A DNA stretch of 64,000 nt from positions 1,116,001 to 1,180,000 of the forward strand of contig NZ_CP024847.1 in assembly GCF_002892535.1 (NCBI RefSeq), written 5' to 3'. Positions 1 to 64,000 of this stretch are shown here, one piece after another; the first letter of the stretch is position 1; each line of letters starts with the position of its first letter. The notes under the pieces were generated by a model that saw only the letters and a program-made list of their open reading frames with translations, did not search any database and was not told the origin of the DNA. Source of the stretch: Aquella oligotrophica (GTDB lineage: Bacteria > Pseudomonadota > Gammaproteobacteria > Burkholderiales > UBA11063). A program made the translations under genes and the position numbers.

Positions 1-835
1 CAAACATTATCTGAGTTACCTGATTCATATTTAATCCTAGGTTACTGCCAATAAGAAAAGGAATACTAATGAAAATTGTGTAAGTTATACAGGCTTTTGC
101 ACTGACAATTATTAGACCCAGCCAGAGTTTTTTGCCTGCTTTGAAGGCAAATTTGTCTAGTGGTGTTTTCATTGTTAAATCAGTTAAACCATTAAGGCGC
201 GAGTAAGTTAGAAGCCTTGTTGCAAAAAGTATCAGGCTTAATAATGCACCAAAGAAAAATGGTATCCGCCAGCCCCACTGAAGCTCCTGAAATGATAGGT
301 ACTGAGTTAAAGAGTGATTGATAAATACTGATAAGCTTAAACCAAACTGTGCACCAAGTGTTGAAGTAGCAATCGTATAACGGAGGCGTTTTGGAAATGA
401 GTATTTGATATAAGTGACATTTGATTGGAGCTTTATCCCAAAGCTTATTCCATTTATGACTCGACTAAAAAAAATTATGCCACAGATAAGCCATGGTGAA
501 TTGTCAAGGGTAGTTATCAATCCTGGTATCATTATCGAAATAGTCATCATGCTACCATTGAGAATTATTATTGCTTTTCTTGAGTAACGTTGGGTTAGCC
601 AGATTTGTACCCGATAACCAACTGGGCGAAAAAGAAAAGTAACCAAGGAAATAAGTGCTATGCCGTAAAGTTCCATGGTTTGATGGCTAAGCATTCCAAG
701 TAAGTAGAAAAAAATAAACGAAAAACTAAAAAAATCGTAATATTCAACAACACTACTAAAAAATTGAAGGAAAATCGGAAATCTTTTTTTATGTTTTAGC
801 CTACGAACCCATTTTTTGCGGGTTATTTGCGGCAT
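1..835 (-). CDS. MFS transporter, MHS (ProP-like) type, C-terminus cut by the window edge
   Basis: This is a reading frame of 278 codons that is open to the left edge, so the 3' end is missing. The ATG at 835 lies 4 bases after the stop of the next upstream gene, so the two are probably co-transcribed. The translation is strongly hydrophobic, begins with a basic segment (MPQITRKKWVRRLKHKK) and continues with SSVVEYYDFFSF, which matches the TM1 motif of metabolite:H+ symporters (compare the VEWYDF-type motif of ProP). After TM2 it has RPVGYRVQIWLTQRYSRK, where the usual family motif carries G-x3-D-R-x-G-R. It is a paralogue of its neighbour by motif order and spacing. The substrate is unknown; carboxylates or osmolytes are the usual family substrates. 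Confidence 0.8.
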   Translation of the reverse strand, partial: MPQITRKKWVRRLKHKKRFPIFLQFFSSVVEYYDFFSFSFIFFYLLGMLSHQTMELYGIALISLVTFLFRPVGYRVQIWLTQRYSRKAIIILNGSMMTISIMIPGLITTLDNSPWLICGIIFFSRVINGISFGIKLQSNVTYIKYSFPKRLRYTIATSTLGAQFGLSLSVFINHSLTQYLSFQELQWGWRIPFFFGALLSLILFATRLLTYSRLNGLTDLTMKTPLDKFAFKAGKKLWLGLIIVSAKACITYTIFISIPFLIGSNLGLNMNQVTQIMF

Positions 836-839
836 TTTT

Positions 840-2144
840 TTAATCTGCTGCATGACCAAGAGTCCGTTTTTGCAGTGAATATATTGCAACTATTGCCATA
901 AATAGAAATGCCCACATTGAATAAATCAATAGATCCAGATAAACTGGCAAGCTTAGTGGTAGGTTAAAGACTGTTGCTGCAAGAAGTAGAAATGAGCCAC
1001 GCAAAAGATTAAAGCCAAAATATTCGTAATTATGGATAAATACCATTGATTCAAGTTTGGTCTTTTCTGGGAATAATTGTTCAAGAAATCTTGGGATAGC
1101 TATAAAAAGAAATCCATTAATTACAGCAATGATCGAAATTGAAACTATTATCAGGGTAGTATTATTGATACTCATTGCATATTTTAGATATTGACTTAAT
1201 GGAAAGAGGCAGATCAACCCACTAATTAAATAGCCGGGTCTTAACTGTTGCTTTATGCGGCTATATTTAAGTTGCCAAGTAATTACAGTATTTATAATCG
1301 TTGGGATCAACATTATGTTTGCAATCTGGCTACTACTCCAGCCAAGCCTCCAATATAATGTGCCCGGAAAAACTAGAAAAATGGTGAAGGTTATTGTGCC
1401 TCTTGCACTGGCAATTAAAAGAGCCGGAATGATTTTTGCTTTATTTTGCATTGCAATTGTATTGATTGGTAAGTAAGTTAGTCTATCCTTGATTTCTGAA
1501 TTTGGTGTGTATAAGACTAGTCGGAAATAGTATAGAATAATGCTAACAATTCCACTTGCCAAAAATGGAATTCGCCAAGCCCAAGTCATTTGCTCAATTG
1601 AAAAATGATTAATAATCAATTTATTCATAATTATTGCTGCGCTTAACCCAAATTGTCCGCCAAGGATTACATTCATTATTGCAAAATGTTTTTTATTTGG
1701 ATATTTATATCTTATGTAGGCTAGGTTGGCTTGAGTTTTCATTCCAAATGCAATACCGTGAATAACTCGCGTGAGTAAGATTAGCATTAGGGTAATATAA
1801 ATATGATCTTCATCAATATCGATTAATGCTATTGAACTCAATGATACAATCATTGAAATAGAGTTAATATGTACAATCTGTTTGCGTGTGAAATGATGTG
1901 TTAGCCATATACACAATTTATAGCCCGTTGGACGAAATAGATAGCTAGTCAGGGTTATCATGGCTAACCCATGTACTAGAAGTTTATGTCCACTATATAC
2001 TTGCAGCAAATACAAAAATAAGAAACCAAGCGAGAATAGGTCGTAGTATTCCAGTATTCCACCAAACATTTGAATTAAAGCAAACTGTCTGCGGCGTTCT
2101 TTAATTTTGGCAAAGTATCTGTAAATTAAATTATGTTTGACCAT
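840..2144 (-). CDS. MFS transporter, divergent MHS (ProP-like) type
   Basis: An integral membrane protein of 434 residues with about 12 hydrophobic segments. Residues near 28-37 (GGILEYYDLF) match the TM1 signature of the metabolite:H+ symporter family. The cytoplasmic loop after TM2 reads RPTGYKLCIWLTHHFTRK, which keeps RP-x-G and the terminal RK but lacks the Asp-Arg-x-Gly core of MFS motif A. RVIHGIAFGMKTQANLAY replaces the usual RxxQGxxxGGE region of TM4, so the protein has drifted far from ProP. It sits 4 bases upstream of a second, similar carrier. Being a transporter is well supported; the substrate and energy coupling cannot be read from the sequence, and the loss of motif A residues leaves open that it has a changed function. 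Confidence 0.85.
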   Translation of the reverse strand: MVKHNLIYRYFAKIKERRRQFALIQMFGGILEYYDLFSLGFLFLYLLQVYSGHKLLVHGLAMITLTSYLFRPTGYKLCIWLTHHFTRKQIVHINSISMIVSLSSIALIDIDEDHIYITLMLILLTRVIHGIAFGMKTQANLAYIRYKYPNKKHFAIMNVILGGQFGLSAAIIMNKLIINHFSIEQMTWAWRIPFLASGIVSIILYYFRLVLYTPNSEIKDRLTYLPINTIAMQNKAKIIPALLIASARGTITFTIFLVFPGTLYWRLGWSSSQIANIMLIPTIINTVITWQLKYSRIKQQLRPGYLISGLICLFPLSQYLKYAMSINNTTLIIVSISIIAVINGFLFIAIPRFLEQLFPEKTKLESMVFIHNYEYFGFNLLRGSFLLLAATVFNLPLSLPVYLDLLIYSMWAFLFMAIVAIYSLQKRTLGHAAD

Positions 2145-2366
2145 ATTAATACAAAAAATAATTTTCCCCTTAATTTTACTAGGTTATGAGTCATGAGTTT
2201 GGCTTAACTTTCATAAGTTGTAAAAGTAGCTCTGTTTTTTTAAAAATCTGTCGTAAAAAAGCAGATTTTGCTAAAAATGATTACTTCATTATTCTTGATG
2301 GAATAATCTACTTCATTAGTCGTTGCAATTCTACAACCAGAATAAATTATCTGCACTTATCCTAAA

Positions 2367-2396
2367 TGGTTAAACCTAGGTAACATCAGTTATAAT
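2367..2396 (+). promoter_or_regulatory. Possible sigma70 promoter for the helicase gene
   Basis: TATAAT at 2391-2396 lies 31 bases before the ATG at 2428. The -35 side is weak (TGGTTA near 2367). The 283-base gap between divergent genes contains nothing else I can assign. Confidence 0.35.
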
Positions 2397-2427
2397 AACT
2401 AAATTAAATCAATTTTTTTAAGTATCT

Positions 2428-5241
2428 ATGAATCAGCAGGAAATTTTAATCAATCAACCAGCGCAAAAGAAATATGTATTTTCCAAGCTAAGTAATTTAC
2501 TAAAAAGTAATGATGTTGCAGAAGTGGTAATCATGGTTGCTTTTATTACTATGGATGGGTTATATCTTATATTGCATCAGCTACAAGAATTACTCGATAA
2601 AAAAATACGAATAGTTATTATTAGCGGGTTTATGAATAATTTTAACAATCCAAGAGTTTTTGAATTTTTATCAAGATTTGCTGGTATTGAATTAAGGGTA
2701 GCCAATATTAAGGGTTATCATCCCAAGCTTTATCTAGTAAAAAGTAATAATGGGGATTATAGATGTATTATTGGTAGCTCAAATCTTACTAATAGTGCAT
2801 TGCGGTCAAATCTTGAAGCAAATCTTTACGCCGAATACGTAGGGGATAGTCTAGTTACATCACAAATTATGGCTCTTTACCAGCAGGCTTATGGTGAATC
2901 ACAGCTTTTGGCTACTGAAATCCTTGATAATTATCGTCAAGTATATAAAAAATTAGAATCTAGTGAGGCTACAGCCGGAGTTTCTTTCGAAAAAACTCCA
3001 TTGCCTAATACGATGCAGAAGCGTGCTCTTAATGTTCTTACTGAGTTTCGACTAAAAGGAATAAGCAAAGCATTGATCATTTCTGCAACAGGTAGTGGCA
3101 AAACATATCTTAGTGCTTTTGATGTAAAAGCATCTGGAGCAAAACGTCTTTTATTTATCGTCCATCGTGAGAGTATCCTTAATCTAGCAATAAAAGCATA
3201 TCTAACTATCTTTCCCGGGTTAGATTACGGTAAATTGACTGGTGACAGCAAAGAGTTTTATCCAGATTTTATTTTTGCTTCAATGCAGACTCTGCAAAAA
3301 GAAGAATATCTACTAAAATTTAATAGAAATCATTTTGATTACATCATAATTGATGAAGTTCACCGAGCAGGAGCTCTTGGTTATCAAAAGATTCTTGATT
3401 ATTTTACCCCAGCCTTTCTTCTTGGTATGACAGCTACTCCAGAACGGAATGATGATTTTGATATTTATCGGTTATTTGAGCATAATATTGCTTATGAAAT
3501 AAGGCTTAATGAGGCACTAGAAGAGCAGCTGGTTTGTCCTTTTCATTATTTTGGAATATCTGAACTAATGATTGATAGTAATTATCTTGAGGATTATAGC
3601 GATTTTAACCGGATTGATTACAATAATCGGGTATCGCATATTATCAACCAGCTTGATAAATATGGTCATGGTGGGCGTGATAAGGTACGTGGGCTAGTCT
3701 TTACTTCACGAGTTACTGAAGCCGATGAGCTTTCTCGGTTATTTAACCTTCGTGGCTATAAAACTGTTAGCATTAGCGGTAGTGATAGTGATAGTTTTCG
3801 TGAACGTGCAATCAGGCTTCTTGAAAATGGCTATACCAATCAGGATGGTATAAAGCAAGAATATCTTGATTATATTTTTACTGTTGATGTTTTCAATGAA
3901 GGGGTTGATGTACCAAGCGTAAATCAGATTGTCTTATTGCGCCCAACTCAGTCGGCAATTGTTTTTACCCAGCAAATAGGTCGTGGATTACGCAAAAATC
4001 AAGATAAAGACTATTGTGTTATTATCGATTTTATTGGTAATTATACTGGGAGTTTTTTGATTCCCGTTGCCTTATCTGGGAATAACTCATATGATCGGGA
4101 AGAGTTACGTTCGTTTATCAGTGAAGCAAACACGATGATCCCGCTAAATGCAACAGTATCTTTTGATAAAGTTGCCAGAGATCAGATCTATGCTTCAATC
4201 AATAATATCCAGATTAATCGTAAGTTTATCAGCAAAAAGTATCTTGAATTAAAGAGAAAACTAAACCGGATACCAGAATTAATTGATTTTAGGACATATA
4301 ACTCGATTGATCCCAAAATTATTTTTCGCTACCAAGGTAAGTCAAGTAGAGTTTTATTCAATAACTACTACGAATTATTAAAGTATCATGATGGTATTTC
4401 AGAAGTATTTACGGTGAATCAGCTTTACTATCTTGATTATATTACGCAAGAATTACTCTTTGCTGCGCGTCCAGATGAGCTATACGTGCTATTTCAGCTT
4501 GTTAATGCAAATACGGATGAGAATATAATTTATCAGAATCTAATTCAAAAATATGGCGTTTTATATAGTGAAGAAAAACGCGCAGCAATTCGTAAGATAC
4601 TAACGCTTGAGACTAGTGCAGCACTACAAAAAAAATATAAACTAAGTTTGATTGATTCCGGTGATTCTTTGAAGTTGAGTAATGATTTTGTAGAGAGTCT
4701 TCAGGATTTAGCCTTCAAGTCAATAGTGCTGCAAACTTTAGTACTAGGCTTATCATATTTCACTGGTTATAAGGAACTAGAGAAAAATAATGATTTTATC
4801 CTTTATCGCAAATATTCGCGTAAAGAGTTGGTACGGCTTTTAAATGTAAGCTTGTCAATGGAAACTTCAATCTATGGCTATCGGATCATTGCTGGCTGTG
4901 TGCCGATTTTTATTACCTATAATAAGCTTTCTCCGAATCGGATGAATGCTAAGTACGATAATGTTTTTTTGAATAATCACGATCTAATCTGGTATTCGCG
5001 CCCCTATGGGAAAATTATTTCTACAGAGGTAGAGCGGATTATAAATTATCAGCAAAATAATCTTTCAATAATGATTTTTTTGAAAAAAAGCGACAATGAA
5101 GGTAGTGACTATTATTATCTTGGCAATGCGGATATCCATAATTTTTCTGAAGAAATAAAAGAAGGTAAGAATGTTATGAAATTTACCCTTCGATTAATGA
5201 CAGCGCTTTCAGATACTTATTTTGATTATTTTACCAATTAG
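2428..5241 (+). CDS. PLD-like nuclease / superfamily II helicase / DUF3427 protein
   Basis: A 937-residue cytoplasmic protein. The N-terminal part (about 1-165) is phospholipase-D-like, with HPK at 98-100 and the downstream GSSNL motif, although the Asp of a full HxKxxxxD motif is not visible. The middle part is an SF2 helicase: Walker A ATGSGKT at 220-226, DEVH at 309-312, MTATPERND as motif III, and QQIGRGLR at 515-522 as motif VI. The C-terminal 370 residues fit the DUF3427 type, ending with a YYLGNAD segment. Proteins with this order are known in many bacteria, often in islands or near restriction genes, and are suspected of acting on foreign DNA; that role is inference here. No methylase or partner gene adjoins it; the gene stands alone. 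The next gene starts 74 bases downstream. Confidence 0.85.
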   Translation: MNQQEILINQPAQKKYVFSKLSNLLKSNDVAEVVIMVAFITMDGLYLILHQLQELLDKKIRIVIISGFMNNFNNPRVFEFLSRFAGIELRVANIKGYHPKLYLVKSNNGDYRCIIGSSNLTNSALRSNLEANLYAEYVGDSLVTSQIMALYQQAYGESQLLATEILDNYRQVYKKLESSEATAGVSFEKTPLPNTMQKRALNVLTEFRLKGISKALIISATGSGKTYLSAFDVKASGAKRLLFIVHRESILNLAIKAYLTIFPGLDYGKLTGDSKEFYPDFIFASMQTLQKEEYLLKFNRNHFDYIIIDEVHRAGALGYQKILDYFTPAFLLGMTATPERNDDFDIYRLFEHNIAYEIRLNEALEEQLVCPFHYFGISELMIDSNYLEDYSDFNRIDYNNRVSHIINQLDKYGHGGRDKVRGLVFTSRVTEADELSRLFNLRGYKTVSISGSDSDSFRERAIRLLENGYTNQDGIKQEYLDYIFTVDVFNEGVDVPSVNQIVLLRPTQSAIVFTQQIGRGLRKNQDKDYCVIIDFIGNYTGSFLIPVALSGNNSYDREELRSFISEANTMIPLNATVSFDKVARDQIYASINNIQINRKFISKKYLELKRKLNRIPELIDFRTYNSIDPKIIFRYQGKSSRVLFNNYYELLKYHDGISEVFTVNQLYYLDYITQELLFAARPDELYVLFQLVNANTDENIIYQNLIQKYGVLYSEEKRAAIRKILTLETSAALQKKYKLSLIDSGDSLKLSNDFVESLQDLAFKSIVLQTLVLGLSYFTGYKELEKNNDFILYRKYSRKELVRLLNVSLSMETSIYGYRIIAGCVPIFITYNKLSPNRMNAKYDNVFLNNHDLIWYSRPYGKIISTEVERIINYQQNNLSIMIFLKKSDNEGSDYYYLGNADIHNFSEEIKEGKNVMKFTLRLMTALSDTYFDYFTN

Positions 5242-5315
5242 GATATTCTAATTGCCAAATAGTTATGCTAAGATACCTTGGTTAATCAAATCTATTTTTA
5301 TGGAAATTATTCATT

Positions 5316-6422
5316 ATGAAAAGTAGAAATCTTCTAAGAAGTGGACTAATAGCTTTACTTGCAAGCTTAATTATCACGGGATGTGGTAGTGGTGGTAGTA
5401 ATAGTTCTAGCTCTTCAGCAGGAGTTAGTTATAATCATTTTTATTGCCCAAATACAGTGAACGTTTCATTTCCTGGCGTCTCAGGAGTAAGGCAGGTTTA
5501 TGGACAGGAATCATTAGTCTATGTTACTGGCGTATATGTCCAATATGGAAGTAGCCATGCCTTTTTATATAAAGGCTCGGTACTGGGTGGTGGTAATTGT
5601 AGCGAATTTAATTTTCCTTCAGCTCCGGGACGTACAGTTACTAGTACTTCCCTCTACGGACCTGATAATAATGGATATGGTCAGGTTGTTGTAGTTGGTA
5701 GCTATACTACATTAGAAAGTGGACCAATAGCCCAGCAAGGTTTACTCTATATCGGAGCTGCTGATGGTTCTACTATTGATGGCTATAAAACGCTTTTTCC
5801 TGCAAGTCTTACCTCAGAATCTATTATTAATACCCTAGGACATAGTACCATGGGTGGTATTGTTGTTGGGAACTATAATACCACAAAAGAAAAAGGAAAA
5901 GCTTTTATCTATGATATTAATACCGATACCTATTATACTTTGGAGCCAACTCCCGGAGATACTGGCACAATGACTGCCTATGGTATTTGGTATAACGGTG
6001 GCACTAGTTATACCATTGCTGGTGGCTATAGTGATGCCACAGCAGGTGGTACCAATATTGGTTTTATTACCGATTGGGATTCGATAAGTCATAAGGTAAG
6101 TAATTTTACTACTCTAAATTACAATAATCTGCCAGCAAATCAGGTCGGAACACATTTTGAAGGTATAACTGGAGATGGTAGTGGTGGATATAATCTTGCT
6201 GCCGATTGGGAATACTTAGGACAAAAAACTAGCCCGGCATTTGCAAATATAAAGCGTAATTCTGATGGTAGCTTTGCTACTCCTACTTGGGTTGGTTATA
6301 ATTACTTTCCGGGTTCGTCGTGGACTTCTGCCAATACAGTTTATGAGAATTATATCCTTGGACTTTATCAGGCTGGCGATCCAGTCGTGGATTATGGATA
6401 TGTTGCAACTATTAACTATTAA
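5316..6422 (+). CDS. Secreted lipoprotein with HAF-like repeats
   Basis: A 368-residue protein with a lipoprotein signal peptide: a basic start, a hydrophobic core and the lipobox IITGC with the lipidated Cys at residue 23. A Gly/Ser-rich linker (residues 24-34) follows. The rest is rich in Gly, Tyr, Thr and beta-type segments, with repeated units such as HAFLYKG, GLLYIG, KAFIYD and GFITDWD spaced about 50 residues apart, similar to the HAF extracellular repeats or a beta-propeller. The position of these units suggests a single folded domain on the outer membrane. The function is unknown. It is the first of three consecutive lipoprotein genes and ends 25 bases before the next; the three probably form one operon. 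I see no catalytic motif. Confidence 0.75.
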   Translation: MKSRNLLRSGLIALLASLIITGCGSGGSNSSSSSAGVSYNHFYCPNTVNVSFPGVSGVRQVYGQESLVYVTGVYVQYGSSHAFLYKGSVLGGGNCSEFNFPSAPGRTVTSTSLYGPDNNGYGQVVVVGSYTTLESGPIAQQGLLYIGAADGSTIDGYKTLFPASLTSESIINTLGHSTMGGIVVGNYNTTKEKGKAFIYDINTDTYYTLEPTPGDTGTMTAYGIWYNGGTSYTIAGGYSDATAGGTNIGFITDWDSISHKVSNFTTLNYNNLPANQVGTHFEGITGDGSGGYNLAADWEYLGQKTSPAFANIKRNSDGSFATPTWVGYNYFPGSSWTSANTVYENYILGLYQAGDPVVDYGYVATINY

Positions 6423-6447
6423 TCATCTGATGCTATAGGGGATTATA

Positions 6448-7851
6448 ATGAAATTAAAAACGCTATTTTTATTATTAAATACAAGTATCTTGTTAATTGC
6501 TTGTGGATCTGGGAGTAGCAGCTCAACCAGCACATCTTCGGGATGGAGCTGGGTTGGTGGTAGCAATCAGGTAAACTCATATGGTACTTATGGTTCTTTG
6601 GGGATTTCAGCAAGTAGTAATCTTCCCGGTGCTCGTTATATTGCAGTTAGCTGGGTTGACAATGACGGAAATTTTTGGCTATTTGGTGGTTCAGGCTATG
6701 CAGCTAGTGGTAATAGCGGAAATTTAAATGATCTTTGGGAGTATAATCCTAATAATAAAACTTGGACGTGGCAGGGTGGCTCAAATCAAACCAATGCCTA
6801 TGGTGTTTATGGGGTTCAAGGTGTTGCAGCATCTACTAATATTCCCGGGGCAAGATTGGGCGCGGTTAGTTGGCGTGATTCACAAGGTAATTTCTGGCTA
6901 TTTGGTGGTTTTGGTAATGGCGAAGCAGGTATTCCGGGTGCACTTAATGATCTATGGAAGTTTAATCCTTCAACCAAATTATGGACATGGGTAAATGGTA
7001 GTAAAGAGCCCGGCGAAACTGGTATTTACGGAATACAAGGGGTTAGTAGTTCACTCAATTCTCCTGCTGCTAGGCTTGGACCTATCGGGTGGGCTGATAA
7101 TACTGATAATCTGTGGTTATTTGGTGGTTCAAATGATTTAACTACACTTAATGATTTTAATGATTTGTGGAAATATGACATTAATACTAACCAATGGACA
7201 TGGATGAGTGGTGAAAGTACACTAAATAACCCCGGGATCTATAATATTCAAGGGATTAGCAGTACAAATAGTCAGCCAGGCTCGAGAATTGATGCGATTA
7301 GCTGGTATGAAAGTAATGGTACTATGTGGTTATTTGGTGGGTCTGGCTTTGATGGTATTGGTACCAGAGGTCTACTAAATGATTTATGGAAGTATGAACC
7401 GCTAACTAATCGCTGGACATGGATGAGTGGCAATAATATGGCGAATAGCTATGGAACATATGGAATGCTTGGTATTTCAACGCCAAATACGATTCCCGGC
7501 GCTCGTGAGCACCGTGTTCCAATTGCTTGGGCAGCTAATAGTAGTAAATTGTTAATGTTTGCTGCCGATGGTTATAGCTCGAATGATAAAGGTTTACTAA
7601 ATGATTTATGGTCATATAACCCGAGTAATAATCAATGGACATGGCTAAGCGGAAGTAATGAAAGTAATGCTTATTCTACATATGGTTCTTTAGGTATGTC
7701 AGGTGCCACAAATTATCCCGGAGCGCGAATGGATTCGGTTGGCTGGGTTGATGCAAACGGTAATCTATGGATTTTTGGCGGGAAGGGTAATGCAGAAAGT
7801 GCCAATGGTTATCTGAATGATTTATGGAAATTTACTCTTCCAATTAATTGA
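6448..7851 (+). CDS. Kelch-repeat lipoprotein
   Basis: A 467-residue lipoprotein with the lipobox LLIAC and Cys at residue 19, followed by a Ser/Thr-rich linker. The body consists of six repeats of about 70 residues, each with the pattern WTW..GS-N, PGAR, W.D..GN.WLFGG and LNDLWKYNP. This is the kelch / galactose-oxidase central-domain pattern, and the final LNDLWKF strand closes the ring, so a six-bladed beta-propeller on the cell surface or facing the periplasm is expected. Such propellers usually bind carbohydrates or proteins. No catalytic residues are evident. The repeats are also similar in DNA sequence, so copy number could change by recombination. The start has a weak GGGGAT ribosome-binding site 7 bases upstream. 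Confidence 0.85.
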   Translation: MKLKTLFLLLNTSILLIACGSGSSSSTSTSSGWSWVGGSNQVNSYGTYGSLGISASSNLPGARYIAVSWVDNDGNFWLFGGSGYAASGNSGNLNDLWEYNPNNKTWTWQGGSNQTNAYGVYGVQGVAASTNIPGARLGAVSWRDSQGNFWLFGGFGNGEAGIPGALNDLWKFNPSTKLWTWVNGSKEPGETGIYGIQGVSSSLNSPAARLGPIGWADNTDNLWLFGGSNDLTTLNDFNDLWKYDINTNQWTWMSGESTLNNPGIYNIQGISSTNSQPGSRIDAISWYESNGTMWLFGGSGFDGIGTRGLLNDLWKYEPLTNRWTWMSGNNMANSYGTYGMLGISTPNTIPGAREHRVPIAWAANSSKLLMFAADGYSSNDKGLLNDLWSYNPSNNQWTWLSGSNESNAYSTYGSLGMSGATNYPGARMDSVGWVDANGNLWIFGGKGNAESANGYLNDLWKFTLPIN

Positions 7852-7882
7852 TTTTGGTCAAATTTTACAAAAGGTATTTGTC

Positions 7883-9124
7883 ATGACAATTAAACGAATT
7901 GCTTCTATTTTACTTTTATCTTTGTTTGGATTATATGCCTGTAGCTCAGGTAGTAGCAGTAGTTCGTCAGCCGCTACTAGTAAATCGGTAGCAATTGTAG
8001 AGACCGTTCCAGAGATGACTAATATTCAGCTAAGTCCTGAGGCGACAAATCCAGCTGTAGCAATTGGGTAACTTATTAATTCAGCAACTAAAAGTATTGA
8101 TGTCGAAGCGTATTATTTCAATAATCTCGCGGGAACACCTTTTGAGCAAGATATCATGCAAAATCTGCTTAATAAGGCAAATCAAGGTATCCCAATCCGA
8201 ATCGTAGTTGAGTCTAGTATGGCTGCTTCATCTCTGGCTAATGGCTTAAATATCCTTGAGAGTTCACCAAATGTGCGGATTGTATTTAATAACTTCTTTG
8301 ATAATTATAATGGTGGCGGTATTGTCCATGCCAAAATGGTTTTAGTCGATAATCAGAGCTTTTTTATTGGTAGTCAAAATTTTGACTGGATTGCCTTTGA
8401 GCTTAACCATGAATTAGGTGGGATAACTAGCAATAAAATACTGGCAAGTCAATTAGCAATGGTATTTAATACCGATTTTAATAATGGCGCCAATTATGAC
8501 CCAGCTACCGCGGTTCCGGCAATGCCAAATGGTAATTTATTTGTTGCAACCTCGCCAAATTATAGTGGTGTACCATCAGAAATTGATAATATCATTAACC
8601 TGATTAATAATGCGGTAAATTATGTGGATATCCAAGCGATGGTGATTCAAAATTATAATCCTTACGGGAATCCACCGGGATATTGGTTGCTTCTTCAGGA
8701 TGCCTTGATAAAGGCTGCTAGACGTGGGGTTCAGGTTAATATGATGATGTCCAATTGGGAATTTCAAGAGGGGCAGATGATGAATTATGATAATCAATTT
8801 CTCTTAACAATGATGAAAATTCCAAATGTTACCATTCGCTATTCAACGTTTCCTCAAACTATTGGTGGTGTGTGCGTTCCATATTCAGCAGTTGATCACG
8901 CCAAATTTATGGTTGTAGATGGTAAAAATGTTTGGATTGGAACTGGAAATCTTGCCCAAAGTTATTTTAATAATACTCGTGACTACTCGATTTTTGTAAC
9001 TAATAATCCAGAGTTTGCATTGGATATTGATAATATTTTCCTGAAAATCTGGAATAGCTCATATATGACACAGTTTTTTAGTAGTGTAGTTACACCGGTA
9101 CAGCCTTGGTGCCCCGGGAATTAA
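7883..9124 (+). pseudogene. Phospholipase-D-family lipoprotein interrupted by an in-frame TAA
   Basis: An ATG at 7883 with AAAGG before it starts a lipoprotein signal peptide (lipobox GLYAC, Cys 20) and a poly-Ser linker. The frame stops at TAA 8069-8071 (codon 63). The same frame continues directly after it with LINSATKSIDVEAYYF, the typical first strand of PLD-family proteins, and runs to 9124. Both HKD motifs are intact: HAKMVLVD near residue 149 and HAKFMVVD near residue 339, each followed by the G-S/T-x-N motif. A CAA to TAA change alone explains the break. The later ATG at 8156 has no ribosome-binding site and would make a protein without a signal peptide or the first strand. It is either a very recent pseudogene, a readthrough gene, or a sequence error. 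If intact it would be a phosphodiesterase (lipase or nuclease) anchored in the envelope. Confidence 0.8.
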
Positions 9125-9152
9125 TTTAACTTTATCTCTTAATGAACTTAAT

Positions 9153-9181
9153 AAAAAAACTGCAATTTATGCAGCTTTTTT
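9153..9181. terminator. Bidirectional terminator between convergent genes
   Basis: The stem CTGCA (9160-9164) pairs with TGCAG (9170-9174), flanked by an A-run at 9153-9159 and a T-run at 9176-9181, so it can serve both the lipoprotein gene on the plus strand and the fusion gene ending at 9184 on the minus strand. Confidence 0.75.
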
Positions 9182-9183
9182 AT

Positions 9184-12100
9184 TTATGCCCTTTGGGTGA
9201 GTAGGGCAGCGCCAGCAGTAAAACCAGCACCAAATGCACATAGTGCAATTTGTTTTTGGTGTTTGTTTTCAGCCAGAGCCTCACTTAACGCAATCGGAAT
9301 CGTGCACGAAGAAGTATTCCCATAATTAGCAATATTACTAAACATGATGCCGTGTGGCAGTTTCAGCCGACTTTCAACAGCACTTAAGATTCGCTGATTT
9401 GCCTGATGTGGCACGACTAGATTGATTGAACCAACATCGCGATTTGCCAGCTGACAACATTTATGGATTGCCATTGACATAGTTTTAACCGCGACACTAA
9501 AGAGTTTTTTACCTTGCATAGTTATCCCCGCAGATGTATCTGTTGGGATATTTAGAATACTACCGTCTTCTGCATCCGAGCCAATATAGATCTGGTTTAA
9601 TTCTGCCATGCATTCATCCAAATTATCTTCACCACAAATAATTGTAGCTGTTGCAGCATCTGCAAATAAAAATGCTGTTTCAAAATCATCTGGCTTGATT
9701 CGTTGCGATAATGCTTCTGCCGTTATTAGTAATACTCGCGATTGTGGGCGTGTACGTAAGAAATCTTGTGCTAGTTGTAGAGCATAGATGTAGCCACTAC
9801 ATGCCGCATTTATATCGTACGCAGGTATGTTTTGCTCACCGTAGATTTTATTTAATTCATTAAGTACCAGACAAGATACTGATGGTGATTGCAATTGTTC
9901 TGGGCTACACGTTGCGCAGATAATTAGATCAATATTATGCAAGCCTAGTTTATTGGCTTCTAAAGCTTCACAGGCTGCATCCGTAGCGAGCCCTACGGCT
10001 GTTTCACCTTCAGCAAACCAGCAGCGCTGGTGAATCCCTGTCCGCTGAATCAGATCATCATTAGTAAATTCAGGGAAATTTGGCAAAAGTTCCTCATTAG
10101 TAACTACTCTTGAGCCAGTTTTGAAATAAGGTTTAGTCATGCCTACAATTGTAGTTTTTGAGCGAGCTACATACTGAGTGTCTGAAGCGGCTGATTCTCC
10201 AATTTTCCGGCTTAAAATTGGCTTTTTCGGCTTATTGGTTGCTTTTACTAGATTTTCATTGATGCGTAGTTTTAGTAACGCTCCACCAACCATGGCTTTT
10301 TCACCGACTTCAACGCAAATTTCTTCGACAATCCCTTTACATGGAGCAAGGATTTCTCCTGCTGACTTACTAGCTTCAACATCTACTAGTACATCTCCAG
10401 AATTAACTTCGTCACCAATTTTTACATGAATTTCATTGATCTGTACGCTCTCATCCGATGGGCTAGTGCCAATAACTTCTACTGTTAGTAATGATTTATC
10501 TTCACTTTCTTCGCTTTGCCATTCCAGATTTAGATCAAGGAGTTCGGCTGAAGCAGTAAGAATTTTCTCAAAAGATGGTAACACATCTAACTGATTAGGA
10601 AAATTACATGGTACGTAGGTGTCCCCACGGGTTACACGGCGTAATTTAACTGGCTTTTTGGCATATTCAGCAATAGTTGCCAATATATCACCACCAACAC
10701 CACAAGTAAGATTGTCTTCATGGCTAACGATTAACTTACCTGTTTTTTCAGCTGACATTAGAAGTGTTTGCTTATCGTATGGTTTAATTGTCCGTAAATC
10801 AATTACTTCAACTTCGCTCCCAACTTGTTCAAGAGCTTCGGCAACTTGTAAACATAGTGATACGGTATTGCCCCAGCCAACTAGGGTCAGGTCTTTACCA
10901 GTTTTAACTATCCGCGCCTTACTGATAGTTACCAGTTGTTTAGCGACATCTTTTGAGGTCGTATCTTCATTACTACCATTATTTAGTAGTTTTTTAGGAT
11001 ATAAAAAGAGGCTTGGGCGTCCTGATTTAAAAGCCGCATTAAGCATACCCGCTGCATCGGCAGCATTTGATGGCATATAAACATCTAAACCTGGAATATG
11101 GGCAAAAGTTGCTTCATTGGTTTGTGAATGGAACGGTCCAAGTCCAGGGCGATATGCACCACAGGCTGCAAATACGATCACTGGACATTGCCAGCCACCA
11201 TTCGTGCGCCAATACATAGTTGCCATTTCTGCCATGATTTGATTATAGGCAATTGGCAGGAAGTCAGCAAATTGAATAAATGCTACTGGTTTTTTGCCAG
11301 CTAGGGCAAGTCCAGTCGCCATTCCAGCTATAGTCGATTCACTTAATGCTGAATTGATAACTCTGCCCGGATATTTTGTTGAAAGTCCACGGGTAATACC
11401 AAATACATCACCCTTGCCATCTTCAATGTCTTCACCTAGAAGGCAAACATTCGGGTCATTAGCTAGTTGTTCATTAAATACCTGACGCATTGCTTCAAGC
11501 ATTGTAAAGCGCTCTTCACTATTGAAGTCACCACGGTACTCATTGCGAGGGTTTTTTACTGCTTCATTTAAAGGTAATTCGGCACCAAATTCACTAACCG
11601 GGTCTGTGCCCGCGCGTGCTACATCAATTGAATCTCTAACTTGTTTGATGGCTTGTTTTTTAGCAGTTTCTATTTCTTCTATGCTAAATCCATTTTCTAG
11701 CAGATATTTTTGTGCAAGATTTAGTGGATCTTGATCCTGACTTAATTCAAGCTCGGCATCATCGCGATATAATCTTTGATCATCAGCATTTGAGTGGTTA
11801 TCCAGTCTATCTACATTAAATACTATTATTTGTGGTGTTCGGTTTGTCCTAATTTCTTTGATTACTGTTTCTGCCTTAGCTACTTCTGCGAGGGCATTAC
11901 TACCATTAATATAAGTAATTGGAATATCATAAAAAGAATCTACAAAACCATCCGGGCGTGAGAAAAAGGTTTTCCCTTCAGTTCTAGTGGATATTGCTAG
12001 ATTATTATTGTGGATAAAAAATAATACCGGAAGATTACTACGTTTTGCTTCAGCTATTGCTTCAAGAACTTCGCCTTGCTGTGAGGTTCCATCACCTACC

Positions 12101-12513
12101 GAACAATAGATAAGTGGATTATCACTTTCCTCTTTTATTGCGTAGGCAATACCTGTGGCTTGAAGAGCATTATTACCAACAGGTCCAACCAGACTTAATA
12201 CATTTAATTCTGGCGCACTCATGTGTGAAACCATTTGGCGACCTGCTGAATGCGATTCAGCCTTGCATAGTGCGCTATAGAGGAACATCTCATTGCTTAT
12301 CCCACGTGCGAGCATTAATGCCTTATCGCGATAATGACAATGAAGCCAGTCACTTTTTTGTAAAAATGGGGCAATTATTACGCTTCCTTCATGCCCTTTG
12401 CTTGATGCCAGAAAGTTTGCTTCACCACTATTAACTAGTTCGGCTTCTACAATATCTGATTCACGCGAGGCGATCATGAATGAATACAGGGACAATAAAT
12501 CTGCTTGCTGCAT
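9184..12513 (-). CDS. Fusion: 2-oxoacid dehydrogenase E1 alpha + E1 beta + lipoyl-type domain + KAS III
   Basis: A 1109-residue, four-domain protein. Residues 1-320 are a branched-chain 2-oxoacid dehydrogenase E1 alpha: GRQMVSH near 91-97 and a thiamin-diphosphate motif from GDG 140-142 to NN 169-170. Residues 333-660 are E1 beta, with GEDIEDGKGDVFG, the SESTIAG region and FHSQTNEA (His 462). Residues 675-750 are a lipoyl/biotinyl-type domain with Lys 716 in EASK, aligned with the lipoylated Lys of ETDK-type domains. Residues 785-1109 are a KAS III (FabH-like) domain with a complete triad: Cys 905 in AACSG, His 1036 in PHQANQ, Asn 1066 in YGNTS. The E2 acyltransferase core is absent. The likely chemistry is decarboxylation of a 2-oxoacid, acyl transfer to the in-cis lipoyl arm, then condensation or acyl transfer by the KAS domain. 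No pathway genes adjoin; the ribosome-binding site AGGAAG precedes the ATG. Confidence 0.9.
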   Translation of the reverse strand: MQQADLLSLYSFMIASRESDIVEAELVNSGEANFLASSKGHEGSVIIAPFLQKSDWLHCHYRDKALMLARGISNEMFLYSALCKAESHSAGRQMVSHMSAPELNVLSLVGPVGNNALQATGIAYAIKEESDNPLIYCSVGDGTSQQGEVLEAIAEAKRSNLPVLFFIHNNNLAISTRTEGKTFFSRPDGFVDSFYDIPITYINGSNALAEVAKAETVIKEIRTNRTPQIIVFNVDRLDNHSNADDQRLYRDDAELELSQDQDPLNLAQKYLLENGFSIEEIETAKKQAIKQVRDSIDVARAGTDPVSEFGAELPLNEAVKNPRNEYRGDFNSEERFTMLEAMRQVFNEQLANDPNVCLLGEDIEDGKGDVFGITRGLSTKYPGRVINSALSESTIAGMATGLALAGKKPVAFIQFADFLPIAYNQIMAEMATMYWRTNGGWQCPVIVFAACGAYRPGLGPFHSQTNEATFAHIPGLDVYMPSNAADAAGMLNAAFKSGRPSLFLYPKKLLNNGSNEDTTSKDVAKQLVTISKARIVKTGKDLTLVGWGNTVSLCLQVAEALEQVGSEVEVIDLRTIKPYDKQTLLMSAEKTGKLIVSHEDNLTCGVGGDILATIAEYAKKPVKLRRVTRGDTYVPCNFPNQLDVLPSFEKILTASAELLDLNLEWQSEESEDKSLLTVEVIGTSPSDESVQINEIHVKIGDEVNSGDVLVDVEASKSAGEILAPCKGIVEEICVEVGEKAMVGGALLKLRINENLVKATNKPKKPILSRKIGESAASDTQYVARSKTTIVGMTKPYFKTGSRVVTNEELLPNFPEFTNDDLIQRTGIHQRCWFAEGETAVGLATDAACEALEANKLGLHNIDLIICATCSPEQLQSPSVSCLVLNELNKIYGEQNIPAYDINAACSGYIYALQLAQDFLRTRPQSRVLLITAEALSQRIKPDDFETAFLFADAATATIICGEDNLDECMAELNQIYIGSDAEDGSILNIPTDTSAGITMQGKKLFSVAVKTMSMAIHKCCQLANRDVGSINLVVPHQANQRILSAVESRLKLPHGIMFSNIANYGNTSSCTIPIALSEALAENKHQKQIALCAFGAGFTAGAALLTQRA

Positions 12514-12549
12514 TTTAAAAAATCTTCCTAAATGTAAAATGAAATAGTA

Positions 12550-12734
12550 CGGATACTATTGTTTATCTAAGTGATACTTTATTTTTTTGTGGTTATTCGT
12601 ATCTATGTAAAACAGTGCGTTATGCTAAGTATATCTGCTTCGTGCTTTTGTGATATAATACCATAAATAGATTAAGTTATTTGGTATTCGCTTAACGGAT
12701 ACCAACTGAAGCTGATAAGTATCAGATACCAACA
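12550..12734. promoter_or_regulatory. Iteron-like repeats and dyad, with promoter, upstream of the rep gene
   Basis: A motif close to CGGATACCAAC occurs at 12696-12706 and 12723-12733 (CAGATACCAAC), inverted at 12681-12690 (TTGGTATTCG), and with changes at 12550-12558 (CGGATACTA). The copies at 12681-12690 and 12696-12705 form a 10-base dyad with one mismatch and a 5-base spacer. TATAAT at 12654-12659 lies just upstream, so the dyad falls within or just after the transcription start region of the rep gene. Rep_3 initiators are known to bind direct iterons and a related dyad at their own promoter. Binding here is inference. Confidence 0.45.
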
Positions 12735-12790
12735 TTATACAGTAAGTAATAGTTAAATTTGTATTTTTATTTGGACAAAAAGATAATAAT

Positions 12791-13504
12791 ATGTTAGCCG
12801 CAATTCGTGAAGTAACCCATCCCGATGGTGTTACGGTTTCTAGTTATAAATATCTCCCCACTCCAGCACATATAACTTTGATGGCATTCATCATGAAGCA
12901 TGTCAAAGTGAATGATAATAATTTATTTATCAATCAACAAAATAAGATGATAAATAGCAATCTCGGGATTTTGAAGCGCTTTATTCCTGGGGTTTCTCAT
13001 AATGAGTTGCTTGATTTGCTTGAAGATTTTTGTAATCGTACCCTAACTACCAAACAATTGGCTAAAGATGGTGAGATTGATAATCTTGAAAGCACAACTT
13101 TTATTTCTGCTTATACCTACAATCGTAATACTAGGCAAGTTGCAATTGAACTTAGTTATCGGCTAATTCCATTTATCCTCTACATTAAGCAACAATACAT
13201 TGGTGAACGTTGGAAATATTCAGCCAGTTTTACTTCTAGTTATTCAACATTAATTTACGACATTATCCTTACCAGCCTTGATAAAAATACCTCTGGAATT
13301 AGATTTAACCTTGAACAAATCAAGGAAATGCTGGGGATAGAACCAAAGACTTATCAAATATATAGTAATTTTAAGCGGAAGGTTCTTAATGTCGCTATTA
13401 GTGAGATAAATTTACGCTCTGACATGATTATTGAGTTAATTGAGCATAAGGAAAATCGTAAAGTTACTGATATTGAATTTGTGTTTAAACGAAGCAATGG
13501 ATGA
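12791..13504 (+). CDS. Rep_3-family replication initiator protein (RepB-like)
   Basis: A 237-residue soluble protein. The segment from about 130 to 237 has the pattern of plasmid initiators of the Rep_3 family: FTSSYSTLIYDIIL, a region LEQIKEMLGI, then Y-x-x-YSNFKRKVLNVAISEINLRSD and a final KVTDIEFVFKR. The N-terminal half matches the first winged-helix domain in length. In plasmids such proteins open the origin by binding iterons. Here the gene stands in a chromosomal context, between the E1/KAS fusion (divergent) and the ykoEDC operon (convergent), with no parA, mob or toxin-antitoxin genes nearby. It may be a remnant of an integrated plasmid, or a host-adopted regulator. No strong ribosome-binding site precedes the ATG. 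The frame is intact over the whole family length. Confidence 0.8.
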   Translation: MLAAIREVTHPDGVTVSSYKYLPTPAHITLMAFIMKHVKVNDNNLFINQQNKMINSNLGILKRFIPGVSHNELLDLLEDFCNRTLTTKQLAKDGEIDNLESTTFISAYTYNRNTRQVAIELSYRLIPFILYIKQQYIGERWKYSASFTSSYSTLIYDIILTSLDKNTSGIRFNLEQIKEMLGIEPKTYQIYSNFKRKVLNVAISEINLRSDMIIELIEHKENRKVTDIEFVFKRSNG

Positions 13505-13574
13505 GGATACGTGCCAATAGCTTTTCAGAAAGGAATAACATCCCGAGTAATGTAAGTAGGGCTAATGATCTGAT

Positions 13575-14261
13575 CTATGTTAAATAAATCAAAAATCTAT
13601 ATGCAACTAAAAATATTAAATTTAATCCCAGAATGAGATAATCTAAGAACTTGAATTTATTGGTTTCATGACTATACGTACGCTTTTTATTTAATCCGCG
13701 ATTAAACATGCTAATACTAACATTTTGGGCGTAGCGAGCACTTGCCACTAGTAGTGGGAGGATAATTTTTGGCGAATAGAAGCTTCGTTGGTAACGCATT
13801 TGATATGCGATCTGAATGCGTCTAAACTCATCGGCAAAATGACTAAATGCATTTAGGGTAGAGAGTAAGCCAAAGCCAATGGCTACAGGTAATATTTTTC
13901 TTTGCATTAATTCAAGCATGATTTTTTCTTTAGGCATGTGGATCATAAATGCAAAGGAAATCATGGTAATAGTAAAAAGTCGGATACACAGATTAAGCGC
14001 ATTCATATGACTTATTTCTGCATCATTGTTAGCTGTAAATAGATGTCCAGTTAGATAACTTGCTCCGATCGCTGGGCTTAGACATAAGCAAAATAGGAGT
14101 AGTTTTTTCCAGTGAATTTCTCTAGTTAATAATAGTAAGTTACCCACTGCGATTAAGAGGCAAAATAAATATTCCTGATAAGTCGAATAAAGTGCTGTTG
14201 CAAGCAACAATATAATGGGGATGATAAGGTAATTTAGCTGATTAAATTTTAAATTATGCAT
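13575..14261 (-). CDS. ykoC: ECF transporter T component (YkoC-like)
   Basis: A 228-residue membrane protein with five or so hydrophobic segments. It has the T-component pattern: RRIQIAYQMRYQRSF in the cytoplasmic coupling region and ARYAQNVSISMFNRGLN, which holds the conserved Ala/Arg-Gly coupling helix motif that contacts the ATPases. Its start overlaps the end of the ATPase gene by 13 bases, as expected for translational coupling. Together with the two upstream genes it forms a YkoE-YkoD-YkoC energy-coupling-factor transporter, known to import thiamin or its hydroxymethylpyrimidine precursor. The TPP riboswitch before the first gene supports this assignment. Confidence 0.85.
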   Translation of the reverse strand: MHNLKFNQLNYLIIPIILLLATALYSTYQEYLFCLLIAVGNLLLLTREIHWKKLLLFCLCLSPAIGASYLTGHLFTANNDAEISHMNALNLCIRLFTITMISFAFMIHMPKEKIMLELMQRKILPVAIGFGLLSTLNAFSHFADEFRRIQIAYQMRYQRSFYSPKIILPLLVASARYAQNVSISMFNRGLNKKRTYSHETNKFKFLDYLILGLNLIFLVAYRFLIYLT

Positions 14262-15610
14262 GGCTCTAGGCTTTTATTAACTAACTGATATGTTTTTTTA
14301 GTGATACTTCTTAGAAAATCTGGATCATGGCTAATAATTAATAAGCTAGTTCCCTCGTTTGCAATTTTCACCAGTATATTTCCAAGGATTTGCTTATTCT
14401 TCAGATCTTGTCCGAAGGTTGGTTCATCAAGTAACAATAGTTGTGGCTTTTTATTTAATATAATACCCAGTGAAAGTCTGCGCTTTTGTCCTTCGGATAA
14501 GCAAAATGGATTATTTTTTAGGTGCTTATCTAAACCTAGCTCTGTTGCTAGTTCAAGATTTCCATTTAACTCCATTTCAACCGCATTATGGATAAAATGT
14601 GATTCTGGATTTTGCCATAATAGGCTAATATCGTTCCATAATTGTTTTTTAGCGATTTTTCCAACTGGCTGACTATTATATATAATTTGATTTTTGCTAG
14701 GAATAATCCCACAAATAAGCTTAAATAATGTGGATTTACCTGCACCATTTTTACCAATTATGCCGATAATTTCACCCTTGCCAATATCCAGATTTATCTT
14801 TTCCAGTAATATTTCAGAATTATCATAGTTGAAATTAAGATTGTCTATCTTTAATAATGTTTTATGCTCTAGATTAAATGGCAGTGGATTTATCACAGGG
14901 AGACTCTGATTCCAATCTTCATCATTCAATTTCTCTTCATGAATATTTCCATTTATATCGATGTTGATTACTCGGTTTACCAAGGGCTGAAAATAGTGAT
15001 AGTTATGTTCGATGATTACTACAACTTTATCCGCTATATGTTCTTTTATCAAATTAACCAGTTTATAAGCTGAATCTGGATCGAGAAATGCGGTTGGCTC
15101 GTCAAGGAGTAATACTTCTGGTTCAAGAAGTAGGATAGCTAAAAGATTAATGATCTGTTTTTGTCCACCAGATAGGCTTTTAACACTTCTCTCTAGTAAG
15201 TGAGAAACCGCAAATTTCTGGCTAATATCAGTTACTAGCTGAATTATTTTCTCGCGTGGGGTAGATAGATTTTCAAGCCCAAAGGCAAGTTCATCAAAAA
15301 CTGTATGGCAAATTAACTGGCTATCCGGGTTTTGTTGGAGATAGCCAATTTTTAATGATTCTTCTGCTGAGATAGCCCTTATGCTTTTATTATGGAATAG
15401 GATCTCGCCAGTGATTTTTCCATGAATCAAATGCGGGATCAGACCTTTGAGTGCCATTAGAAGTGTTGATTTTCCACTTCCTGACGCGCCTTTGAGTAAA
15501 ATGCATTCACCATGATGGATCGCTAACTCACCATTTATTTCAATCTTCTGTTTGCTAAATGGATATTGAAACGAGAAATCTTTCAAATAGAAAACGTTAG
15601 TCTTGGTCAT
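14249..15610 (-). CDS. ykoD: ECF transporter ATPase with two fused ATP-binding domains (YkoD-like)
   Basis: A 453-residue protein with two ABC ATPase domains in one chain. The first (about 1-230) has Walker A GASGSGKST, the Q-loop LQQNPDSQL, the signature LSGGQ and Walker B LLLDEPTAFLD. The second (about 250-450) has GKNGAGKST, LWQNPESHF, a signature LSEGQ and LLLDEPTFGQD. ECF modules usually have separate EcfA and EcfA' chains; the fused form is typical of YkoD, which partners with YkoE and YkoC. It powers uptake of thiamin or hydroxymethylpyrimidine. The gene overlaps ykoE at its start (14 bases) and ykoC at its end (13 bases), so the three are co-translated. Confidence 0.92.
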   Translation of the reverse strand: MTKTNVFYLKDFSFQYPFSKQKIEINGELAIHHGECILLKGASGSGKSTLLMALKGLIPHLIHGKITGEILFHNKSIRAISAEESLKIGYLQQNPDSQLICHTVFDELAFGLENLSTPREKIIQLVTDISQKFAVSHLLERSVKSLSGGQKQIINLLAILLLEPEVLLLDEPTAFLDPDSAYKLVNLIKEHIADKVVVIIEHNYHYFQPLVNRVINIDINGNIHEEKLNDEDWNQSLPVINPLPFNLEHKTLLKIDNLNFNYDNSEILLEKINLDIGKGEIIGIIGKNGAGKSTLFKLICGIIPSKNQIIYNSQPVGKIAKKQLWNDISLLWQNPESHFIHNAVEMELNGNLELATELGLDKHLKNNPFCLSEGQKRRLSLGIILNKKPQLLLLDEPTFGQDLKNKQILGNILVKIANEGTSLLIISHDPDFLRSITKKTYQLVNKSLEPCII

Positions 15611-16163
15611 GGCTAATGCGATATTGATTAAGAACTCCTGCTTTAGCTAGCTGATTGGCAAGATATCTTGATAGTAAGCCACCGATTATTGCCGCAGAAA
15701 TAATATTACACCCTAGGTTTAATAGATTATATTTTAAACTTAGTTCACCATAGCCAAACCAGTAGTAAGTAACTAGATAGCCACCGATTGCAGAGACTAC
15801 ACCACCTAGAGCACAAATCGATTTACTGGATACTTTATAGCGGCAAATAAGAAATAATATTTCTACGGGTAGTCCTTGACAAGCCCCCGAAATAACAGCT
15901 GAAATACCCCATTGTGAAATTAATCCTTCTACTGTTGCGGCGATAGTTTCGCCAAGTAGCGCACTTCCCGGTTTACGAATTATATAGCCAAAAAAGATTC
16001 CCCCCATATGCCAAAACCCCTCCAGTAAGCCGCTGATTCCTAGTGGTTTCAGTACTGGCGAGATGATATTGTAGGCAAATGAGTAAGCCCACCAAGCAAT
16101 CCCAAGGCTACTTGCTAGAATACAAATAAAAATAGTTTCGGATAAAGTGAGACGATTTGACAT
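15597..16163 (-). CDS. ykoE: ECF transporter substrate-binding S component (YkoE-like, thiamin/HMP)
   Basis: A membrane protein of about 188 residues with five to six hydrophobic helices, ending with GGLLSRYLANQLAKAGVLNQY. The helix content, length, the neighbouring fused ATPase and T component, and the upstream TPP riboswitch together point to YkoE, the S component for thiamin or hydroxymethylpyrimidine. I place the start at the ATG at 16163, since AAGGA lies 7 bases before it. The frame could begin at the ATG at 16190, but that codon has no ribosome-binding site and lies in the loop of a hairpin that would hide the real one. The region GTGSALLGETIAAT-like (residues 85-100 area) forms a cytoplasmic loop. 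Confidence 0.85.
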   Translation of the reverse strand: MSNRLTLSETIFICILASSLGIAWWAYSFAYNIISPVLKPLGISGLLEGFWHMGGIFFGYIIRKPGSALLGETIAATVEGLISQWGISAVISGACQGLPVEILFLICRYKVSSKSICALGGVVSAIGGYLVTYYWFGYGELSLKYNLLNLGCNIISAAIIGGLLSRYLANQLAKAGVLNQYRISHDQD

Positions 16164-16171
16164 TATGAAGT

Positions 16172-16199
16172 CCTTATAAGCGTTAAACATCTTATAAGG
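16172..16199 (-). promoter_or_regulatory. Shine-Dalgarno-sequestering hairpin of the TPP riboswitch
   Basis: CCTTATAAG and CTTATAAGG (9-base perfect arms at 16172-16180 and 16191-16199, 10-base loop) form a hairpin in the leader RNA. The second arm in the RNA contains AAGG of the AAGGA site for the ATG at 16163, so folding would block translation start. It is placed 30-50 bases after the aptamer, as expected for an expression platform. Confidence 0.6.
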
Positions 16200-16224
16200 G
16201 AAAGGTGCTATTTTTAGGTTGAAG

Positions 16225-16312
16225 CAACACTCTCCCTTGCGCAGGTACTAACCTGATCAGGTTTAAAGGGTATTTCTCAGCTAACATTATTAATGCCAGC
16301 ACCCCGGTGATA
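16225..16312 (-). ncRNA. TPP riboswitch (THI element)
   Basis: Read on the minus strand, the region has all conserved blocks of the thiamin-pyrophosphate aptamer in order: GGGGTGCTGGC, GCTGAGAAATACCC, AACCTGATCAGG and CCTGCGCAAGGGAG. It precedes ykoEDC on the same strand, and is expected to lower expression of the uptake operon when TPP is plentiful. It is followed by a hairpin that can hide the ribosome-binding site, so translational control is the most likely mode. Confidence 0.95.
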
Positions 16313-16317
16313 AGCAT

Positions 16318-16326
16318 ATTTTAACA
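16318..16326 (-). promoter_or_regulatory. Extended -10 promoter for the riboswitch and ykoEDC
   Basis: On the minus strand the sequence is TGTTAAAAT, an extended -10 (TGn) with TAAAAT, placed so that transcription would start within a few bases of the aptamer. The -35 region is not distinct. Confidence 0.4.
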
Positions 16327-16723
16327 TGGATTTATATCTGTGAGTGGCGGGAAAGTTGCTGAGGGAGCCAAAGTTTTTTATTTAGTGAGCAGGTGCACAA
16401 GAAAAAATATCATTTAAACAATTATCGAAAAAAACAGATATGCTACAATTGACGTATCTCTAATTTTGGATTTACTATGCAGCAATTAACTTTGTCGCGT
16501 AATTATGGGGCTTTAAAAGCAGTGTTTTTTTCTCAGGTATGGAATACTTGAGTTTATCTAGGGGTTTTTATTATGATTGATACGTGTCCTACTACTCTAT
16601 TTTTAAATTCTTACTTCTACGATTCCGTGGTTTTTTGTTCCAGATAATTGTTTTTATATTTAATATTGTTGTATTTATGCAAATAATTGTATTGTAATTT
16701 ATTATTCATTCAGGAATTTTATC
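16327..16723 (+). other. Leader and intergenic region before the LysP-like gene
   Basis: This 397-base gap contains no clear gene. It holds a GA-rich block at 16340-16405 with GGGAAAG, GCTGAGGGAGCC and CAGGTGCA, short blocks like those of a glycine aptamer but without room for the full fold. It also holds a good promoter (16422-16449) and two short open frames, 16477-16551 (24 codons) and 16573-16647 (24 codons, preceded by AGGGG). The short frames could be leader peptides or chance. The last 75 bases are AT-rich and carry the ribosome-binding site CAGGAAT for the permease. Confidence 0.4.
16422..16449 (+). promoter_or_regulatory. Promoter for the LysP-like permease
   Basis: TGCTACAAT at 16441-16449 is an extended -10 hexamer, with TTATCG at 16422-16427 as a weak -35 at 16 bases. 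It leaves a 5' leader of about 265 bases. Confidence 0.5.
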
Positions 16724-18100
16724 ATGGCTCATTTAGAAAAAAGATTAGAAGCGCGCCATATTAATATGATTGCGATCGGTGGATCAATTGGTACCGGTAT
16801 TTTTTTAACAAGTGGTAATTCAATTAACACTGCCGGACCTGGTGGAGCATTACTTGCTTATGCTCTGATATCTGTTATTGTTTATTTTCTTATGACTAGT
16901 CTTGGCGAAATGAGTACTTATAAGCCAAGTTCAGGGTCTTTTTGTGAATATTCTGCTACTTATGTCAGCCCATCATTTGGTTTTGCCATGAGTGTTAATT
17001 ATTGGTTTAACTGGGCAATTACCATTGCTGCAGAAATTTCAGCCGCAACTACGGTGATCAGTTTTTGGTTTCCGCATATGAATCCAAATATTTTCCTATT
17101 CGGGCTATACTTTTTGATATTTTTTGCTAATATATTCTCAGTCAAGGTTTATGGTGAGACAGAGTATTGGTTGTCATTTATCAAAGTTGCGGTAATTATT
17201 GTATTTATTTTACTTGGCTTTTTGACAGTTTTTCAGCAACCAAATCTCGGCACTCATAATTGGCATGTTGGTGATGCCCCATTTCATAAGGGGTGGCTTG
17301 GGTTTGTCTCAGTCTTTCTATTTGCTGGGTTTTCTTTTCAAGGAACTGAATTGGTTGGGGTTGCGTCAGGTGAAACCAAAGAGCCGGAAAGAGCTATACC
17401 ACGAGCAATCAAGATGGTGTTTTGGCGGTTAACTTTATTCTATATCTTGTCAATTGGCGTGATAACGCTGTTATTGCCATATAATGATCCAATGCTTGCC
17501 GATACCAGTGGTAGTTTAAAAGCTAGTCCATATACCCTGATTTTTAGTAAATTCCTAGGAAGTGGGGCGGCAGATATCATGAATCTTGTAATTTTATTAG
17601 CAATTGTTTCAGCTGCGAATGCTAGTATGTATTCTGCTAGCCGGATTTTATGGTATATGGGACAGCGTGGAGAAGTACCATCTTTGTTTAAAAGTGTGAA
17701 TAGTCGTGGCGTACCAATGCCAGCACTTATTGCTACGGCTTTAGTTGGGGCATTAGTATTTGTTTCTTCTTTTGTCGGTAATGGGGTTTTCTTTAACTAT
17801 ATCGTCCAAGTTTCTTCTCTTTGTGGGTTTATTGCTTGGTTTGGTATCGCATTGAGCCATTATATGTTCAGAAGGAAGTATTTGCCTGCATTAGGTGGGG
17901 TATCGATTCTTAAATTTAAGGCTAAGTTTTATCCCTTTGCTCAGGTAGTGTCAATGCTTGTGATTGCGTATGTGGTAATTGCCCAGTATCAGACCTTGCC
18001 CGATAACTCAAAAGTTTTAGATTTTATTATGACCTATGCGTCTTTATTATTCTTTCTTTTATTATATTTTGGGCATAAATTATTTGCGAAAAAGGAATAG
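16724..18100 (+). CDS. lysP: Amino-acid permease, APC superfamily, LysP-like
   Basis: A 458-residue protein with 12 predicted membrane helices. The N-terminus matches the AAT family: ARHINMIAIGGSIGTGIFL, AGPGGALLAY and YFLMTSLGEMSTYKP. The middle has FAGFSFQGTELVGVASGE and EPERAIPRAI, close to the lysine-specific permease LysP of E. coli along the whole length. Basic amino acid (lysine) uptake by proton symport is therefore the most likely role, though other amino acids are possible in this family. The long leader upstream suggests regulation before translation. The gene ends just before a perfect palindromic terminator and appears to be a single-gene unit. Confidence 0.85.
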   Translation: MAHLEKRLEARHINMIAIGGSIGTGIFLTSGNSINTAGPGGALLAYALISVIVYFLMTSLGEMSTYKPSSGSFCEYSATYVSPSFGFAMSVNYWFNWAITIAAEISAATTVISFWFPHMNPNIFLFGLYFLIFFANIFSVKVYGETEYWLSFIKVAVIIVFILLGFLTVFQQPNLGTHNWHVGDAPFHKGWLGFVSVFLFAGFSFQGTELVGVASGETKEPERAIPRAIKMVFWRLTLFYILSIGVITLLLPYNDPMLADTSGSLKASPYTLIFSKFLGSGAADIMNLVILLAIVSAANASMYSASRILWYMGQRGEVPSLFKSVNSRGVPMPALIATALVGALVFVSSFVGNGVFFNYIVQVSSLCGFIAWFGIALSHYMFRRKYLPALGGVSILKFKAKFYPFAQVVSMLVIAYVVIAQYQTLPDNSKVLDFIMTYASLLFFLLLYFGHKLFAKKE

Positions 18101-18151
18101 AAATTGACAGCTAGGGATTATTAAATGATTCATTAGCAGGACTTTAAGATA

Positions 18152-18185
18152 AAATAATGGCAAAGAAATTTCTTTGCCATTATTT
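18152..18185 (+). terminator. Palindromic terminator after the LysP-like gene
   Basis: Arms of 17 bases (18152-18168 and 18169-18185) are fully complementary, built on ATGGCAAAGAAA and TTTCTTTGCCAT, and end in an A/T tract. It can act in both directions. Confidence 0.75.
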
Positions 18186-18243
18186 ATTATCAGAATATGG
18201 TTAATGATGTCTGTTGGTTACGTGAGTTGTAGGGAGAGTAAAA

Positions 18244-20519
18244 ATGCGTTTGTACCGAGTGTTTACACTGTGTGGAGCTATAATTTTTTGCTCTGGAGGA
18301 GTATATGCGGAAACAATTAGTTTCCCTGCAACTATAACTAAAGTAGCAATTACCCCGAGTCCGGTAACAGCTTTAGTAGCAAATTTGATTTACAGGCAGC
18401 AAAAAATATAACAGACTGGAAGCTTGGCTTTTTTATGCTACAGGTTTTGAGCAAGCCAGGATATCAGATACAAATGCAGATTTGTGATGTGAGCTCATTA
18501 CAGTGTGGCAATTTGCAGTTGGATCGTAATCCTGTTCCGAATTCACTTAAAGGGGTTGAATCTCAAGACTTTACAAGTGGGCATATTACTATTTTGAAGC
18601 CTGCTAGTAAGTTTGAATTAAATAAAGGTCATAATTACCAGGTTCGTATTCAAGGGTTAAAAAGTATTCCCAAAAATATTTCGATGATGCCACAGAGTTT
18701 TTTCTTGTTAGAGCAGTCTCGTGTTACACCCTTAGTGGTAAAAGAATATGATACTAGATTTTATAATGAATCTACAGTAGTTAATGTTGAAACTAATATA
18801 ATCAAAGAACGCTGGCATGGGAATATTGCGCCTATCTCACCTTTAGTACCATTACCGCAACAGGTTATGTATGGTAAAGGCTTTCTAAATTTAGAGTCAC
18901 AGATTAAAGTTAGTAATAGCTTTGGTAATTCGGCGGGTGCATATTATGTATTGCGCCAGATACAGAATTCTCTTGAGCATGGTGAGGGTATTGCCAATTC
19001 AGATAATGCAAAATCAAGTCTAAATATCTTTAATTGTAATGCGCATCCTGTGGAGTGTGAGAAGTTGAATGATAATCCTGAGGGATATCGTTTGGAGATT
19101 AAACCTCAAGGTATTAATTTATACGCGATTGATACTCCTGGTTTATTTTATGGTTATCAAAGTTTGTTGCAGTTATTTCATTTTTATGGTAAAAGCTTGC
19201 CATTTCAAGAAATTATTGATTATCCAGAATATAAATACCGCGGATTGATGCTTGATGTTGCCAGACACTATTTTACAACTGCACAGATAAAACAGATAAT
19301 TGATGTTATGGCAATGCATAAACTAAATACGCTACATTTGCATTTAGCTGATGATGAGGCATGGCGCATTGCATTAAGCAAATATCCAGAATTAACCAGA
19401 CAATCTGGCATAAGATATCAAGGCTACAAAATAGGACCATCTAATCTTATTGATGGCAATTTTGATATTACTAATACGCAAAAACTACAATATGAAAATG
19501 CAGCAACTCAGTATCAGGGAATTTATACTACGCAGGCAATTCTTGATTTAATTAGTTATGCTAATTTACAAGGAGTTAAAATCATTCCTGAAATTGAAAT
19601 GCCAAGTCATGCCAGAAGCCTTAAAAAAGCATTACCCAAGTTATATGATTTTTCAAAACCAGTTTCATATTTAACCGGGGGATATAATGATAATGTTCTA
19701 CCTGTATATAAGTATGGGGCAGATGAATCCTTTACCAGTACCATTAATGGTATTACTACTGATGTCGCAAATTTGTTTAGTGGGCAGTTTGTTGCTAATA
19801 ATATCAGTCATGAGATAAGTCTTTCTGGCGATGAAGTTCCACTGGGTGCATATCCTGAGTCTGCGTCTGTGGCTACTGTCAGTCAGGAATTTTTTATGAA
19901 GTTATCTGCAAATCTTGATGATTATAAGATTTCAGGCTGGCAACAGATGGTACAGAATGATGATGGTACGATTGGTGAAAATGTTATTAAGCCTGATCAT
20001 GTCGGACATATTTGGGCATGGATTCCTGTTGAAAATAGGAATGGGGTGTCTGGGATGGAGATGGCAAAACAGCTTCTTGAGCAAGAATATCCGGTAGTTG
20101 CTGACTTTGCTGATTATGCCTATCTAGATATTCGCTATAGTCAAAAATTTATGGAACCTGGTTTATACTGGTCGACTCCATACGTTGATACTTGGAAGAC
20201 ATTTATGTTGGGGCGGCAGGTAGCACCATTAAAAGCTGAGTACAAAACTTTTACTGGTGTTGAGGGAGCATTATGGACTGAATTGGTGCCGGGGCAAGAG
20301 CACCTATGGTATATGTTATTGCCAAAACTATCTGGAATTGCTGAAGCTGGATGGTCAAATCCGCAAACTGATAATTGGGAAGAATTTAGTCAGCGACTTG
20401 GTTGTGGAAATAAAGGATTTCTCAATTATATAGCAACTAATGCAAAGGTTAATTATCGCGGTTATCCTTCCGGGATAGCTTTAGAATTACCAGCAACTGC
20501 TTGTGTAAAAGGTAAATAA
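18244..20519 (+). pseudogene. Beta-N-acetylhexosaminidase (GH20) with a frameshift near the N-terminus
   Basis: An ATG at 18244, with a strong GGGAGAG site before it, begins a signal peptide (about 22 residues, ending VYA). That frame stops at 18409. The GH20 protein continues in another frame: FDLQAAKNITDWKLGFFML fits the CHB_HEX carbohydrate-binding domain, and it is preceded by SGNSFSSK. The switch must lie between 18342 and 18408; one extra C in the CCCC run near 18352 joins the frames. Downstream are the GH20b-type domain and the catalytic barrel with HLADDEAWRI, VKIIPEIEMPSHA and SGDEVP (the Asp-Glu catalytic pair, 19830-19835), ending at 20519. The enzyme releases N-acetylglucosamine from chito-oligosaccharides or glycans in the periplasm. 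As written it would lack its signal if started at the internal ATG at 18435. Confidence 0.8.
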
Positions 20520-20524
20520 CTTTT

Positions 20525-21919
20525 ATGGCGTTAAAGTTTCGTGACTATACATCTACTCAAGTAATTGGCTTGGTGGTAGTTGCATCATTACTGTTGATGG
20601 AGAATATAGATGCGCATATCTTGAATGTCGCAATTCCCCAGATGGTGCAGGTATTTAATACGAATGTGTTTGCGCTAAAGCTTGCGGTTACGAGTTATCT
20701 TATCGGATTATCGGTATTTATTCCTATTAGTGGTTGGATTTCAGATCGCTATGGAACCAAAAACATTTTGATTTTCTCTAATTGTCTATTTACCTTGATG
20801 TCAATAGCTTGCGGCTTAACCTCTTCACTCAAGTGGCTGATTGTTTTCCGGTTATTACAGGGGATAGCTGGAGCTTTTATGGTTCCTGTAGCAAGACTAT
20901 TGATGCTAAAGATCTTTAGTAAAGAAGAGATGGTAAAAGCCTACACTATAATGGGAATGCCAGTAGTTTTGGGACCAATATTGGCGCCAGTAATTGGTGG
21001 TTATCTGGTAACCTATTTTAATTGGCGGTTTATATTTTGGGTAAATATTCCACTTGGGCTAATGGCTTTTTATGCTACCATTAAATATATCAATAATTAT
21101 CGCGAAAAACAGCAGAAATTTAATTTGTATGCCTACATTTTTCTTGCTCTTTTTATTGCCTGTGGTTCATTTTGGCTGGATCTATTTCTGATGCCAGAAG
21201 TTGCTGGTGCTTTTAAATGGAAACTTTTAGCGATTGCTTTATTCTCTGGTGTCATCTATTTCTTGATTGAACGTAGCTCGCGCCATCCAGTTATCCGCTA
21301 TCGCTTATTTAGACTAAGAACATTTAATATCTCATTTTTTTCGACAATTATCGTTCGTGCTGCTTTGGGTGGTCGGGCATTTATTTTGGCGATTTTCCTT
21401 GAACTAACTTTTCATTTGAATGCACTTGATGCTGGAGTTATTCTGATTTTTATGTCTTTTGGGGTCTTGGCTTCGCGAAATATTGTTAGAAAAGCACTTG
21501 AAGCTTACGGCTTTCGCCGGACACTAACTTATGCTAATCTGGGTAGTATGATAGCGCTTGCCTTGCTTGGCGTAGTTGGACATATCGGCTGGTTTCTTTA
21601 CCTAGTTTTATTTTTAAATGGTGTATTTGCTTCTGCACAGTTTATGAGCTTAAATATACTTTATTATACTGAAGTTGAGAGTGTTGATTATGGTGCGGCG
21701 GTAAGCCTTGCTGCGACCTGGCAGCAACTAGGGACTTCACTTGGCGTAATTGTTGCTGCGGGTATGCTACATCTATTTAACCAGATAATGAATACTGCTT
21801 TTAGTATTGAAGCATTTCATTTTACTTTTTGGGGACTGGCAATAATTAATATCCTTAGCCAGTTACTAATTAATAAATTATCTTATACTGATGGTCAGTC
21901 ATTACTTGCAAAAAAATAA
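20525..21919 (+). CDS. MFS drug/metabolite exporter, DHA2-like
   Basis: A 464-residue membrane protein. TM1 has MENIDAHILNVAIPQMVQVF, as in the DHA2 (EmrB/MdtD) exporters. Loop 2-3 has GWISDRYGTKN, the intact MFS motif A, and TM5 has LGPILAPVIGGYL, the antiporter motif C of exporters. The gene begins 5 bases after the hexosaminidase stop and ends 15 bases before the nucleotidase gene, so it probably shares their transcript. Export of a small hydrophobic or sugar-derived compound by H+ antiport is expected. The substrate is not known. Confidence 0.85.
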   Translation: MALKFRDYTSTQVIGLVVVASLLLMENIDAHILNVAIPQMVQVFNTNVFALKLAVTSYLIGLSVFIPISGWISDRYGTKNILIFSNCLFTLMSIACGLTSSLKWLIVFRLLQGIAGAFMVPVARLLMLKIFSKEEMVKAYTIMGMPVVLGPILAPVIGGYLVTYFNWRFIFWVNIPLGLMAFYATIKYINNYREKQQKFNLYAYIFLALFIACGSFWLDLFLMPEVAGAFKWKLLAIALFSGVIYFLIERSSRHPVIRYRLFRLRTFNISFFSTIIVRAALGGRAFILAIFLELTFHLNALDAGVILIFMSFGVLASRNIVRKALEAYGFRRTLTYANLGSMIALALLGVVGHIGWFLYLVLFLNGVFASAQFMSLNILYYTEVESVDYGAAVSLAATWQQLGTSLGVIVAAGMLHLFNQIMNTAFSIEAFHFTFWGLAIINILSQLLINKLSYTDGQSLLAKK

Positions 21920-21934
21920 ATTAAGGGGGAAATA

Positions 21935-23476
21935 ATGTCATTTAAAAAAATATTTGGGATTGCCTGCGTAATATTAGTTAGCAATTTTAGTTATGCAGAC
22001 GATGATATTACAGTTTTACTTTTAAATGATTTTCATGGACAGATGCAACCATTAAAAAATAAGCCTGGCGCAGCTAAGATTAGCACCTTTCTAAAGGACT
22101 ATCAGCAATCACATCCAAATACAATCATTGTCCTTGGTGGTGATAATTATCAGGGGACTGCTATTTCTAACTTGTCGCGCGGAGCTGTAGCCAATGAATT
22201 TTTTAATCATATTGGTGTCAGCTATTCAGCGGTTGGTAATCATGATTTTGATTATGGACAATCAGCCTTTACATATTGGGAAAGTAATATCAATTTTAAA
22301 TATTTGGCTAGCAATATTATAGAAACTAATACAGGGTCAATATTTGCTTCTACTACGCCATATGCTGAGAAAACCTTAAAGAATGGACGAAGGGTTGCTT
22401 TTATTGGTTTGGCAACTTTGGAAACACCTGATACTACGGCAACTAAAAATATTTCTGGACTAGAATTTACTAATCCTGCATTAGCAGCAAATCCATGGGT
22501 AAACTTTTTAAATTCAAAGGCAAATCCTTATGGTAAACCGGATACAATAATTTTATTAACCCATATTCCAAGCCAAATGGAATCAGGAGGAAAGATTAGT
22601 TATAACAAAAATCAGAAACTTGGGACGAGTGAAATTGATTATGTTAGTAAAAAAGTAAAAGGTATCAGTGCGATTTTATCTGGGCATAGTCATCAGGCTG
22701 TATCTGGATTCCTTAATGGTGTTGCAGTAGTACAAGGTGCTAGTCAGGGGATTGACCTTGGGGTATTACATTATGATTGTCATACTACTTCTGAATGTAA
22801 GGTTAGCCCAGAATTAATCAATCTCTCAACAGCGACCAAAGATGTTGCCGATGATCCGGTTGTGAATCAGATTATTGCTAAGTACTATAAAGAAAATGAG
22901 GCAACTTTGAATCAGCTAATTAGTACTTCTAAAGTTGATTTGTCTAACCAGCCAGCGAATGGCTTTTATAATATCAACCTTACCTATACCATTGCTGATG
23001 AGATGCGCAAATATGCGAAAACTCAGATTGGGATACAAAATACTTACGGGGTTCGTCGTAGCCTCCCCGCTGGTGCTATAAATTATAGTATGCTTTATGA
23101 AACGCTACCTTTTGATAATACACTGGTTACGCTTAATATCTCAGGGAAGGAGTTATTAAAACTGATTGAACATAGTTTACCTCAGGGGCAGACGCAATTA
23201 GCTGTTTTTGCTGGAGTTAGGGTGCTTCTAGCTAAAAATGGTAAAATAGCGCAAGTGTTTGTTGATGGAAGTCCATTAAATAAAGATGCGGTTTATAGTG
23301 TTGCTACTATTGATTTTTTACTTAATGGCGGTGATGGATTTAATTTTAGCTCGGCAACGGATATTTCTAATACCAATTTACCCGTTCGTGACATTATCAA
23401 GGCTAAATGGCAAAAAGATGGTATAAGTGTTCCGATTGACTGGCAAAATATTGAAATTAATAGACCTCTTTCCTAA
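21935..23476 (+). CDS. Periplasmic 5'-nucleotidase / UDP-sugar hydrolase family protein
   Basis: A 513-residue protein with a signal peptide of 21 residues (ending SYA). The N-terminal metallophosphatase domain has the two-metal ligands LLNDFHGQ, GGDNYQG, GNHDFDYG and GHSHQAV. The C-terminal 5'-nucleotidase domain (about 320-510) has NTYGVRRSLPAG, YETLPFDNTLV and NGGDGFNF, which form the nucleotide pocket. The family (UshA-like) hydrolyses 5'-nucleotides, and often UDP-sugars, for salvage in the periplasm. It has the ribosome-binding site AAGGGGGAA and follows the MFS gene by 15 bases, so it belongs to the hexosaminidase unit, consistent with scavenging of extracellular sugars and nucleotides. 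Confidence 0.9.
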   Translation: MSFKKIFGIACVILVSNFSYADDDITVLLLNDFHGQMQPLKNKPGAAKISTFLKDYQQSHPNTIIVLGGDNYQGTAISNLSRGAVANEFFNHIGVSYSAVGNHDFDYGQSAFTYWESNINFKYLASNIIETNTGSIFASTTPYAEKTLKNGRRVAFIGLATLETPDTTATKNISGLEFTNPALAANPWVNFLNSKANPYGKPDTIILLTHIPSQMESGGKISYNKNQKLGTSEIDYVSKKVKGISAILSGHSHQAVSGFLNGVAVVQGASQGIDLGVLHYDCHTTSECKVSPELINLSTATKDVADDPVVNQIIAKYYKENEATLNQLISTSKVDLSNQPANGFYNINLTYTIADEMRKYAKTQIGIQNTYGVRRSLPAGAINYSMLYETLPFDNTLVTLNISGKELLKLIEHSLPQGQTQLAVFAGVRVLLAKNGKIAQVFVDGSPLNKDAVYSVATIDFLLNGGDGFNFSSATDISNTNLPVRDIIKAKWQKDGISVPIDWQNIEINRPLS

Positions 23477-23638
23477 CCTGCTTCTTTAACTCTTATTCGT
23501 TGTCATAAAGCCTTTTGCGATACTCATGTACTTACGTGTACATTCCGTTTCTCAAAGCCTTTATTCCTAGTCTAAGAGCAAAATAATTGGTTATGAAAGA
23601 TGTCTAATAAATAATATAATTCGTAAATAAGGTTAATT

Positions 23639-25045
23639 ATGAAAATAGTTATAATTGGTGGTGGAATATCCGGTTTAACAACTGCTTACTATGTCCAGAA
23701 GAAAATCGCGGCAGCAGGGATTAATGCTGATGTGAAGGTAATTGAAAAAGAAGCTGTTACTGGTGGTAAAGTTAAATCGATATTAAATAAAGGGGCTCTT
23801 CACGAATGGGGTCCAAATGGATTTCTCGATAATAAGCCTTTGACCTTGGAGCTATGTGAAGAGCTGGGTATAAGTGATAAGCTTTTGGTAAGTAATGATA
23901 GCGCTCGGAAAAGATTCATTTATTCAAATGGAAAACTTTATCGCTTGGCAGAAAATCCGTTGAAGTTTTTCCTTAGTGGTTTATTAAGTATAACTGGCAG
24001 ATTCAGAATTTTGGCAGAACCATTTATCAAAAAATATGCCGAAAAGAAAGATGAAACTTTGGCTGCATTTGCCAGGCGCAGGTTAGGACAGGAAGCATTA
24101 GATAAATTGATTGCACCAATGGCAAGCGGGATTTTTGCGGGTAATCCTGAAACCATGTCGCTAAAAGCATGCTTTCCTCGTATTTATCAACTGGAGCAGC
24201 AATATGGTAGTTTAATAAAAGCTATGCGCCAAATTGCGAAAGCACGTAAAAATGAGGATGAGGAAAGTGCTCCCGCTTCAGCCACGGGTCCGGGCGGTAA
24301 ACTTACTTCATTTGTAAATGGCTTACAGACTCTTACTGATAGTTTGGCGAGTCATATAGGTAAAGAGAATATTCTTAATGGCGAAATTTGTAGTCTTATT
24401 AAAAATCAAGATGGTAGTTATACTCTTATTGATAAAGAGAATAATAAAATTTCTGCGGATATTGTTATTAGTGCACTTCCAGCATATAGTGCTAGCCAAG
24501 TTTTTACTGATCTAGATAGTAATCTTGCTAATAGCCTAGCGCGAATAAAGTACGCACCATTAATTGTAGTTTGTAGTTCTTACGAAAAGACTAGAGTTAA
24601 AGATGATCTAGATGGTTTTGGCTATCTACTTGCTCGGGATGAAACAATTCCGGTTTTGGGTACTTTATGGGATTCGTCGATTTTCCCGAATCGAGCACCA
24701 GACGATTCAATTTTGCTTCGCTCAATGCTTGGTGGTGCAAGACATCCTAATTTGATAAAATATACCGATGAGCAAATTAGCTTAGTGGTTAGAGAATCGT
24801 ATGAAACAATTTTGGATATTAAATTTGCGCCACAAACTGAAACAATTTATCGTCATGAACAGGCGATTCCTGAATATGGAGTGGGGCATTGCGATTTGGT
24901 TAATGAGATTGAAAGTAGTGTAGCTTCTCATCTAGGATTATTTATTACCGGAAATGCCTTTCATGGGGTCGGGATTAATGACTGCATTAATGCTGCCAAC
25001 CTTATTAGTGCTAATGTGCTTAACTACCTAGTAGGTCAGGATTAA
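23639..25045 (+). CDS. hemY: Protoporphyrinogen oxidase, HemY type
   Basis: A 468-residue FAD enzyme. Residues 7-13 GGGISGL are the dinucleotide-binding motif, followed by an acidic residue in VIEKEAVTGGK. HEWGPNGFLDNKP and the segment LDKLIAPMASGIFAGNPETMSLKACFP match the HemG/HemY amine-oxidase family. The C-terminus has FITGNAFHGVGINDCINAA, the FAD-binding end motif. It oxidises protoporphyrinogen IX (or coproporphyrinogen III in relatives) with oxygen in haem synthesis. It stands alone, with the SD AAGG before the ATG, and no other haem gene is nearby. Length and motifs are normal. Confidence 0.88.
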   Translation: MKIVIIGGGISGLTTAYYVQKKIAAAGINADVKVIEKEAVTGGKVKSILNKGALHEWGPNGFLDNKPLTLELCEELGISDKLLVSNDSARKRFIYSNGKLYRLAENPLKFFLSGLLSITGRFRILAEPFIKKYAEKKDETLAAFARRRLGQEALDKLIAPMASGIFAGNPETMSLKACFPRIYQLEQQYGSLIKAMRQIAKARKNEDEESAPASATGPGGKLTSFVNGLQTLTDSLASHIGKENILNGEICSLIKNQDGSYTLIDKENNKISADIVISALPAYSASQVFTDLDSNLANSLARIKYAPLIVVCSSYEKTRVKDDLDGFGYLLARDETIPVLGTLWDSSIFPNRAPDDSILLRSMLGGARHPNLIKYTDEQISLVVRESYETILDIKFAPQTETIYRHEQAIPEYGVGHCDLVNEIESSVASHLGLFITGNAFHGVGINDCINAANLISANVLNYLVGQD

Positions 25046-25075
25046 TCTAGGCTTGTGAGAAAATAGGTGGAAATA

Positions 25076-26188
25076 TCAATTTTCTGCCTTGGCTGGTTTT
25101 AGTTGAAATTGAGCCAGACTTGCTAAAGAATATGCTGTAATTTGTGCTTTTACCTCTTCATGTTTGATACCTGATGTGGCTTTTGTAAAAGCACTTATTT
25201 CTAGTTCAACTCCGAAGGATGTTACACCTTTTAATATTATTTGATATTTGAATTCATGGTTTAACGCCTGATTGTTTTTCAAGTATTCATTAATATGCTT
25301 GCGATAGCTGCCCAGATTGGTGTCTGTAGTAGATTCATTAAATTTAATACTTTCTGTCGAAATAAAAATAATTTGTTTAAATTTTCGTCCACCTGAATTA
25401 AACATATACTCCCAATTTTTTACTGTATATGAGGTGAGGTTATGGGTTGGGGTTGTCGAGATTGTATTGTCAGAGTTTCTAATTCTAACGATATTGATTG
25501 AAATATCTTCAATTACTCCATCAATATCAAGTTTATCTATAGTTATCCAATCACCGACCCGAACCATTGAGCTTGCATTTGCCTGAATGCTGGCAACAAT
25601 CCCAAGAAAAGTATCACGAAAAATTAGTAAAACAATTGCCGACAAAGCTCCAAGACCAGTTAAAATCGTAGTTGGTGATTGTCCAAAAATATAGGCGATT
25701 GCCAGAATTGTAACTAATAACCAAGTGAAGAAGCTAAAGATCTTAATATAGCTATGCCAAGTGGATTTATCATCACGCTTGGAAACTTGTTGGTAGTAGT
25801 CATGAAGCGCAAAAATAATCCGATTAATAGATAGTGTAAGTATATAAAGATTAAAAAGATTGGCACTTTTTAGCACGACCGTTGCTATACTTAGTGAAAG
25901 TGGGTTATTATTATCAACCAGCAAAAAACTACCAAAAACAAAAACGAGTCCAAAAATCAAGAGTGCCGCTGAATTTAGTACATGATACTCAACAAATAGG
26001 CGCAGGAATAAATAGCGTGATTTTGCTAAACTATGGTTAACATAACTTAGCAGTGTTTTACGGATTAAGAAATCAACCCCAATTGCAACAGCTGTGATTA
26101 ATATTATAATTATCAGCGAACCAAATATAATTTTTAAGTTTCTATCGGTAATCCACCCAATCAGACTATAGCTAACTAAATCAGTCAT
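25076..26188 (-). CDS. Mechanosensitive channel, MscS family (YbdG-like)
   Basis: A 370-residue protein with about four to five N-terminal membrane helices and a C-terminal MscS pore and beta domain. The pore segment IFRDTFLGIVASIQ and the beta-domain sequence VRVGDWITIDKLDIDGVIEDISI are standard MscS features. IPTHNL-like SNDNTISTTPTHNLTSYTVKNWE and SGGRKFKQIIFIS fit the YbdG (miniconductance) branch. The channel releases osmolytes during hypo-osmotic shock. It is convergent with hemY and lies 41 bases downstream of the regulator gene, so the two may be co-transcribed. Confidence 0.87.
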   Translation of the reverse strand: MTDLVSYSLIGWITDRNLKIIFGSLIIIILITAVAIGVDFLIRKTLLSYVNHSLAKSRYLFLRLFVEYHVLNSAALLIFGLVFVFGSFLLVDNNNPLSLSIATVVLKSANLFNLYILTLSINRIIFALHDYYQQVSKRDDKSTWHSYIKIFSFFTWLLVTILAIAYIFGQSPTTILTGLGALSAIVLLIFRDTFLGIVASIQANASSMVRVGDWITIDKLDIDGVIEDISINIVRIRNSDNTISTTPTHNLTSYTVKNWEYMFNSGGRKFKQIIFISTESIKFNESTTDTNLGSYRKHINEYLKNNQALNHEFKYQIILKGVTSFGVELEISAFTKATSGIKHEEVKAQITAYSLASLAQFQLKPAKAEN

Positions 26189-26229
26189 TTTACTTCAGCT
26201 TTCAGAATTATTGATATTGCTTGTTAATA

Positions 26230-26997
26230 TTATGGAATTAAATAATTGCCCGGAGGAATAGTATTTTCCGGGATTTTAAAGGGGATTTGTCCATTTAATG
26301 TAAGTGAAACCAGTTGACTATAGGAGCTACAGTCAAATTCTTTATAGAGCGATTGTAGTGCATTTTTTATCTGGTTTTCTGATATCTCTTTAGCGGTTAT
26401 CCTGCTTAAAGTTAGAGCAATTTCTTTGCGGTTATTTATTCCCAAAAGCAGGCAAAATAGAATTTGCTGCTGAATGGCTCCTAGATTAGGTTTAGTTGAA
26501 GATAGTACCTGTTGTGAAAGGCCTAGAAACTCTTTCATTATAAATTGCCGCTGCATATTTGGTCTAATTTTGGTTGTTACTACCATTATTCCAACGGAAT
26601 TTTTAGTGGATGGGTTTATAAGAGGTCTTTTTCTGACAAAGTAATTATTTACCTGATCATCTTTACGATAAAAATAAAAAGAATTTTGTGGCTTTTGAGT
26701 TTTTAATAAGGTTTGTTCCTGCTGAAAAATGTCTTCTTTTATGTGATTTGAAATATCTTCTGCCGAATTAAAGGTTTTTCCTAGTATTTCCGGGCTAAGA
26801 TTAAATTCTTCCGCCATTTTCTGGGTAAAGGCAATAAATTCACATCTGTTATTTTTTAGTAAAAGCATTTCATCTATAAAAGAATGATGGATCAGCCATA
26901 AATAACGATAAAGAAATTTTTCATCATCTAATGATTCCGTGACTTCGGGTTTTTCAAGATAATCTTGTAGGATGTACATAATGCTTTCTGATTGCAA
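26230..26997 (-). CDS. PAS-like sensor with LuxR-type HTH output, transcriptional regulator
   Basis: A 255-residue protein. The N-terminal part (about 35-150) has a PAS-like sensor pattern, with IAFTQKMAEEFNLSPEILG, FYFYRKDD and GIMVVTTKI. The C-terminal part (about 175-230) has QQQILFCLLLGINNRKEIAL and ISENQIKNALQSLYKEFDCSS, like the LuxR/GerE helix-turn-helix. No receiver domain or kinase partner is seen. It lies just upstream of the mechanosensitive channel and after the symporter gene, on the same strand. The ligand is unknown. The call as a regulator rests on general pattern and is moderate. Confidence 0.6.
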   Translation of the reverse strand: MQSESIMYILQDYLEKPEVTESLDDEKFLYRYLWLIHHSFIDEMLLLKNNRCEFIAFTQKMAEEFNLSPEILGKTFNSAEDISNHIKEDIFQQEQTLLKTQKPQNSFYFYRKDDQVNNYFVRKRPLINPSTKNSVGIMVVTTKIRPNMQRQFIMKEFLGLSQQVLSSTKPNLGAIQQQILFCLLLGINNRKEIALTLSRITAKEISENQIKNALQSLYKEFDCSSYSQLVSLTLNGQIPFKIPENTIPPGNYLIP

Positions 26998-27053
26998 CTA
27001 CTTCTCAATCAGATTTTAGCATAGTCACAGGATGAGTAAAAGAGAATTATAAT

Positions 27054-27086
27054 AAAAAAAGCAGGAGTGTTTCCTGCTTTAAAAAA
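27054..27086 (-). terminator. Terminator after the DAACS symporter gene
   Basis: On the minus strand the stem AAAGCAGGA pairs with TCCTGCTTT with a 5-base loop, and a run of seven T follows. It lies just past the stop of the gene ending at 27099. Confidence 0.85.
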
Positions 27087-27098
27087 TTCGTAGCGACT

Positions 27099-28361
27099 TT
27101 ACTGGTGATTATGACCTTTTTCCCAACGGTCAACAAAAACTGCCGCCATAGCATTTGCAAAAACATTGGTAGCACTGCGTCCCATATCGAGGAAGCCATC
27201 AACAGGAAATAGAATTAAAACACCAGCTTCGGGATAACCAAACGCAGCGAGAGTTGCAGCGACGATTACCAGAGAAACGCGTGGAACACCAGCAATACCT
27301 TTTGAGGTTAGCATAAGCATCAAAAGCATTGTTACTTCTTGTAGTAGCGTAGGATGATATCCGTAAAGTTGGATAATAAACATGGTGGCAAAAGTGCAGT
27401 TTAGCATCGAAGCAAGAAGGTTGAATGAGTATCCCATAGGAATAACGAATCCACTGATTTTTCTTGATACTCCGAATTTTTCAAGCTCAACTAATACACC
27501 AGGCAGTGCAACTTCAGAAGAAGATGAAGCAAAGGATAAAACAAATAAACTTGAAAGATTACGCAGTAAGCTAAATAATGGTTTTCCAACAATGATTGTT
27601 CCAATGGCAATAATAAGCACCCAAAGTATTGCCAGTCCAAGATAGAATTCAAGTAGGTAAATCAGATATGAACTGATAACTTTTACACCACTACTCATTA
27701 CCATGCTACTTACAGCACTGAACACGGCAAATGGTGCAAGATTCATAATATAGCCAGTGATTTTAAATATTATTTTGGCTACCATGTCAAAAAATTCAAA
27801 TACTGGCGCAACATCTTCACCAATTGCTACACCAGCAACCCCAAAGAAAATCGCAACTACTACTACTTGCAGAATATGGTTTTCAACAAAACCCTGAACC
27901 ATTGAGGAAGGAATAATTCCTTCAAGAAATTTCTTCAGATCCATCTGGCAATTTGTGCATAGGTTTGGATCCTGATGAATATTTGCAAGACCTGAAGCCA
28001 AAACATCATGTAAGGCAACCCCTGGTTTGAATACTTCAATAAGAACAATTCCTAGCAGTAATGCAATAAATCCGCCAGTGATAAAAATAAACATTGATTT
28101 AAAAAATAAGCGACCAAGTGATTTACTGTCACCCATTTTCGCAATTCCCGCAACCAAGGTAGTAAATACCAATGGTGCAATGATCATCTTCAGCATACGT
28201 AAGAACATGCTTGATACAATATCAAGTTTACTAGCAATTTCCTTTATTCTTTCGGGATTTCCAACTCCCATATGGACTAGTTGTCCAACTACAATTCCGG
28301 CAATAAGGGCTATTACAATGTAACGTCCCAGATTGGATTTCTTTTTAGTTTGAATTGCCAT
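27099..28361 (-). CDS. Dicarboxylate/amino-acid:cation symporter (DAACS family), divergent
   Basis: A 420-residue protein with the GltP/DctA fold. It has the N-terminal MLKMIIAPLVFTTLVAGIA, the serine-rich tip SFASSSSEVALPGVL of HP1, and the TM8 region FLDMGRSATNVFANAMAAVF. Where the family has a NMDGT-type sequence in TM7, this protein has YSFNLLASMLN, so residues that help bind Na+ and substrate are changed. Arg in DMGRS is kept, which suits an acidic substrate. It is a single-gene unit with its own terminator. The substrate is probably a dicarboxylate or acidic amino acid, but the altered motif makes it uncertain. Confidence 0.85.
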   Translation of the reverse strand: MAIQTKKKSNLGRYIVIALIAGIVVGQLVHMGVGNPERIKEIASKLDIVSSMFLRMLKMIIAPLVFTTLVAGIAKMGDSKSLGRLFFKSMFIFITGGFIALLLGIVLIEVFKPGVALHDVLASGLANIHQDPNLCTNCQMDLKKFLEGIIPSSMVQGFVENHILQVVVVAIFFGVAGVAIGEDVAPVFEFFDMVAKIIFKITGYIMNLAPFAVFSAVSSMVMSSGVKVISSYLIYLLEFYLGLAILWVLIIAIGTIIVGKPLFSLLRNLSSLFVLSFASSSSEVALPGVLVELEKFGVSRKISGFVIPMGYSFNLLASMLNCTFATMFIIQLYGYHPTLLQEVTMLLMLMLTSKGIAGVPRVSLVIVAATLAAFGYPEAGVLILFPVDGFLDMGRSATNVFANAMAAVFVDRWEKGHNHQ

Positions 28362-28519
28362 GAAAAGCTTCCCCTGTAAGTATTTTATTTTATATTTGAG
28401 CCATCTATTTTAAATGTTTTTTAGTCTTGGTAAGCAGTTTTAATTAATGCGCTGCACAATTGAAATTACCCTAGGTCTATTTCTTGGTGGCAAATAAATA
28501 GTTATTTTCTAATAGTTAA

Positions 28520-28549
28520 TTAGCAGACGTAGCCAAAATTAGCTAAAAT
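28520..28549 (+). promoter_or_regulatory. Promoter for lysA
   Basis: TTAGCA (28520-28525) and TAAAAT (28544-28549) are spaced by 18 bases, and the ribosome-binding site AAAGGAA lies 8 bases before the lysA ATG at 28583. Confidence 0.45.
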
Positions 28550-28582
28550 AGTGTCTGTAAATTTAAGCAAAGGAATCATAAA

Positions 28583-29800
28583 ATGCCTCTCGAGTATGGC
28601 AAAATTATTGAAATTGCAGAGACTTATGGGACGCCACTATATATTTATCATGCTGAGAAAATAATTGAGCAGTATAATAAACTAGCCAATGCTTTTGCTA
28701 AACGAAAGACCAGATTCTTTTATGCATGTAAGGCATTAACCAATATCAACGTCCTTAAACTTATGCATAGTCTGGGCGCAGGGCTAGATTGTGTTAGCCT
28801 CAATGAAGTGAAAATTGGTTTGCTTGCTGGTTTTAGTCCAGAGCAAATAATTTTTACACCAAATTGCATTGATTTTGCAGAGGTTGAAGCATGTAAGGAG
28901 TTGAATGTAAATATTAATATTGATAATATTTCAATTCTTGAGCAGTTTGGTAATAAATTTGGTGGGAGTTATCCGGTATGTATCAGGATTAATCCTCATA
29001 TCATGGCTGGGGGTAATTTTAAGATATCAACAGGTCATGTTGACAGCAAATTTGGAATAAGTATTCACCAACTACGACATATCCAACGCGTAGTTAAGTC
29101 AACCGGGCTTACTGTCCATGGTTTACACATGCATACTGGTAGTGAAATTAAAGATATTGATGTATTTATCCGTAGTCTTGAAATTTTACTTAATATAGCT
29201 CATGAGTTTCCTGAATTAAAGTTTCTTGATTTGGGGAGTGGGTTTAAGGTTCCCTATCAGGATGGTGATTACACCACTGATCTTGAGGTGCTGGCAAATC
29301 GTATTGGTGAGGCATTTTGTCAGTTTGAGAAAGAAGAGCAACGAGCTTTTGAAATCTGGTTTGAACCTGGGAAATTTCTAGTTAGTGAAGCTGGGTATTT
29401 TGTAGTAAAAGCAAATGTTATCAAACAAACTACTGCTACTACTTTTATTGGTGTAAATAGTGGATTTAATCACTTAATTCGCCCCATGTTTTATGACTCC
29501 TATCACAAAATAACCAATATCTCTAATCCAGATGGGGCAGAGCGGATTTATACCGTTGTTGGTAATTTGTGTGAAACCGATACGTTTGCTTGGGATCGTA
29601 AGATTACTGAAGTACATGAAGGTGATTATCTTATTTTTCATAATGCTGGTGCTTACGGTTTTGAAATGAGTAGTAACTTCAACTCACGTTGTCGTCCAGC
29701 GGAGGTAATGGTTTATCAAGATAGATACTATCAGATAAGAAAGCGAGATGAATTTGAAGATTTATTGATAAAGCAGATTGATTGTAATTTATTTAACTAA
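28583..29800 (+). CDS. lysA: Diaminopimelate decarboxylase
   Basis: A 405-residue PLP enzyme. Lys 50 in FYACKAL is the PLP Schiff-base residue. The barrel carries GLHMHTGSE, DLGSGFKVPY and the C-terminal GNLCETDTFA, with the Cys and Glu of the active site at the dimer interface. It converts meso-diaminopimelate to lysine, the last step of lysine synthesis. The next gene starts 22 bases downstream on the same strand. The nearby asd gene acts much earlier in the same pathway. A normal length and complete motif set make the assignment secure. Confidence 0.93.
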   Translation: MPLEYGKIIEIAETYGTPLYIYHAEKIIEQYNKLANAFAKRKTRFFYACKALTNINVLKLMHSLGAGLDCVSLNEVKIGLLAGFSPEQIIFTPNCIDFAEVEACKELNVNINIDNISILEQFGNKFGGSYPVCIRINPHIMAGGNFKISTGHVDSKFGISIHQLRHIQRVVKSTGLTVHGLHMHTGSEIKDIDVFIRSLEILLNIAHEFPELKFLDLGSGFKVPYQDGDYTTDLEVLANRIGEAFCQFEKEEQRAFEIWFEPGKFLVSEAGYFVVKANVIKQTTATTFIGVNSGFNHLIRPMFYDSYHKITNISNPDGAERIYTVVGNLCETDTFAWDRKITEVHEGDYLIFHNAGAYGFEMSSNFNSRCRPAEVMVYQDRYYQIRKRDEFEDLLIKQIDCNLFN

Positions 29801-29822
29801 TGAACGAATGGAAAGGAAAATG

Positions 29823-30115
29823 ATGAAATTAAGACTGTGTATGATTTTACTTTTGGGTATGGGTGTGGCGTTGGCAGCTCCGACTCCAACAAATGGTACT
29901 GATAGCATGGAGGGCACCCCAAAGTTATTATGGTTAAACCATCGGGTTCTTCACAAAAGACAACAGGAACTAAAACTCCTCAACATAGCAAAGTAAGTAA
30001 GAAGAGTACTAAAAAATCATCACATAAGCATAGTAGCAAGAAAACTAAGTCTAAAAAGAAACAGTCAACAAAAAAACATAAGTCACAAAAAATTAGAAGA
30101 TTAGGTAGCGAATAA
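29823..30115 (+). CDS. Small secreted lysine-rich protein in two frames (possible -1 frameshift gene)
   Basis: An ATG at 29823 with GGAAAA before it encodes a signal peptide (MKLRLCMILLLGMG, cleavage after ALA) and a short linker ending EGTPK. That frame stops at 29996 after an unremarkable 23 residues. The -1 frame, from GTT 29924, encodes a strongly basic Lys/Ser/His-rich tail (about 60 residues, ending at 30115) with no other obvious start. The frames join at the heptamer C CCA AAG (29917-29923), which fits X XXY YYZ with codons CCA AAG in the zero frame, and -1 slippage yields a continuous 98-residue protein. A single lost C (CCCC from CCCCC) would explain it equally. It may bind DNA, polyanions or cell wall; no family is recognised. 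Confidence 0.55.
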
Positions 30116-30133
30116 TTAATTATAATTATTCGC
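30108..30133. terminator. Bidirectional terminator between convergent genes
   Basis: GCGAATAATTA (30108-30118) pairs with TAATTATTCGC (30123-30133) with a 4-base loop. It lies between the lysine-rich protein and the convergent methyltransferase gene. No long T-run follows. Confidence 0.55.
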
Positions 30134-30989
30134 AATGAAATCTATCTGATAGCGAGTTTAAGCCAAAATCAGTAATCATTTGCTTTAATTGCTCTTTAGC
30201 TTCTGGTTTTGGCTTACCTCTATATTCAGCAATGATTAATTCATTTTTCATCGAATGTTCCCAGCCAATTAGTTCAGTGGCGGTGACTTTATAGCCATGT
30301 GCTTCAAGTTGCAGGCAGCGTAATACATTGGTCAGGTGGCTACCAAACTCACGGGTATGTATTGGATGTGCCCATAAATTATATAATTTAGGGTTACCAA
30401 GAGACTCTGCTTTCGCTTTGCGTAAAGCTACTGCAACTTCTGCTTGGCAGCAAGGGACTAGCACTATGTATTCTGCCTGTTTTTTTAGTGCAAAATCAAT
30501 CGCGTCATCAGTTGCGGTATTGCAAGCATGAAGGGCGGTTACAATATCAATTTTTTCTGGTAAGAGGTTACTACTGGCTGAGTCTGCAACTGACAGATTA
30601 AGAAATTTCATTCCTGTGAAACCTAATCTGGTTGCCAGCTCTTCTGTTTTTGTAACTAATTCAGCTCGTGTTTCAATTCCAAAAATCTGTGAGTTATCTT
30701 GAAGGTTTTTAAAGTATAAATCGTATAGGATAAAGCCCAAATATGATTTTCCAGCGCCGTGGTCAACAAGGGTTATAGCGCTTTTGCGCGATTTTAGTTC
30801 ATTAAGTAGTTTTTCTATGAACTGAAATAAGTGGTAAACCTGCTTTAATTTACGTCGGCTATCCTGATTCATTTTACCATCGCGAGTAAGAATATGTAAT
30901 TCTTTCAATAGTTCGTGCGACTGTCCTTCGCGAATTTCATGTTTTTGTTCCCTAATTGGTTTTTTATGGTCAGTTTTTAATTTTGGCAT
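30126..30989 (-). CDS. SAM-dependent methyltransferase family protein
   Basis: A 287-residue protein with a class I methyltransferase core. VDHGAGKSYLGFIL near 75-88 is the SAM-binding motif I, LHACNTATDDAID and VLVPCCQAEV are the further conserved blocks. The N-terminus is rich in Lys/Arg (MPKLKTDHKKPIREQKHE). This pattern is that of a Methyltransf_32-like group whose substrate is not known; nucleic acid or small molecules are possible. It lies 8 bases downstream of the heptose kinase gene, on the same strand, so it is probably co-transcribed. No substrate-specific motif is visible. Confidence 0.7.
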   Translation of the reverse strand: MPKLKTDHKKPIREQKHEIREGQSHELLKELHILTRDGKMNQDSRRKLKQVYHLFQFIEKLLNELKSRKSAITLVDHGAGKSYLGFILYDLYFKNLQDNSQIFGIETRAELVTKTEELATRLGFTGMKFLNLSVADSASSNLLPEKIDIVTALHACNTATDDAIDFALKKQAEYIVLVPCCQAEVAVALRKAKAESLGNPKLYNLWAHPIHTREFGSHLTNVLRCLQLEAHGYKVTATELIGWEHSMKNELIIAEYRGKPKPEAKEQLKQMITDFGLNSLSDRFHCE

Positions 30990-30997
30990 AATCTTGT

Positions 30998-31972
30998 TTA
31001 TTGATTTTTTAAATGTAATTGTAGTTCACGAACTATTTCATTTTTGGTGACTGTTGCCGTACCTAATTTACCAACCACAATTCCAGCAGCAAAATTGGCT
31101 ATCTTGACTGCATCAGTTATATCAACATTATTAGCTAGCATAAGTCCTAATGTTGCAATTACGGTATCACCAGCACCAGATACATCATATACTTCTTTGG
31201 CAAAAGTCGGATAGTTATGTGCAGTATCGCCAGTAAATAAAGTCATCCCCTCCTCACTGCGAGTAAGTAATAGGTGTTTTAAGTTTAGATTCTTACGAAG
31301 CGCATTTGCTTTTTGGATTAATTCTTCTTCAGTCTGCCAATCGCCAACTGCATCTTTTAATTCACTTCTATTGGGGGTTAAAATTGTAGAATTAGCATAT
31401 TTTTTATAATCACTACCTTTGGGGTCTATTAAAACCTGTTTGTTTTGCTGTTTGGCGATTTCAATCATTTTTAAAGTATGGCTTAGTCCACCTTTTCCAT
31501 AGTCGGATAAAATGATAACCTCATAATTTTGGATAATTTCTGAATAAGTATCAAGAACTTCGGATAAGATTTCGTGAGATGGTTTTTCTTCAAAATCAAT
31601 TCGGATTAACTGCTGGTTTCTTGCAAGAACTCTTAGTTTTACGATGGTATTAATTGACGCATCTTGTTTAAGAATCGTGGTGACGTTTTCTTTTGCCAGT
31701 AATTTCTCTAGAGCAATAGACGGCTCATCAACACCAACGACAGATAAAAGGGTAACATTCCCGCCGAGGCTCGCTATATTACGCGCTACATTGGCCGCAC
31801 CACCTGGTCGATCTTCGATCTTATTTATTTTAGCAATTGGAACTGGCGCTTCGGGTGAAATGCGACTAACATCACCAAACCAGTAACGATCTAGCATAAC
31901 ATCTCCAACTACGAGTACTTTTTTCTGATCTAGATCAGATTGTAATAAATTTAGATGATTACCAGTGAACAC
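30998..31972 (-). CDS. rfaE1: D-glycero-beta-D-manno-heptose-7-phosphate kinase
   Basis: A 324-residue PfkB-family sugar kinase. It has VVGDVMLDRYWFG near 20-33, SPEAPVP near 40-45, RPGGAANVARNIASLG and the C-terminal anion hole and base DVSGAGDTVIA, with Asp as the catalytic base. The SPEAPVP block and the lack of a C-terminal cytidylyltransferase domain identify the kinase-only form (RfaE domain I) of the bifunctional HldE. It makes heptose 1,7-bisphosphate for the LPS inner core. A GTG start at 31972 follows GGGGA with 6 bases spacing. The adenylyltransferase must be encoded elsewhere. Confidence 0.9.
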   Translation of the reverse strand: MFTGNHLNLLQSDLDQKKVLVVGDVMLDRYWFGDVSRISPEAPVPIAKINKIEDRPGGAANVARNIASLGGNVTLLSVVGVDEPSIALEKLLAKENVTTILKQDASINTIVKLRVLARNQQLIRIDFEEKPSHEILSEVLDTYSEIIQNYEVIILSDYGKGGLSHTLKMIEIAKQQNKQVLIDPKGSDYKKYANSTILTPNRSELKDAVGDWQTEEELIQKANALRKNLNLKHLLLTRSEEGMTLFTGDTAHNYPTFAKEVYDVSGAGDTVIATLGLMLANNVDITDAVKIANFAAGIVVGKLGTATVTKNEIVRELQLHLKNQ

Positions 31973-32132
31973 GTTAAATCCCCATGACTATAAAAGTTAA
32001 CTATTTCTATTTCTACCAGCAGTAATTATATCTTCTTTTGCCGCTTTGAAGAGCATATCCTTATCGTGACTAAAGTTTCCAATAGATGGCTTTGACCGAC
32101 TTTGCTAAAATCCTAAATTTTAGGGCAAGTTA

Positions 32133-32141
32133 TGCTATAAT
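32133..32141 (+). promoter_or_regulatory. Extended -10 promoter for ndk
   Basis: TGCTATAAT at 32133-32141 is a consensus -10 (TATAAT, 32136-32141) with the TGn extension. No clear -35 is seen, as for several promoters in the window. Confidence 0.6.
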
Positions 32142-32172
32142 TCGGGCTTTAAATATTCAAAGGTATTATGTA

Positions 32173-32604
32173 ATGGCAATGGAACGGACTATTTCAATTG
32201 TTAAGCCGGATGCGGTTGGTAAAAATGTTATTGGTAAAATCTACTCCCGTTTTGAAGATGCTGGACTAAAGATAATTGCAGCAAAAATGAAACACCTTTC
32301 TCAAAAAGAAGCTGAAGGTTTCTATGCCGTTCACAAAGAACGTCCATTTTTCAAAGATTTGGTTTCATTTATGACTTCAGGTCCAGTAATGATACAAGTA
32401 CTTGAAGGTGAAAGCGCAGTGGCTAAAAATCGTGAGATTATGGGGGCAACAAATCCTAAAGAAGCCGCAGCTGGTACTATCCGTGCTGATTTTGCGCAAT
32501 CTATTGATGAAAATGCTGTGCATGGTTCAGATAGTGTTGAGAATGCAGCGATTGAGATAGCCTATTTTTTCTCTGCAACTGAGATTTGCCCACGTACTAG
32601 ATAA
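32173..32604 (+). CDS. ndk: Nucleoside diphosphate kinase
   Basis: A 143-residue enzyme of the usual family length. [15 protein letters not shown] is the N-terminal strand and nucleotide site, and [12 protein letters not shown] holds the phosphorylated catalytic His. It equilibrates nucleoside triphosphates in the cytoplasm. The frame could begin at 32086, but that would add 29 residues across the promoter; AAAGG lies 9 bases before the ATG at 32173, which gives MAMERTIS, the normal start. Its stop is followed by a strong hairpin terminator, so it is a single-gene unit before the rlmN operon. Confidence 0.95.
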
Positions 32605-32633
32605 GTAATTAATAGAATTTGCTGTTATTGTTT

Positions 32634-32664
32634 AAAAATCGTGGCAATATTTGCCACGATTTTT
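32634..32664 (+). terminator. Rho-independent terminator after ndk
   Basis: AAAAATCGTGGCAA (32634-32647) pairs with TTGCCACGATTTTT (32651-32664) with a 3-base loop and a T-tract at its 3' arm. It is a very stable 14-base stem. Confidence 0.9.
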
Positions 32665-32693
32665 ATGTTTTATTTTCCCCTCTGCTTGGATTT

Positions 32694-32722
32694 TTGAATA
32701 AATTCCTTATATAAGCTATAAT
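32694..32722 (+). promoter_or_regulatory. Promoter of the rlmN-hflC operon
   Basis: TTGAAT (32694-32699) and TATAAT (32717-32722) with a 17-base spacer give the best sigma70 promoter in the window. It is placed 45 bases before the rlmN ATG. Confidence 0.7.
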
Positions 32723-32766
32723 ATTACCTTATTTAATGATTCCCTTAAGCTTTACGAATAATAATC

Positions 32767-33861
32767 ATGAAGACTAATTTATTAAACTTTACTTTACCAA
32801 AACTGGAAGAGTATTTTCTCAGCATTGATGAGAAGAAATTCCGCGCTAGGCAAGTTTTTCGCTGGCTACATATTTATGGTGCAGAAACTTTTGCCGAAAT
32901 GACTGATATTGCGAAATCTTTGCGGGCAAAGCTTGAGGAGATTGCAGTAATTGAAGTGCCTAAGCTAGTATCAGAGGGTATTTCCTCCGATGGTACTCGA
33001 AAATGGGCGCTTGAAGTTGGAAATGGGAATAAGATTGAAACCGTATTTATTCCAGAAGATGATCGCGGGACTTTATGTGTTTCTTCGCAGGTTGGCTGCG
33101 CTTTGGAGTGTCAGTTTTGTTCAACTGCTAGGCAAGGATTTAATCGTAACTTGACAGCTGGAGAAATTGCGGGACAGTTATGGTGGGCAAATAAAAGATT
33201 AGGGCATAATCCAAAAGGTGAAAAGCTAATTACCAATGTTGTTATGATGGGTATGGGCGAACCATTGGCTAATTATGATAATGTGATTGATGCCATGAAG
33301 ATTATGCTTGATGATAATGCCTATAATCTGTCAAAACGTAAGCTAACTCTTTCCACTAGTGGTATGATTCCCGGGCTTGATCGTTTGGGGGAAGACTGTC
33401 CTGTATCTCTTGCGATAAGCCTGCACGCTTCAAATGATGAGGTTCGTGATAGGATTATTCCTTTGAATAAAAAGTATCCGATTAATGAGCTGCTTTTGGC
33501 ATGTAAGCGTTATCTTGATAAATCACCCAAAGACTATGTAACTTTTGAGTACGTAATGTTGAAAGATGTTAATGATAGTCTTGAACATGCAATTGAGTTG
33601 GCGCGACTGGTAAAAGGTATTGAGTGTAAATTTAATTTAATTCCGTTTAATCCTTTTCCTAATTCAGGGTTTGAATCTTCAAGCATGAATCAAATAGTTC
33701 GCTTTCAGAAAGTACTACAGAATGCTGGTTATGTGACAACAGTTAGAAAAACTCGTGGTGACGATATAGATGCAGCTTGTGGGCAGCTAGTTGGTAAAGT
33801 AAATGATAAAACCAAACGTCAGGAAAAATGGAAGAATTTTATTCCATTACAAGAGGTTTAA
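32767..33861 (+). CDS. rlmN: Dual-specificity rRNA/tRNA adenine-C2 methyltransferase
   Basis: A 364-residue radical-SAM enzyme. The 4Fe-4S motif is CxxxCxxC at Cys 111, 115 and 118 ([12 protein letters not shown]). The N-terminal RlmN domain has [11 protein letters not shown]. The C-terminal Cys in DIDAACGQL is the methyl-carrying one. It methylates A2503 of 23S rRNA and A37 of some tRNAs. It is the first gene of the long operon, with the lipoprotein pilW starting 4 bases after its stop. Family length and motifs are normal. Confidence 0.95.
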
Positions 33862-33865
33862 CATA

Positions 33866-34957
33866 GTGAAACAGTTGCTGCCAGTTTTTTTGCTGTCGAT
33901 GGCGCTATTTCTTGCTGCCTGCGTTACTAGTACTATTAATAGTGATGGTACAGTGCAGAAGCAGACTGTGGATAAGGTTAAGCTGTCAGAGACATATGTT
34001 GATTTGGCAATTGAATATCAGCAGCGTGGTGCGCCACAGGTAGCATTGGATAGAATAAATCTTGCGATTCAGGCAAATCCGGATAGCCCCAAGGCTTATA
34101 TGATACGGGCTATGATTTATCAGAATTTGAATCAAATTAAGGATGCTGAAAAAGATTTTAAAAAAGCAATCAGATTAGACAATGGCTATTCTGAAGCATA
34201 TGTAAATTATGCGGTGTTTTTATGTGATCAGAAAAGATTTGATGAGGCGATAAAAAATTTCGATACTGCACTTGGAAATCCTTTATATTTTACGCCTGAG
34301 GTTGCTTATTACAGTAAAGGTGTCTGTTATTATAAAAACAATCAACTTGAGTCGGCAAATGCTGATTATTTAAGAGCATTAACCTACCGTAATCCACCAC
34401 AAAACACTTATGTCGCATTAGCAAGGCTTCAGCTAGATAAAAAAAATTACACGTTGGCGAAGTATTATATAAATAAATTTAGTGGTTCACAAACTCCGGA
34501 TATCATGTGGTTACACATTCAGATACTGCAATCTCTATTGGATACAACAAATAATCCTCGTGAGCGTAAGGAGTACACCAGTTATCGTGATACAATAGGT
34601 AAATTATTGGTTACTAATTATGGCGATAGTAATGCAGCTCAACAGTATATTCTAAAATATGGTGGAGCAAATCAACCCTCTAAAGATATTGCGTCTAAAG
34701 ATCCTGCTCCTGCAAATAGTTCGAAGAGTATTATTATCGAGCCAAAAACTTCAGGTTCTACTTCGGTAGCTAAAGACACCGTGCAGGTACAGTCTAAATC
34801 TGCTGAAGCCTTACGACGAAAATATATTGTTGTAGAAGCAGGGGACACTTTATATAGTATTTCCCGCAAAAGCGGAGTTTCTATTAGTGAAATCAAGAAA
34901 ATTAATAGTATGAGTAGTGATAAAGTAGAAATTGGGTCAAAAATTTATCTAAATTGA
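33866..34957 (+). CDS. pilW: Type IV pilus biogenesis lipoprotein PilW/PilF with a C-terminal LysM domain
   Basis: A 363-residue lipoprotein with TPR repeats. A GTG at 33866 with AGAGG 9 bases upstream gives a signal peptide with the lipobox LFLAAC (Cys 19). The body (about 40-240) is a run of tetratricopeptide repeats ([56 protein letters not shown]), as in PilF/PilW that helps the PilQ secretin assemble. Unlike the usual family members of about 250 residues, it ends with a LysM domain (about 318-363, [19 protein letters not shown]), a peptidoglycan-binding motif. A linker rich in Ser/Pro/Lys joins the two. The position between rlmN and ispG is the conserved site of the family. A frame start at 33803, inside rlmN, would not give a signal peptide. 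Confidence 0.9.
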
Positions 34958-34976
34958 TAGTTGCAGGAATTTAATA

Positions 34977-36194
34977 ATGGTTATTAGACATAAAACCCAT
35001 AATGTACAAGTTGGTAGTATAAATGTAGGAAGTTCTTATCCTGTAGTTGTTCAGTCAATGACAAATACCGATACTGAGGATGCAATTGCTACAGCCATTC
35101 AGATTGCTGATCTGGCGCGTGCAGGCTCTGAAGTTGTTAGGGTAACTGTAAATACTATTGAAGCTGGGCGCAAGATAAAAGAGATTAAACAACGATTGGG
35201 CGACATGGGAATAAATGTGCCAATAGTTGGTGATTTTCATTTTAATGGTCACAAAATCCTTGCTGAAGTTCCTGATTGTGCCAAATATCTCGATAAATAT
35301 CGGATTAATCCCGGTAATGTAGGGAAGGGCAGCAAGCGGGATGAGCAGTTTGCATCGATGATAAATATGGCCCGAGAATATGATAAACCTGTCAGAATTG
35401 GTGTAAATTGGGGGTCTTTGGATCAAGATTTATTAGCGCAGATGCTTGATAATAATGCCCGGCTTCAAAGTCCTCTCTCGCTAGAAGTTGTAATGCAAAA
35501 TGCTCTGATTGAATCTGCCCTACAGAGTGCTGAAAAAGCAATTGAATTGGGGCTTCCTGAAAATAAAATTTTGCTTTCGTGTAAAGTAAGTCAGGTTCAG
35601 GATTTAATAAGTGTTTATCGGCAATTAGCTAGTAAGTGTAAGTTCCCATTACATCTTGGTTTGACTGAGGCTGGAATTGGTACTAAAGGTATTGTTGCTT
35701 CAACGGCCGCCCTATCAATTCTTTTACAAGAGGGGATTGGTGATACTATCAGGATTTCTCTGACGCCAAAACCAGGCGAAAGTCGAACTCAAGAGGTTAT
35801 TGTTGCCCAAGAAATTCTCCAGTCTATGGGCTTACGCTCATTTGTTCCGGTTGTAACCTCATGTCCGGGCTGTGGGCGCACTTCTAGTGATTATTTCCAA
35901 AAGCTTGCTGATAAAATCCAAAATTATCTGCGTGAACAGATGCCTATTTGGCGCGAAACCTACCCGGGTGTTGAGACTATGAAGGTTGCAGTTATGGGCT
36001 GTGTTGTCAATGGACCTGGAGAATCCAAGCTGGCTAATATAGGTATTAGCTTGCCGGGTAAAGATGAATCTCCTGTAGCACCAGTTTATATTGATGGGCA
36101 GAAGGATGTAACCCTAAAAGGTGAGCGGATTGCTGAAGAGTTTCAGGTTTTAGTTGAGAACTATGTTAAAACTCGCTATGGTAAACTTGTTTAG
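34977..36194 (+). CDS. ispG: 4-hydroxy-3-methylbut-2-en-1-yl diphosphate synthase
   Basis: A 405-residue iron-sulfur enzyme of the MEP pathway that makes HMBPP for isoprenoids. The N-terminal TIM barrel begins [17 protein letters not shown], and the C-terminal iron-sulfur domain has SCPGCGRTS and [11 protein letters not shown], whose cysteines bind the 4Fe-4S cluster. The length fits the betaproteobacterial form, slightly longer than that of E. coli. It follows pilW by 19 bases and precedes hisS by 22. All key residues are visible. Confidence 0.95.
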
Positions 36195-36216
36195 AATATA
36201 ATTTATTGGTGAAGCA

Positions 36217-37485
36217 ATGGGACAAAAGATTACTGGTATAAAAGGAATGAATGACATTCTTCCCGAGCAGTCAAAAAACTGGTTGTGGATTGAGGAAGAG
36301 TTGAGAAACTGGCTGATTAAATATGGTTATAATAACATAAGAACTCCAATACTAGAAGATACAGCTCTTTTTGTACGCTCAATTGGTGAAGTAACTGATA
36401 TAGTTGAAAAAGAAATGTATAGTTTTACTGACTCGCTTAATGGCGATAAGCTAACTCTTAGACCAGAGGGTACGGCAGGTACGTTAAGGGCAGTTTTGGA
36501 GCATAGCCTTTTATATAATGCTACACAAAAGCTATGGTACATTGGACCAATGTTTCGTCATGAACGTCCACAAAAAGGTCGTTACCGCCAATTTCATCAG
36601 CTTGGTGTAGAGGCTTTGGGCTTTCAGGGACCTGATATTGATGCCGAAATTATAGTAATGCTGAATGACCTTTGGCACAGGTTAGGGTTGAAAAATGTTG
36701 AATTACACATTAATTGCCTAGGTAATGCAGAAGAAAGACTAAATCATCGGAATGCACTTATAGGTTACTTTGAAAACAATCAAGGTTTACTTGATGAGGA
36801 AGCTAAACGTAGGCTTCATTCAAATCCATTACGTATTTTGGATACCAAAAATCCAAATATGCAGGATTTAGTTACTAATGCACCACGCTTAATAGATTAT
36901 TTAGGTGATCAGTCGCTAGCACATTATAATGGCTGGAAAAACTATCTTGATAATATGCAGATTTCATATGTAGAAAACCCAAGATTAGTTAGAGGTCTTG
37001 ATTACTATAATCTTTCAGTTTTTGAATGGATAAGTAGTGATTTGGGGGCTCAGTCAACAATATGTGGTGGCGGACGTTATGATCCCTTAATTGTTGAACT
37101 TGGTGGTAAAGATAACTATGCAATTGGATTTGCGATTGGTATTGAGCGTTTATTGATGGTACTTGAAGCAAATAATAAACTGCCAGATGAAAATGTAACT
37201 GATATATATGTCGTAAATGAAGGAGCTGGAACTGATGTGGCAGCTTTTAAAATAGCCCATCAGTTAAGAAGCCTTGGGTTTAAGGTCATTCAAAATTTTG
37301 GCGGTGGCAGCTTTAAGTCTCAATTTAAAAAGGCGGATAACAGTAAGGCAAGAGTTACACTGGTTCTAGGTGAAAACGAGGTTAAAAGCCGACAAGTTGT
37401 GTTAAAATGTATGGCTACACAAAAACAAGAAGTTATTTCGACAGATAATTTGTCAGACATAATCGTTAATTATTTAATTAAATAA
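36217..37485 (+). CDS. hisS: Histidyl-tRNA synthetase
   Basis: A 422-residue class II aminoacyl-tRNA synthetase. Motif 2 is [18 protein letters not shown], the histidine-specific motif is LVRGLDYYN, and GGGRYDPLI plus [12 protein letters not shown] is motif 3. The C-terminal anticodon-binding domain (about 325-422) is present. It loads tRNA-His in the cytoplasm. It is preceded by ispG and followed after 10 bases by yfgM, a conserved order. Confidence 0.96.
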
Positions 37486-37495
37486 TGGATATCAA

Positions 37496-38128
37496 ATGGC
37501 ACATTTTGATTTAAATGAACAGGAACGTATTGATAGTCTTCGCTATTATTGGCGAATTTGGGGTAAATATATCCTTACTTTGGTGGCGGTCTTAGTAGTT
37601 GCGTATATTGGTAGCTCTTTTTATCAGTGGTATGGTAAGGATCATGCTGAGAAAGCAGCTGTGCTTTATGCTGATTTTACTACTGCATTAAATGAAAAGA
37701 ATAATCAGAAGGCTATAGCTTCTGCTAATAAGCTGATAGAAGCCCTTCCTAATACCGAATACACTCCGATGGCAGCCTTACAGGCAGCAAAGCTTGCGGT
37801 GGATCAGAAGGATTATTCTACAGCTATTAAGTTTCTTAATTGGACTAAAGATAGTGCCAAGGATAAGTCAATGCAGAGTATTGCTACTTTAAGGTTGGCT
37901 GCGATTTATGTTGATCAAGGAAAATTTGATAAAGCTCGTGAGTTATTGAGAACCAAACACGATTTAGCCTTTGATGGGCTATTTTATGAGGCTCGTGGAG
38001 ATATGTATATTGCGATGGGTGATACCAATAAAGCTCGTGATGCATATAAAGAAGGATTGCAGAAAGCAGCGAATGATCCATCAACTCAGCAGGTAATTCA
38101 GATGAAACTAGATATCCTCGGGAGCTAG
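37496..38128 (+). CDS. yfgM: YfgM family protein, ancillary SecYEG translocon / BamB neighbour
   Basis: A 210-residue protein with one N-terminal membrane helix (about 25-45, YILTLVAVLVVAYIGSSF) followed by a periplasmic part with TPR-like repeats (AALQAAKLAVDQKDYSTA, LRLAAIYVDQGKFDKA, and a final AYKEGLQKAANDP). This is the YfgM pattern; in E. coli the protein associates with SecYEG and periplasmic chaperones. It sits between hisS and bamB as in most proteobacteria. Sequence identity beyond the pattern is low, but the context supports the call. Confidence 0.85.
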   Translation: MAHFDLNEQERIDSLRYYWRIWGKYILTLVAVLVVAYIGSSFYQWYGKDHAEKAAVLYADFTTALNEKNNQKAIASANKLIEALPNTEYTPMAALQAAKLAVDQKDYSTAIKFLNWTKDSAKDKSMQSIATLRLAAIYVDQGKFDKARELLRTKHDLAFDGLFYEARGDMYIAMGDTNKARDAYKEGLQKAANDPSTQQVIQMKLDILGS

Positions 38129-38131
38129 GTT

Positions 38132-39271
38132 TTGTTAAAGAAAATATTGTTGATTATGACCAGTAGCTTGATTGCTACTGGTTTAATTTCTTGTGCTTCA
38201 GATAACACACCACAACCTCAGCCTATGCCAAAGATCAAAAATTATGATACTATAAAGCAGGGGTGGGTACAGCGTAATCTTGATAATAGTTCTGCTGGTA
38301 GTTTTGTTCCGGTTAATTTTGATAATGCAATTTTTACTGCAGATAGCAGTGGTACTATCTATAAAATTGATCCTAGTGATGGCAGCATTATTAATAGTTT
38401 TTACACTCGGGAAAAGTTATCTAGCGGGGTGGGGGTTGCTGGCGGTTCTGTATATGCAACAACTATAGATGCGCATTTAATCGCTGTTGATAAGGGTAGT
38501 GGTAAAATAAAATGGAAAATCAGGTTACCAACGGTTTCACTTGAAGCGCCACAAGTTGGAGCAGATCTGGTAATAGTTAAAACAAATGATTCCGAGGTAT
38601 TGGCGTATAATACCAGTGATGGTTCACCAGTCTGGGTATATCAAAAACCAGCTCCTGCACTTACTCTTAGAGTAACCAATACGTTTCAGGTGATTGGCAA
38701 TGAGGTTGTAGTTATTGGTTTACCTGGTGGAAAACTAGCTTTAGTTAACCTCAAAACAGGTGTTCCTATCTGGGAAAACTATGTTGCAATACCTGAAGGA
38801 GCAACTGATCTAGATAAAATTACCGATATCGGTATGCGTCCAGTTCTTGATGACAAGCGATTATATGTAGCTGCATATAATGGGAAAATCGCCTGTTTGG
38901 ATGCGATTTCAAGTAATATCATCTGGGAAAAAAAATTTAATACTTCTATTGGACTTACTTACGATCAACAAAATGTGTATGCTGTATCACAAGATGGTGT
39001 TGTTTATGCTTTTGATAAAAATACTGGCTCACAGGTTTGGAAAAATGCGACTATGCAGTATCGTAGTTTGAGTGCGCCAGCTATTCTTGGTGTAGGCGTA
39101 CTGATTGTAGATAATGATGGATATGTGCATTTGTTTAATCGTAATGATGGACAAGAAACAGCTAGGATTTCAACTAACTTATATGATGGAGTTTCTTTAC
39201 CATTAGTGCGCGATAATGGTGTAGTATTTCAATCGGCTAATGGGATTTTAGAACTTATAAAAAATTATTAA
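38132..39271 (+). CDS. bamB: Outer membrane assembly lipoprotein BamB
   Basis: A 379-residue lipoprotein with a TTG start at 38132 (GGAG 7 bases upstream). The lipobox is TGLISC with Cys 21. The body is an eight-bladed PQQ-type beta-propeller with repeats such as GTIYKIDPSDGSI, GKIKWKIRLP, GSPVWVYQ, GVPIWENYV, GKIACLDA, GVVYAFDKNTGSQVWK and GYVHLFNRNDGQE. It binds BamA in the outer-membrane insertion machine. It lies between yfgM and der, the conserved arrangement. The TTG start may limit translation. Confidence 0.93.
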   Translation: MLKKILLIMTSSLIATGLISCASDNTPQPQPMPKIKNYDTIKQGWVQRNLDNSSAGSFVPVNFDNAIFTADSSGTIYKIDPSDGSIINSFYTREKLSSGVGVAGGSVYATTIDAHLIAVDKGSGKIKWKIRLPTVSLEAPQVGADLVIVKTNDSEVLAYNTSDGSPVWVYQKPAPALTLRVTNTFQVIGNEVVVIGLPGGKLALVNLKTGVPIWENYVAIPEGATDLDKITDIGMRPVLDDKRLYVAAYNGKIACLDAISSNIIWEKKFNTSIGLTYDQQNVYAVSQDGVVYAFDKNTGSQVWKNATMQYRSLSAPAILGVGVLIVDNDGYVHLFNRNDGQETARISTNLYDGVSLPLVRDNGVVFQSANGILELIKNY

Positions 39272-39279
39272 GGAATTTT

Positions 39280-40608
39280 ATGAAGCCAATTATAGCTTTG
39301 GTTGGAAGACCAAATGTTGGCAAATCAACTTTATTTAATCGTCTAACCAGAAGTAAGGATGCTTTAGTTGCTGATTATGCAGGGCTTACTCGTGATCGAC
39401 ACTATGGTGATGGTAGGATTGGGCATAAACCATACATTCTCGTTGATACTGGTGGTTTTGAACCATTGATTGATAGTGGTGTGATGTACCAAATGGCTCG
39501 TCAATCTGAACAAGCTATTTATGAAGCCGATGCGGTTATATTTATGGTTGATGGGCGTAATGGGGTAACTCCACAAGATAGGCTTATTGCCAATAAGCTA
39601 CGAATGGTTGATAAACCAGTTTATGTAGCAATCAATAAAGTTGAAGGCGTTGATAAAATAATCGCAGTTAGTGATTTTTATGAACTTGGGTTGGATAAGA
39701 TGTATCCAATTTCTGCATCGCATGGTGATGGAATTCATAAGCTTATTGATGATGTTTTGCGTGGGTTCAAAAATGCTGCTGAGGAAGAAAATGCTAATGC
39801 CGATAGAATAACCTTTGCGGTTATTGGTCGACCGAATGTTGGTAAATCAACTCTAGTAAATACTATTCTTGGTGAAGAGCGAGTAATTGCTTTTGATGAA
39901 GCTGGAACTACCAGAGATAGTATCTATATTGATTTTGAACGCAATGATGAAAAATTTACGATTATTGATACAGCAGGTATCAGGCGCAAGGGAAAAGTTA
40001 CCGAGAAATTGGAAAAGTTCTCGGTTTTAAAGGCGATTAAGGCAATCAGTGAAGCTCATGTCGTGGTGATGGTGCTAGATGCACATCTAGATATTGCCGA
40101 GCAAGATGCTACAATAGTTGGTTATGCTCTTGAAGCAGGTAAATCTGTAGTAGTAGCAATTAATAAATGGGATCATTTAAAGGAAGATGAGCGGCAGAGA
40201 ATTAAGGATGATGTAAAAACTAAGCTTCATTTTCTTGATTTTGCCAAATATAATTATATTTCAGCATTATATAAAAAAGGTATAAATGAATTAATTGATT
40301 CTATTCGTGGCGCATATCATGCGGCGTTTCTTAAATTAAGTACGCCAAAATTAAGTCGGATACTCTCGGAAGCTGTTAATCGCCAACCTCCAGCATATAA
40401 AGGTAATTTTCGTCCGAAACTACGTTACGCACATCAGGGAGGATCAAATCCGCCATTGATAATTATACATGGTAATAGTTTACATACAATTCAAAAGGCA
40501 TATACTAAATATCTGGAGCGTTCATTTCGAAAGGTCTTTGATTTGACTGGTACGCCGCTTCGAATTGAATATAAAAATAGTGATAATCCATTTGAAAATA
40601 AAAAATAA
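39280..40608 (+). CDS. der: Ribosome biogenesis GTPase Der (EngA)
   Basis: A 442-residue protein with two tandem GTPase domains. Each has GRPNVGKST (residues 8-16 and again near 186-194), DTAG/DTGG and NKVE/NKWD motifs. A C-terminal KH-like domain (about 350-440) follows. It acts in 50S subunit maturation. It starts 8 bases after bamB and precedes hfq. All switch motifs are intact. Confidence 0.96.
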   Translation: MKPIIALVGRPNVGKSTLFNRLTRSKDALVADYAGLTRDRHYGDGRIGHKPYILVDTGGFEPLIDSGVMYQMARQSEQAIYEADAVIFMVDGRNGVTPQDRLIANKLRMVDKPVYVAINKVEGVDKIIAVSDFYELGLDKMYPISASHGDGIHKLIDDVLRGFKNAAEEENANADRITFAVIGRPNVGKSTLVNTILGEERVIAFDEAGTTRDSIYIDFERNDEKFTIIDTAGIRRKGKVTEKLEKFSVLKAIKAISEAHVVVMVLDAHLDIAEQDATIVGYALEAGKSVVVAINKWDHLKEDERQRIKDDVKTKLHFLDFAKYNYISALYKKGINELIDSIRGAYHAAFLKLSTPKLSRILSEAVNRQPPAYKGNFRPKLRYAHQGGSNPPLIIIHGNSLHTIQKAYTKYLERSFRKVFDLTGTPLRIEYKNSDNPFENKK

Positions 40609-40626
40609 ATTTGTGGAGGAATAGAT

Positions 40627-40878
40627 ATGTCTAAACAGTCAATTAATTTGCAGGATCCATACTTAAATAGTTTGCGCAAGGAGCAGATAAAGGTTTCAAT
40701 TTATCTGATAAATGGGATAAAGTTAACAGGCATTGTATCTTCGTTTGATCAGTATGTGGTCGTACTTAGAGATAATGAAAGTACAGTAAACCAACTGATT
40801 TATAAACATGCGATTTCTACAATAGTACCATCCAGACCATTCCATAATAATAGTTTTGATGTGGAAGCAGCTAAATAA
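40627..40878 (+). CDS. hfq: RNA chaperone Hfq
   Basis: An 83-residue Sm-like protein. Sm1 is [21 protein letters not shown] and Sm2 is [12 protein letters not shown], where the family has a conserved [18 protein letters not shown] at the N-terminus holds the proximal uridine site residue Q. It links small RNAs to their mRNA targets. It has the ribosome-binding site GGAGGA, and precedes hflX, which overlaps its 3' end. The usual C-terminal tail is short. Confidence 0.96.
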
Positions 40879-42040
40879 ATTGATAGAACAGCAATTTATT
40901 AATGCTCAGCCGCTGGCTCTTATCGTTGCAATAAACTTTAACCGTAATCCTGATTTTGATGATGATGTGTCTGAGGCTTTGGCTTTGGCTGAATCGGCAG
41001 GATATAAAATTGGTCAGGTGATAACTGCCAATCGAGACAGACCTGATGTGGCTTTATTTGTCGGTAGTGGTAAAGCAGAAGAAATCAAATCTATATGTGA
41101 TAGTTTGAATCCTGACGTAGTGATGATTAATCATAATATATCTCCAGTTCAGGAACGCAATCTTGATCGTATTCTAAATCGTAGGGTTATTGACCGGACA
41201 CAGTTAATTTTAGATATATTTGCGGCTAGAGCTACAACCAATGAGGGTATCCTACAGGTTGAGCTGGCGCAACAGTCTTATCTTTTAACTCGGCTAGTAA
41301 GACGTTGGAGTCATCTGGAGCGTCAACGTGGCGGAATTGGTTTGCGCGGTGGTCCTGGTGAAACACAAATGGAGCTAGATAAGCGGATGATTGCAACTAA
41401 GGTTGAATCGTTAAAAAAAAGACTAGCAACCATCGTTAAACAACGTAATACCCAAAGAAAGTCAAGACTAAAAAGTGGGATTGGTTCAGTTTCTATTGTT
41501 GGATATACTAATGCGGGCAAGTCAACTCTATTCAATAGTTTGACGAAAGCTAATGTGTATGCAGAAAATAGATTATTTGCAACACTGGATACGACTACCA
41601 GACGTTTATTTATTGATGAAGAGCATGAAGTTATTCTTTCTGATACGGTTGGTTTTATTCGTGATTTACCACACAAACTAGTTGCTGCTTTCAGGGCAAC
41701 ACTTGAAGAAACGATTTATGCCAATATTTTGTTACATGTTGTAGATGCTTCTAATCAGGCAAAAGAGCGGCAGATAGAGGATGTAAATATAGTTTTAACC
41801 GAGATAGAGGCAAATCATATTCCACAATTAATGGTTTATAATAAAATAGATCTTATCGATGGGTTCTCTCCTCAAATCATCTATGCGGAAACGGGTGAAC
41901 CAGCCGCGGTATATATCTCTGCGAGTAAAAATTTGGGCTTTGATTTACTGCGTCAAGCAATTGTAGAAAAAATGGATTATCAGAAGTTGGTAAATGAGCA
42001 TAAACAGGATTTAAGTTATGAACCATGGAAAAATAGATAA
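40859..42040 (+). CDS. hflX: GTPase HflX, ribosome splitting factor
   Basis: A GTPase of about 393 residues. The N-terminal HflX domain has [12 protein letters not shown] and [22 protein letters not shown]. The G-domain (about 200-365) has [19 protein letters not shown] and NKID motifs, with [17 protein letters not shown] in the linker. It binds the ribosome and dissociates stalled 70S units. The start is uncertain: ATG 40859 overlaps hfq by 20 bases without a clear ribosome-binding site, and TTG 40880 starts just after the hfq stop. It overlaps hflK at its end. Confidence 0.93.
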
Positions 42041-43073
42041 ACAAAAGCCTCAGACTGCTCTAGACAAATGGAATAATGCATTAGCACGAATGCTTGGCAA
42101 AAGAGAAAAAAAATCTTCTGATGGGAATAATCAAACACCTACCAGTGATGGGAAGTTTGGTTTTATAGTTATTGCAATGGTAGTTTTTTTATGGTTACTA
42201 ACAGGTATATACTATGTACCACAAAATACCTATGGAATTATAATGCATAATGGAAAGGTCAGTTCTGTTAAGTCTGGTATTGCAATTGGGATTGATTATC
42301 CATATCCATTTTCTGATATAGCAGTTATTGATAATATTAGTAATAGTCTGTCAATTGGTAAAGTTGATAATGAAAAATTTGTGGTTGTTAGTGCGAATGA
42401 TAAACCACTACAGATGGTTGTTGAGGTTGTTTACCGAGTTACTAATCCCCGGCAATACTTTATTGCGCATTATCAGGAAAATACTGATTTTAAGCAGATA
42501 ATGAAGTGGCAGGTTCAATCTTTAATCCAGTCTTATGTAATAAATAAGCAAAGTAGTGAATTACTAAGTGGGAGTAGTATCGTTATTGCCAATGATATTC
42601 GACGTCAAAGTGAATTTCAGTTAGCGAATTTTGGTATTAAAGTTGAGAAAATGACAATTGTTAAATTAAGTAACCTTGATACTCAGTTACAACAAGATAA
42701 GGAATCATCAATAAGTTCTTCATCAACAATAAATTCTTCGGTAGGGGAAATTCTTAATCAGGCAAAACAGTATCAAAATTATATAAATAATGATCTTGAG
42801 TCTCAAGTTAAAGAGTTTCATAAATTATTGCCGGAATACCGCTCAAATCCTGATGTAGTTGCTCAGTTAATGTATTATAAAATGTTAAGTTCAATTCCTG
42901 TCTCTGAGTCGGCAGTGCCTGATTTCTCTTTATTGCGTAGTAGTCTAGATGAGTTTAAAAGTAGAATTAGTAATGGTAGCATTAGCACTCTTCAAAGCAA
43001 TAGCTTTGAAGAGTCTGATATTCGTAAACTTAATAGAACAGTTGACCGTGAGCGTGAGTTTAAGGGACGCTAG
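42018..43073 (+). CDS. hflK: HflK, membrane protein of the HflKC complex, divergent
   Basis: A 351-residue protein. A basic N-terminal segment is followed by one membrane helix (about 50-70, FIVIAMVVFLWLLTGIYYV), then a SPFH/band-7 domain (VPQNTYGIIMHNGK, PLQMVVEVVYRVTNPRQYF). HflK with HflC forms a cage around FtsH and tempers its proteolysis. Its C-terminal half is unlike the family: the usual PP-x-VQ-x-A-F and Arg/Glu-rich coil are replaced by a Ser/Gln-rich segment (DKESSISSSSTINSSVGEI). It overlaps hflX by 23 bases and abuts hflC. The position leaves little doubt about its identity. Confidence 0.85.
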   Translation: MNHGKIDKQKPQTALDKWNNALARMLGKREKKSSDGNNQTPTSDGKFGFIVIAMVVFLWLLTGIYYVPQNTYGIIMHNGKVSSVKSGIAIGIDYPYPFSDIAVIDNISNSLSIGKVDNEKFVVVSANDKPLQMVVEVVYRVTNPRQYFIAHYQENTDFKQIMKWQVQSLIQSYVINKQSSELLSGSSIVIANDIRRQSEFQLANFGIKVEKMTIVKLSNLDTQLQQDKESSISSSSTINSSVGEILNQAKQYQNYINNDLESQVKEFHKLLPEYRSNPDVVAQLMYYKMLSSIPVSESAVPDFSLLRSSLDEFKSRISNGSISTLQSNSFEESDIRKLNRTVDREREFKGR

Positions 43074-43793
43074 ATGAAGAATGTACTGATTATTTTTCTT
43101 TTGGGTGTACTAGTTTTATTTAGTGGTCTTTTTATTGTTGATGAGCGTGAGGTTGTGGTTATTACCCATTCACCTAAAGACTCTAAAGTATATACGACTG
43201 GGATACACTGGAATTTGCCATTTTATGGGCAGTTCAATTATGTTTATGTAAATCAGAGAAATTCTCATGTCTTGATAGAGTTAAGTAATGAAAGTACCAA
43301 TCAAAAAGAGTTGGTTAAGTTTAATGTTACTTGGGCAGTTCAAGATCCAGTAGTTTATGTTAATTTCTTAAATCTGAATAATCGTAAAAAACTTGAAGAA
43401 AATATGGCAAATTTTATTGAATCGAAGATTCTTACCAATGTCGTAGCTCAAATTTCATCTGATGTAGATTTAATAAAGCTACTGAATAGTAAACAAGTTA
43501 ACATTCAAAATCCCGAGCTTGGAATAAAAATAATTAGTCTTGATGTTTCTGAGATTGATGTAATTAGGCAAACAGTAAAAAATCAATCAAATTCAGATTT
43601 ATCTGCCGAAAGTGCATATGCTAAAGCTATTTCCATTATGCAAGAGACCAATAAACAAAAACAGCAGACACTGGATAAATTAAAGGCAGAAAACCCGGAG
43701 TTTTATAGCTATTATAGTTTGATCCGGCAATACCAGATGACGGCGAAAAATAAAAATGAAGTTCCGCCATTTGATAAATTATATTCTAGATAA
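43074..43793 (+). CDS. hflC: HflC, membrane protein of the HflKC complex, short and divergent
   Basis: A 239-residue protein with an N-terminal membrane helix (VLIIFLLGVLVLFSGLFIVD) and a SPFH domain beginning DEREVVVIT, typical of HflC. It is shorter than usual (about 290-330 residues) and lacks the common ERQ-rich stalk sequence; the region after IDVIRQTVKN is Gln/Lys-rich instead. It follows hflK directly (TAG-ATG) and is the last gene of the operon in the usual order. The pair probably co-evolved with FtsH in this lineage. Confidence 0.82.
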   Translation: MKNVLIIFLLGVLVLFSGLFIVDEREVVVITHSPKDSKVYTTGIHWNLPFYGQFNYVYVNQRNSHVLIELSNESTNQKELVKFNVTWAVQDPVVYVNFLNLNNRKKLEENMANFIESKILTNVVAQISSDVDLIKLLNSKQVNIQNPELGIKIISLDVSEIDVIRQTVKNQSNSDLSAESAYAKAISIMQETNKQKQQTLDKLKAENPEFYSYYSLIRQYQMTAKNKNEVPPFDKLYSR

Positions 43794-43819
43794 TATTTTA
43801 TCCATTTCAGGAGGGTAAT

Positions 43820-45454
43820 ATGAAACATCTAAATCTCGCAGATTTAACCAACCATTTTCAGGAACTTAAAAATAAAACGTTACTTGAGCTATTTGCTGAA
43901 GAAAAAGGGCGCAATCAGTTATATTCTTTGGCTTATAATGGATTGCATTTCGATTTTTCCAAAAATAAGATTAATCAATCTACTCTAGCCAAGCTTTTAG
44001 ATTTAACTAAACAGGTAAAGCTTTCCGAACATATAGAAGCAATGTTTAGTGGACAGAAAATCAATAATACTGAAAATAGGGCAGTGTTACATACTGCACT
44101 TAGAAGTGAAGAGACAAGTGTGCTTGTTGATGGTAGAAATGTTATTAATGATATTTCCTCTGTTAAAAAGCAGATGAAATCATTTTGTCAGAAACTTCAT
44201 TCAGGGGAACATGCTGGCTTTTCCGGTAAAAAAATTACTCATATTATAAATATTGGTATTGGCGGATCTGATCTAGGTCCAGTTTTGGTATGTCAAGCAT
44301 TAAAACCATATCGCCAAGCTGGCATGAAAATTGATTTTATTTCCAGTGTTGATGGTTATATGCTAAATGATATTCTAGCCGATATCGATCCTGAAACAAC
44401 ATTATTTGTGATTGCCTCTAAAACTTTTACGACTCAGGAAACAATGACTAATGCGATGAGCGCACGTAAGTGGTTTTTATCTAAAACAGCCAATAATACT
44501 GCAGCAATTGCCCAACATTTTATTGCTTTGTCAACGAATGAAAAAGCAGTAACTGAGTTTGGGATAGCCAAGGAAAACATGTTTGCTTTCTGGGATTTTG
44601 TTGGTGGACGCTATAGTTTATGGTCCGCAATTGGTTTGAGTATCGCCTTATATATTGGTTATGATAATTTTGAGCAATTATTGGCTGGTGCTAATAGTAT
44701 GGATAAACATTTCAGAGAAACCAGCGATTTTAGTCAAAATATTCCAGTTATACTTGCATTATTGGGTATCTGGTATGTGAATTTTTTTGATTATAACAGC
44801 CTAATTTTATCACCATATAATACCAGATTAACCAGATTCCCGGCATATGTTCAGCAGCTTGAAATGGAAAGTAACGGAAAATCAGTTGATAAAAATGGTC
44901 AGCGAATTAGCTATAATACTTGCCCAGTTGTTTGGGGGGATAGTGGTATAAATGGACAGCACGCCTATTATCAGCTTCTGCATCAGGGTAGCCAGATTAT
45001 CCCGATGGATATAATAATTGCTCTTTCTGATAGATTTAGTAATAAAGAACACAATGATATTTTATGGTCAAATGCTGTTGCTCAGGCAGAAGCGTTTATG
45101 TGTGGTAAGACTTACGAAACTGCAAAAGCGGAGCTGTTAAGTCAGGGCATGTCAAGCACGGATGCTGACGAAATAGCTAAACATAAAATTTTTGATGGTA
45201 ATCGTCCAAGTAATATGATTGTGTTACCTGAAATAAGTCCATATTATCTTGGAATGTTGATAGCTTTGTATGAACACAAAACATTTGTTCAAGGCGTTAT
45301 CTGGAATATAAATTCTTTTGACCAGATGGGGGTAGAATTAGGTAAACAGTTGGCTAAAGCAGTGTTGAAAGACATCGAAACAGCAGTAGTTTCAAATCAT
45401 GATGAATCTACTGTCGCAATTATTCAACATTACCTGAATTTTATTAGCAAATAA
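43820..45454 (+). CDS. pgi: Glucose-6-phosphate isomerase
   Basis: A 544-residue enzyme of the usual length. IGGSDLGPVLVCQAL, SSVDGYMLNDILAD, SKTFTTQETM and FVGGRYSLWSAIGLSIAL are family signatures; GQHAYYQLLHQGSQIIPMD carries the catalytic His and the C-terminal KIFDGNRPSN and QGVIWNINSFDQMGVELGKQ complete it. It interconverts glucose 6-phosphate and fructose 6-phosphate. It has a strong AGGAGGG ribosome-binding site and starts 26 bases after hflC, so it may be transcribed with that operon. Confidence 0.96.
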   Translation: MKHLNLADLTNHFQELKNKTLLELFAEEKGRNQLYSLAYNGLHFDFSKNKINQSTLAKLLDLTKQVKLSEHIEAMFSGQKINNTENRAVLHTALRSEETSVLVDGRNVINDISSVKKQMKSFCQKLHSGEHAGFSGKKITHIINIGIGGSDLGPVLVCQALKPYRQAGMKIDFISSVDGYMLNDILADIDPETTLFVIASKTFTTQETMTNAMSARKWFLSKTANNTAAIAQHFIALSTNEKAVTEFGIAKENMFAFWDFVGGRYSLWSAIGLSIALYIGYDNFEQLLAGANSMDKHFRETSDFSQNIPVILALLGIWYVNFFDYNSLILSPYNTRLTRFPAYVQQLEMESNGKSVDKNGQRISYNTCPVVWGDSGINGQHAYYQLLHQGSQIIPMDIIIALSDRFSNKEHNDILWSNAVAQAEAFMCGKTYETAKAELLSQGMSSTDADEIAKHKIFDGNRPSNMIVLPEISPYYLGMLIALYEHKTFVQGVIWNINSFDQMGVELGKQLAKAVLKDIETAVVSNHDESTVAIIQHYLNFISK

Positions 45455-45475
45455 TGGGAAAAGCACGCTGAAAAT

Positions 45476-45505
45476 TTGTATTGAAGCACATTTTTAGCGT
45501 ATAAT
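45476..45505 (+). promoter_or_regulatory. Promoter for the outer-membrane protein gene
   Basis: TTGTAT (45476-45481) and TATAAT (45500-45505) with an 18-base spacer precede the ATG at 45531 by 25 bases. Confidence 0.55.
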
Positions 45506-45530
45506 CTTAAAAAATATTTGGGAATACTCC

Positions 45531-46343
45531 ATGCGCAAATTTGTAAGAATTCTCGGGTTAAGCATAATGCCAGTTTTTGCTATGGCAGCTGAAAGTGCCC
45601 CTTTAGCGAGTAACCATTACTTTCAAGAGTTTGATAATCAATTTTCAATTGGATTTGGTGGCACTTATGGAAGTTTGGCTAATGCGTATGGACAAAGCTC
45701 TAATTATGGTACTACCTTCATCGGTCTTTCTGTGGAGAGGTTATTTGATATTGGTATCTGGGGTCGTATTGATGCTAGTTTAATGACTGGTTACAGTAAC
45801 TATAATTCAACAAATGCAAATGCGACAACTGGACCTTTAGGGCAAGATCCTGGCGTTGCCGGGCTCAATTTTAAATTGGGTTATGCATTCTTACCAATTC
45901 AGGAGCATTTATTGGTTACGCCTTATATATTATTGGGGCGTAATACTAATCTAACTTCAAATTCACTTAATAATAATACTTCTCCTGCTGGTGGTGGCAC
46001 TTCACAATTAAATTCCAATGTAACGCAGGATTATTTCTGGACAATGGGGTTTGGTGGACGTGTTGAATACCGGATCAACAAAATTTTTGAATTATATGCT
46101 GATCAAGGATTTTTATATAATTCAGACCAGTCTCAGCCAAGCTCAAGCTATACGCCAGCCAATAATTACCAGTTGGTTTCAACGATTGGTGCTAAATTTA
46201 ATGTCTGGGAAAATTTACAGCTTGGCTTACAAGGGTTTTATTCATATAATCAGTTGAGTGGTGCAGTTACTTCGGCTCAGCAATATCAGTTGTATCAGCA
46301 AAATCAGCTTGGTGGGTTAGCCAGTGTTGGATTGACTTATTAA
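45531..46343 (+). CDS. Outer-membrane beta-barrel protein, unknown function
   Basis: A 270-residue protein with a signal peptide (MRKFVRILGLSIMPVFAMA, cut after AMA) and amphipathic strands rich in Gly, Tyr and Asn (FSIGFGGTYGS, GRIDASLMTGYSNY, LGYAFLPIQEHLLVTPYILLG, GGRVEYRINKIFELYADQGF). It ends in GGLASVGLTY with a C-terminal aromatic residue, the typical Bam recognition end. This is the pattern of an eight-stranded outer membrane protein like OmpW or OprF-type small barrels. No family name can be given. It has its own promoter and terminator. Confidence 0.75.
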   Translation: MRKFVRILGLSIMPVFAMAAESAPLASNHYFQEFDNQFSIGFGGTYGSLANAYGQSSNYGTTFIGLSVERLFDIGIWGRIDASLMTGYSNYNSTNANATTGPLGQDPGVAGLNFKLGYAFLPIQEHLLVTPYILLGRNTNLTSNSLNNNTSPAGGGTSQLNSNVTQDYFWTMGFGGRVEYRINKIFELYADQGFLYNSDQSQPSSSYTPANNYQLVSTIGAKFNVWENLQLGLQGFYSYNQLSGAVTSAQQYQLYQQNQLGGLASVGLTY

Positions 46344-46366
46344 TCAAATTAGATTTATTTTTTATT

Positions 46367-46400
46367 AAAAAAGGAGGGTAAAGTATTTACCCTCCTTTTT
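46367..46400. terminator. Bidirectional terminator
   Basis: AAAAAGGAGGGTAAA (46368-46382) pairs with TTTACCCTCCTTTTT (46386-46400) with a 3-base loop. It serves the outer-membrane protein gene and the convergent aldolase gene. Confidence 0.9.
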
Positions 46401-46405
46401 ATTGG

Positions 46406-47443
46406 CTAATTATATTTTTTCGCCATAAATATAAGTTTTTGCGGTTTGATTTTTGATGCATTACCAGCAGTGGCAAATTGCTTATAGCGGTCAATACAGA
46501 TTTGTTTAGCAGCTTCTTTAGCCACTTTCAGGTATTGTCTTGGGTCAAAGTGATCGCGATGGGTACCAAAATAGCGACGAATTGCGCCTGTCATGGCAAG
46601 TCGGATATCGGTATCAATATTAATCTTGCGAACTCCATATTTGATTGCTGTTTGGATTTCTTCAACAGGAACACCATAGGTTTCCTTCAAGTCTCCACCA
46701 AATTCACGAATTACTGCCAACCACTCTTGTGGGACTGAACTAGAACCATGCATTACTAGATGTGTATTTGGAATAGCCTGATGAATTTTTCTTACCTGTT
46801 CAATGGCAAGGATATCACCAGTTGGTTTGCGTGTAAATTTATACGCGCCATGTGAAGTCCCAATTGCAATTGCTAATGCATCAACCTTGGTTGCTTCAAC
46901 AAACTCTTTAGCCTGTAGTGGATCAGTTAATAATTGATCTTTTTCAAGTTTACCATCAAATCCATGCCCATCTTCTTTATCACCTTCACCTGTTTCTAGC
47001 GATCCGAGGCATCCAAGTTCGCCTTCTACAGACACCCCAACTGAGTGAGCTAATTCACAAACCTTGCGGGTTACCTCAATGTTATATTCATATGAGCTTG
47101 GAGTTTTTCCATCAGCCAGTAATGATCCATCCATCATAACCGATGAAAATCCCAGTTGAATTGCTTGAAAACAAACATTTGGTGAGGCACCGTGATCCTG
47201 ATGCATGACAACAGGTATATCTGGATATTCAGCAATAGCACCTTCGATTAAATGGCGCAAAAATTCTTCACCTGCATATTTTCTGGCACCAGCTGATGCT
47301 TGCAGAATAACTGGAGAATCAGTTTCTGCTGCTGCTTCCATAATTGCCTGAACCTGCTCCAGATTGTTTACATTAAAAGCTGGTATTCCATAATTGTTTT
47401 CTGCGGCATGATCCAAAATTTGGCGCAAAGAAACTAAAGCCAT
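46406..47443 (-). CDS. fba: Fructose-bisphosphate aldolase, class II
   Basis: A 345-residue zinc aldolase. [13 protein letters not shown] and the HGSSSVP block carry the zinc-binding His residues; the [17 protein letters not shown] and [16 protein letters not shown] signatures are present. This fits the class IIA/CbbA branch. It cleaves fructose 1,6-bisphosphate in glycolysis and gluconeogenesis. The start is ATG 47443 with GAGGA 8 bases upstream; a TTG at 47458 in the same frame lies inside the ribosome-binding site and is not used. The MFS gene lies upstream with a short gap, on the same strand. Confidence 0.95.
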
Positions 47444-47467
47444 ACGATTATTCCTCAAAAAGAAGTA

Positions 47468-48712
47468 TTATTGATATTCAGTAAGTTGTTTATTTTCAAC
47501 TGTTAAAATGAATAGCATTGCAAATGATGCAAATATGGTTATGTAAATTGCAGGAATCAGCATTATTCCAGTAAACTTGATTAAGGAAAAAAGTATCACT
47601 TGAGTAAGTCCTGCAACTATCCCAAAACATATATTATAACTTAAACCAACACCTGAATAGCGTACTTGTACAGGAAAAAAGCTAGCAGATAGTACTGGCA
47701 GCCTGCCACAAATTATGCCAATGAATACTAGAATCAGATAGTGGTAAATTACAATTTGATTTAATGTCAGTGATTGGTAGTGGCTAAATAGGTAATAGCT
47801 GCTGATAGTAAAAATTATTGTTCCGGTTGCCAGAAATTTTTTTGCAAATAAATAATGAAATTTTCCGGCGATAAATGCACTAATTACAAAAATTATTATT
47901 GAATAGGAGTTATATTCTAATAGTTTATCCATCGGAAATTTATAATAAGTAGAAAGATATGTTGGCATAAAAAACGTGAATACAGCAAGGGAACTTGCTA
48001 GCAAAGAGCCAAATGCTAACATTTGTATAAGTGGTTTTTTATGGTTTAGCAGCAGTTCCCTAATTGGTGGATGTGGCTGTTTATCAACAAATTCCTGATA
48101 TTTGCTAAATTCAGGTGTTTCAGTCAGGTTCTTTCTAAGGTAATAGCTGATAATCCCAAATATGCCACCAATTATGAAGGCAATTCGCCATGCACTATAT
48201 GGTAGATTGCTTTGCTTGAGGAGTATTGCACCAAGCATTGACGCAATAAAAAAACCAATGTTTGTTCCCGCGATGACGATATTAGTATTTAAAGCCTTAT
48301 TGGCTTTATTGGATAGTTCATATGCAAAAACAACTGAACCAGGAATTTCACCACCGATTGCCAGTCCTTGGATGCAGCGAAGTAAAATTAGCATAATAGT
48401 TGCCGCAATTCCTATTTGTGTATAATTTGGGATAAATCCGATTAGAAGAGTCGGTAAAGCCATCATTAATACTGTATAGATAAAGATATTTTTTCGTCCA
48501 CGAGTATCACCGAAATGGGCGAAAATAATACCACCTAAAGGTCGCAGGATTGCGCCGATTGCAAATATTCCAAAGCTTGCAATTAAATTGGCTGTTTCAT
48601 TATGTAGTGGTATCAGGCTTTCACCAATTGCCTTGGCAAAATAAATGAATATTGCAAAATCATAGTATTCTAGAATTGCACCAAGAGTAATTAATGCGAA
48701 AGATTTTTTCAT
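47468..48712 (-). CDS. MFS transporter, metabolite:H+ symporter (ProP-like) family
   Basis: A 414-residue membrane protein of the MHS group. GAILEYYDFAIF is the TM1 motif, RPLGGIIFAHFGDTRGRK is an intact motif A, and LRCIQGLAIGGEIPGSVVF is the TM4 motif. It is therefore a canonical relative of proline/betaine, citrate or ketoglutarate carriers, unlike the drifted pair at the start of the window. The substrate is not known. It lies 24 bases upstream of the aldolase start on the same strand, so the two may be co-transcribed. Confidence 0.87.
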   Translation of the reverse strand: MKKSFALITLGAILEYYDFAIFIYFAKAIGESLIPLHNETANLIASFGIFAIGAILRPLGGIIFAHFGDTRGRKNIFIYTVLMMALPTLLIGFIPNYTQIGIAATIMLILLRCIQGLAIGGEIPGSVVFAYELSNKANKALNTNIVIAGTNIGFFIASMLGAILLKQSNLPYSAWRIAFIIGGIFGIISYYLRKNLTETPEFSKYQEFVDKQPHPPIRELLLNHKKPLIQMLAFGSLLASSLAVFTFFMPTYLSTYYKFPMDKLLEYNSYSIIIFVISAFIAGKFHYLFAKKFLATGTIIFTISSYYLFSHYQSLTLNQIVIYHYLILVFIGIICGRLPVLSASFFPVQVRYSGVGLSYNICFGIVAGLTQVILFSLIKFTGIMLIPAIYITIFASFAMLFILTVENKQLTEYQ

Positions 48713-48733
48713 GACGTGTTTGGATAAAATTTA

Positions 48734-48757
48734 AATCCGCTAGTATACTAGCGGATT
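48734..48757 (-). terminator. Palindromic terminator after the nitronate monooxygenase gene
   Basis: AATCCGCTAGTA and TACTAGCGGATT are perfect 12-base arms (48734-48745, 48746-48757). Minus-strand sequence afterwards is T-rich (TTTAAATTTTAT). Confidence 0.7.
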
Positions 48758-48766
48758 CTTTGATAA

Positions 48767-50023
48767 TTATGATAATTGTGGTTTTAGTATCTGATTATCG
48801 GTACTAAATTGATAATCCTTAAATACGTGTTCGGCAGTAAGAATCTGATATGTACCATCGGGAAGACGGTTTGTTGTATCTTTCAGACGATACACATAAT
48901 GTCCACAGGTATAGCATTGATAAAGCTGCATATGGGTACATAAACAGGTTTTCTCAAATACTTCAAAGGTTTTCCCATCTGGACTTGCATTTTTTGCTTT
49001 TTCATAAGCTTCGACGTATGAACAGGTACCATTTTCTAGTAAGTAACCTAAGGACTCACAGTTTGGTTTCATTTTGCCACCAATTGAAGGAGAATAACTT
49101 AGCATACGCATCGGATAACCAGTAGGTGATGTGGTGTTTACTTCTACATCATCTTCTTCTGCGCGAAAGTATTCCTGTTTTACTTTATCTGGCAAACCAC
49201 ATTCTTCTGTTACAGTAAACCTTGTCGCAACTTGAACCGCTCCCGCTCCATCAGTAAGATAATTTGCTGCGTCAGTCCCGGTAAATATGCCACCAGCTGG
49301 TATAACCGGAATTTCTAAATGCTGTTCTTTGAGGTAGTTTAATACTTCAATAAAAATATCCTGTAATCTATACTGATTCCAGTCATCTAAACCAAATCCT
49401 AAATGTCCGCCGGCTAAAGGTCCTTCAACAACTATATAATCAGGCATGCGGTTAGAGCGTTTTGCTCGTTGCAAAAATGGACGTAGAGCACGGACTGAGG
49501 ATACGATAATTCCAAGTTTGGCGTCATGAAAGCGTTTGTTTTCTTGCATCATGGCAAAACTATTTAGATGAAGTCCAGCACTTAATGTAATTCCATCAAT
49601 ACCATAATCCAAGGCTGAATTTAGTCTTTCTTTCAGAGTATCACGGGTATTATTCATGGTTAATTTTTCCATGCAGTTGACAAAGACTAAGCCATCACCT
49701 TTTTTAGCTTCCATAGTCTTGCCTATATGTAGCTTGGTTGCTTCACGAATATCTATCATGTTAAATTGAATCAGGCTTTTATCTGGACTATTTAGGCTAC
49801 CACGAAACTGCTTACGCTTATCTGAAACAAAAGTTGTATCAAATTTACGATCCGATACATCAGTAATAAGCGAATCCGAGATGTGCCCAATCCCACCAAG
49901 TCTGGCAGCGGTAAGAGCCAATTCCGAAGTTGAAATATCAACTCCCATGCCACCAATCATGATTGGCACATATTCTTTATTGTCATTGGCAAATTTTAAT
50001 CTGAAATTATCAACTTTACTCAT
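48767..50023 (-). CDS. Nitronate monooxygenase-family FMN enzyme with a C-terminal cysteine cluster
   Basis: A 418-residue protein. The barrel has PIMIGGMGVDIS, LGGIGHIS, EGPLAGGHLGF, IPVIPAGGIFTGTDAANYL and GAGAVQVATRF, the FMN-binding pattern of the nitronate monooxygenase (2-nitropropane dioxygenase) family. Unlike simple members it continues with a C-terminal extension of about 100 residues that holds CLCTHMQLYQCYTCGHYVYRL-like cysteines (Cys-rich, able to bind a metal). The extension's role is unknown. The natural substrate is unknown; detoxification of nitro-compounds or a role in unsaturated fatty acid metabolism are the usual suggestions. It is transcribed as a single gene. Confidence 0.8.
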   Translation of the reverse strand: MSKVDNFRLKFANDNKEYVPIMIGGMGVDISTSELALTAARLGGIGHISDSLITDVSDRKFDTTFVSDKRKQFRGSLNSPDKSLIQFNMIDIREATKLHIGKTMEAKKGDGLVFVNCMEKLTMNNTRDTLKERLNSALDYGIDGITLSAGLHLNSFAMMQENKRFHDAKLGIIVSSVRALRPFLQRAKRSNRMPDYIVVEGPLAGGHLGFGLDDWNQYRLQDIFIEVLNYLKEQHLEIPVIPAGGIFTGTDAANYLTDGAGAVQVATRFTVTEECGLPDKVKQEYFRAEEDDVEVNTTSPTGYPMRMLSYSPSIGGKMKPNCESLGYLLENGTCSYVEAYEKAKNASPDGKTFEVFEKTCLCTHMQLYQCYTCGHYVYRLKDTTNRLPDGTYQILTAEHVFKDYQFSTDNQILKPQLS

Positions 50024-50183
50024 TTAACGGGAAACCTTATTTGTGATATAATAATAAACTATTATTTTATTAACAATAGTTTTGCATACTACTTGTTATG
50101 ATAACATATGTAAAAAAAAATTGCTATCACCAGCTAGTTTAGCTAGACTAGAATAGAACCTAAAATTTGGGAATAAACCACCA

Positions 50184-50834
50184 ATGGAAGCTATAAGCAA
50201 AAATCGCTATGTAAGGCGTGCAAAAATTTCGGAATATAAATTTCGTAAACTTGTCAAATACTTTGCCGAAGATTTATCGGCTACTCAGATTTCAATGCTA
50301 ACTCAGATAAACCGCAATACAGTAAACAGATACCTAAATGAGATACGTGAAAGAATTGTTGAATTTTGCGAGCAGTACTCGCCAATTCCCGAGCAAGAAA
50401 AAGATACTACTGAGACTAAATTACAAACGCTATCTGAAAAGGTTTCTAATAATCTCGGTTTACTGAAACGGCGTGGAAAGGTTTATGCTACTCTGGTTGC
50501 AAACTATACCAGTGAGAAAGTTAGAACACTTTTAAATATGGCAACAAAACCGGATAGTAAGGATTTGAAAGTACATTCAATTGATGTGAATGAAGAAGAT
50601 GGCGTGATTGCGATTGGATATGATGATCTCCCACTTTATATCGATAAGCCAAGTTATGTTGAAAATCTTGATACGTTTTGGAGCTTTACTCGTGAAAGAT
50701 TAGGTAAATTTCAGGGATTAGCTAAGCATAAATTTTATCTACATCTAAAAGAATGTGAATTTAGGTTTAACTTTCGCAATGATAATCTTTATGCGGTGAT
50801 GCTAAAATTAATCAGTAGTAAGCCGATTAGTTAA
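50184..50834 (+). CDS. Transposase-derived protein, IS1595-like, catalytic residues lost
   Basis: A 216-residue protein. The N-terminal part (12-60) has ISEYKFRKLVKYFAEDLSATQ and NRNTVNRYLNEIRERI, and the C-terminal part (160-205) has NLDTFWSFTRERLGKFQGL and KFYLHLKECEFRFNFRNDN, both close to IS1595/IS1016-type transposases. Between them, GLLKRRGKVYATL (92-104) is kept. However, the DESYFG motif with the first Asp is missing, the second Asp region (SDGWRGY-type) reads GVIAIGYDDL, and the third acidic site is NLD instead of GIE. No terminal inverted repeats or target duplication were found. The frame is intact and ends inside the 3' end of queG by 27 bases. A domesticated DNA-binding protein is one explanation, decay another. 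Confidence 0.75.
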   Translation: MEAISKNRYVRRAKISEYKFRKLVKYFAEDLSATQISMLTQINRNTVNRYLNEIRERIVEFCEQYSPIPEQEKDTTETKLQTLSEKVSNNLGLLKRRGKVYATLVANYTSEKVRTLLNMATKPDSKDLKVHSIDVNEEDGVIAIGYDDLPLYIDKPSYVENLDTFWSFTRERLGKFQGLAKHKFYLHLKECEFRFNFRNDNLYAVMLKLISSKPIS

Positions 50835-51893
50835 TTCATTAATAGCCCAGGTGATATGTTCAGTAACCATTTCATCTGGGTATGGCAGTTTACTCTGCAA
50901 AACCTTAATTTTTTCTAGAGATGGTTCTGAATTACCAATCGCTACTGCCAGATTTCTGATCCACGAATTATAACCAATGCGCCTAATTGCACTTCCTTCG
51001 GTTTTTTTAAAAAACTCCTCCTCATCCCAATTAAATAACTCTAATAGACTACTTGAATCAAGATGGTTTCTGGTATTGAAGTCCTTTATTGGTGATTGCT
51101 GGCTAAATTTATTCCACGGGCAAAATAGTTGGCAGTCATCGCAGCCATAAATCCGGTTACCGATTAATTTTCTTAGTTCTGGTGGAATTGCGCCTTTATT
51201 TTCAATGGTTAGATAGGATATGCAACGTCTAGCATCGAGCTTATACGGTGCTATAAATGCTTTAGTTGGGCAAATGTCGATACATTTATTACAACTGCCA
51301 CAGTGATTGTTAATTTCTTTATCCTCAGGTAAGGGTAAATTAGTAAATAATTCACCTAGAAAAAACATGCTACCTTGATTTTTAGTTATAAGTAAGGTGT
51401 TTTTGCCCCGCCAGCCTAAACCGGATTGACTGGATAGTTGAACTTCCATTACTGGTGCAGAGTCGGTAAATGCGCGGTAATTATGTTCAATATCAGAGCT
51501 TTCAAGTTGTTCGTTAATAAATGTGGCAAGATTATTAAGGATTTGTTTTACAACTTTATGATAGTCTCGCCCAAGTGCATAGCTTGAAACATAAGCCATT
51601 TCCTCACTATTTAGACGTTCTTTATGCAAATTTATTGGATTTATTAGATAGGGGATCTTCACACAGATGATAGTTACTGTATTTTCATGAATAAGGGTAG
51701 GGTTAAAGCGTAATTCAGTATTTCTTGCCAAGTAATCCATGCTACCATGTAGTTTTTCATTAAGCCATTGTTGATACTTTTCTTTGGCTTCATTGCTAAT
51801 TATCGTTGCTGCAATGGTTATATCCAAACAGCCGAGGCGTTTGGCTTTCTTCCGAATTTCTTCTTTTAAGTTTTGAAGGCTGACGCTATCCAC
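50808..51893 (-). CDS. queG: Epoxyqueuosine reductase
   Basis: A 361-residue cobalamin-dependent iron-sulfur enzyme that reduces epoxyqueuosine to queuosine in tRNA. Two 4Fe-4S clusters are bound by HCGSCNKCIDICP near 190-203 and GCDDCQLFCP near 250-259. The N-terminal cobalamin-binding part has GLGWRGKNTLLI. A GTG start at 51893 overlaps the stop of the CoA-transferase gene by one base (TAGTG), implying coupled translation. The 3' end overlaps the convergent transposase-like frame by 27 bases. Confidence 0.93.
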   Translation of the reverse strand: MDSVSLQNLKEEIRKKAKRLGCLDITIAATIISNEAKEKYQQWLNEKLHGSMDYLARNTELRFNPTLIHENTVTIICVKIPYLINPINLHKERLNSEEMAYVSSYALGRDYHKVVKQILNNLATFINEQLESSDIEHNYRAFTDSAPVMEVQLSSQSGLGWRGKNTLLITKNQGSMFFLGELFTNLPLPEDKEINNHCGSCNKCIDICPTKAFIAPYKLDARRCISYLTIENKGAIPPELRKLIGNRIYGCDDCQLFCPWNKFSQQSPIKDFNTRNHLDSSSLLELFNWDEEEFFKKTEGSAIRRIGYNSWIRNLAVAIGNSEPSLEKIKVLQSKLPYPDEMVTEHITWAINELTNRLTTD

Positions 51894-52975
51894 TATTCCT
51901 GTTCCAGAAAATCTGTCTTAAAGGCTACTGTTTTTACTCTACGGGTATATACTCCATCAATATTTTCTTCAAGTATCATTGCTTGTGCTATTTTTTCGGT
52001 AAATAGTTGCTGCATATTCATAACTTGTCCGGCTGGTATATCTTCTTTTAGCAAAAGCTTAGACCATTCGCTAGCTGATTTTTCTCGAAATTTGCTAGAT
52101 AATATCACAAATAGTTCAGTTCGATTTTTTAAGCGATGAAGGTTCGTAGAATACTTAGCTTCAGCTGCAATTTCACTGAGCTGTAAAACCTGACAAAGTT
52201 TTTTAAACTGTTGATCATTGCCTATAGCTAGAACAATGTAGTTATTATCTGCACAGATAAGAGTTTCACCATATGGTGCGATATTTGGGTTTAATGACCC
52301 AGTTGGTTTGGGTATTTTTCCTCCCATTAGCCAATTAGTTGCTTGATTGGCTAATGAAGCAACTGCTGCTTCATAAAGCGATACTGCGACATAGCTTCCA
52401 GTTCCGGTATTACTGCGTTTTAAAAGTGCCAGTAAAATAGCTTCTTTTAATTGATGGGCAGCAAGAATATCAATAAATGCTAATGGTAGTTTTATCGGAC
52501 CAGACTCATCTGTACCATTTATTGACATTAATCCGCTTTCAGCCTGTAGTACGGCATCATATGCACCTCGTGGGTTTTCCTCTCCATAACCAGTAATATT
52601 CGCCTGTATCAGGCGGGGATTAATCTGTTGTAATTGTTGATAATCAAGATTTAATTTTTTAGCATTCCTGAAATTACTGATTAAAATATCTGCAGATTTG
52701 ATTAACTCAATAAATTTGTTATAACCCTCATCAGAATTAAGATTACACTCTAGGTACTGCTTATTATAATTTACCGCGCAAAAATAACCAGAAATATTTG
52801 ATTTAGGGTCTTCGGATGGTAGTTTCCAATTTCTGGTAACATCAGGATTATCCGGGTTTTCCAGTTTGATAACGCTAGCACCCAGTTCGGCAAAAAAGGT
52901 GCCAACAGCTGGTCCGGCAAGTACACCTGCTACTTCAATAACGATTAGTTCTTTGACTGGATTAGATTTTGACAT
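51893..52975 (-). CDS. CaiB/BaiF family CoA-transferase (family III)
   Basis: A 360-residue enzyme. The N-terminal VLAGPAVGTFFAELGASVIKLENPDNPDVTRNW and the region around GYGEENPRGAYDAVLQAESGL-type sequence, with catalytic Asp in YDAVLQAESG, are family III signatures. It lies 9 bases after glutaryl-CoA dehydrogenase on the same strand, so it probably transfers CoA to a dicarboxylate such as glutarate, making glutaryl-CoA for that enzyme; human SUGCT is a relative. The assignment of the substrate is inference from context. Translational coupling to queG is seen. Confidence 0.85.
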   Translation of the reverse strand: MSKSNPVKELIVIEVAGVLAGPAVGTFFAELGASVIKLENPDNPDVTRNWKLPSEDPKSNISGYFCAVNYNKQYLECNLNSDEGYNKFIELIKSADILISNFRNAKKLNLDYQQLQQINPRLIQANITGYGEENPRGAYDAVLQAESGLMSINGTDESGPIKLPLAFIDILAAHQLKEAILLALLKRSNTGTGSYVAVSLYEAAVASLANQATNWLMGGKIPKPTGSLNPNIAPYGETLICADNNYIVLAIGNDQQFKKLCQVLQLSEIAAEAKYSTNLHRLKNRTELFVILSSKFREKSASEWSKLLLKEDIPAGQVMNMQQLFTEKIAQAMILEENIDGVYTRRVKTVAFKTDFLEQE

Positions 52976-52984
52976 TATGTATTT

Positions 52985-54163
52985 TTAGAATGCTGAAAAG
53001 CTAGTCAACTCGCGACCAAGTGTCAGGAGATGAATGTCTCTAGTACCTTCGTAGGTAACGACACTTTCAAGATTTACCATGTGGCGCATGATATTATTAT
53101 CTTCCAAAATGCCATTACCACCAAGCATATCGCGCGCACTTCTTGCAATTTCAAGTGCCTTAACTGTTGAATTATACTTTAGCAAATTAATCATATAAAA
53201 ACTCGCCTGATTTGTTTCAAGTAGTCGCCCAACTTGTAAGCATGCATTTAATCCAATCGCAATCTCAATCTGCATTTTTGCTAATTTTTCCTGAATCAAC
53301 TGTTTGGCTGCCAATGGCACTCCAAAAGCCTTGCGGGTTTTTACATAGTTAAGTGCTTCTTCAAAACAAGCCTGAGCCGCTCCCAAAGCACCCCATGCTA
53401 TCCCATAACGCGCGTAGTTAAGGCAGCTAAATGCTGAGCTAAGTCCATTACTTAATGGTAGAAGGCTTGATTCATCTACTCCAACATTGTTGTAATGTAT
53501 CTCACCTTGTACGGCAACTCGTAGTGAGATTTTATTGCTTATCGGAGTGATGGATAATCCGGGCAGACTTTTTTCAACAATAAAGGCACGGACAATATTA
53601 TCATCACAACGTGCCCAAGTAATTATTATATCTGCATATGGCGCTAAGCCAATCCAGCGTTTGCTACCGTTTATTAGATAGCCATTAGTCGTCTTTTTGG
53701 CAGTAGTCTCAAGTCCGGCAATATCAGAACCATGCTCTGGTTCCGTTAGGGCAAAGCTTGCTACTAGCTTACCAGCATTCAATAGCTCTAGATATTTAGT
53801 CTTTTGTTCGGCAGAGCCAAAAAGAGCAATGCTTTTCATTGCCAGACTTCCCATCACACTCATGACAGTTCTAAGTCCGGAATCAATTTTTTCTAGTTCA
53901 TAAGCGATAAGCCCATAAGCAACTGGTGAAATTACTGGTCCTCCATAATTAGCGGCTAATTCGCCACCAAATATTTTTAATTCGCCTAATCTGTGTAAAA
54001 GATTTACCCCTTGATTTTCATTGAAAAACCCGTCTTGGATAAGTGGCTTTAATTCCTTATTGGCAAAGTCGCGGACTTGCTGTTGGATGTTTACTTCATC
54101 AGTCCGTAAGCTAGCTTGTAGTTTTAACGGATCCATACTATCAAAAGAAGCATTAAATTTCAT
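52985..54163 (-). CDS. gcdH: Glutaryl-CoA dehydrogenase (acyl-CoA dehydrogenase family)
   Basis: A 392-residue FAD enzyme. SFALTEPEHGSDIAGLETTA binds FAD and substrate, KRWIGLA follows, and TYEGTRDIH holds the catalytic Glu. RTVMSVMGSLAMKSI and DSGLRTV match the glutaryl-CoA dehydrogenase branch rather than the straight-chain enzymes. It oxidises and decarboxylates glutaryl-CoA to crotonyl-CoA, in lysine and tryptophan breakdown. It is followed by a CoA-transferase gene, which fits the pathway. It is the first gene of the minus-strand operon gcdH, CoA-transferase, queG. Confidence 0.9.
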   Translation of the reverse strand: MKFNASFDSMDPLKLQASLRTDEVNIQQQVRDFANKELKPLIQDGFFNENQGVNLLHRLGELKIFGGELAANYGGPVISPVAYGLIAYELEKIDSGLRTVMSVMGSLAMKSIALFGSAEQKTKYLELLNAGKLVASFALTEPEHGSDIAGLETTAKKTTNGYLINGSKRWIGLAPYADIIITWARCDDNIVRAFIVEKSLPGLSITPISNKISLRVAVQGEIHYNNVGVDESSLLPLSNGLSSAFSCLNYARYGIAWGALGAAQACFEEALNYVKTRKAFGVPLAAKQLIQEKLAKMQIEIAIGLNACLQVGRLLETNQASFYMINLLKYNSTVKALEIARSARDMLGGNGILEDNNIMRHMVNLESVVTYEGTRDIHLLTLGRELTSFSAF

Positions 54164-54282
54164 GGTTTGTCCATTATAGGAGATTTTATCGACCTATATT
54201 ATCCCATATTTATCAAATAGTTTGAACTACGTTTTATATCAGAAGTAGTTGTGTGCTTCCTTTCCTGTCTAGCCTTGGCATA

Positions 54283-54291
54283 TGCTATAAT
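54283..54291 (+). promoter_or_regulatory. Extended -10 promoter for tsaE
   Basis: TGCTATAAT at 54283-54291 is the same extended -10 as before ndk. It lies 26 bases before the tsaE ATG. Confidence 0.55.
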
Positions 54292-54316
54292 CTTGCTTAT
54301 TTTACAGGCAGAAATT

Positions 54317-54790
54317 ATGCAGCATTTATTTGCAATTACAAGCCTGTCTGATACTTCCAGACTAGCACAAAAAATTGCCAAACTTATTTTTCCAGGGATG
54401 GTTATTACATTAACTGGTAATCTTGGTAGTGGTAAAACAACGCTTACCCGTGAGATTTTGCTATCACTGGGTATTTCTGGTACAGTTAAAAGTCCTACTT
54501 TTACATTGGTTGAACCGTATATACTCAAAAATTTTCAGGTTTATCATTTTGATTTATATCGTTTCAATGATCCGGAAGAGTGGTTTTATGCTGGATTTGA
54601 TGATTATTTTACTAATCAGTCGGTTTCTTTTATCGAATGGGCAGAAAAGGCCAAGGGGTTAATTCCAGATATTGACTGGGATATTTCGCTCACTGTTACT
54701 GGTGATAATGAGCGTAAATTGATAATAAATGCACAAACAGAAGCAGGAATAGAATGTCTGAAACAATTGATAGCAAACGACGTGGATTAA
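54317..54790 (+). CDS. tsaE: tRNA threonylcarbamoyladenosine synthesis ATPase TsaE
   Basis: A 157-residue ATPase with Walker A GNLGSGKTTLTRE near 34-46, the SPTFTLVEPY segment and FYAGFDDYF/FIEWAEKAKG that are family signatures. With TsaB and TsaD it makes t6A37 in tRNA. The ATG at 54317 is chosen because a frame start at 54251 (GTG) would lie before the -10 element. Its 3' end overlaps the start of the amidase gene by 37 bases, a common pair in proteobacteria. Confidence 0.92.
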   Translation: MQHLFAITSLSDTSRLAQKIAKLIFPGMVITLTGNLGSGKTTLTREILLSLGISGTVKSPTFTLVEPYILKNFQVYHFDLYRFNDPEEWFYAGFDDYFTNQSVSFIEWAEKAKGLIPDIDWDISLTVTGDNERKLIINAQTEAGIECLKQLIANDVD

Positions 54791-56115
54791 TAAAATTTGG
54801 TCTTTTTGGTGGGATTACCTTATTAGTTAGTAAGCTGGCTAGTGCTGATGAAAGTAGTGTGGTTACACCAAATGCAAATAAGATCCTTCAAGATAGCGTT
54901 AATCAGATTATTTCTGTAAGGATCTGGCCATCTGATGTTTATACCCGTTTAACCATTGAAGCTGAAGAGTCAATTAAGGCAAAGTATTTTAGCCTAGAAA
55001 ATCCAAACCGCTTTGTAATAGATATCCATAATTCACATCTTAATGCAGTTCTAAAAAATCTCACTAGTAATCATTTTGATAATGACCCGATTATTAGTGG
55101 AATCAAAGTTGGACAAAATACACCAACTACCGTTCGGATAGTTGTTTATGTGAGACAACCTGTTTCAGCACAGACTCAGACGATTGATCCGGTCAGCCTT
55201 GGTAGCGTTAATTATAAATATCGCTATATGTTTGATATGTATCCGTTAAATTATGCAAAATCATCAAATAATGATGAGCTTAATGATCAATTATTGGCTT
55301 TCTTGCAGATAAATGCGGATCAGACTAAGCAGCCGGAGTCGGAAGAGTCAGCCGTCGAGCCTCGAACCAAAGATTATCCCGAGATCGCGCCAGTTCCAGA
55401 AGGCAAACAAACCATTAGCAAAGGGAAAATTCTGGTAATGATAGATCCAGGGCATGGTGGTGAAGATCCGGGAGCAATTGGACCACAAGGGACTAAGGAA
55501 AAACATATTGTTCTTGATATTGGTAAAAAACTAAGAGATTTGATTAATTCCAGTGATAATATGCGTGCTCAGCTAACCAGAACGCAAGATATTTTTATAC
55601 CGCTTGGTACTAGGGTTGCGATTGCCAGAAAAGCCAAAGCCGACATATTTGTTTCAATCCATGCTGATGCTTTTACTTCTCCGCAAGCCAGAGGTTCTTC
55701 GGTATTTGTGTTATCCGAACATGGTGCTAGTAGTGCTTTTGCCAAATATATGGCGGTTAGCCAGAATAATGCTGATTTGATCGGTGGGATGTCATTTAAA
55801 ACTAAAGACAGTGTTGTTAATCGGATTTTACTAGATATGACACAAAGTTATACTATGCGTAAAAGTAGTAAGCTTGGTCAGATTATTTTATCAGAACTGA
55901 AAGACATAAATAAACTTCATAGTCAAAGTATTGAGCGTGCAGGTTTTGCGGTTCTAAAAGCACCGGATATTCCATCCATACTTGTTGAGTCAGCTTTTGT
56001 TTCTAATCCAACTGAAGAAAACCTATTAAGAACCGAAGAGTTCCGTCAGAAAGTAGCTAAACAGGTATTTGATGGTTTACAAGCCTATGCAAAACAAAAC
56101 TATAAATTAGCCTGA
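54754..56115 (+). CDS. amiC: N-acetylmuramoyl-L-alanine amidase AmiC-type, Tat-exported
   Basis: A 453-residue periplasmic amidase. The N-terminus SKRRGLIKFGLFGG is a twin-arginine signal, as in E. coli AmiC. An AMIN domain (about 45-165, with SVRIWPSDVYTRLTIE and NRFVIDIHN) targets it to the septum. The Amidase_3 domain (about 225-450) has the zinc site IDPGHGGEDPGA, the Glu in GTKEKH and SIHADAF. It cleaves cell-wall stem peptides in daughter cell separation. It overlaps tsaE and is followed by rluE after 2 bases. AGGA lies 6 bases before the ATG. Confidence 0.93.
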   Translation: MSETIDSKRRGLIKFGLFGGITLLVSKLASADESSVVTPNANKILQDSVNQIISVRIWPSDVYTRLTIEAEESIKAKYFSLENPNRFVIDIHNSHLNAVLKNLTSNHFDNDPIISGIKVGQNTPTTVRIVVYVRQPVSAQTQTIDPVSLGSVNYKYRYMFDMYPLNYAKSSNNDELNDQLLAFLQINADQTKQPESEESAVEPRTKDYPEIAPVPEGKQTISKGKILVMIDPGHGGEDPGAIGPQGTKEKHIVLDIGKKLRDLINSSDNMRAQLTRTQDIFIPLGTRVAIARKAKADIFVSIHADAFTSPQARGSSVFVLSEHGASSAFAKYMAVSQNNADLIGGMSFKTKDSVVNRILLDMTQSYTMRKSSKLGQIILSELKDINKLHSQSIERAGFAVLKAPDIPSILVESAFVSNPTEENLLRTEEFRQKVAKQVFDGLQAYAKQNYKLA

Positions 56116-56117
56116 TA

Positions 56118-56687
56118 ATGACTAGAATTATCATCTTTAATAAACCTTATGGAGTAATCAGCCAGTTTTCTCCCAATCCACCACACCAGACGCTCAAAGA
56201 CTATATTCCTATCCCCGGGGTATATCCGGCAGGCAGGCTTGATACTGATAGTGAAGGTTTGATGATGTTAACCGATAACGGACAATTACAGGCAAAGATA
56301 GCCGAACCAAAACATGGTAAAACAAAGACCTATTGGGTTCAGGTCGAAGGGGTTCCTACTGATAAGCAATTGTTAGCTCTTGAATCGGGTGTTGATTTGG
56401 GTGACTTTATAACAGCCAAAGCATTAGTTAAAGTAATAGAAGAATCAGCTGATTTATGGTCGCGAAATCCACCAATTCGCGAGCGAAAAACCATTCCTAC
56501 TAGTTGGCTAGAATTGTCAATCACTGAAGGTAAAAATCGCCAAGTTCGACGAATGACAGCCAAAGTTGGTTTGCCAACATTAAGATTAATTCGTTCAGCT
56601 ATTGGCGGTATCAGATTGGATGGTTTACTGCCCGGCAATTATTATGAGCTGGCGTATCCAGATTTTATAAAAAAATTTAATGGCTAG
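56118..56687 (+). CDS. rluE: 23S rRNA pseudouridine synthase RluE-like
   Basis: A 189-residue protein of the RsuA/RluB/RluE/RluF family. The catalytic Asp is in PAGRLDTDSEGLMMLT, and the segments KTYWVQVEGVP and EGKNRQVRRMTAKVGLPTLRLIR are family signatures. There is no N-terminal S4 domain, which separates RluE from the longer members. It modifies U2457 of 23S rRNA in E. coli. It starts 2 bases after amiC. Confidence 0.9.
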   Translation: MTRIIIFNKPYGVISQFSPNPPHQTLKDYIPIPGVYPAGRLDTDSEGLMMLTDNGQLQAKIAEPKHGKTKTYWVQVEGVPTDKQLLALESGVDLGDFITAKALVKVIEESADLWSRNPPIRERKTIPTSWLELSITEGKNRQVRRMTAKVGLPTLRLIRSAIGGIRLDGLLPGNYYELAYPDFIKKFNG

Positions 56688-56753
56688 ATAAGTTTCTGGG
56701 GAAATTGGTATTTATTGCTGTTAAACTATCATTATATAAATTAAGGGGGAATT

Positions 56754-57668
56754 ATGAAATATACTGTAATTAAAGAGCGATTGATTCCTGCATCTAGTCA
56801 GCAAATATTAAATTATCTTACTGATTTTAATAACTGGAGTAGCTGGTCACCGTGGGCATGTCTTGATCCTGCTACTGTTGTAAATTGTCAAAATAATTAT
56901 CTTGAGTGGGAAAGCAAATTTACTGGTGTTGGGAATATGAAGCTAATTAGTCATACTCAGAATCAAGTAAATATTGAATTAAACTTTCTCAAACCTTTCA
57001 AATCACAGGCTCAGGTAACGTTTAGACTTGATGAAATGTCCTCGAATGAGACAAAAGTCGCTTGGCAAATGGAAAGTAAATTACCATTATTTTTATGTTT
57101 CTTCAAAAAAATATTTCAGGTTATGATCGGACGTGATTTTGAGCGCGGGTTAACTAGACTTGAATATATGGTTAAATTTGGTAAAATTCCATCGCGGCTT
57201 GAATATTTTGATACACCTGATACAATTGCTGGGTTTAAGGTGGCAGGAATCAGTAGTTTTTCTCATATGTCTGGAATTGCTAATAGTATGCGGACTACTT
57301 TTGCAAGACTACATGAGTTAGTAAATGAGGCTAGTATTTTGCCAACTGGAATGGTTTGTTTTTGTGATAAATTCAAGATTAGTCAGGAAGTAATGTATTA
57401 TACAGCTGCTGCTATTTATGATGGGAGCAAGGTTTCTTCTAATGGACTAAGCCGTAGAAATATCCCAGAGCATAAAGCAATAAAGGTAACCTTGTATGGT
57501 AGTTATGAGTTTTTGGGTGATGCTTGGGCTGGTATATATGCACATCTACGTGGATTAAAACTAAAAGTAGATAAGCGAGTAGCTCCATATGAGGTGTACA
57601 TTAAGGGGCCACATAATGCCAACAACCCCGAAGAATATGTAACTGAAATTTATATGCCAGTCAAATAA
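56754..57668 (+). CDS. SRPBCC-domain protein with a C-terminal GyrI-like domain
   Basis: A 304-residue protein. The N-terminal half (about 1-140) has the SRPBCC/polyketide-cyclase pattern (RLIPASSQQILNYLTDFNNWSSWSPW and KVAWQMESKLPLF). The C-terminal half (about 160-300) has IPEHKAIKVTLYGSYEFLG and YAHLRGLKL and ends YVTEIYMPVK, as in GyrI-like/AraC effector-binding small-molecule domains. It may bind a hydrophobic ligand; no enzymatic residues are seen. It stands alone, with the ribosome-binding site AAGGGGGA before the ATG. Confidence 0.75.
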   Translation: MKYTVIKERLIPASSQQILNYLTDFNNWSSWSPWACLDPATVVNCQNNYLEWESKFTGVGNMKLISHTQNQVNIELNFLKPFKSQAQVTFRLDEMSSNETKVAWQMESKLPLFLCFFKKIFQVMIGRDFERGLTRLEYMVKFGKIPSRLEYFDTPDTIAGFKVAGISSFSHMSGIANSMRTTFARLHELVNEASILPTGMVCFCDKFKISQEVMYYTAAAIYDGSKVSSNGLSRRNIPEHKAIKVTLYGSYEFLGDAWAGIYAHLRGLKLKVDKRVAPYEVYIKGPHNANNPEEYVTEIYMPVK

Positions 57669-57803
57669 ATTTGGATGGTTTTATTTTAAGCCTTAGTAAT
57701 GTTATTCTAAAATAATCAATGTTTGTAGTCGTGCTGAAGTTTTACAATTGGTCTAGTCAGCTTAAATATTTTGGCTGAAATATAAAATAATTAGCTATAG
57801 ACA

Positions 57804-57812
57804 TGCTAAAAT
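57804..57812 (+). promoter_or_regulatory. Extended -10 promoter for the fumarase gene
   Basis: TGCTAAAAT at 57804-57812 is an extended -10 placed 33 bases before the fumarase ATG at 57846. Confidence 0.5.
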
Positions 57813-57845
57813 AAAAGGTTGGATTGTCTAGATAAGGATTACTTA

Positions 57846-59354
57846 ATGCCCACTTTAATCAAGCAAAATGACTTCATACAATCAGTAGCAGATAGTTTAC
57901 AGTATATTTCCTATTACCACCCATTGGATTTTATTCAGGCGATGGCAAAAGCATATGAACATGAAGAGTCTCCTGCTGCTAAAGATGCGATTGCGCAGAT
58001 ATTGGTAAATTCACGCATGAGTGCCGAGGGTAAACGCCCGATTTGTCAAGATACCGGGATTGTTTGTGCCTTTATTAAAGTCGGAATGGATGTCCAGTTT
58101 ACTGATGCCACAATGTCGATTCAACAGATGGTTGATGAAGGAGTTAAATTAGCTTATCTTTATCCAGATAATAAATTACGTGCTTCAGTTCTTGCTGATC
58201 CAGCTTTTGGACGGAAGAATACTCAAAATAATGGCCCGGCTGTAGTACATTTTGATATTGTTCCGGGTAATACGATCGAGGTTGAAATTGCGGCAAAAGG
58301 TGGTGGTTCAGAGAATAAATCAAAATTTGCAATGTTAAATCCCTCAGATTCAATCGTTGATTGGGTAATAAAAACTGTGCCGCAAATGGGCGCAGGCTGG
58401 TGTCCTCCGGGTATGCTTGGAATTGGGATTGGTGGCACTGCTGAAAAAGCTATGTTGTTAGCCAAGAAATCTTTGATGGATTCAATTGATATGGCTGATT
58501 TGATTGCCCGTGGTCCACAAAATAAAGTTGAGGAATTACGGATTGAACTTTATGAAAAGGTTAATGCATTAGGGATTGGGGCTCAGGGTCTAGGCGGATT
58601 AACAACGGTTTTGGATGTTAAAATTTTAGATTATCCTACGCATGCTGCAAGTAAACCAATTGCCATGATTCCAAATTGTGCAGCTACACGACATATTCAT
58701 TTTACTCTTGATGGTAGTGGGCCTGCAATACTAACTCCGCCAAAACTTGAAGATTATCCATCGGTTACTTTAAGTAATAATAGTTCAAAAAGGATTAATA
58801 TAGATAATATATCCAAAGAGGAATTAGCAAGTTGGAAAACCGGAGATACCATTTTATTATCCGGTAAAATATTAACTGGCCGTGATGCTGCCCACAAGCG
58901 GATTACTGAGATGCTTGATAAAGGTGAGCAATTGCCAGTTGATTTTAATGGACGGTTTATATATTATGTCGGGCCTGTTGATCCTGTACGTGATGAGGTA
59001 GTTGGTCCAGCTGGTCCGACAACATCTACTCGGATGGATAAATTTACTCGTCAGATGCTCGAGGCAACAGGTTTAATTGGGATGATAGGTAAATCGGAGC
59101 GCGGTCAGGTGGCGATTGATGCAATCAAAGATAACAAAGCAGTATATCTCATCGCTGTTGGTGGTGCTGCGTATCTAGTATCTAAAGCGATTAAATCGGC
59201 AAAAGTGGTTGCTTTTCCTGATTTGGGTATGGAGGCTGTCTATGAGTTTGAAGTTGAAGATATGCCTGTTACTGTTGCCGTTGATAGTACTGGAGACTCT
59301 GTTCATCAAAGTGCTCCAAAAATATGGGCACAAAAAATCGCTTTACGCGCATAA
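57846..59354 (+). CDS. fumA: Fumarate hydratase, class I (iron-sulfur)
   Basis: A 502-residue iron-sulfur enzyme of the FumA/FumB type with alpha and beta domains fused. It has RPICQDTGIVCAF, GAGWCPPGMLGIGIGGTAEKA and IPNCAATRHIHFTL, in which cysteines bind the 4Fe-4S cluster, and the C-terminal GKILTGRDAAHKRI, YYVGPVDPV and SERGQVAIDAI. It hydrates fumarate to malate in the citric acid cycle. The ATG at 57846 (AAGGA 7 bases before) replaces a possible start at 57819, which lies ahead of the ribosome-binding site. The next gene, accD, starts 36 bases downstream. Confidence 0.93.
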   Translation: MPTLIKQNDFIQSVADSLQYISYYHPLDFIQAMAKAYEHEESPAAKDAIAQILVNSRMSAEGKRPICQDTGIVCAFIKVGMDVQFTDATMSIQQMVDEGVKLAYLYPDNKLRASVLADPAFGRKNTQNNGPAVVHFDIVPGNTIEVEIAAKGGGSENKSKFAMLNPSDSIVDWVIKTVPQMGAGWCPPGMLGIGIGGTAEKAMLLAKKSLMDSIDMADLIARGPQNKVEELRIELYEKVNALGIGAQGLGGLTTVLDVKILDYPTHAASKPIAMIPNCAATRHIHFTLDGSGPAILTPPKLEDYPSVTLSNNSSKRINIDNISKEELASWKTGDTILLSGKILTGRDAAHKRITEMLDKGEQLPVDFNGRFIYYVGPVDPVRDEVVGPAGPTTSTRMDKFTRQMLEATGLIGMIGKSERGQVAIDAIKDNKAVYLIAVGGAAYLVSKAIKSAKVVAFPDLGMEAVYEFEVEDMPVTVAVDSTGDSVHQSAPKIWAQKIALRA

Positions 59355-59390
59355 GTTATTTATTGATAATAATTTTTTAGGTAAAAAAAT

Positions 59391-60254
59391 ATGAGTTGGC
59401 TTAGTAAACTGTTACCTCCAAAGGTTCAGGTTGATTCTACCGAAAAGGCAAATGTTCCAGAGGGACTGTGGCATAAATGTGATAGTTGTAATGAGATTTT
59501 GTATTATACCGATTTAGAGCAAAATCTTGACGTTTGTCCAAAATGTGAGCATCATCATCCATTAAATGCTAGAAATAGAATAGCTATGCTACTTGATAGT
59601 GATGGACGCATTGAGATTGCTCGTGAAGTCTTGCCTGTTGATAGTTTGAAATTCAAAGATTCAAAAGCATACGAAGAACGACTGACAGCAGCACAAGCAA
59701 AAATAGGTGAAGATGATGCACTAGTTGTAATGCAGGGAACTATTAATAATGAACCTGCTGTTGTTGCTGCATTTGAGTTTCGCTTTATTGGGGGCTCAAT
59801 GGGGTCAGTTGTCGGGGAACGTTTTGTTCGTGGGGTAAAAGCTGCTGCGGATAATAATTGTGCCTTTATCTGTGTGGCGGCATCTGGTGGTGCTAGGATG
59901 CAAGAAGGTGTTAACTCTCTGATGCAGATGGCAAAGACATCAGCTGCCCTACATCTGTTAACTCAAAAACAGTTACCTTTTATTTCCATCTTAACTGATC
60001 CTACAATGGGTGGTGTTTCCGCTAGTTTCGCTTTTCTTGGTGATGTGGTAATTGCAGAGCCTGGTGCCTTGATTGGTTTTGCTGGTCCACGCGTGATTGA
60101 ACAGACGGTTAGAGAAAAACTACCAGAAGGTTTCCAAAGTGCTGAATTTCTTCTTGAAAAGGGAGCAATTGATATGGTTGTCCCGAGAAAGCAATTAAAA
60201 TCGCAGATCGCAAAAATTATTCAGCTTTTTTTGAATAAAGGGATTAGTGCATAA
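59391..60254 (+). CDS. accD: Acetyl-CoA carboxylase carboxyltransferase subunit beta
   Basis: A 287-residue protein. A zinc ribbon has CDSCNEILY and CPKCEHHH near the N-terminus. The crotonase-like core has [34 protein letters not shown] and [13 protein letters not shown], the carboxybiotin-binding site of AccD. With AccA it makes malonyl-CoA, the substrate of fatty acid synthesis, and thus also of any KAS activity of the fusion protein in this window. It is directly followed by mtnN (next base). Confidence 0.95.
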
Positions 60255-60956
60255 ATGATACTTGGAATTATTTGTGCGATGCAGGAAGAGCTGGATGAGA
60301 TAACTAAAGAATTGGCACTTACTCCAGTTAATCGGATTGATCTTTGCAGTAATAGTTATTCTGTTTATACGTCTGGTAGTCATACCATTGTTTCTGGGGT
60401 TTGTGGAATTGGCAAGGTGAATGCGGCTGTTACTACACAGTTGATGATTGATAAGTTCACTCCTGATAAGATTATTAATGTTGGTGTTGCAGGTAGTTTA
60501 AGCCAGAATTTGGTATTTGGTGATGTGGTAATTGCTGAAGATCTCGTTCAACATGATTTTGATATAACTCCGTTTGGTGTTCGTCTTGGACAAATTGCGC
60601 GGATGGATACTTTTTCATTTCCAACCGATAGTAGTGTAAATAAACTTATATTAGATAATTTGGCATTACCTGAAAATAAGATTGTACTTGGACGTATTGT
60701 TAGTGGTGATCAGTTTATTGATGATAAAAGTAAAGCTGAATTTTTGGCAAAAGAATTTGACGCTGTAGCTTGTGAAATGGAAGGTGCAGCAATTGCACAC
60801 GTTTGTTATCTGAATAAGTTGCCAGTTTGTGTTATTCGTTCACTCTCGGATATGGCAGGACAAGATGGTGAAGCTATTCATTCTTTTAATGATTTAAAAT
60901 TTATGGCAGCAGCTAGGGCTGCCAAAGTGGTGGTTAATTTATTGGAGCATATATAA
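60255..60956 (+). CDS. mtnN: 5'-methylthioadenosine/S-adenosylhomocysteine nucleosidase
   Basis: A 233-residue enzyme. GIICAMQEELDEI is the N-terminal strand; GVCGIGKVNAAVT, VGVAGSL and VACEMEGAAIAHVC (with the nucleobase-binding Glu) and RSLSDMAGQ carry the active site. It clears methylthioadenosine and S-adenosylhomocysteine, feeding methionine recycling and autoinducer-2 precursor synthesis. It starts right after accD and overlaps asd by one base (TAATG). Confidence 0.94.
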   Translation: MILGIICAMQEELDEITKELALTPVNRIDLCSNSYSVYTSGSHTIVSGVCGIGKVNAAVTTQLMIDKFTPDKIINVGVAGSLSQNLVFGDVVIAEDLVQHDFDITPFGVRLGQIARMDTFSFPTDSSVNKLILDNLALPENKIVLGRIVSGDQFIDDKSKAEFLAKEFDAVACEMEGAAIAHVCYLNKLPVCVIRSLSDMAGQDGEAIHSFNDLKFMAAARAAKVVVNLLEHI

Positions 60957-62077
60957 TGATGAAAGTTGGTTTTGTCGGCTGGCGTGGGATGGTTGGTTCG
61001 GTATTAATGGATAGAATGCAGAAAGAAAATGATTTTGCTAAGATTGATGCAACATTTTTTTCTACCTCTGCTGCTGGTGGCTTAGCTCCTGATTATAAAC
61101 AGACCCAGAAAACTTTAAAAGATGCTTATGCAATAGATGAATTAACAAGACTTGACTGTATTGTTACTACGCAAGGAAGCGACTATACTCATGACGTTTT
61201 GCCAAAATTAAGAGCGGCTGGCTGGAATGGTTACTGGATTGATGCGGCTTCTGCATTACGGATGAATAAAGATGCCTTGATTATTCTTGATCCAATTAAT
61301 GGTGATAATATCAATAATGCTCTTGATAATGGGATAAAAAACTATATTGGCGGAAATTGTACCGTTAGTTTGATGCTTCTTGCCCTTGATGGTTTATTTA
61401 AAGCAGATTTGATTGAATGGATTTCATCAATGACCTATCAGGCAGCGTCTGGAGCAGGGGCTAATAATATTCGTGAGTTATTACTCCAAAGCGGCAAGCT
61501 TTATGATTCGGTTAGTGATATTATCAATGATAAATCTGCAACGATTTTAGATATAGCTTCGCGAGTCAATCAGATTATAAATTCAGCTGGTTTTCCTAAA
61601 GAGTATTTTGGCGCTCCATTAGCTGGAAGTGTTATTCCATGGATAGATTCAGCGATGGAAAACGGACAGACCAAGGAAGAATGGAAAGGTGCCGTTGAAA
61701 CCAATAAAATTCTTGGACTTACACCAGATACAGTTAAAGTCGAAGGTTTATGCGTTCGCGTCGGGGTTTTACGTAGCCATTCACAGGCGCTTACGATTAA
61801 ACTAAAACGTAAAGATCTTTCGGTTGAGCAAATTAGCGAGATGATTGCTTCGGCAAATCCATGGGTTAAAGTCATTGCAAACAATAAACCAGATACCTTA
61901 GCTGGACTCACTCCGGCTGCAATTAGTGGGACACTTGATATCGCTGTTGGACGCATTAAGAAGCTAAAATTTGGTGATGATTATATTGCATTATTTACTG
62001 TTGGTGATCAGCTATTGTGGGGTGCTGCTGAGCCTTTACGCCGGATGGTAAATATTTTAGTAAGTCGCTATGCGTAG
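60956..62077 (+). CDS. asd: Aspartate-semialdehyde dehydrogenase
   Basis: A 373-residue enzyme close in length to the E. coli form. VGFVGWRGMVGSVLMDRM binds NADP; GGNCTVSLMLLAL holds the catalytic Cys; YQAASGAGANN, LRSHSQALTIKL (catalytic His) and the C-terminal GAAEPLRRM complete the site. It makes aspartate semialdehyde for lysine, threonine and methionine synthesis, and for cell-wall diaminopimelate. The start ATG overlaps the stop of mtnN; a second ATG follows at 60959. The gene is directly followed, with an 8-base overlap, by fimV, an arrangement known from Pseudomonas and Betaproteobacteria. Confidence 0.95.
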   Translation: MMKVGFVGWRGMVGSVLMDRMQKENDFAKIDATFFSTSAAGGLAPDYKQTQKTLKDAYAIDELTRLDCIVTTQGSDYTHDVLPKLRAAGWNGYWIDAASALRMNKDALIILDPINGDNINNALDNGIKNYIGGNCTVSLMLLALDGLFKADLIEWISSMTYQAASGAGANNIRELLLQSGKLYDSVSDIINDKSATILDIASRVNQIINSAGFPKEYFGAPLAGSVIPWIDSAMENGQTKEEWKGAVETNKILGLTPDTVKVEGLCVRVGVLRSHSQALTIKLKRKDLSVEQISEMIASANPWVKVIANNKPDTLAGLTPAAISGTLDIAVGRIKKLKFGDDYIALFTVGDQLLWGAAEPLRRMVNILVSRYA

Positions 62078-64000
62078 ATTTATATTACTTGTATTAGCTA
62101 GCTTGATGTATATTTCATCAAGCTATGCTGATTTAGGTGATATTAAGGTAAATTCCTATCTCAGCCAACGCTTTGATGCTGTTGTTCCACTTACAAATAT
62201 GCCAAAAGATACTGATTATAATAATTTGCATCTGGGCTTGGCAAACAGTAAAAAATTTAAAGAGTACGGGATTAATTTTAATCCTGAATTAGGAAGTTTT
62301 GTATTTCAGATAATAACTAATTCCAAAGCGCCATACGTAAAAATTACTTCTAGTAAGTTAATTAATTCTCCAGTTTTAAGTTTCCTGTTACACTATCGCA
62401 TAAATAATGATGACTTCTATCGTCAATATACGGTTTTGCTAGATCCTGTAGATTATACTTCTACAACCCAAGCAAAACAAGATAATAAATTGATAGTTGT
62501 CAGGGATAATCAAACTAGTCATCGAGTAGGTTCAAACGAGAAGCCGATTCCAATCTATTCTAAAGTAGCTACAACAAATATACAGAAGCCGTCTTTCCAA
62601 ATGGATTTGAGCAATCCATCCTTACAGGCAAGCTTAGCCAGATTCAATCAGGAGTCAATGCTATATACTACGGTTACAAATGATAGTTTATATAATATTG
62701 CAAAATTTAATCAGGCTATCTATCCTAAAGCGCAGTTAACTATAAATCAGATACTAATTGCTTTAGGAATGGAAAATTATCATTTAATGCATAATGCTGA
62801 ATACTTGTATGAGTCAAATGTTTTAATTAAGATACCTTTAGCGAAGAATATCAGCTTAATTCCTGCAAATCTTGCTGATGCTTATTTATTGGATGTTAGT
62901 CTTTCTAATGATCAAAAATTTGGGATTTTAAAAGCAATAGCCAGCAAATACAATAGAGCCGTAAATATTGAGTCTGCAGAATTGTTTGTTGTGAGACAGC
63001 TTGATAAAAAAACTGTTATCAATAATCTAAATTCTTCACAGAATATTAGGCTTCATTCTCAACATAAGGATATTAAACCTGCGACAAAACCTGCTGATGA
63101 CGGTCTATTGTCATTTATTCTTGCTAACTCACTCTACTTATTCGGTGGGCTAGTTATTGTTCTTATTCTTGTTGTGCTTAGAAAACGTTATCCGGATATT
63201 TCACTTAAAGATCTATTAAATAGACTTAAACGTAAACGGATACGTAAGAAATTAGATGCAGAGGAAGATCCAAATAGTGATGACAATATTTATGGTGATT
63301 TGAATAAATTTTCTCATCATCGAACATTATCGCGACATCAATTTGAGGCATTTGATCAACAAAATGAAGGAGTAGAACCTCAAGCTTCGCCGTTGCCAGA
63401 TGTTAATCAACAGATAGCGACAGAAAAAGAAGTGATTACTAAACAAGCTTCTTCAGATGAAAACGCAAAGCTACCAGCTACCCCTAAATCGGAGTTTAAG
63501 GTAGATCATGAGTTATTGGAGACTCTTGAAAAGATTTTATTGATGGATCCTAGTCGTGATGATATAAGATATAAGCTATTTGAGTTATATCTTATGGATG
63601 GAAAAGTCGATAAAGCCAGTAAGATATTTTATGCGCTTGATCATAATCTTGAGATTGATGATGTACTAAGGCAGCATATTGAGATTATATGTCAGAAATA
63701 TGATTTTATGCCTATTCCTGAATCGGAGCTTACGGATAATGCTGAGAATCTTGTGCCTCCTGAGAGCAAAGCAGAAAATCTTATTTCATCAGAGTCTTCA
63801 CCATTGACGGATGTAGATAATTATATTCAGGAAGTGGCACATACAGATCATGATCTAAATCAATCAGCTGAGGAAACCAACCGGGTTGTTGACTTTATTT
63901 CTTTTGCTCCGATACAGAATACACCAGATCCTGATGAAGTAGTTAGCTTTTCTCAGGAGCGGATGCTTGATTTTTCTGTAGTTGATTTTAAACCGTTAAC
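62070..64000 (+). CDS. fimV: FimV-like pilus assembly/peptidoglycan-binding protein, 3' end cut by the window edge
   Basis: A reading frame of 643 codons, open to the right edge, starting at ATG 62070, which overlaps the stop of asd by 8 bases. The signal peptide (MRRFILLVLASLMYISSSYA) is followed by LGDIKVNSYLSQRFDAVVPL, the N-terminal FimV motif. Periplasmic residues, including a weak LysM-like segment near 205-235 (NDSLYNIAKFNQAIYPKAQL), precede one membrane helix (about 345-368). The cytoplasmic part is acidic and ends with TPR-like sequence (DDIRYKLFELYLMDGKVDKA). FimV anchors polar assembly of type IV pili and the PilMNOPQ machinery. Together with pilW it shows that type IV pili are expected in this organism. 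Confidence 0.9.
   Translation, partial: MRRFILLVLASLMYISSSYADLGDIKVNSYLSQRFDAVVPLTNMPKDTDYNNLHLGLANSKKFKEYGINFNPELGSFVFQIITNSKAPYVKITSSKLINSPVLSFLLHYRINNDDFYRQYTVLLDPVDYTSTTQAKQDNKLIVVRDNQTSHRVGSNEKPIPIYSKVATTNIQKPSFQMDLSNPSLQASLARFNQESMLYTTVTNDSLYNIAKFNQAIYPKAQLTINQILIALGMENYHLMHNAEYLYESNVLIKIPLAKNISLIPANLADAYLLDVSLSNDQKFGILKAIASKYNRAVNIESAELFVVRQLDKKTVINNLNSSQNIRLHSQHKDIKPATKPADDGLLSFILANSLYLFGGLVIVLILVVLRKRYPDISLKDLLNRLKRKRIRKKLDAEEDPNSDDNIYGDLNKFSHHRTLSRHQFEAFDQQNEGVEPQASPLPDVNQQIATEKEVITKQASSDENAKLPATPKSEFKVDHELLETLEKILLMDPSRDDIRYKLFELYLMDGKVDKASKIFYALDHNLEIDDVLRQHIEIICQKYDFMPIPESELTDNAENLVPPESKAENLISSESSPLTDVDNYIQEVAHTDHDLNQSAEETNRVVDFISFAPIQNTPDPDEVVSFSQERMLDFSVVDFKPL

Follow-up and report, generated by a model that had tools for sequence, protein, structure and literature searches.

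A single-chain fusion of E1, lipoyl and KAS III domains in Aquella oligotrophica and bacteria of several phyla: a candidate starter-unit synthase

Gene and domain architecture

The window analysed here is a stretch of 64,000 nucleotides (positions 1,116,001 to 1,180,000 of contig NZ_CP024847.1) in the genome of Aquella oligotrophica, which is a single contig of 2,820,660 bp. One open frame on its minus strand (9184..12513, ATG start, stop codon included) encodes a protein of 1109 residues, and the plus strand of this interval is full of stops. The initial annotation, which gave no strand, described the frame as E1 alpha, E1 beta, a lipoyl-type domain and KAS III joined in one chain. The Pfam search bears this out, with all six domain matches above their curated cut-offs, and every residue named at the outset lies at its given number. 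In minus-strand coordinates, E1_dh (residues 12-301, 11611..12480) is the E1 alpha domain, with GDG at 140-142 and N169/N170; the pyrimidine-binding domain of E1 beta (residues 337-511, 10981..11505; Transket_pyr) contains His462, and the transketolase C-terminal domain of E1 beta follows (residues 532-643, 10585..10920; Transketolase_C). These three domains, together with the ThDP motif and the E1-beta His, are those of an alpha2-beta2-type E1.

The lipoyl-type domain (residues 689-749, 10267..10449, minus strand) is supported by Pfam Biotin_lipoyl and by the AlphaFold2 model, and Lys716 (codon 10366..10368) is its predicted lipoylation site. Next comes the linker of residues 771-786 (10156..10203), the only run of at least three residues with pLDDT below 50 in a model of mean pLDDT 89.6, and then the FabH-like KAS III domain (residues ~790-1106, 9196..10146), which is assigned by sequence and fold matches and by Pfam ACP_syn_III at 899-962 and ACP_syn_III_C at 1023-1105. 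It has the KAS III fold and, by residue alignment, the nucleophile Cys905 (codon 9799..9801) with His1036 (9406..9408) and Asn1066 (9316..9318) of the triad, all likewise on the minus strand. A lipoyl domain with the conserved Lys is thus present as in an E2, but the catalytic core of an E2 is not. The 2-oxoacid_dh core, noted as missing from the start, is absent from the 14 Pfam families matching the protein at E <= 1, as are the peripheral-subunit-binding domain and PP-binding. When 40 members chosen from the wider set of 71 fusions described below were scanned, all six domains were present in 40 of 40, and none of the E2 core, the subunit-binding domain and PP-binding was among the 10 Pfam families matching any of them (E <= 1e-5).

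Distribution and gene neighbourhood

The fusion occurs as a single open frame in 17 of 23 same-genus genomes, and a scan of named genomes found 79 fusion loci in several phyla, of which 70 have it in a single open frame. The four-domain form had been thought unfamiliar; its architecture is confirmed, but it is not a rarity. Cultured organisms that carry it include Fangia, Cysteiniphilum, Facilibium, Marinobacter halodurans and Xenococcus PCC 7305. In one same-genus genome (G020, in which L042 and L099 are the same locus) the gene is split into two overlapping frames, the one observation in favour of an assembly or annotation artefact that joined neighbouring genes. The intact frames in both samples, which also answer the earlier concern about an assembly error, reduce this explanation to a practically negligible chance, and a chance or assembly join was rejected on the same counts. 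For residue comparisons, we combined the window protein with the 70 scan loci (16 from contigs already present among the same-genus genomes and 54 others) into a set of 71 fusions, which are related sequences and not independent events. The nine loci left out are those where no plus-strand frame longer than 1050 aa was picked: in L090, L092 and L115 a longer overlapping frame of the opposite strand was picked instead, L083, L102, L116, L118 and L129 are partial matches, and the ninth is L099. The E1 and KAS halves have co-diverged (Mantel r 0.84, with 0 of 1000 permutations as high), which we count in favour of a starter synthase acting as a single chain. Plasmid searches returned 653 records at E <= 1e-30 for the whole fusion and 206 for the lipoyl-KAS half, none covering more than 80% of the query. 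No E1-lipoyl-KAS III protein was found among the titles and abstracts listed from the open-access literature, which is weak evidence of its absence from print.

In the window the gene is flanked by a divergent gene resembling a Rep3 initiator and, on the other side, by an unrelated convergent gene, in agreement with the earlier statement that genes for an acyl carrier or a pathway are lacking next to it. Among 19 same-genus relative loci and the 79 scan loci, neither a partner gene conserved across clades nor a recurring biosynthetic cluster was found. In 5 of the 19 same-genus loci, the gene immediately upstream, in the same orientation, encodes a malic enzyme with a PTA-like domain (Pfam on two of the five). 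A PlsC-like acyltransferase recurs in five same-genus loci (Pfam on one), the Rep3 initiator recurs in the window and five loci, LysR and TopA at loci of the Fastidiosibacter/Fangia type, and aconitase in Spirochaetes. All of these recur within clades only and look like local synteny. Inference of function from the gene neighbourhood was set aside because the neighbours vary between clades, and this lack of conservation also counts against reading the protein as a starter synthase.

Active-site residues and the acyl substrate

The catalytic residues are highly conserved. GDG 140-142, N170, H462, K716, C905, H1036 and N1066 are identical in the 17 same-genus fusions, in two of which N169 is D. 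Across the wider set, Lys716 and His462 are each conserved in 71 of 71, and the KAS Cys, His and Asn each in 70, the exception (L114) deviating at all three. On the other hand, residues that contact CoA differ from those of free FabH. Trp32 and Arg151 of FabH stack on the adenine of CoA (PMC4606726). The equivalent positions hold W and R in none of the 71 fusions, while both residues are kept in all 22 free FabHs compared (20 loci found by tblastn, E. coli FabH and Aquella FabH). Arg249 is retained in 70 of 71 fusions.

These contacts bear on whether the fused KAS III might act as an ordinary FabH, with the E1-lipoyl part working with a separate E2 (AceF or SucB) to release free acyl-CoA that the KAS III then uses. 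E2 proteins are indeed encoded in the genome, Arg36 is kept in 54 of 71 fusions, and a Trp stands near the CoA entrance in 18 of 71, at the E. coli Thr28 position four residues from Trp32, where by its position it could still stack on adenine; both residues also speak against a CoA-free starter synthase. Nevertheless, the complete loss of Trp32 and Arg151, which free FabHs keep, and the fact that no E2 gene was recognised among the neighbours examined, whose ORFs were annotated in part, make the use of free acyl-CoA by the fusion rather unlikely.

The acyl group is a separate question. Residue 87 of FabH selects acetyl when bulky and longer chains when Thr (PMC3734052). At this gate the 71 fusions have Ser (35), Thr (34), Ala (1) and Leu (1), and Phe87 is kept in 18 of 20 free FabH loci. 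The replacement by Ser or Thr in 69 of 71 is counted in favour of a starter longer than acetyl. The E1 half gives a less specific picture. The label "branched-chain" given to it initially goes beyond the sequence, since the top-scoring curated NCBIfam E1 models are those of pyruvate dehydrogenase, all far below cut-off, and its relatives of solved structure include both PDH and BCKDH. An E1 half that acts on pyruvate would produce acetyl-lipoyl, from which the KAS III would make acetoacetyl-ACP and straight chains would start without acetyl-CoA. The pyruvate dehydrogenase models and the upstream malic enzyme, which makes pyruvate, agree with this possibility and stand against a branched starter; malic enzyme, however, may instead supply NADPH. 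Considering also the sub-threshold scores of those models, the replaced Phe87, and an Aquella genome in which AceE and an ordinary FabH with Phe87 leave no need for a second route to acetyl starters, we regard pyruvate as an unlikely substrate, though not quite as unlikely as the use of free acyl-CoA.

The KAS III part itself scores 223.9 bits against the TIGR00747 fabH model, below its cut-off of 292.1, and passes the broader PRK09352 model (259.7 against 249). BioZ structures are among its fold and sequence matches, and a BioZ-like role in biotin synthesis was therefore considered; it was rejected because ordinary FabHs match equally or better.

Host fatty acids, proposed mechanism and related systems

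In the usual view, branched-chain fatty acids arise from acyl-CoA that a multi-protein dehydrogenase complex makes and a free FabH uses. In the Aquella genome the fusion is the only E1 of the alpha/beta type. The three places with E1_dh are the fusion, the 2-oxoglutarate dehydrogenase E1 (SucA) and a 618-aa frame that also gave a DXS-like match; the pyruvate dehydrogenase E1 is AceE. E2 cores occur just twice, in SucB and AceF, and SucA and AceE each have their own E2 nearby. Two lipoamide dehydrogenases score above cut-off, places for the branched-chain aminotransferase family (Aminotran_4) are present, and HMG-CoA synthase, which would serve a mevalonate-type route to isovaleryl, had no match in this genome. 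Published fatty-acid data for A. oligotrophica P08T put iso-C15:0 first, at 36.2% (PMC6612550). This link to fatty acids comes from a single organism grown on the rich medium R2A, which weighs against a starter synthase, and in Staphylococcus aureus branched precursors are reported to derive in some cases from medium acids via an acyl-CoA synthetase (PMC10026030). Another carrier, Tabrizicola (Aliitabrizicola) rongguiensis (L105), has C18:1w7c as its only major fatty acid (PMC11092380). For other named carriers, no fatty-acid data were found in the literature searched, including PMC12798033 and PMC12661370.

The profile of T. rongguiensis goes against a general role in branched starters and raises the idea that, at least in some clades, the product is not a membrane fatty acid but a signal, a pigment, a ketone or a BioZ-like biotin precursor. 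The BioZ matches and the locus of Xenococcus, where genes for a short-chain dehydrogenase and a fatty-acid hydroxylase come after the fusion, fit this idea as well. It seems to us improbable, and is the least favoured of the biochemical alternatives, given the FabH matches of the KAS III part, the absence of a recurring cluster next to the gene in the loci compared, and the abundant iso-C15:0 of A. oligotrophica, the other carrier with located fatty-acid data.

We consider that the protein probably works on its own as a synthase of starter units for type II fatty acid synthesis, in which transfer from lipoyl to KAS III bypasses E2 and CoA. The loss of Trp32 and Arg151, the invariant Lys716, the iso-C15:0 of the host and the sole alpha/beta E1 support such CoA-free transfer indirectly. 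The ThDP-dependent E1 half would decarboxylate a branched 2-oxoacid, most likely the leucine-derived 4-methyl-2-oxopentanoate, and reductively acylate a lipoyl group on Lys716. Swinging on the linker, this arm would then hand the isovaleryl group directly to Cys905, so that the KAS III domain would fill the acyl-acceptor role otherwise held by E2 and CoA. Condensation with malonyl-ACP would give 5-methyl-3-oxohexanoyl-ACP, which ordinary FAS II may elongate to iso-C15:0, and the dihydrolipoyl arm would be reoxidised by the lipoamide dehydrogenase of the cell. The initial proposal that an acyl group passes within the chain to give branched starters is partly supported: it gains from the lost adenine contacts and the iso-C15:0 host and is weakened by T. 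rongguiensis.

Known systems resemble the fusion in part. It shares the E1 fold, catalytic residues and a lipoyl domain with the usual Lys with alpha2-beta2 BCKDH and PDH, but has KAS III in place of the E2 core and subunit-binding domain. It shares the fold, the Cys-His-Asn triad and Arg249 with FabH, but is fused to E1 and lipoyl domains, has Trp32, Arg151 and Phe87 replaced and falls below the TIGR00747 cut-off. On Streptomyces plasmids (L137, L138 and L139), an E1 alpha-beta gene is followed by a megasynthase starting with lipoyl, E2, ACP and KS, in loci that may be streptogramin clusters. The E1 half of the fusion is 34-42% identical to these E1s and 27-30% to one ordinary alpha-beta E1, and this closeness is counted in favour of a starter synthase. 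In Streptomyces, however, the related E1 is a separate gene, the lipoyl domain and ketosynthase are in a partner chain, and E2 and ACP stand between lipoyl and a KS of the KAS I/II type, whereas in the fusion KAS III comes directly after lipoyl. BkdABC of Photorhabdus, cited as a precedent, also ties a 2-oxoacid dehydrogenase to iso-fatty acids; it is reported to yield them also in E. coli and to form a 5-methyl-3-oxohexanoyl thioester (PMC4578411, PMC3838401, PMC8248439). It is encoded by three genes, and the ACP domain within BkdB requires a phosphopantetheinyl transferase (PMC4578411), in contrast to one chain with neither ACP nor E2 core.

In the wider family, we hold it somewhat better than an even chance that the fusion is a 2-oxoacid dehydrogenase free of E2 and CoA in several phyla, whose lipoyl arm feeds the KAS III Cys so that chains start from a 2-oxoacid. 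The sequences suggest that some bacteria may skip the customary coenzyme A step when they begin the branched fats of their membranes. If so, acyl groups bound to lipoyl would have a third destination, next to E2-to-CoA and E2-to-ACP, and one compact enzyme would link decarboxylation to the making of a carbon-carbon bond with no CoA involved. Such an enzyme would account for iso-fatty acids where bacteria lack a separate BCKDH, and its single gene could be used to endow a laboratory host with branched fatty acids. The fusion poses a testable question, namely whether a lipoyl arm can directly feed a condensing enzyme.

Architecture, conservation and distribution of the fusion

The fusion gene lies on the minus strand of the window (9184-12513) and encodes 1109 residues from an ATG start. 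The initial annotation had described it as E1, a lipoyl-type domain and a KAS III in one chain, and the Pfam search that it proposed bore this out: E1_dh, Transket_pyr, Transketolase_C, Biotin_lipoyl, ACP_syn_III and ACP_syn_III_C follow in this order, each above its curated cut-off, and all the residues it had named were found in place. The six domains were present in 40 of the 40 fusion members scanned, and Pfam found neither an E2 catalytic core nor a carrier-protein domain in the window protein and 40 members. The AlphaFold2 model (input alignment of 40 fusions; mean pLDDT 89.6, pTM 0.69) has a single disordered linker (771-786), separating the lipoyl from the KAS III domain, and its top Foldseek matches were Aquifex aeolicus KAS III and E1-beta chains. 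When the window protein was aligned with 70 other loci (71 sequences), the predicted lipoylation site Lys716 and His462 of E1 beta were kept in all 71, and the KAS Cys, His and Asn each in 70, the sole exception (L114) failing at all three. The lipoyl motif across the family includes the usual EADKA form. The fusion is real and conserved.

A complete fusion in one open frame was found in 17 of 23 same-genus genomes, including that of the window, and partial or split copies in three more (G001, G020 and G021). Among the matches listed, which run from the best score down, it was absent from the other three (G008, G013 and G019; completeness 52, 68 and 81%) and from all 18 genomes of other families of the same order. 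In G020 (L042/L099), two overlapping frames take the place of the single one. Of 398 evenly drawn Pseudomonadota genomes, two were carriers, one being the window's own genome. The named-genome scan gave 83 confirmed matches, the best 80 of which represent 79 distinct loci; close relatives there are titled as Neisseriaceae, Neisseriales or Burkholderiales. Other carriers named among these 80 are Francisellaceae, Fangia, Cysteiniphilum, Facilibium, Marinobacter halodurans, Accumulibacter, Tabrizicola, Planctomycetes, Spirochaetes, Verrucomicrobia, Kiritimatiellae, an Armatimonadota genome and the cyanobacterium Xenococcus PCC 7305. This distribution is rare and patchy, yet crosses phyla, and therefore suggests horizontal transfer. 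Distances in the E1 half are correlated with those in the KAS half (Mantel r 0.84, 0 of 1000 permutations), which fits halves that have travelled together.

CoA site and acyl gate of the KAS III domain

In FabH, the CoA adenine is described as sandwiched by Trp32 and Arg151 (E. coli numbering; PMC4606726). Both residues are kept in E. coli FabH, Aquella's own FabH and all 20 free FabH loci, drawn from the same genus and order as the window genome; among the fusions, Trp32 is found in 0 of 71 and Arg151 in 0 of 71, and Arg249 is retained in 70. A Trp occupies the Thr28 position in 18 of 71 fusions and Arg36 is kept in 54, so that CoA binding appears weakened on paper and could still occur. Phe87 of E. 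coli FabH is reported to restrict the enzyme to acetyl groups, and Thr there to admit longer chains (PMC3734052). Ser or Thr replaces it in 69 of the 71 fusions, whereas 18 of the 20 free FabH loci keep Phe.

Because E1, lipoyl arm and KAS III share one chain that lacks E2, and its KAS III has lost the CoA-adenine contacts, the simplest reading is that E1 would pass the acyl group to the lipoyl arm, which would pass it to the KAS nucleophile Cys905 for condensation with malonyl-ACP.

Gene neighbours and candidate substrate

The highest-scoring curated E1 models for the fusion are pyruvate dehydrogenase ones, below cut-off. In five same-genus genomes (L032, L033, L037, L038 and L039), the gene immediately upstream on the same strand, a few tens of bases away or overlapping, encodes a malic enzyme that carries a PTA-like domain (Pfam, L032 and L033). 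Both observations count against the branched-chain reading. No pathway genes consistently adjoin the fusion among the loci compared. A Rep3-type plasmid initiator gene (12791-13504; Pfam, window copy) is divergent to the fusion, and five relatives (L026-L030) also have its ORF cluster next to the fusion. A TPP riboswitch (RF00059; 16214-16316, minus strand) scores 54.8 bits in Rfam, where the cut-off is 54.3, and lies ahead of three genes (13575-16190) resembling an ECF-type thiamine/HMP transporter. Two close relatives (L026 and L028) have the same gene clusters in the vicinity of their fusion, making a ThDP enzyme and thiamine uptake neighbours there.

Iso-C15:0 requires an isovaleryl starter, and therefore points to leucine-derived 4-methyl-2-oxopentanoate as the fusion's probable substrate. 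Aquella oligotrophica P08T, a tap-water isolate of Neisseriaceae and the almost certain host of the window genome, is reported to contain 36.2% iso-C15:0, 15.9% C14:0 and 9.9% C16:0, iso-C15:0 being the sole iso/anteiso acid in Table 3 to reach its 1% listing threshold (PMC6612550). This link to phenotype comes from a single strain cultured on R2A, and alternative routes can reportedly bring in branched acids that a medium contains (PMC10026030). A carrier of the fusion, Tabrizicola rongguiensis (L105), counts against a link to branched fatty acids, since only C18:1w7c is given as exceeding 10% of its fatty acids (PMC11092380).

The window genome (one contig, 2,820,660 bases) encodes AceE and a 2-oxoglutarate dehydrogenase E1 besides the fusion, and its E2 cores, SucB and AceF, are each close to their own E1. 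A third E1_dh place at ~472 kb lies in a 618-aa frame also matched as DXS-like. The genome has two lipoamide dehydrogenases over the curated cut-off, Aminotran_4 family places, an ordinary plsX-fabH-fabD cluster at ~851 kb and no match for HMG-CoA synthase. This leaves the fusion as the only candidate found in the genome that could produce isovaleryl groups out of a 2-oxoacid. AceF, the E2 of PDH, is apparently split into 211-aa lipoyl and 297-aa catalytic parts (G000:C1 2606003-2607630; L167 1004-2631), whereas it is one longer frame in several relatives. An Aminotran_4 gene (G000:C1 1769953-1770623) is also split over two neighbouring frames of 130 and 182 aa.

Relation to known E1-to-condensing-enzyme couplings

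Related systems show a precedent for feeding condensing enzymes from E1-lipoyl units. Photorhabdus BkdABC, whose BkdB contains an ACP domain, is reported to yield a 5-methyl-3-oxohexanoyl thioester (PMC4578411). Three Streptomyces plasmids (L137, L138 and L139) have the gene of a related E1 alpha-beta immediately ahead of one for a megasynthase starting lipoyl-E2-ACP-KS, a gene order that we read as a probable natural E1-to-polyketide loading unit. No NCBIfam model spanning the whole fusion chain was found. Defining features of each of BkdABC, FabH and E2 were looked for and not found, which sets the fusion apart from all three. It is best filed as a variant of the known couplings between E1 and condensing enzymes, in which, in contrast to the Photorhabdus and Streptomyces systems, E2 and ACP would be dispensed with.
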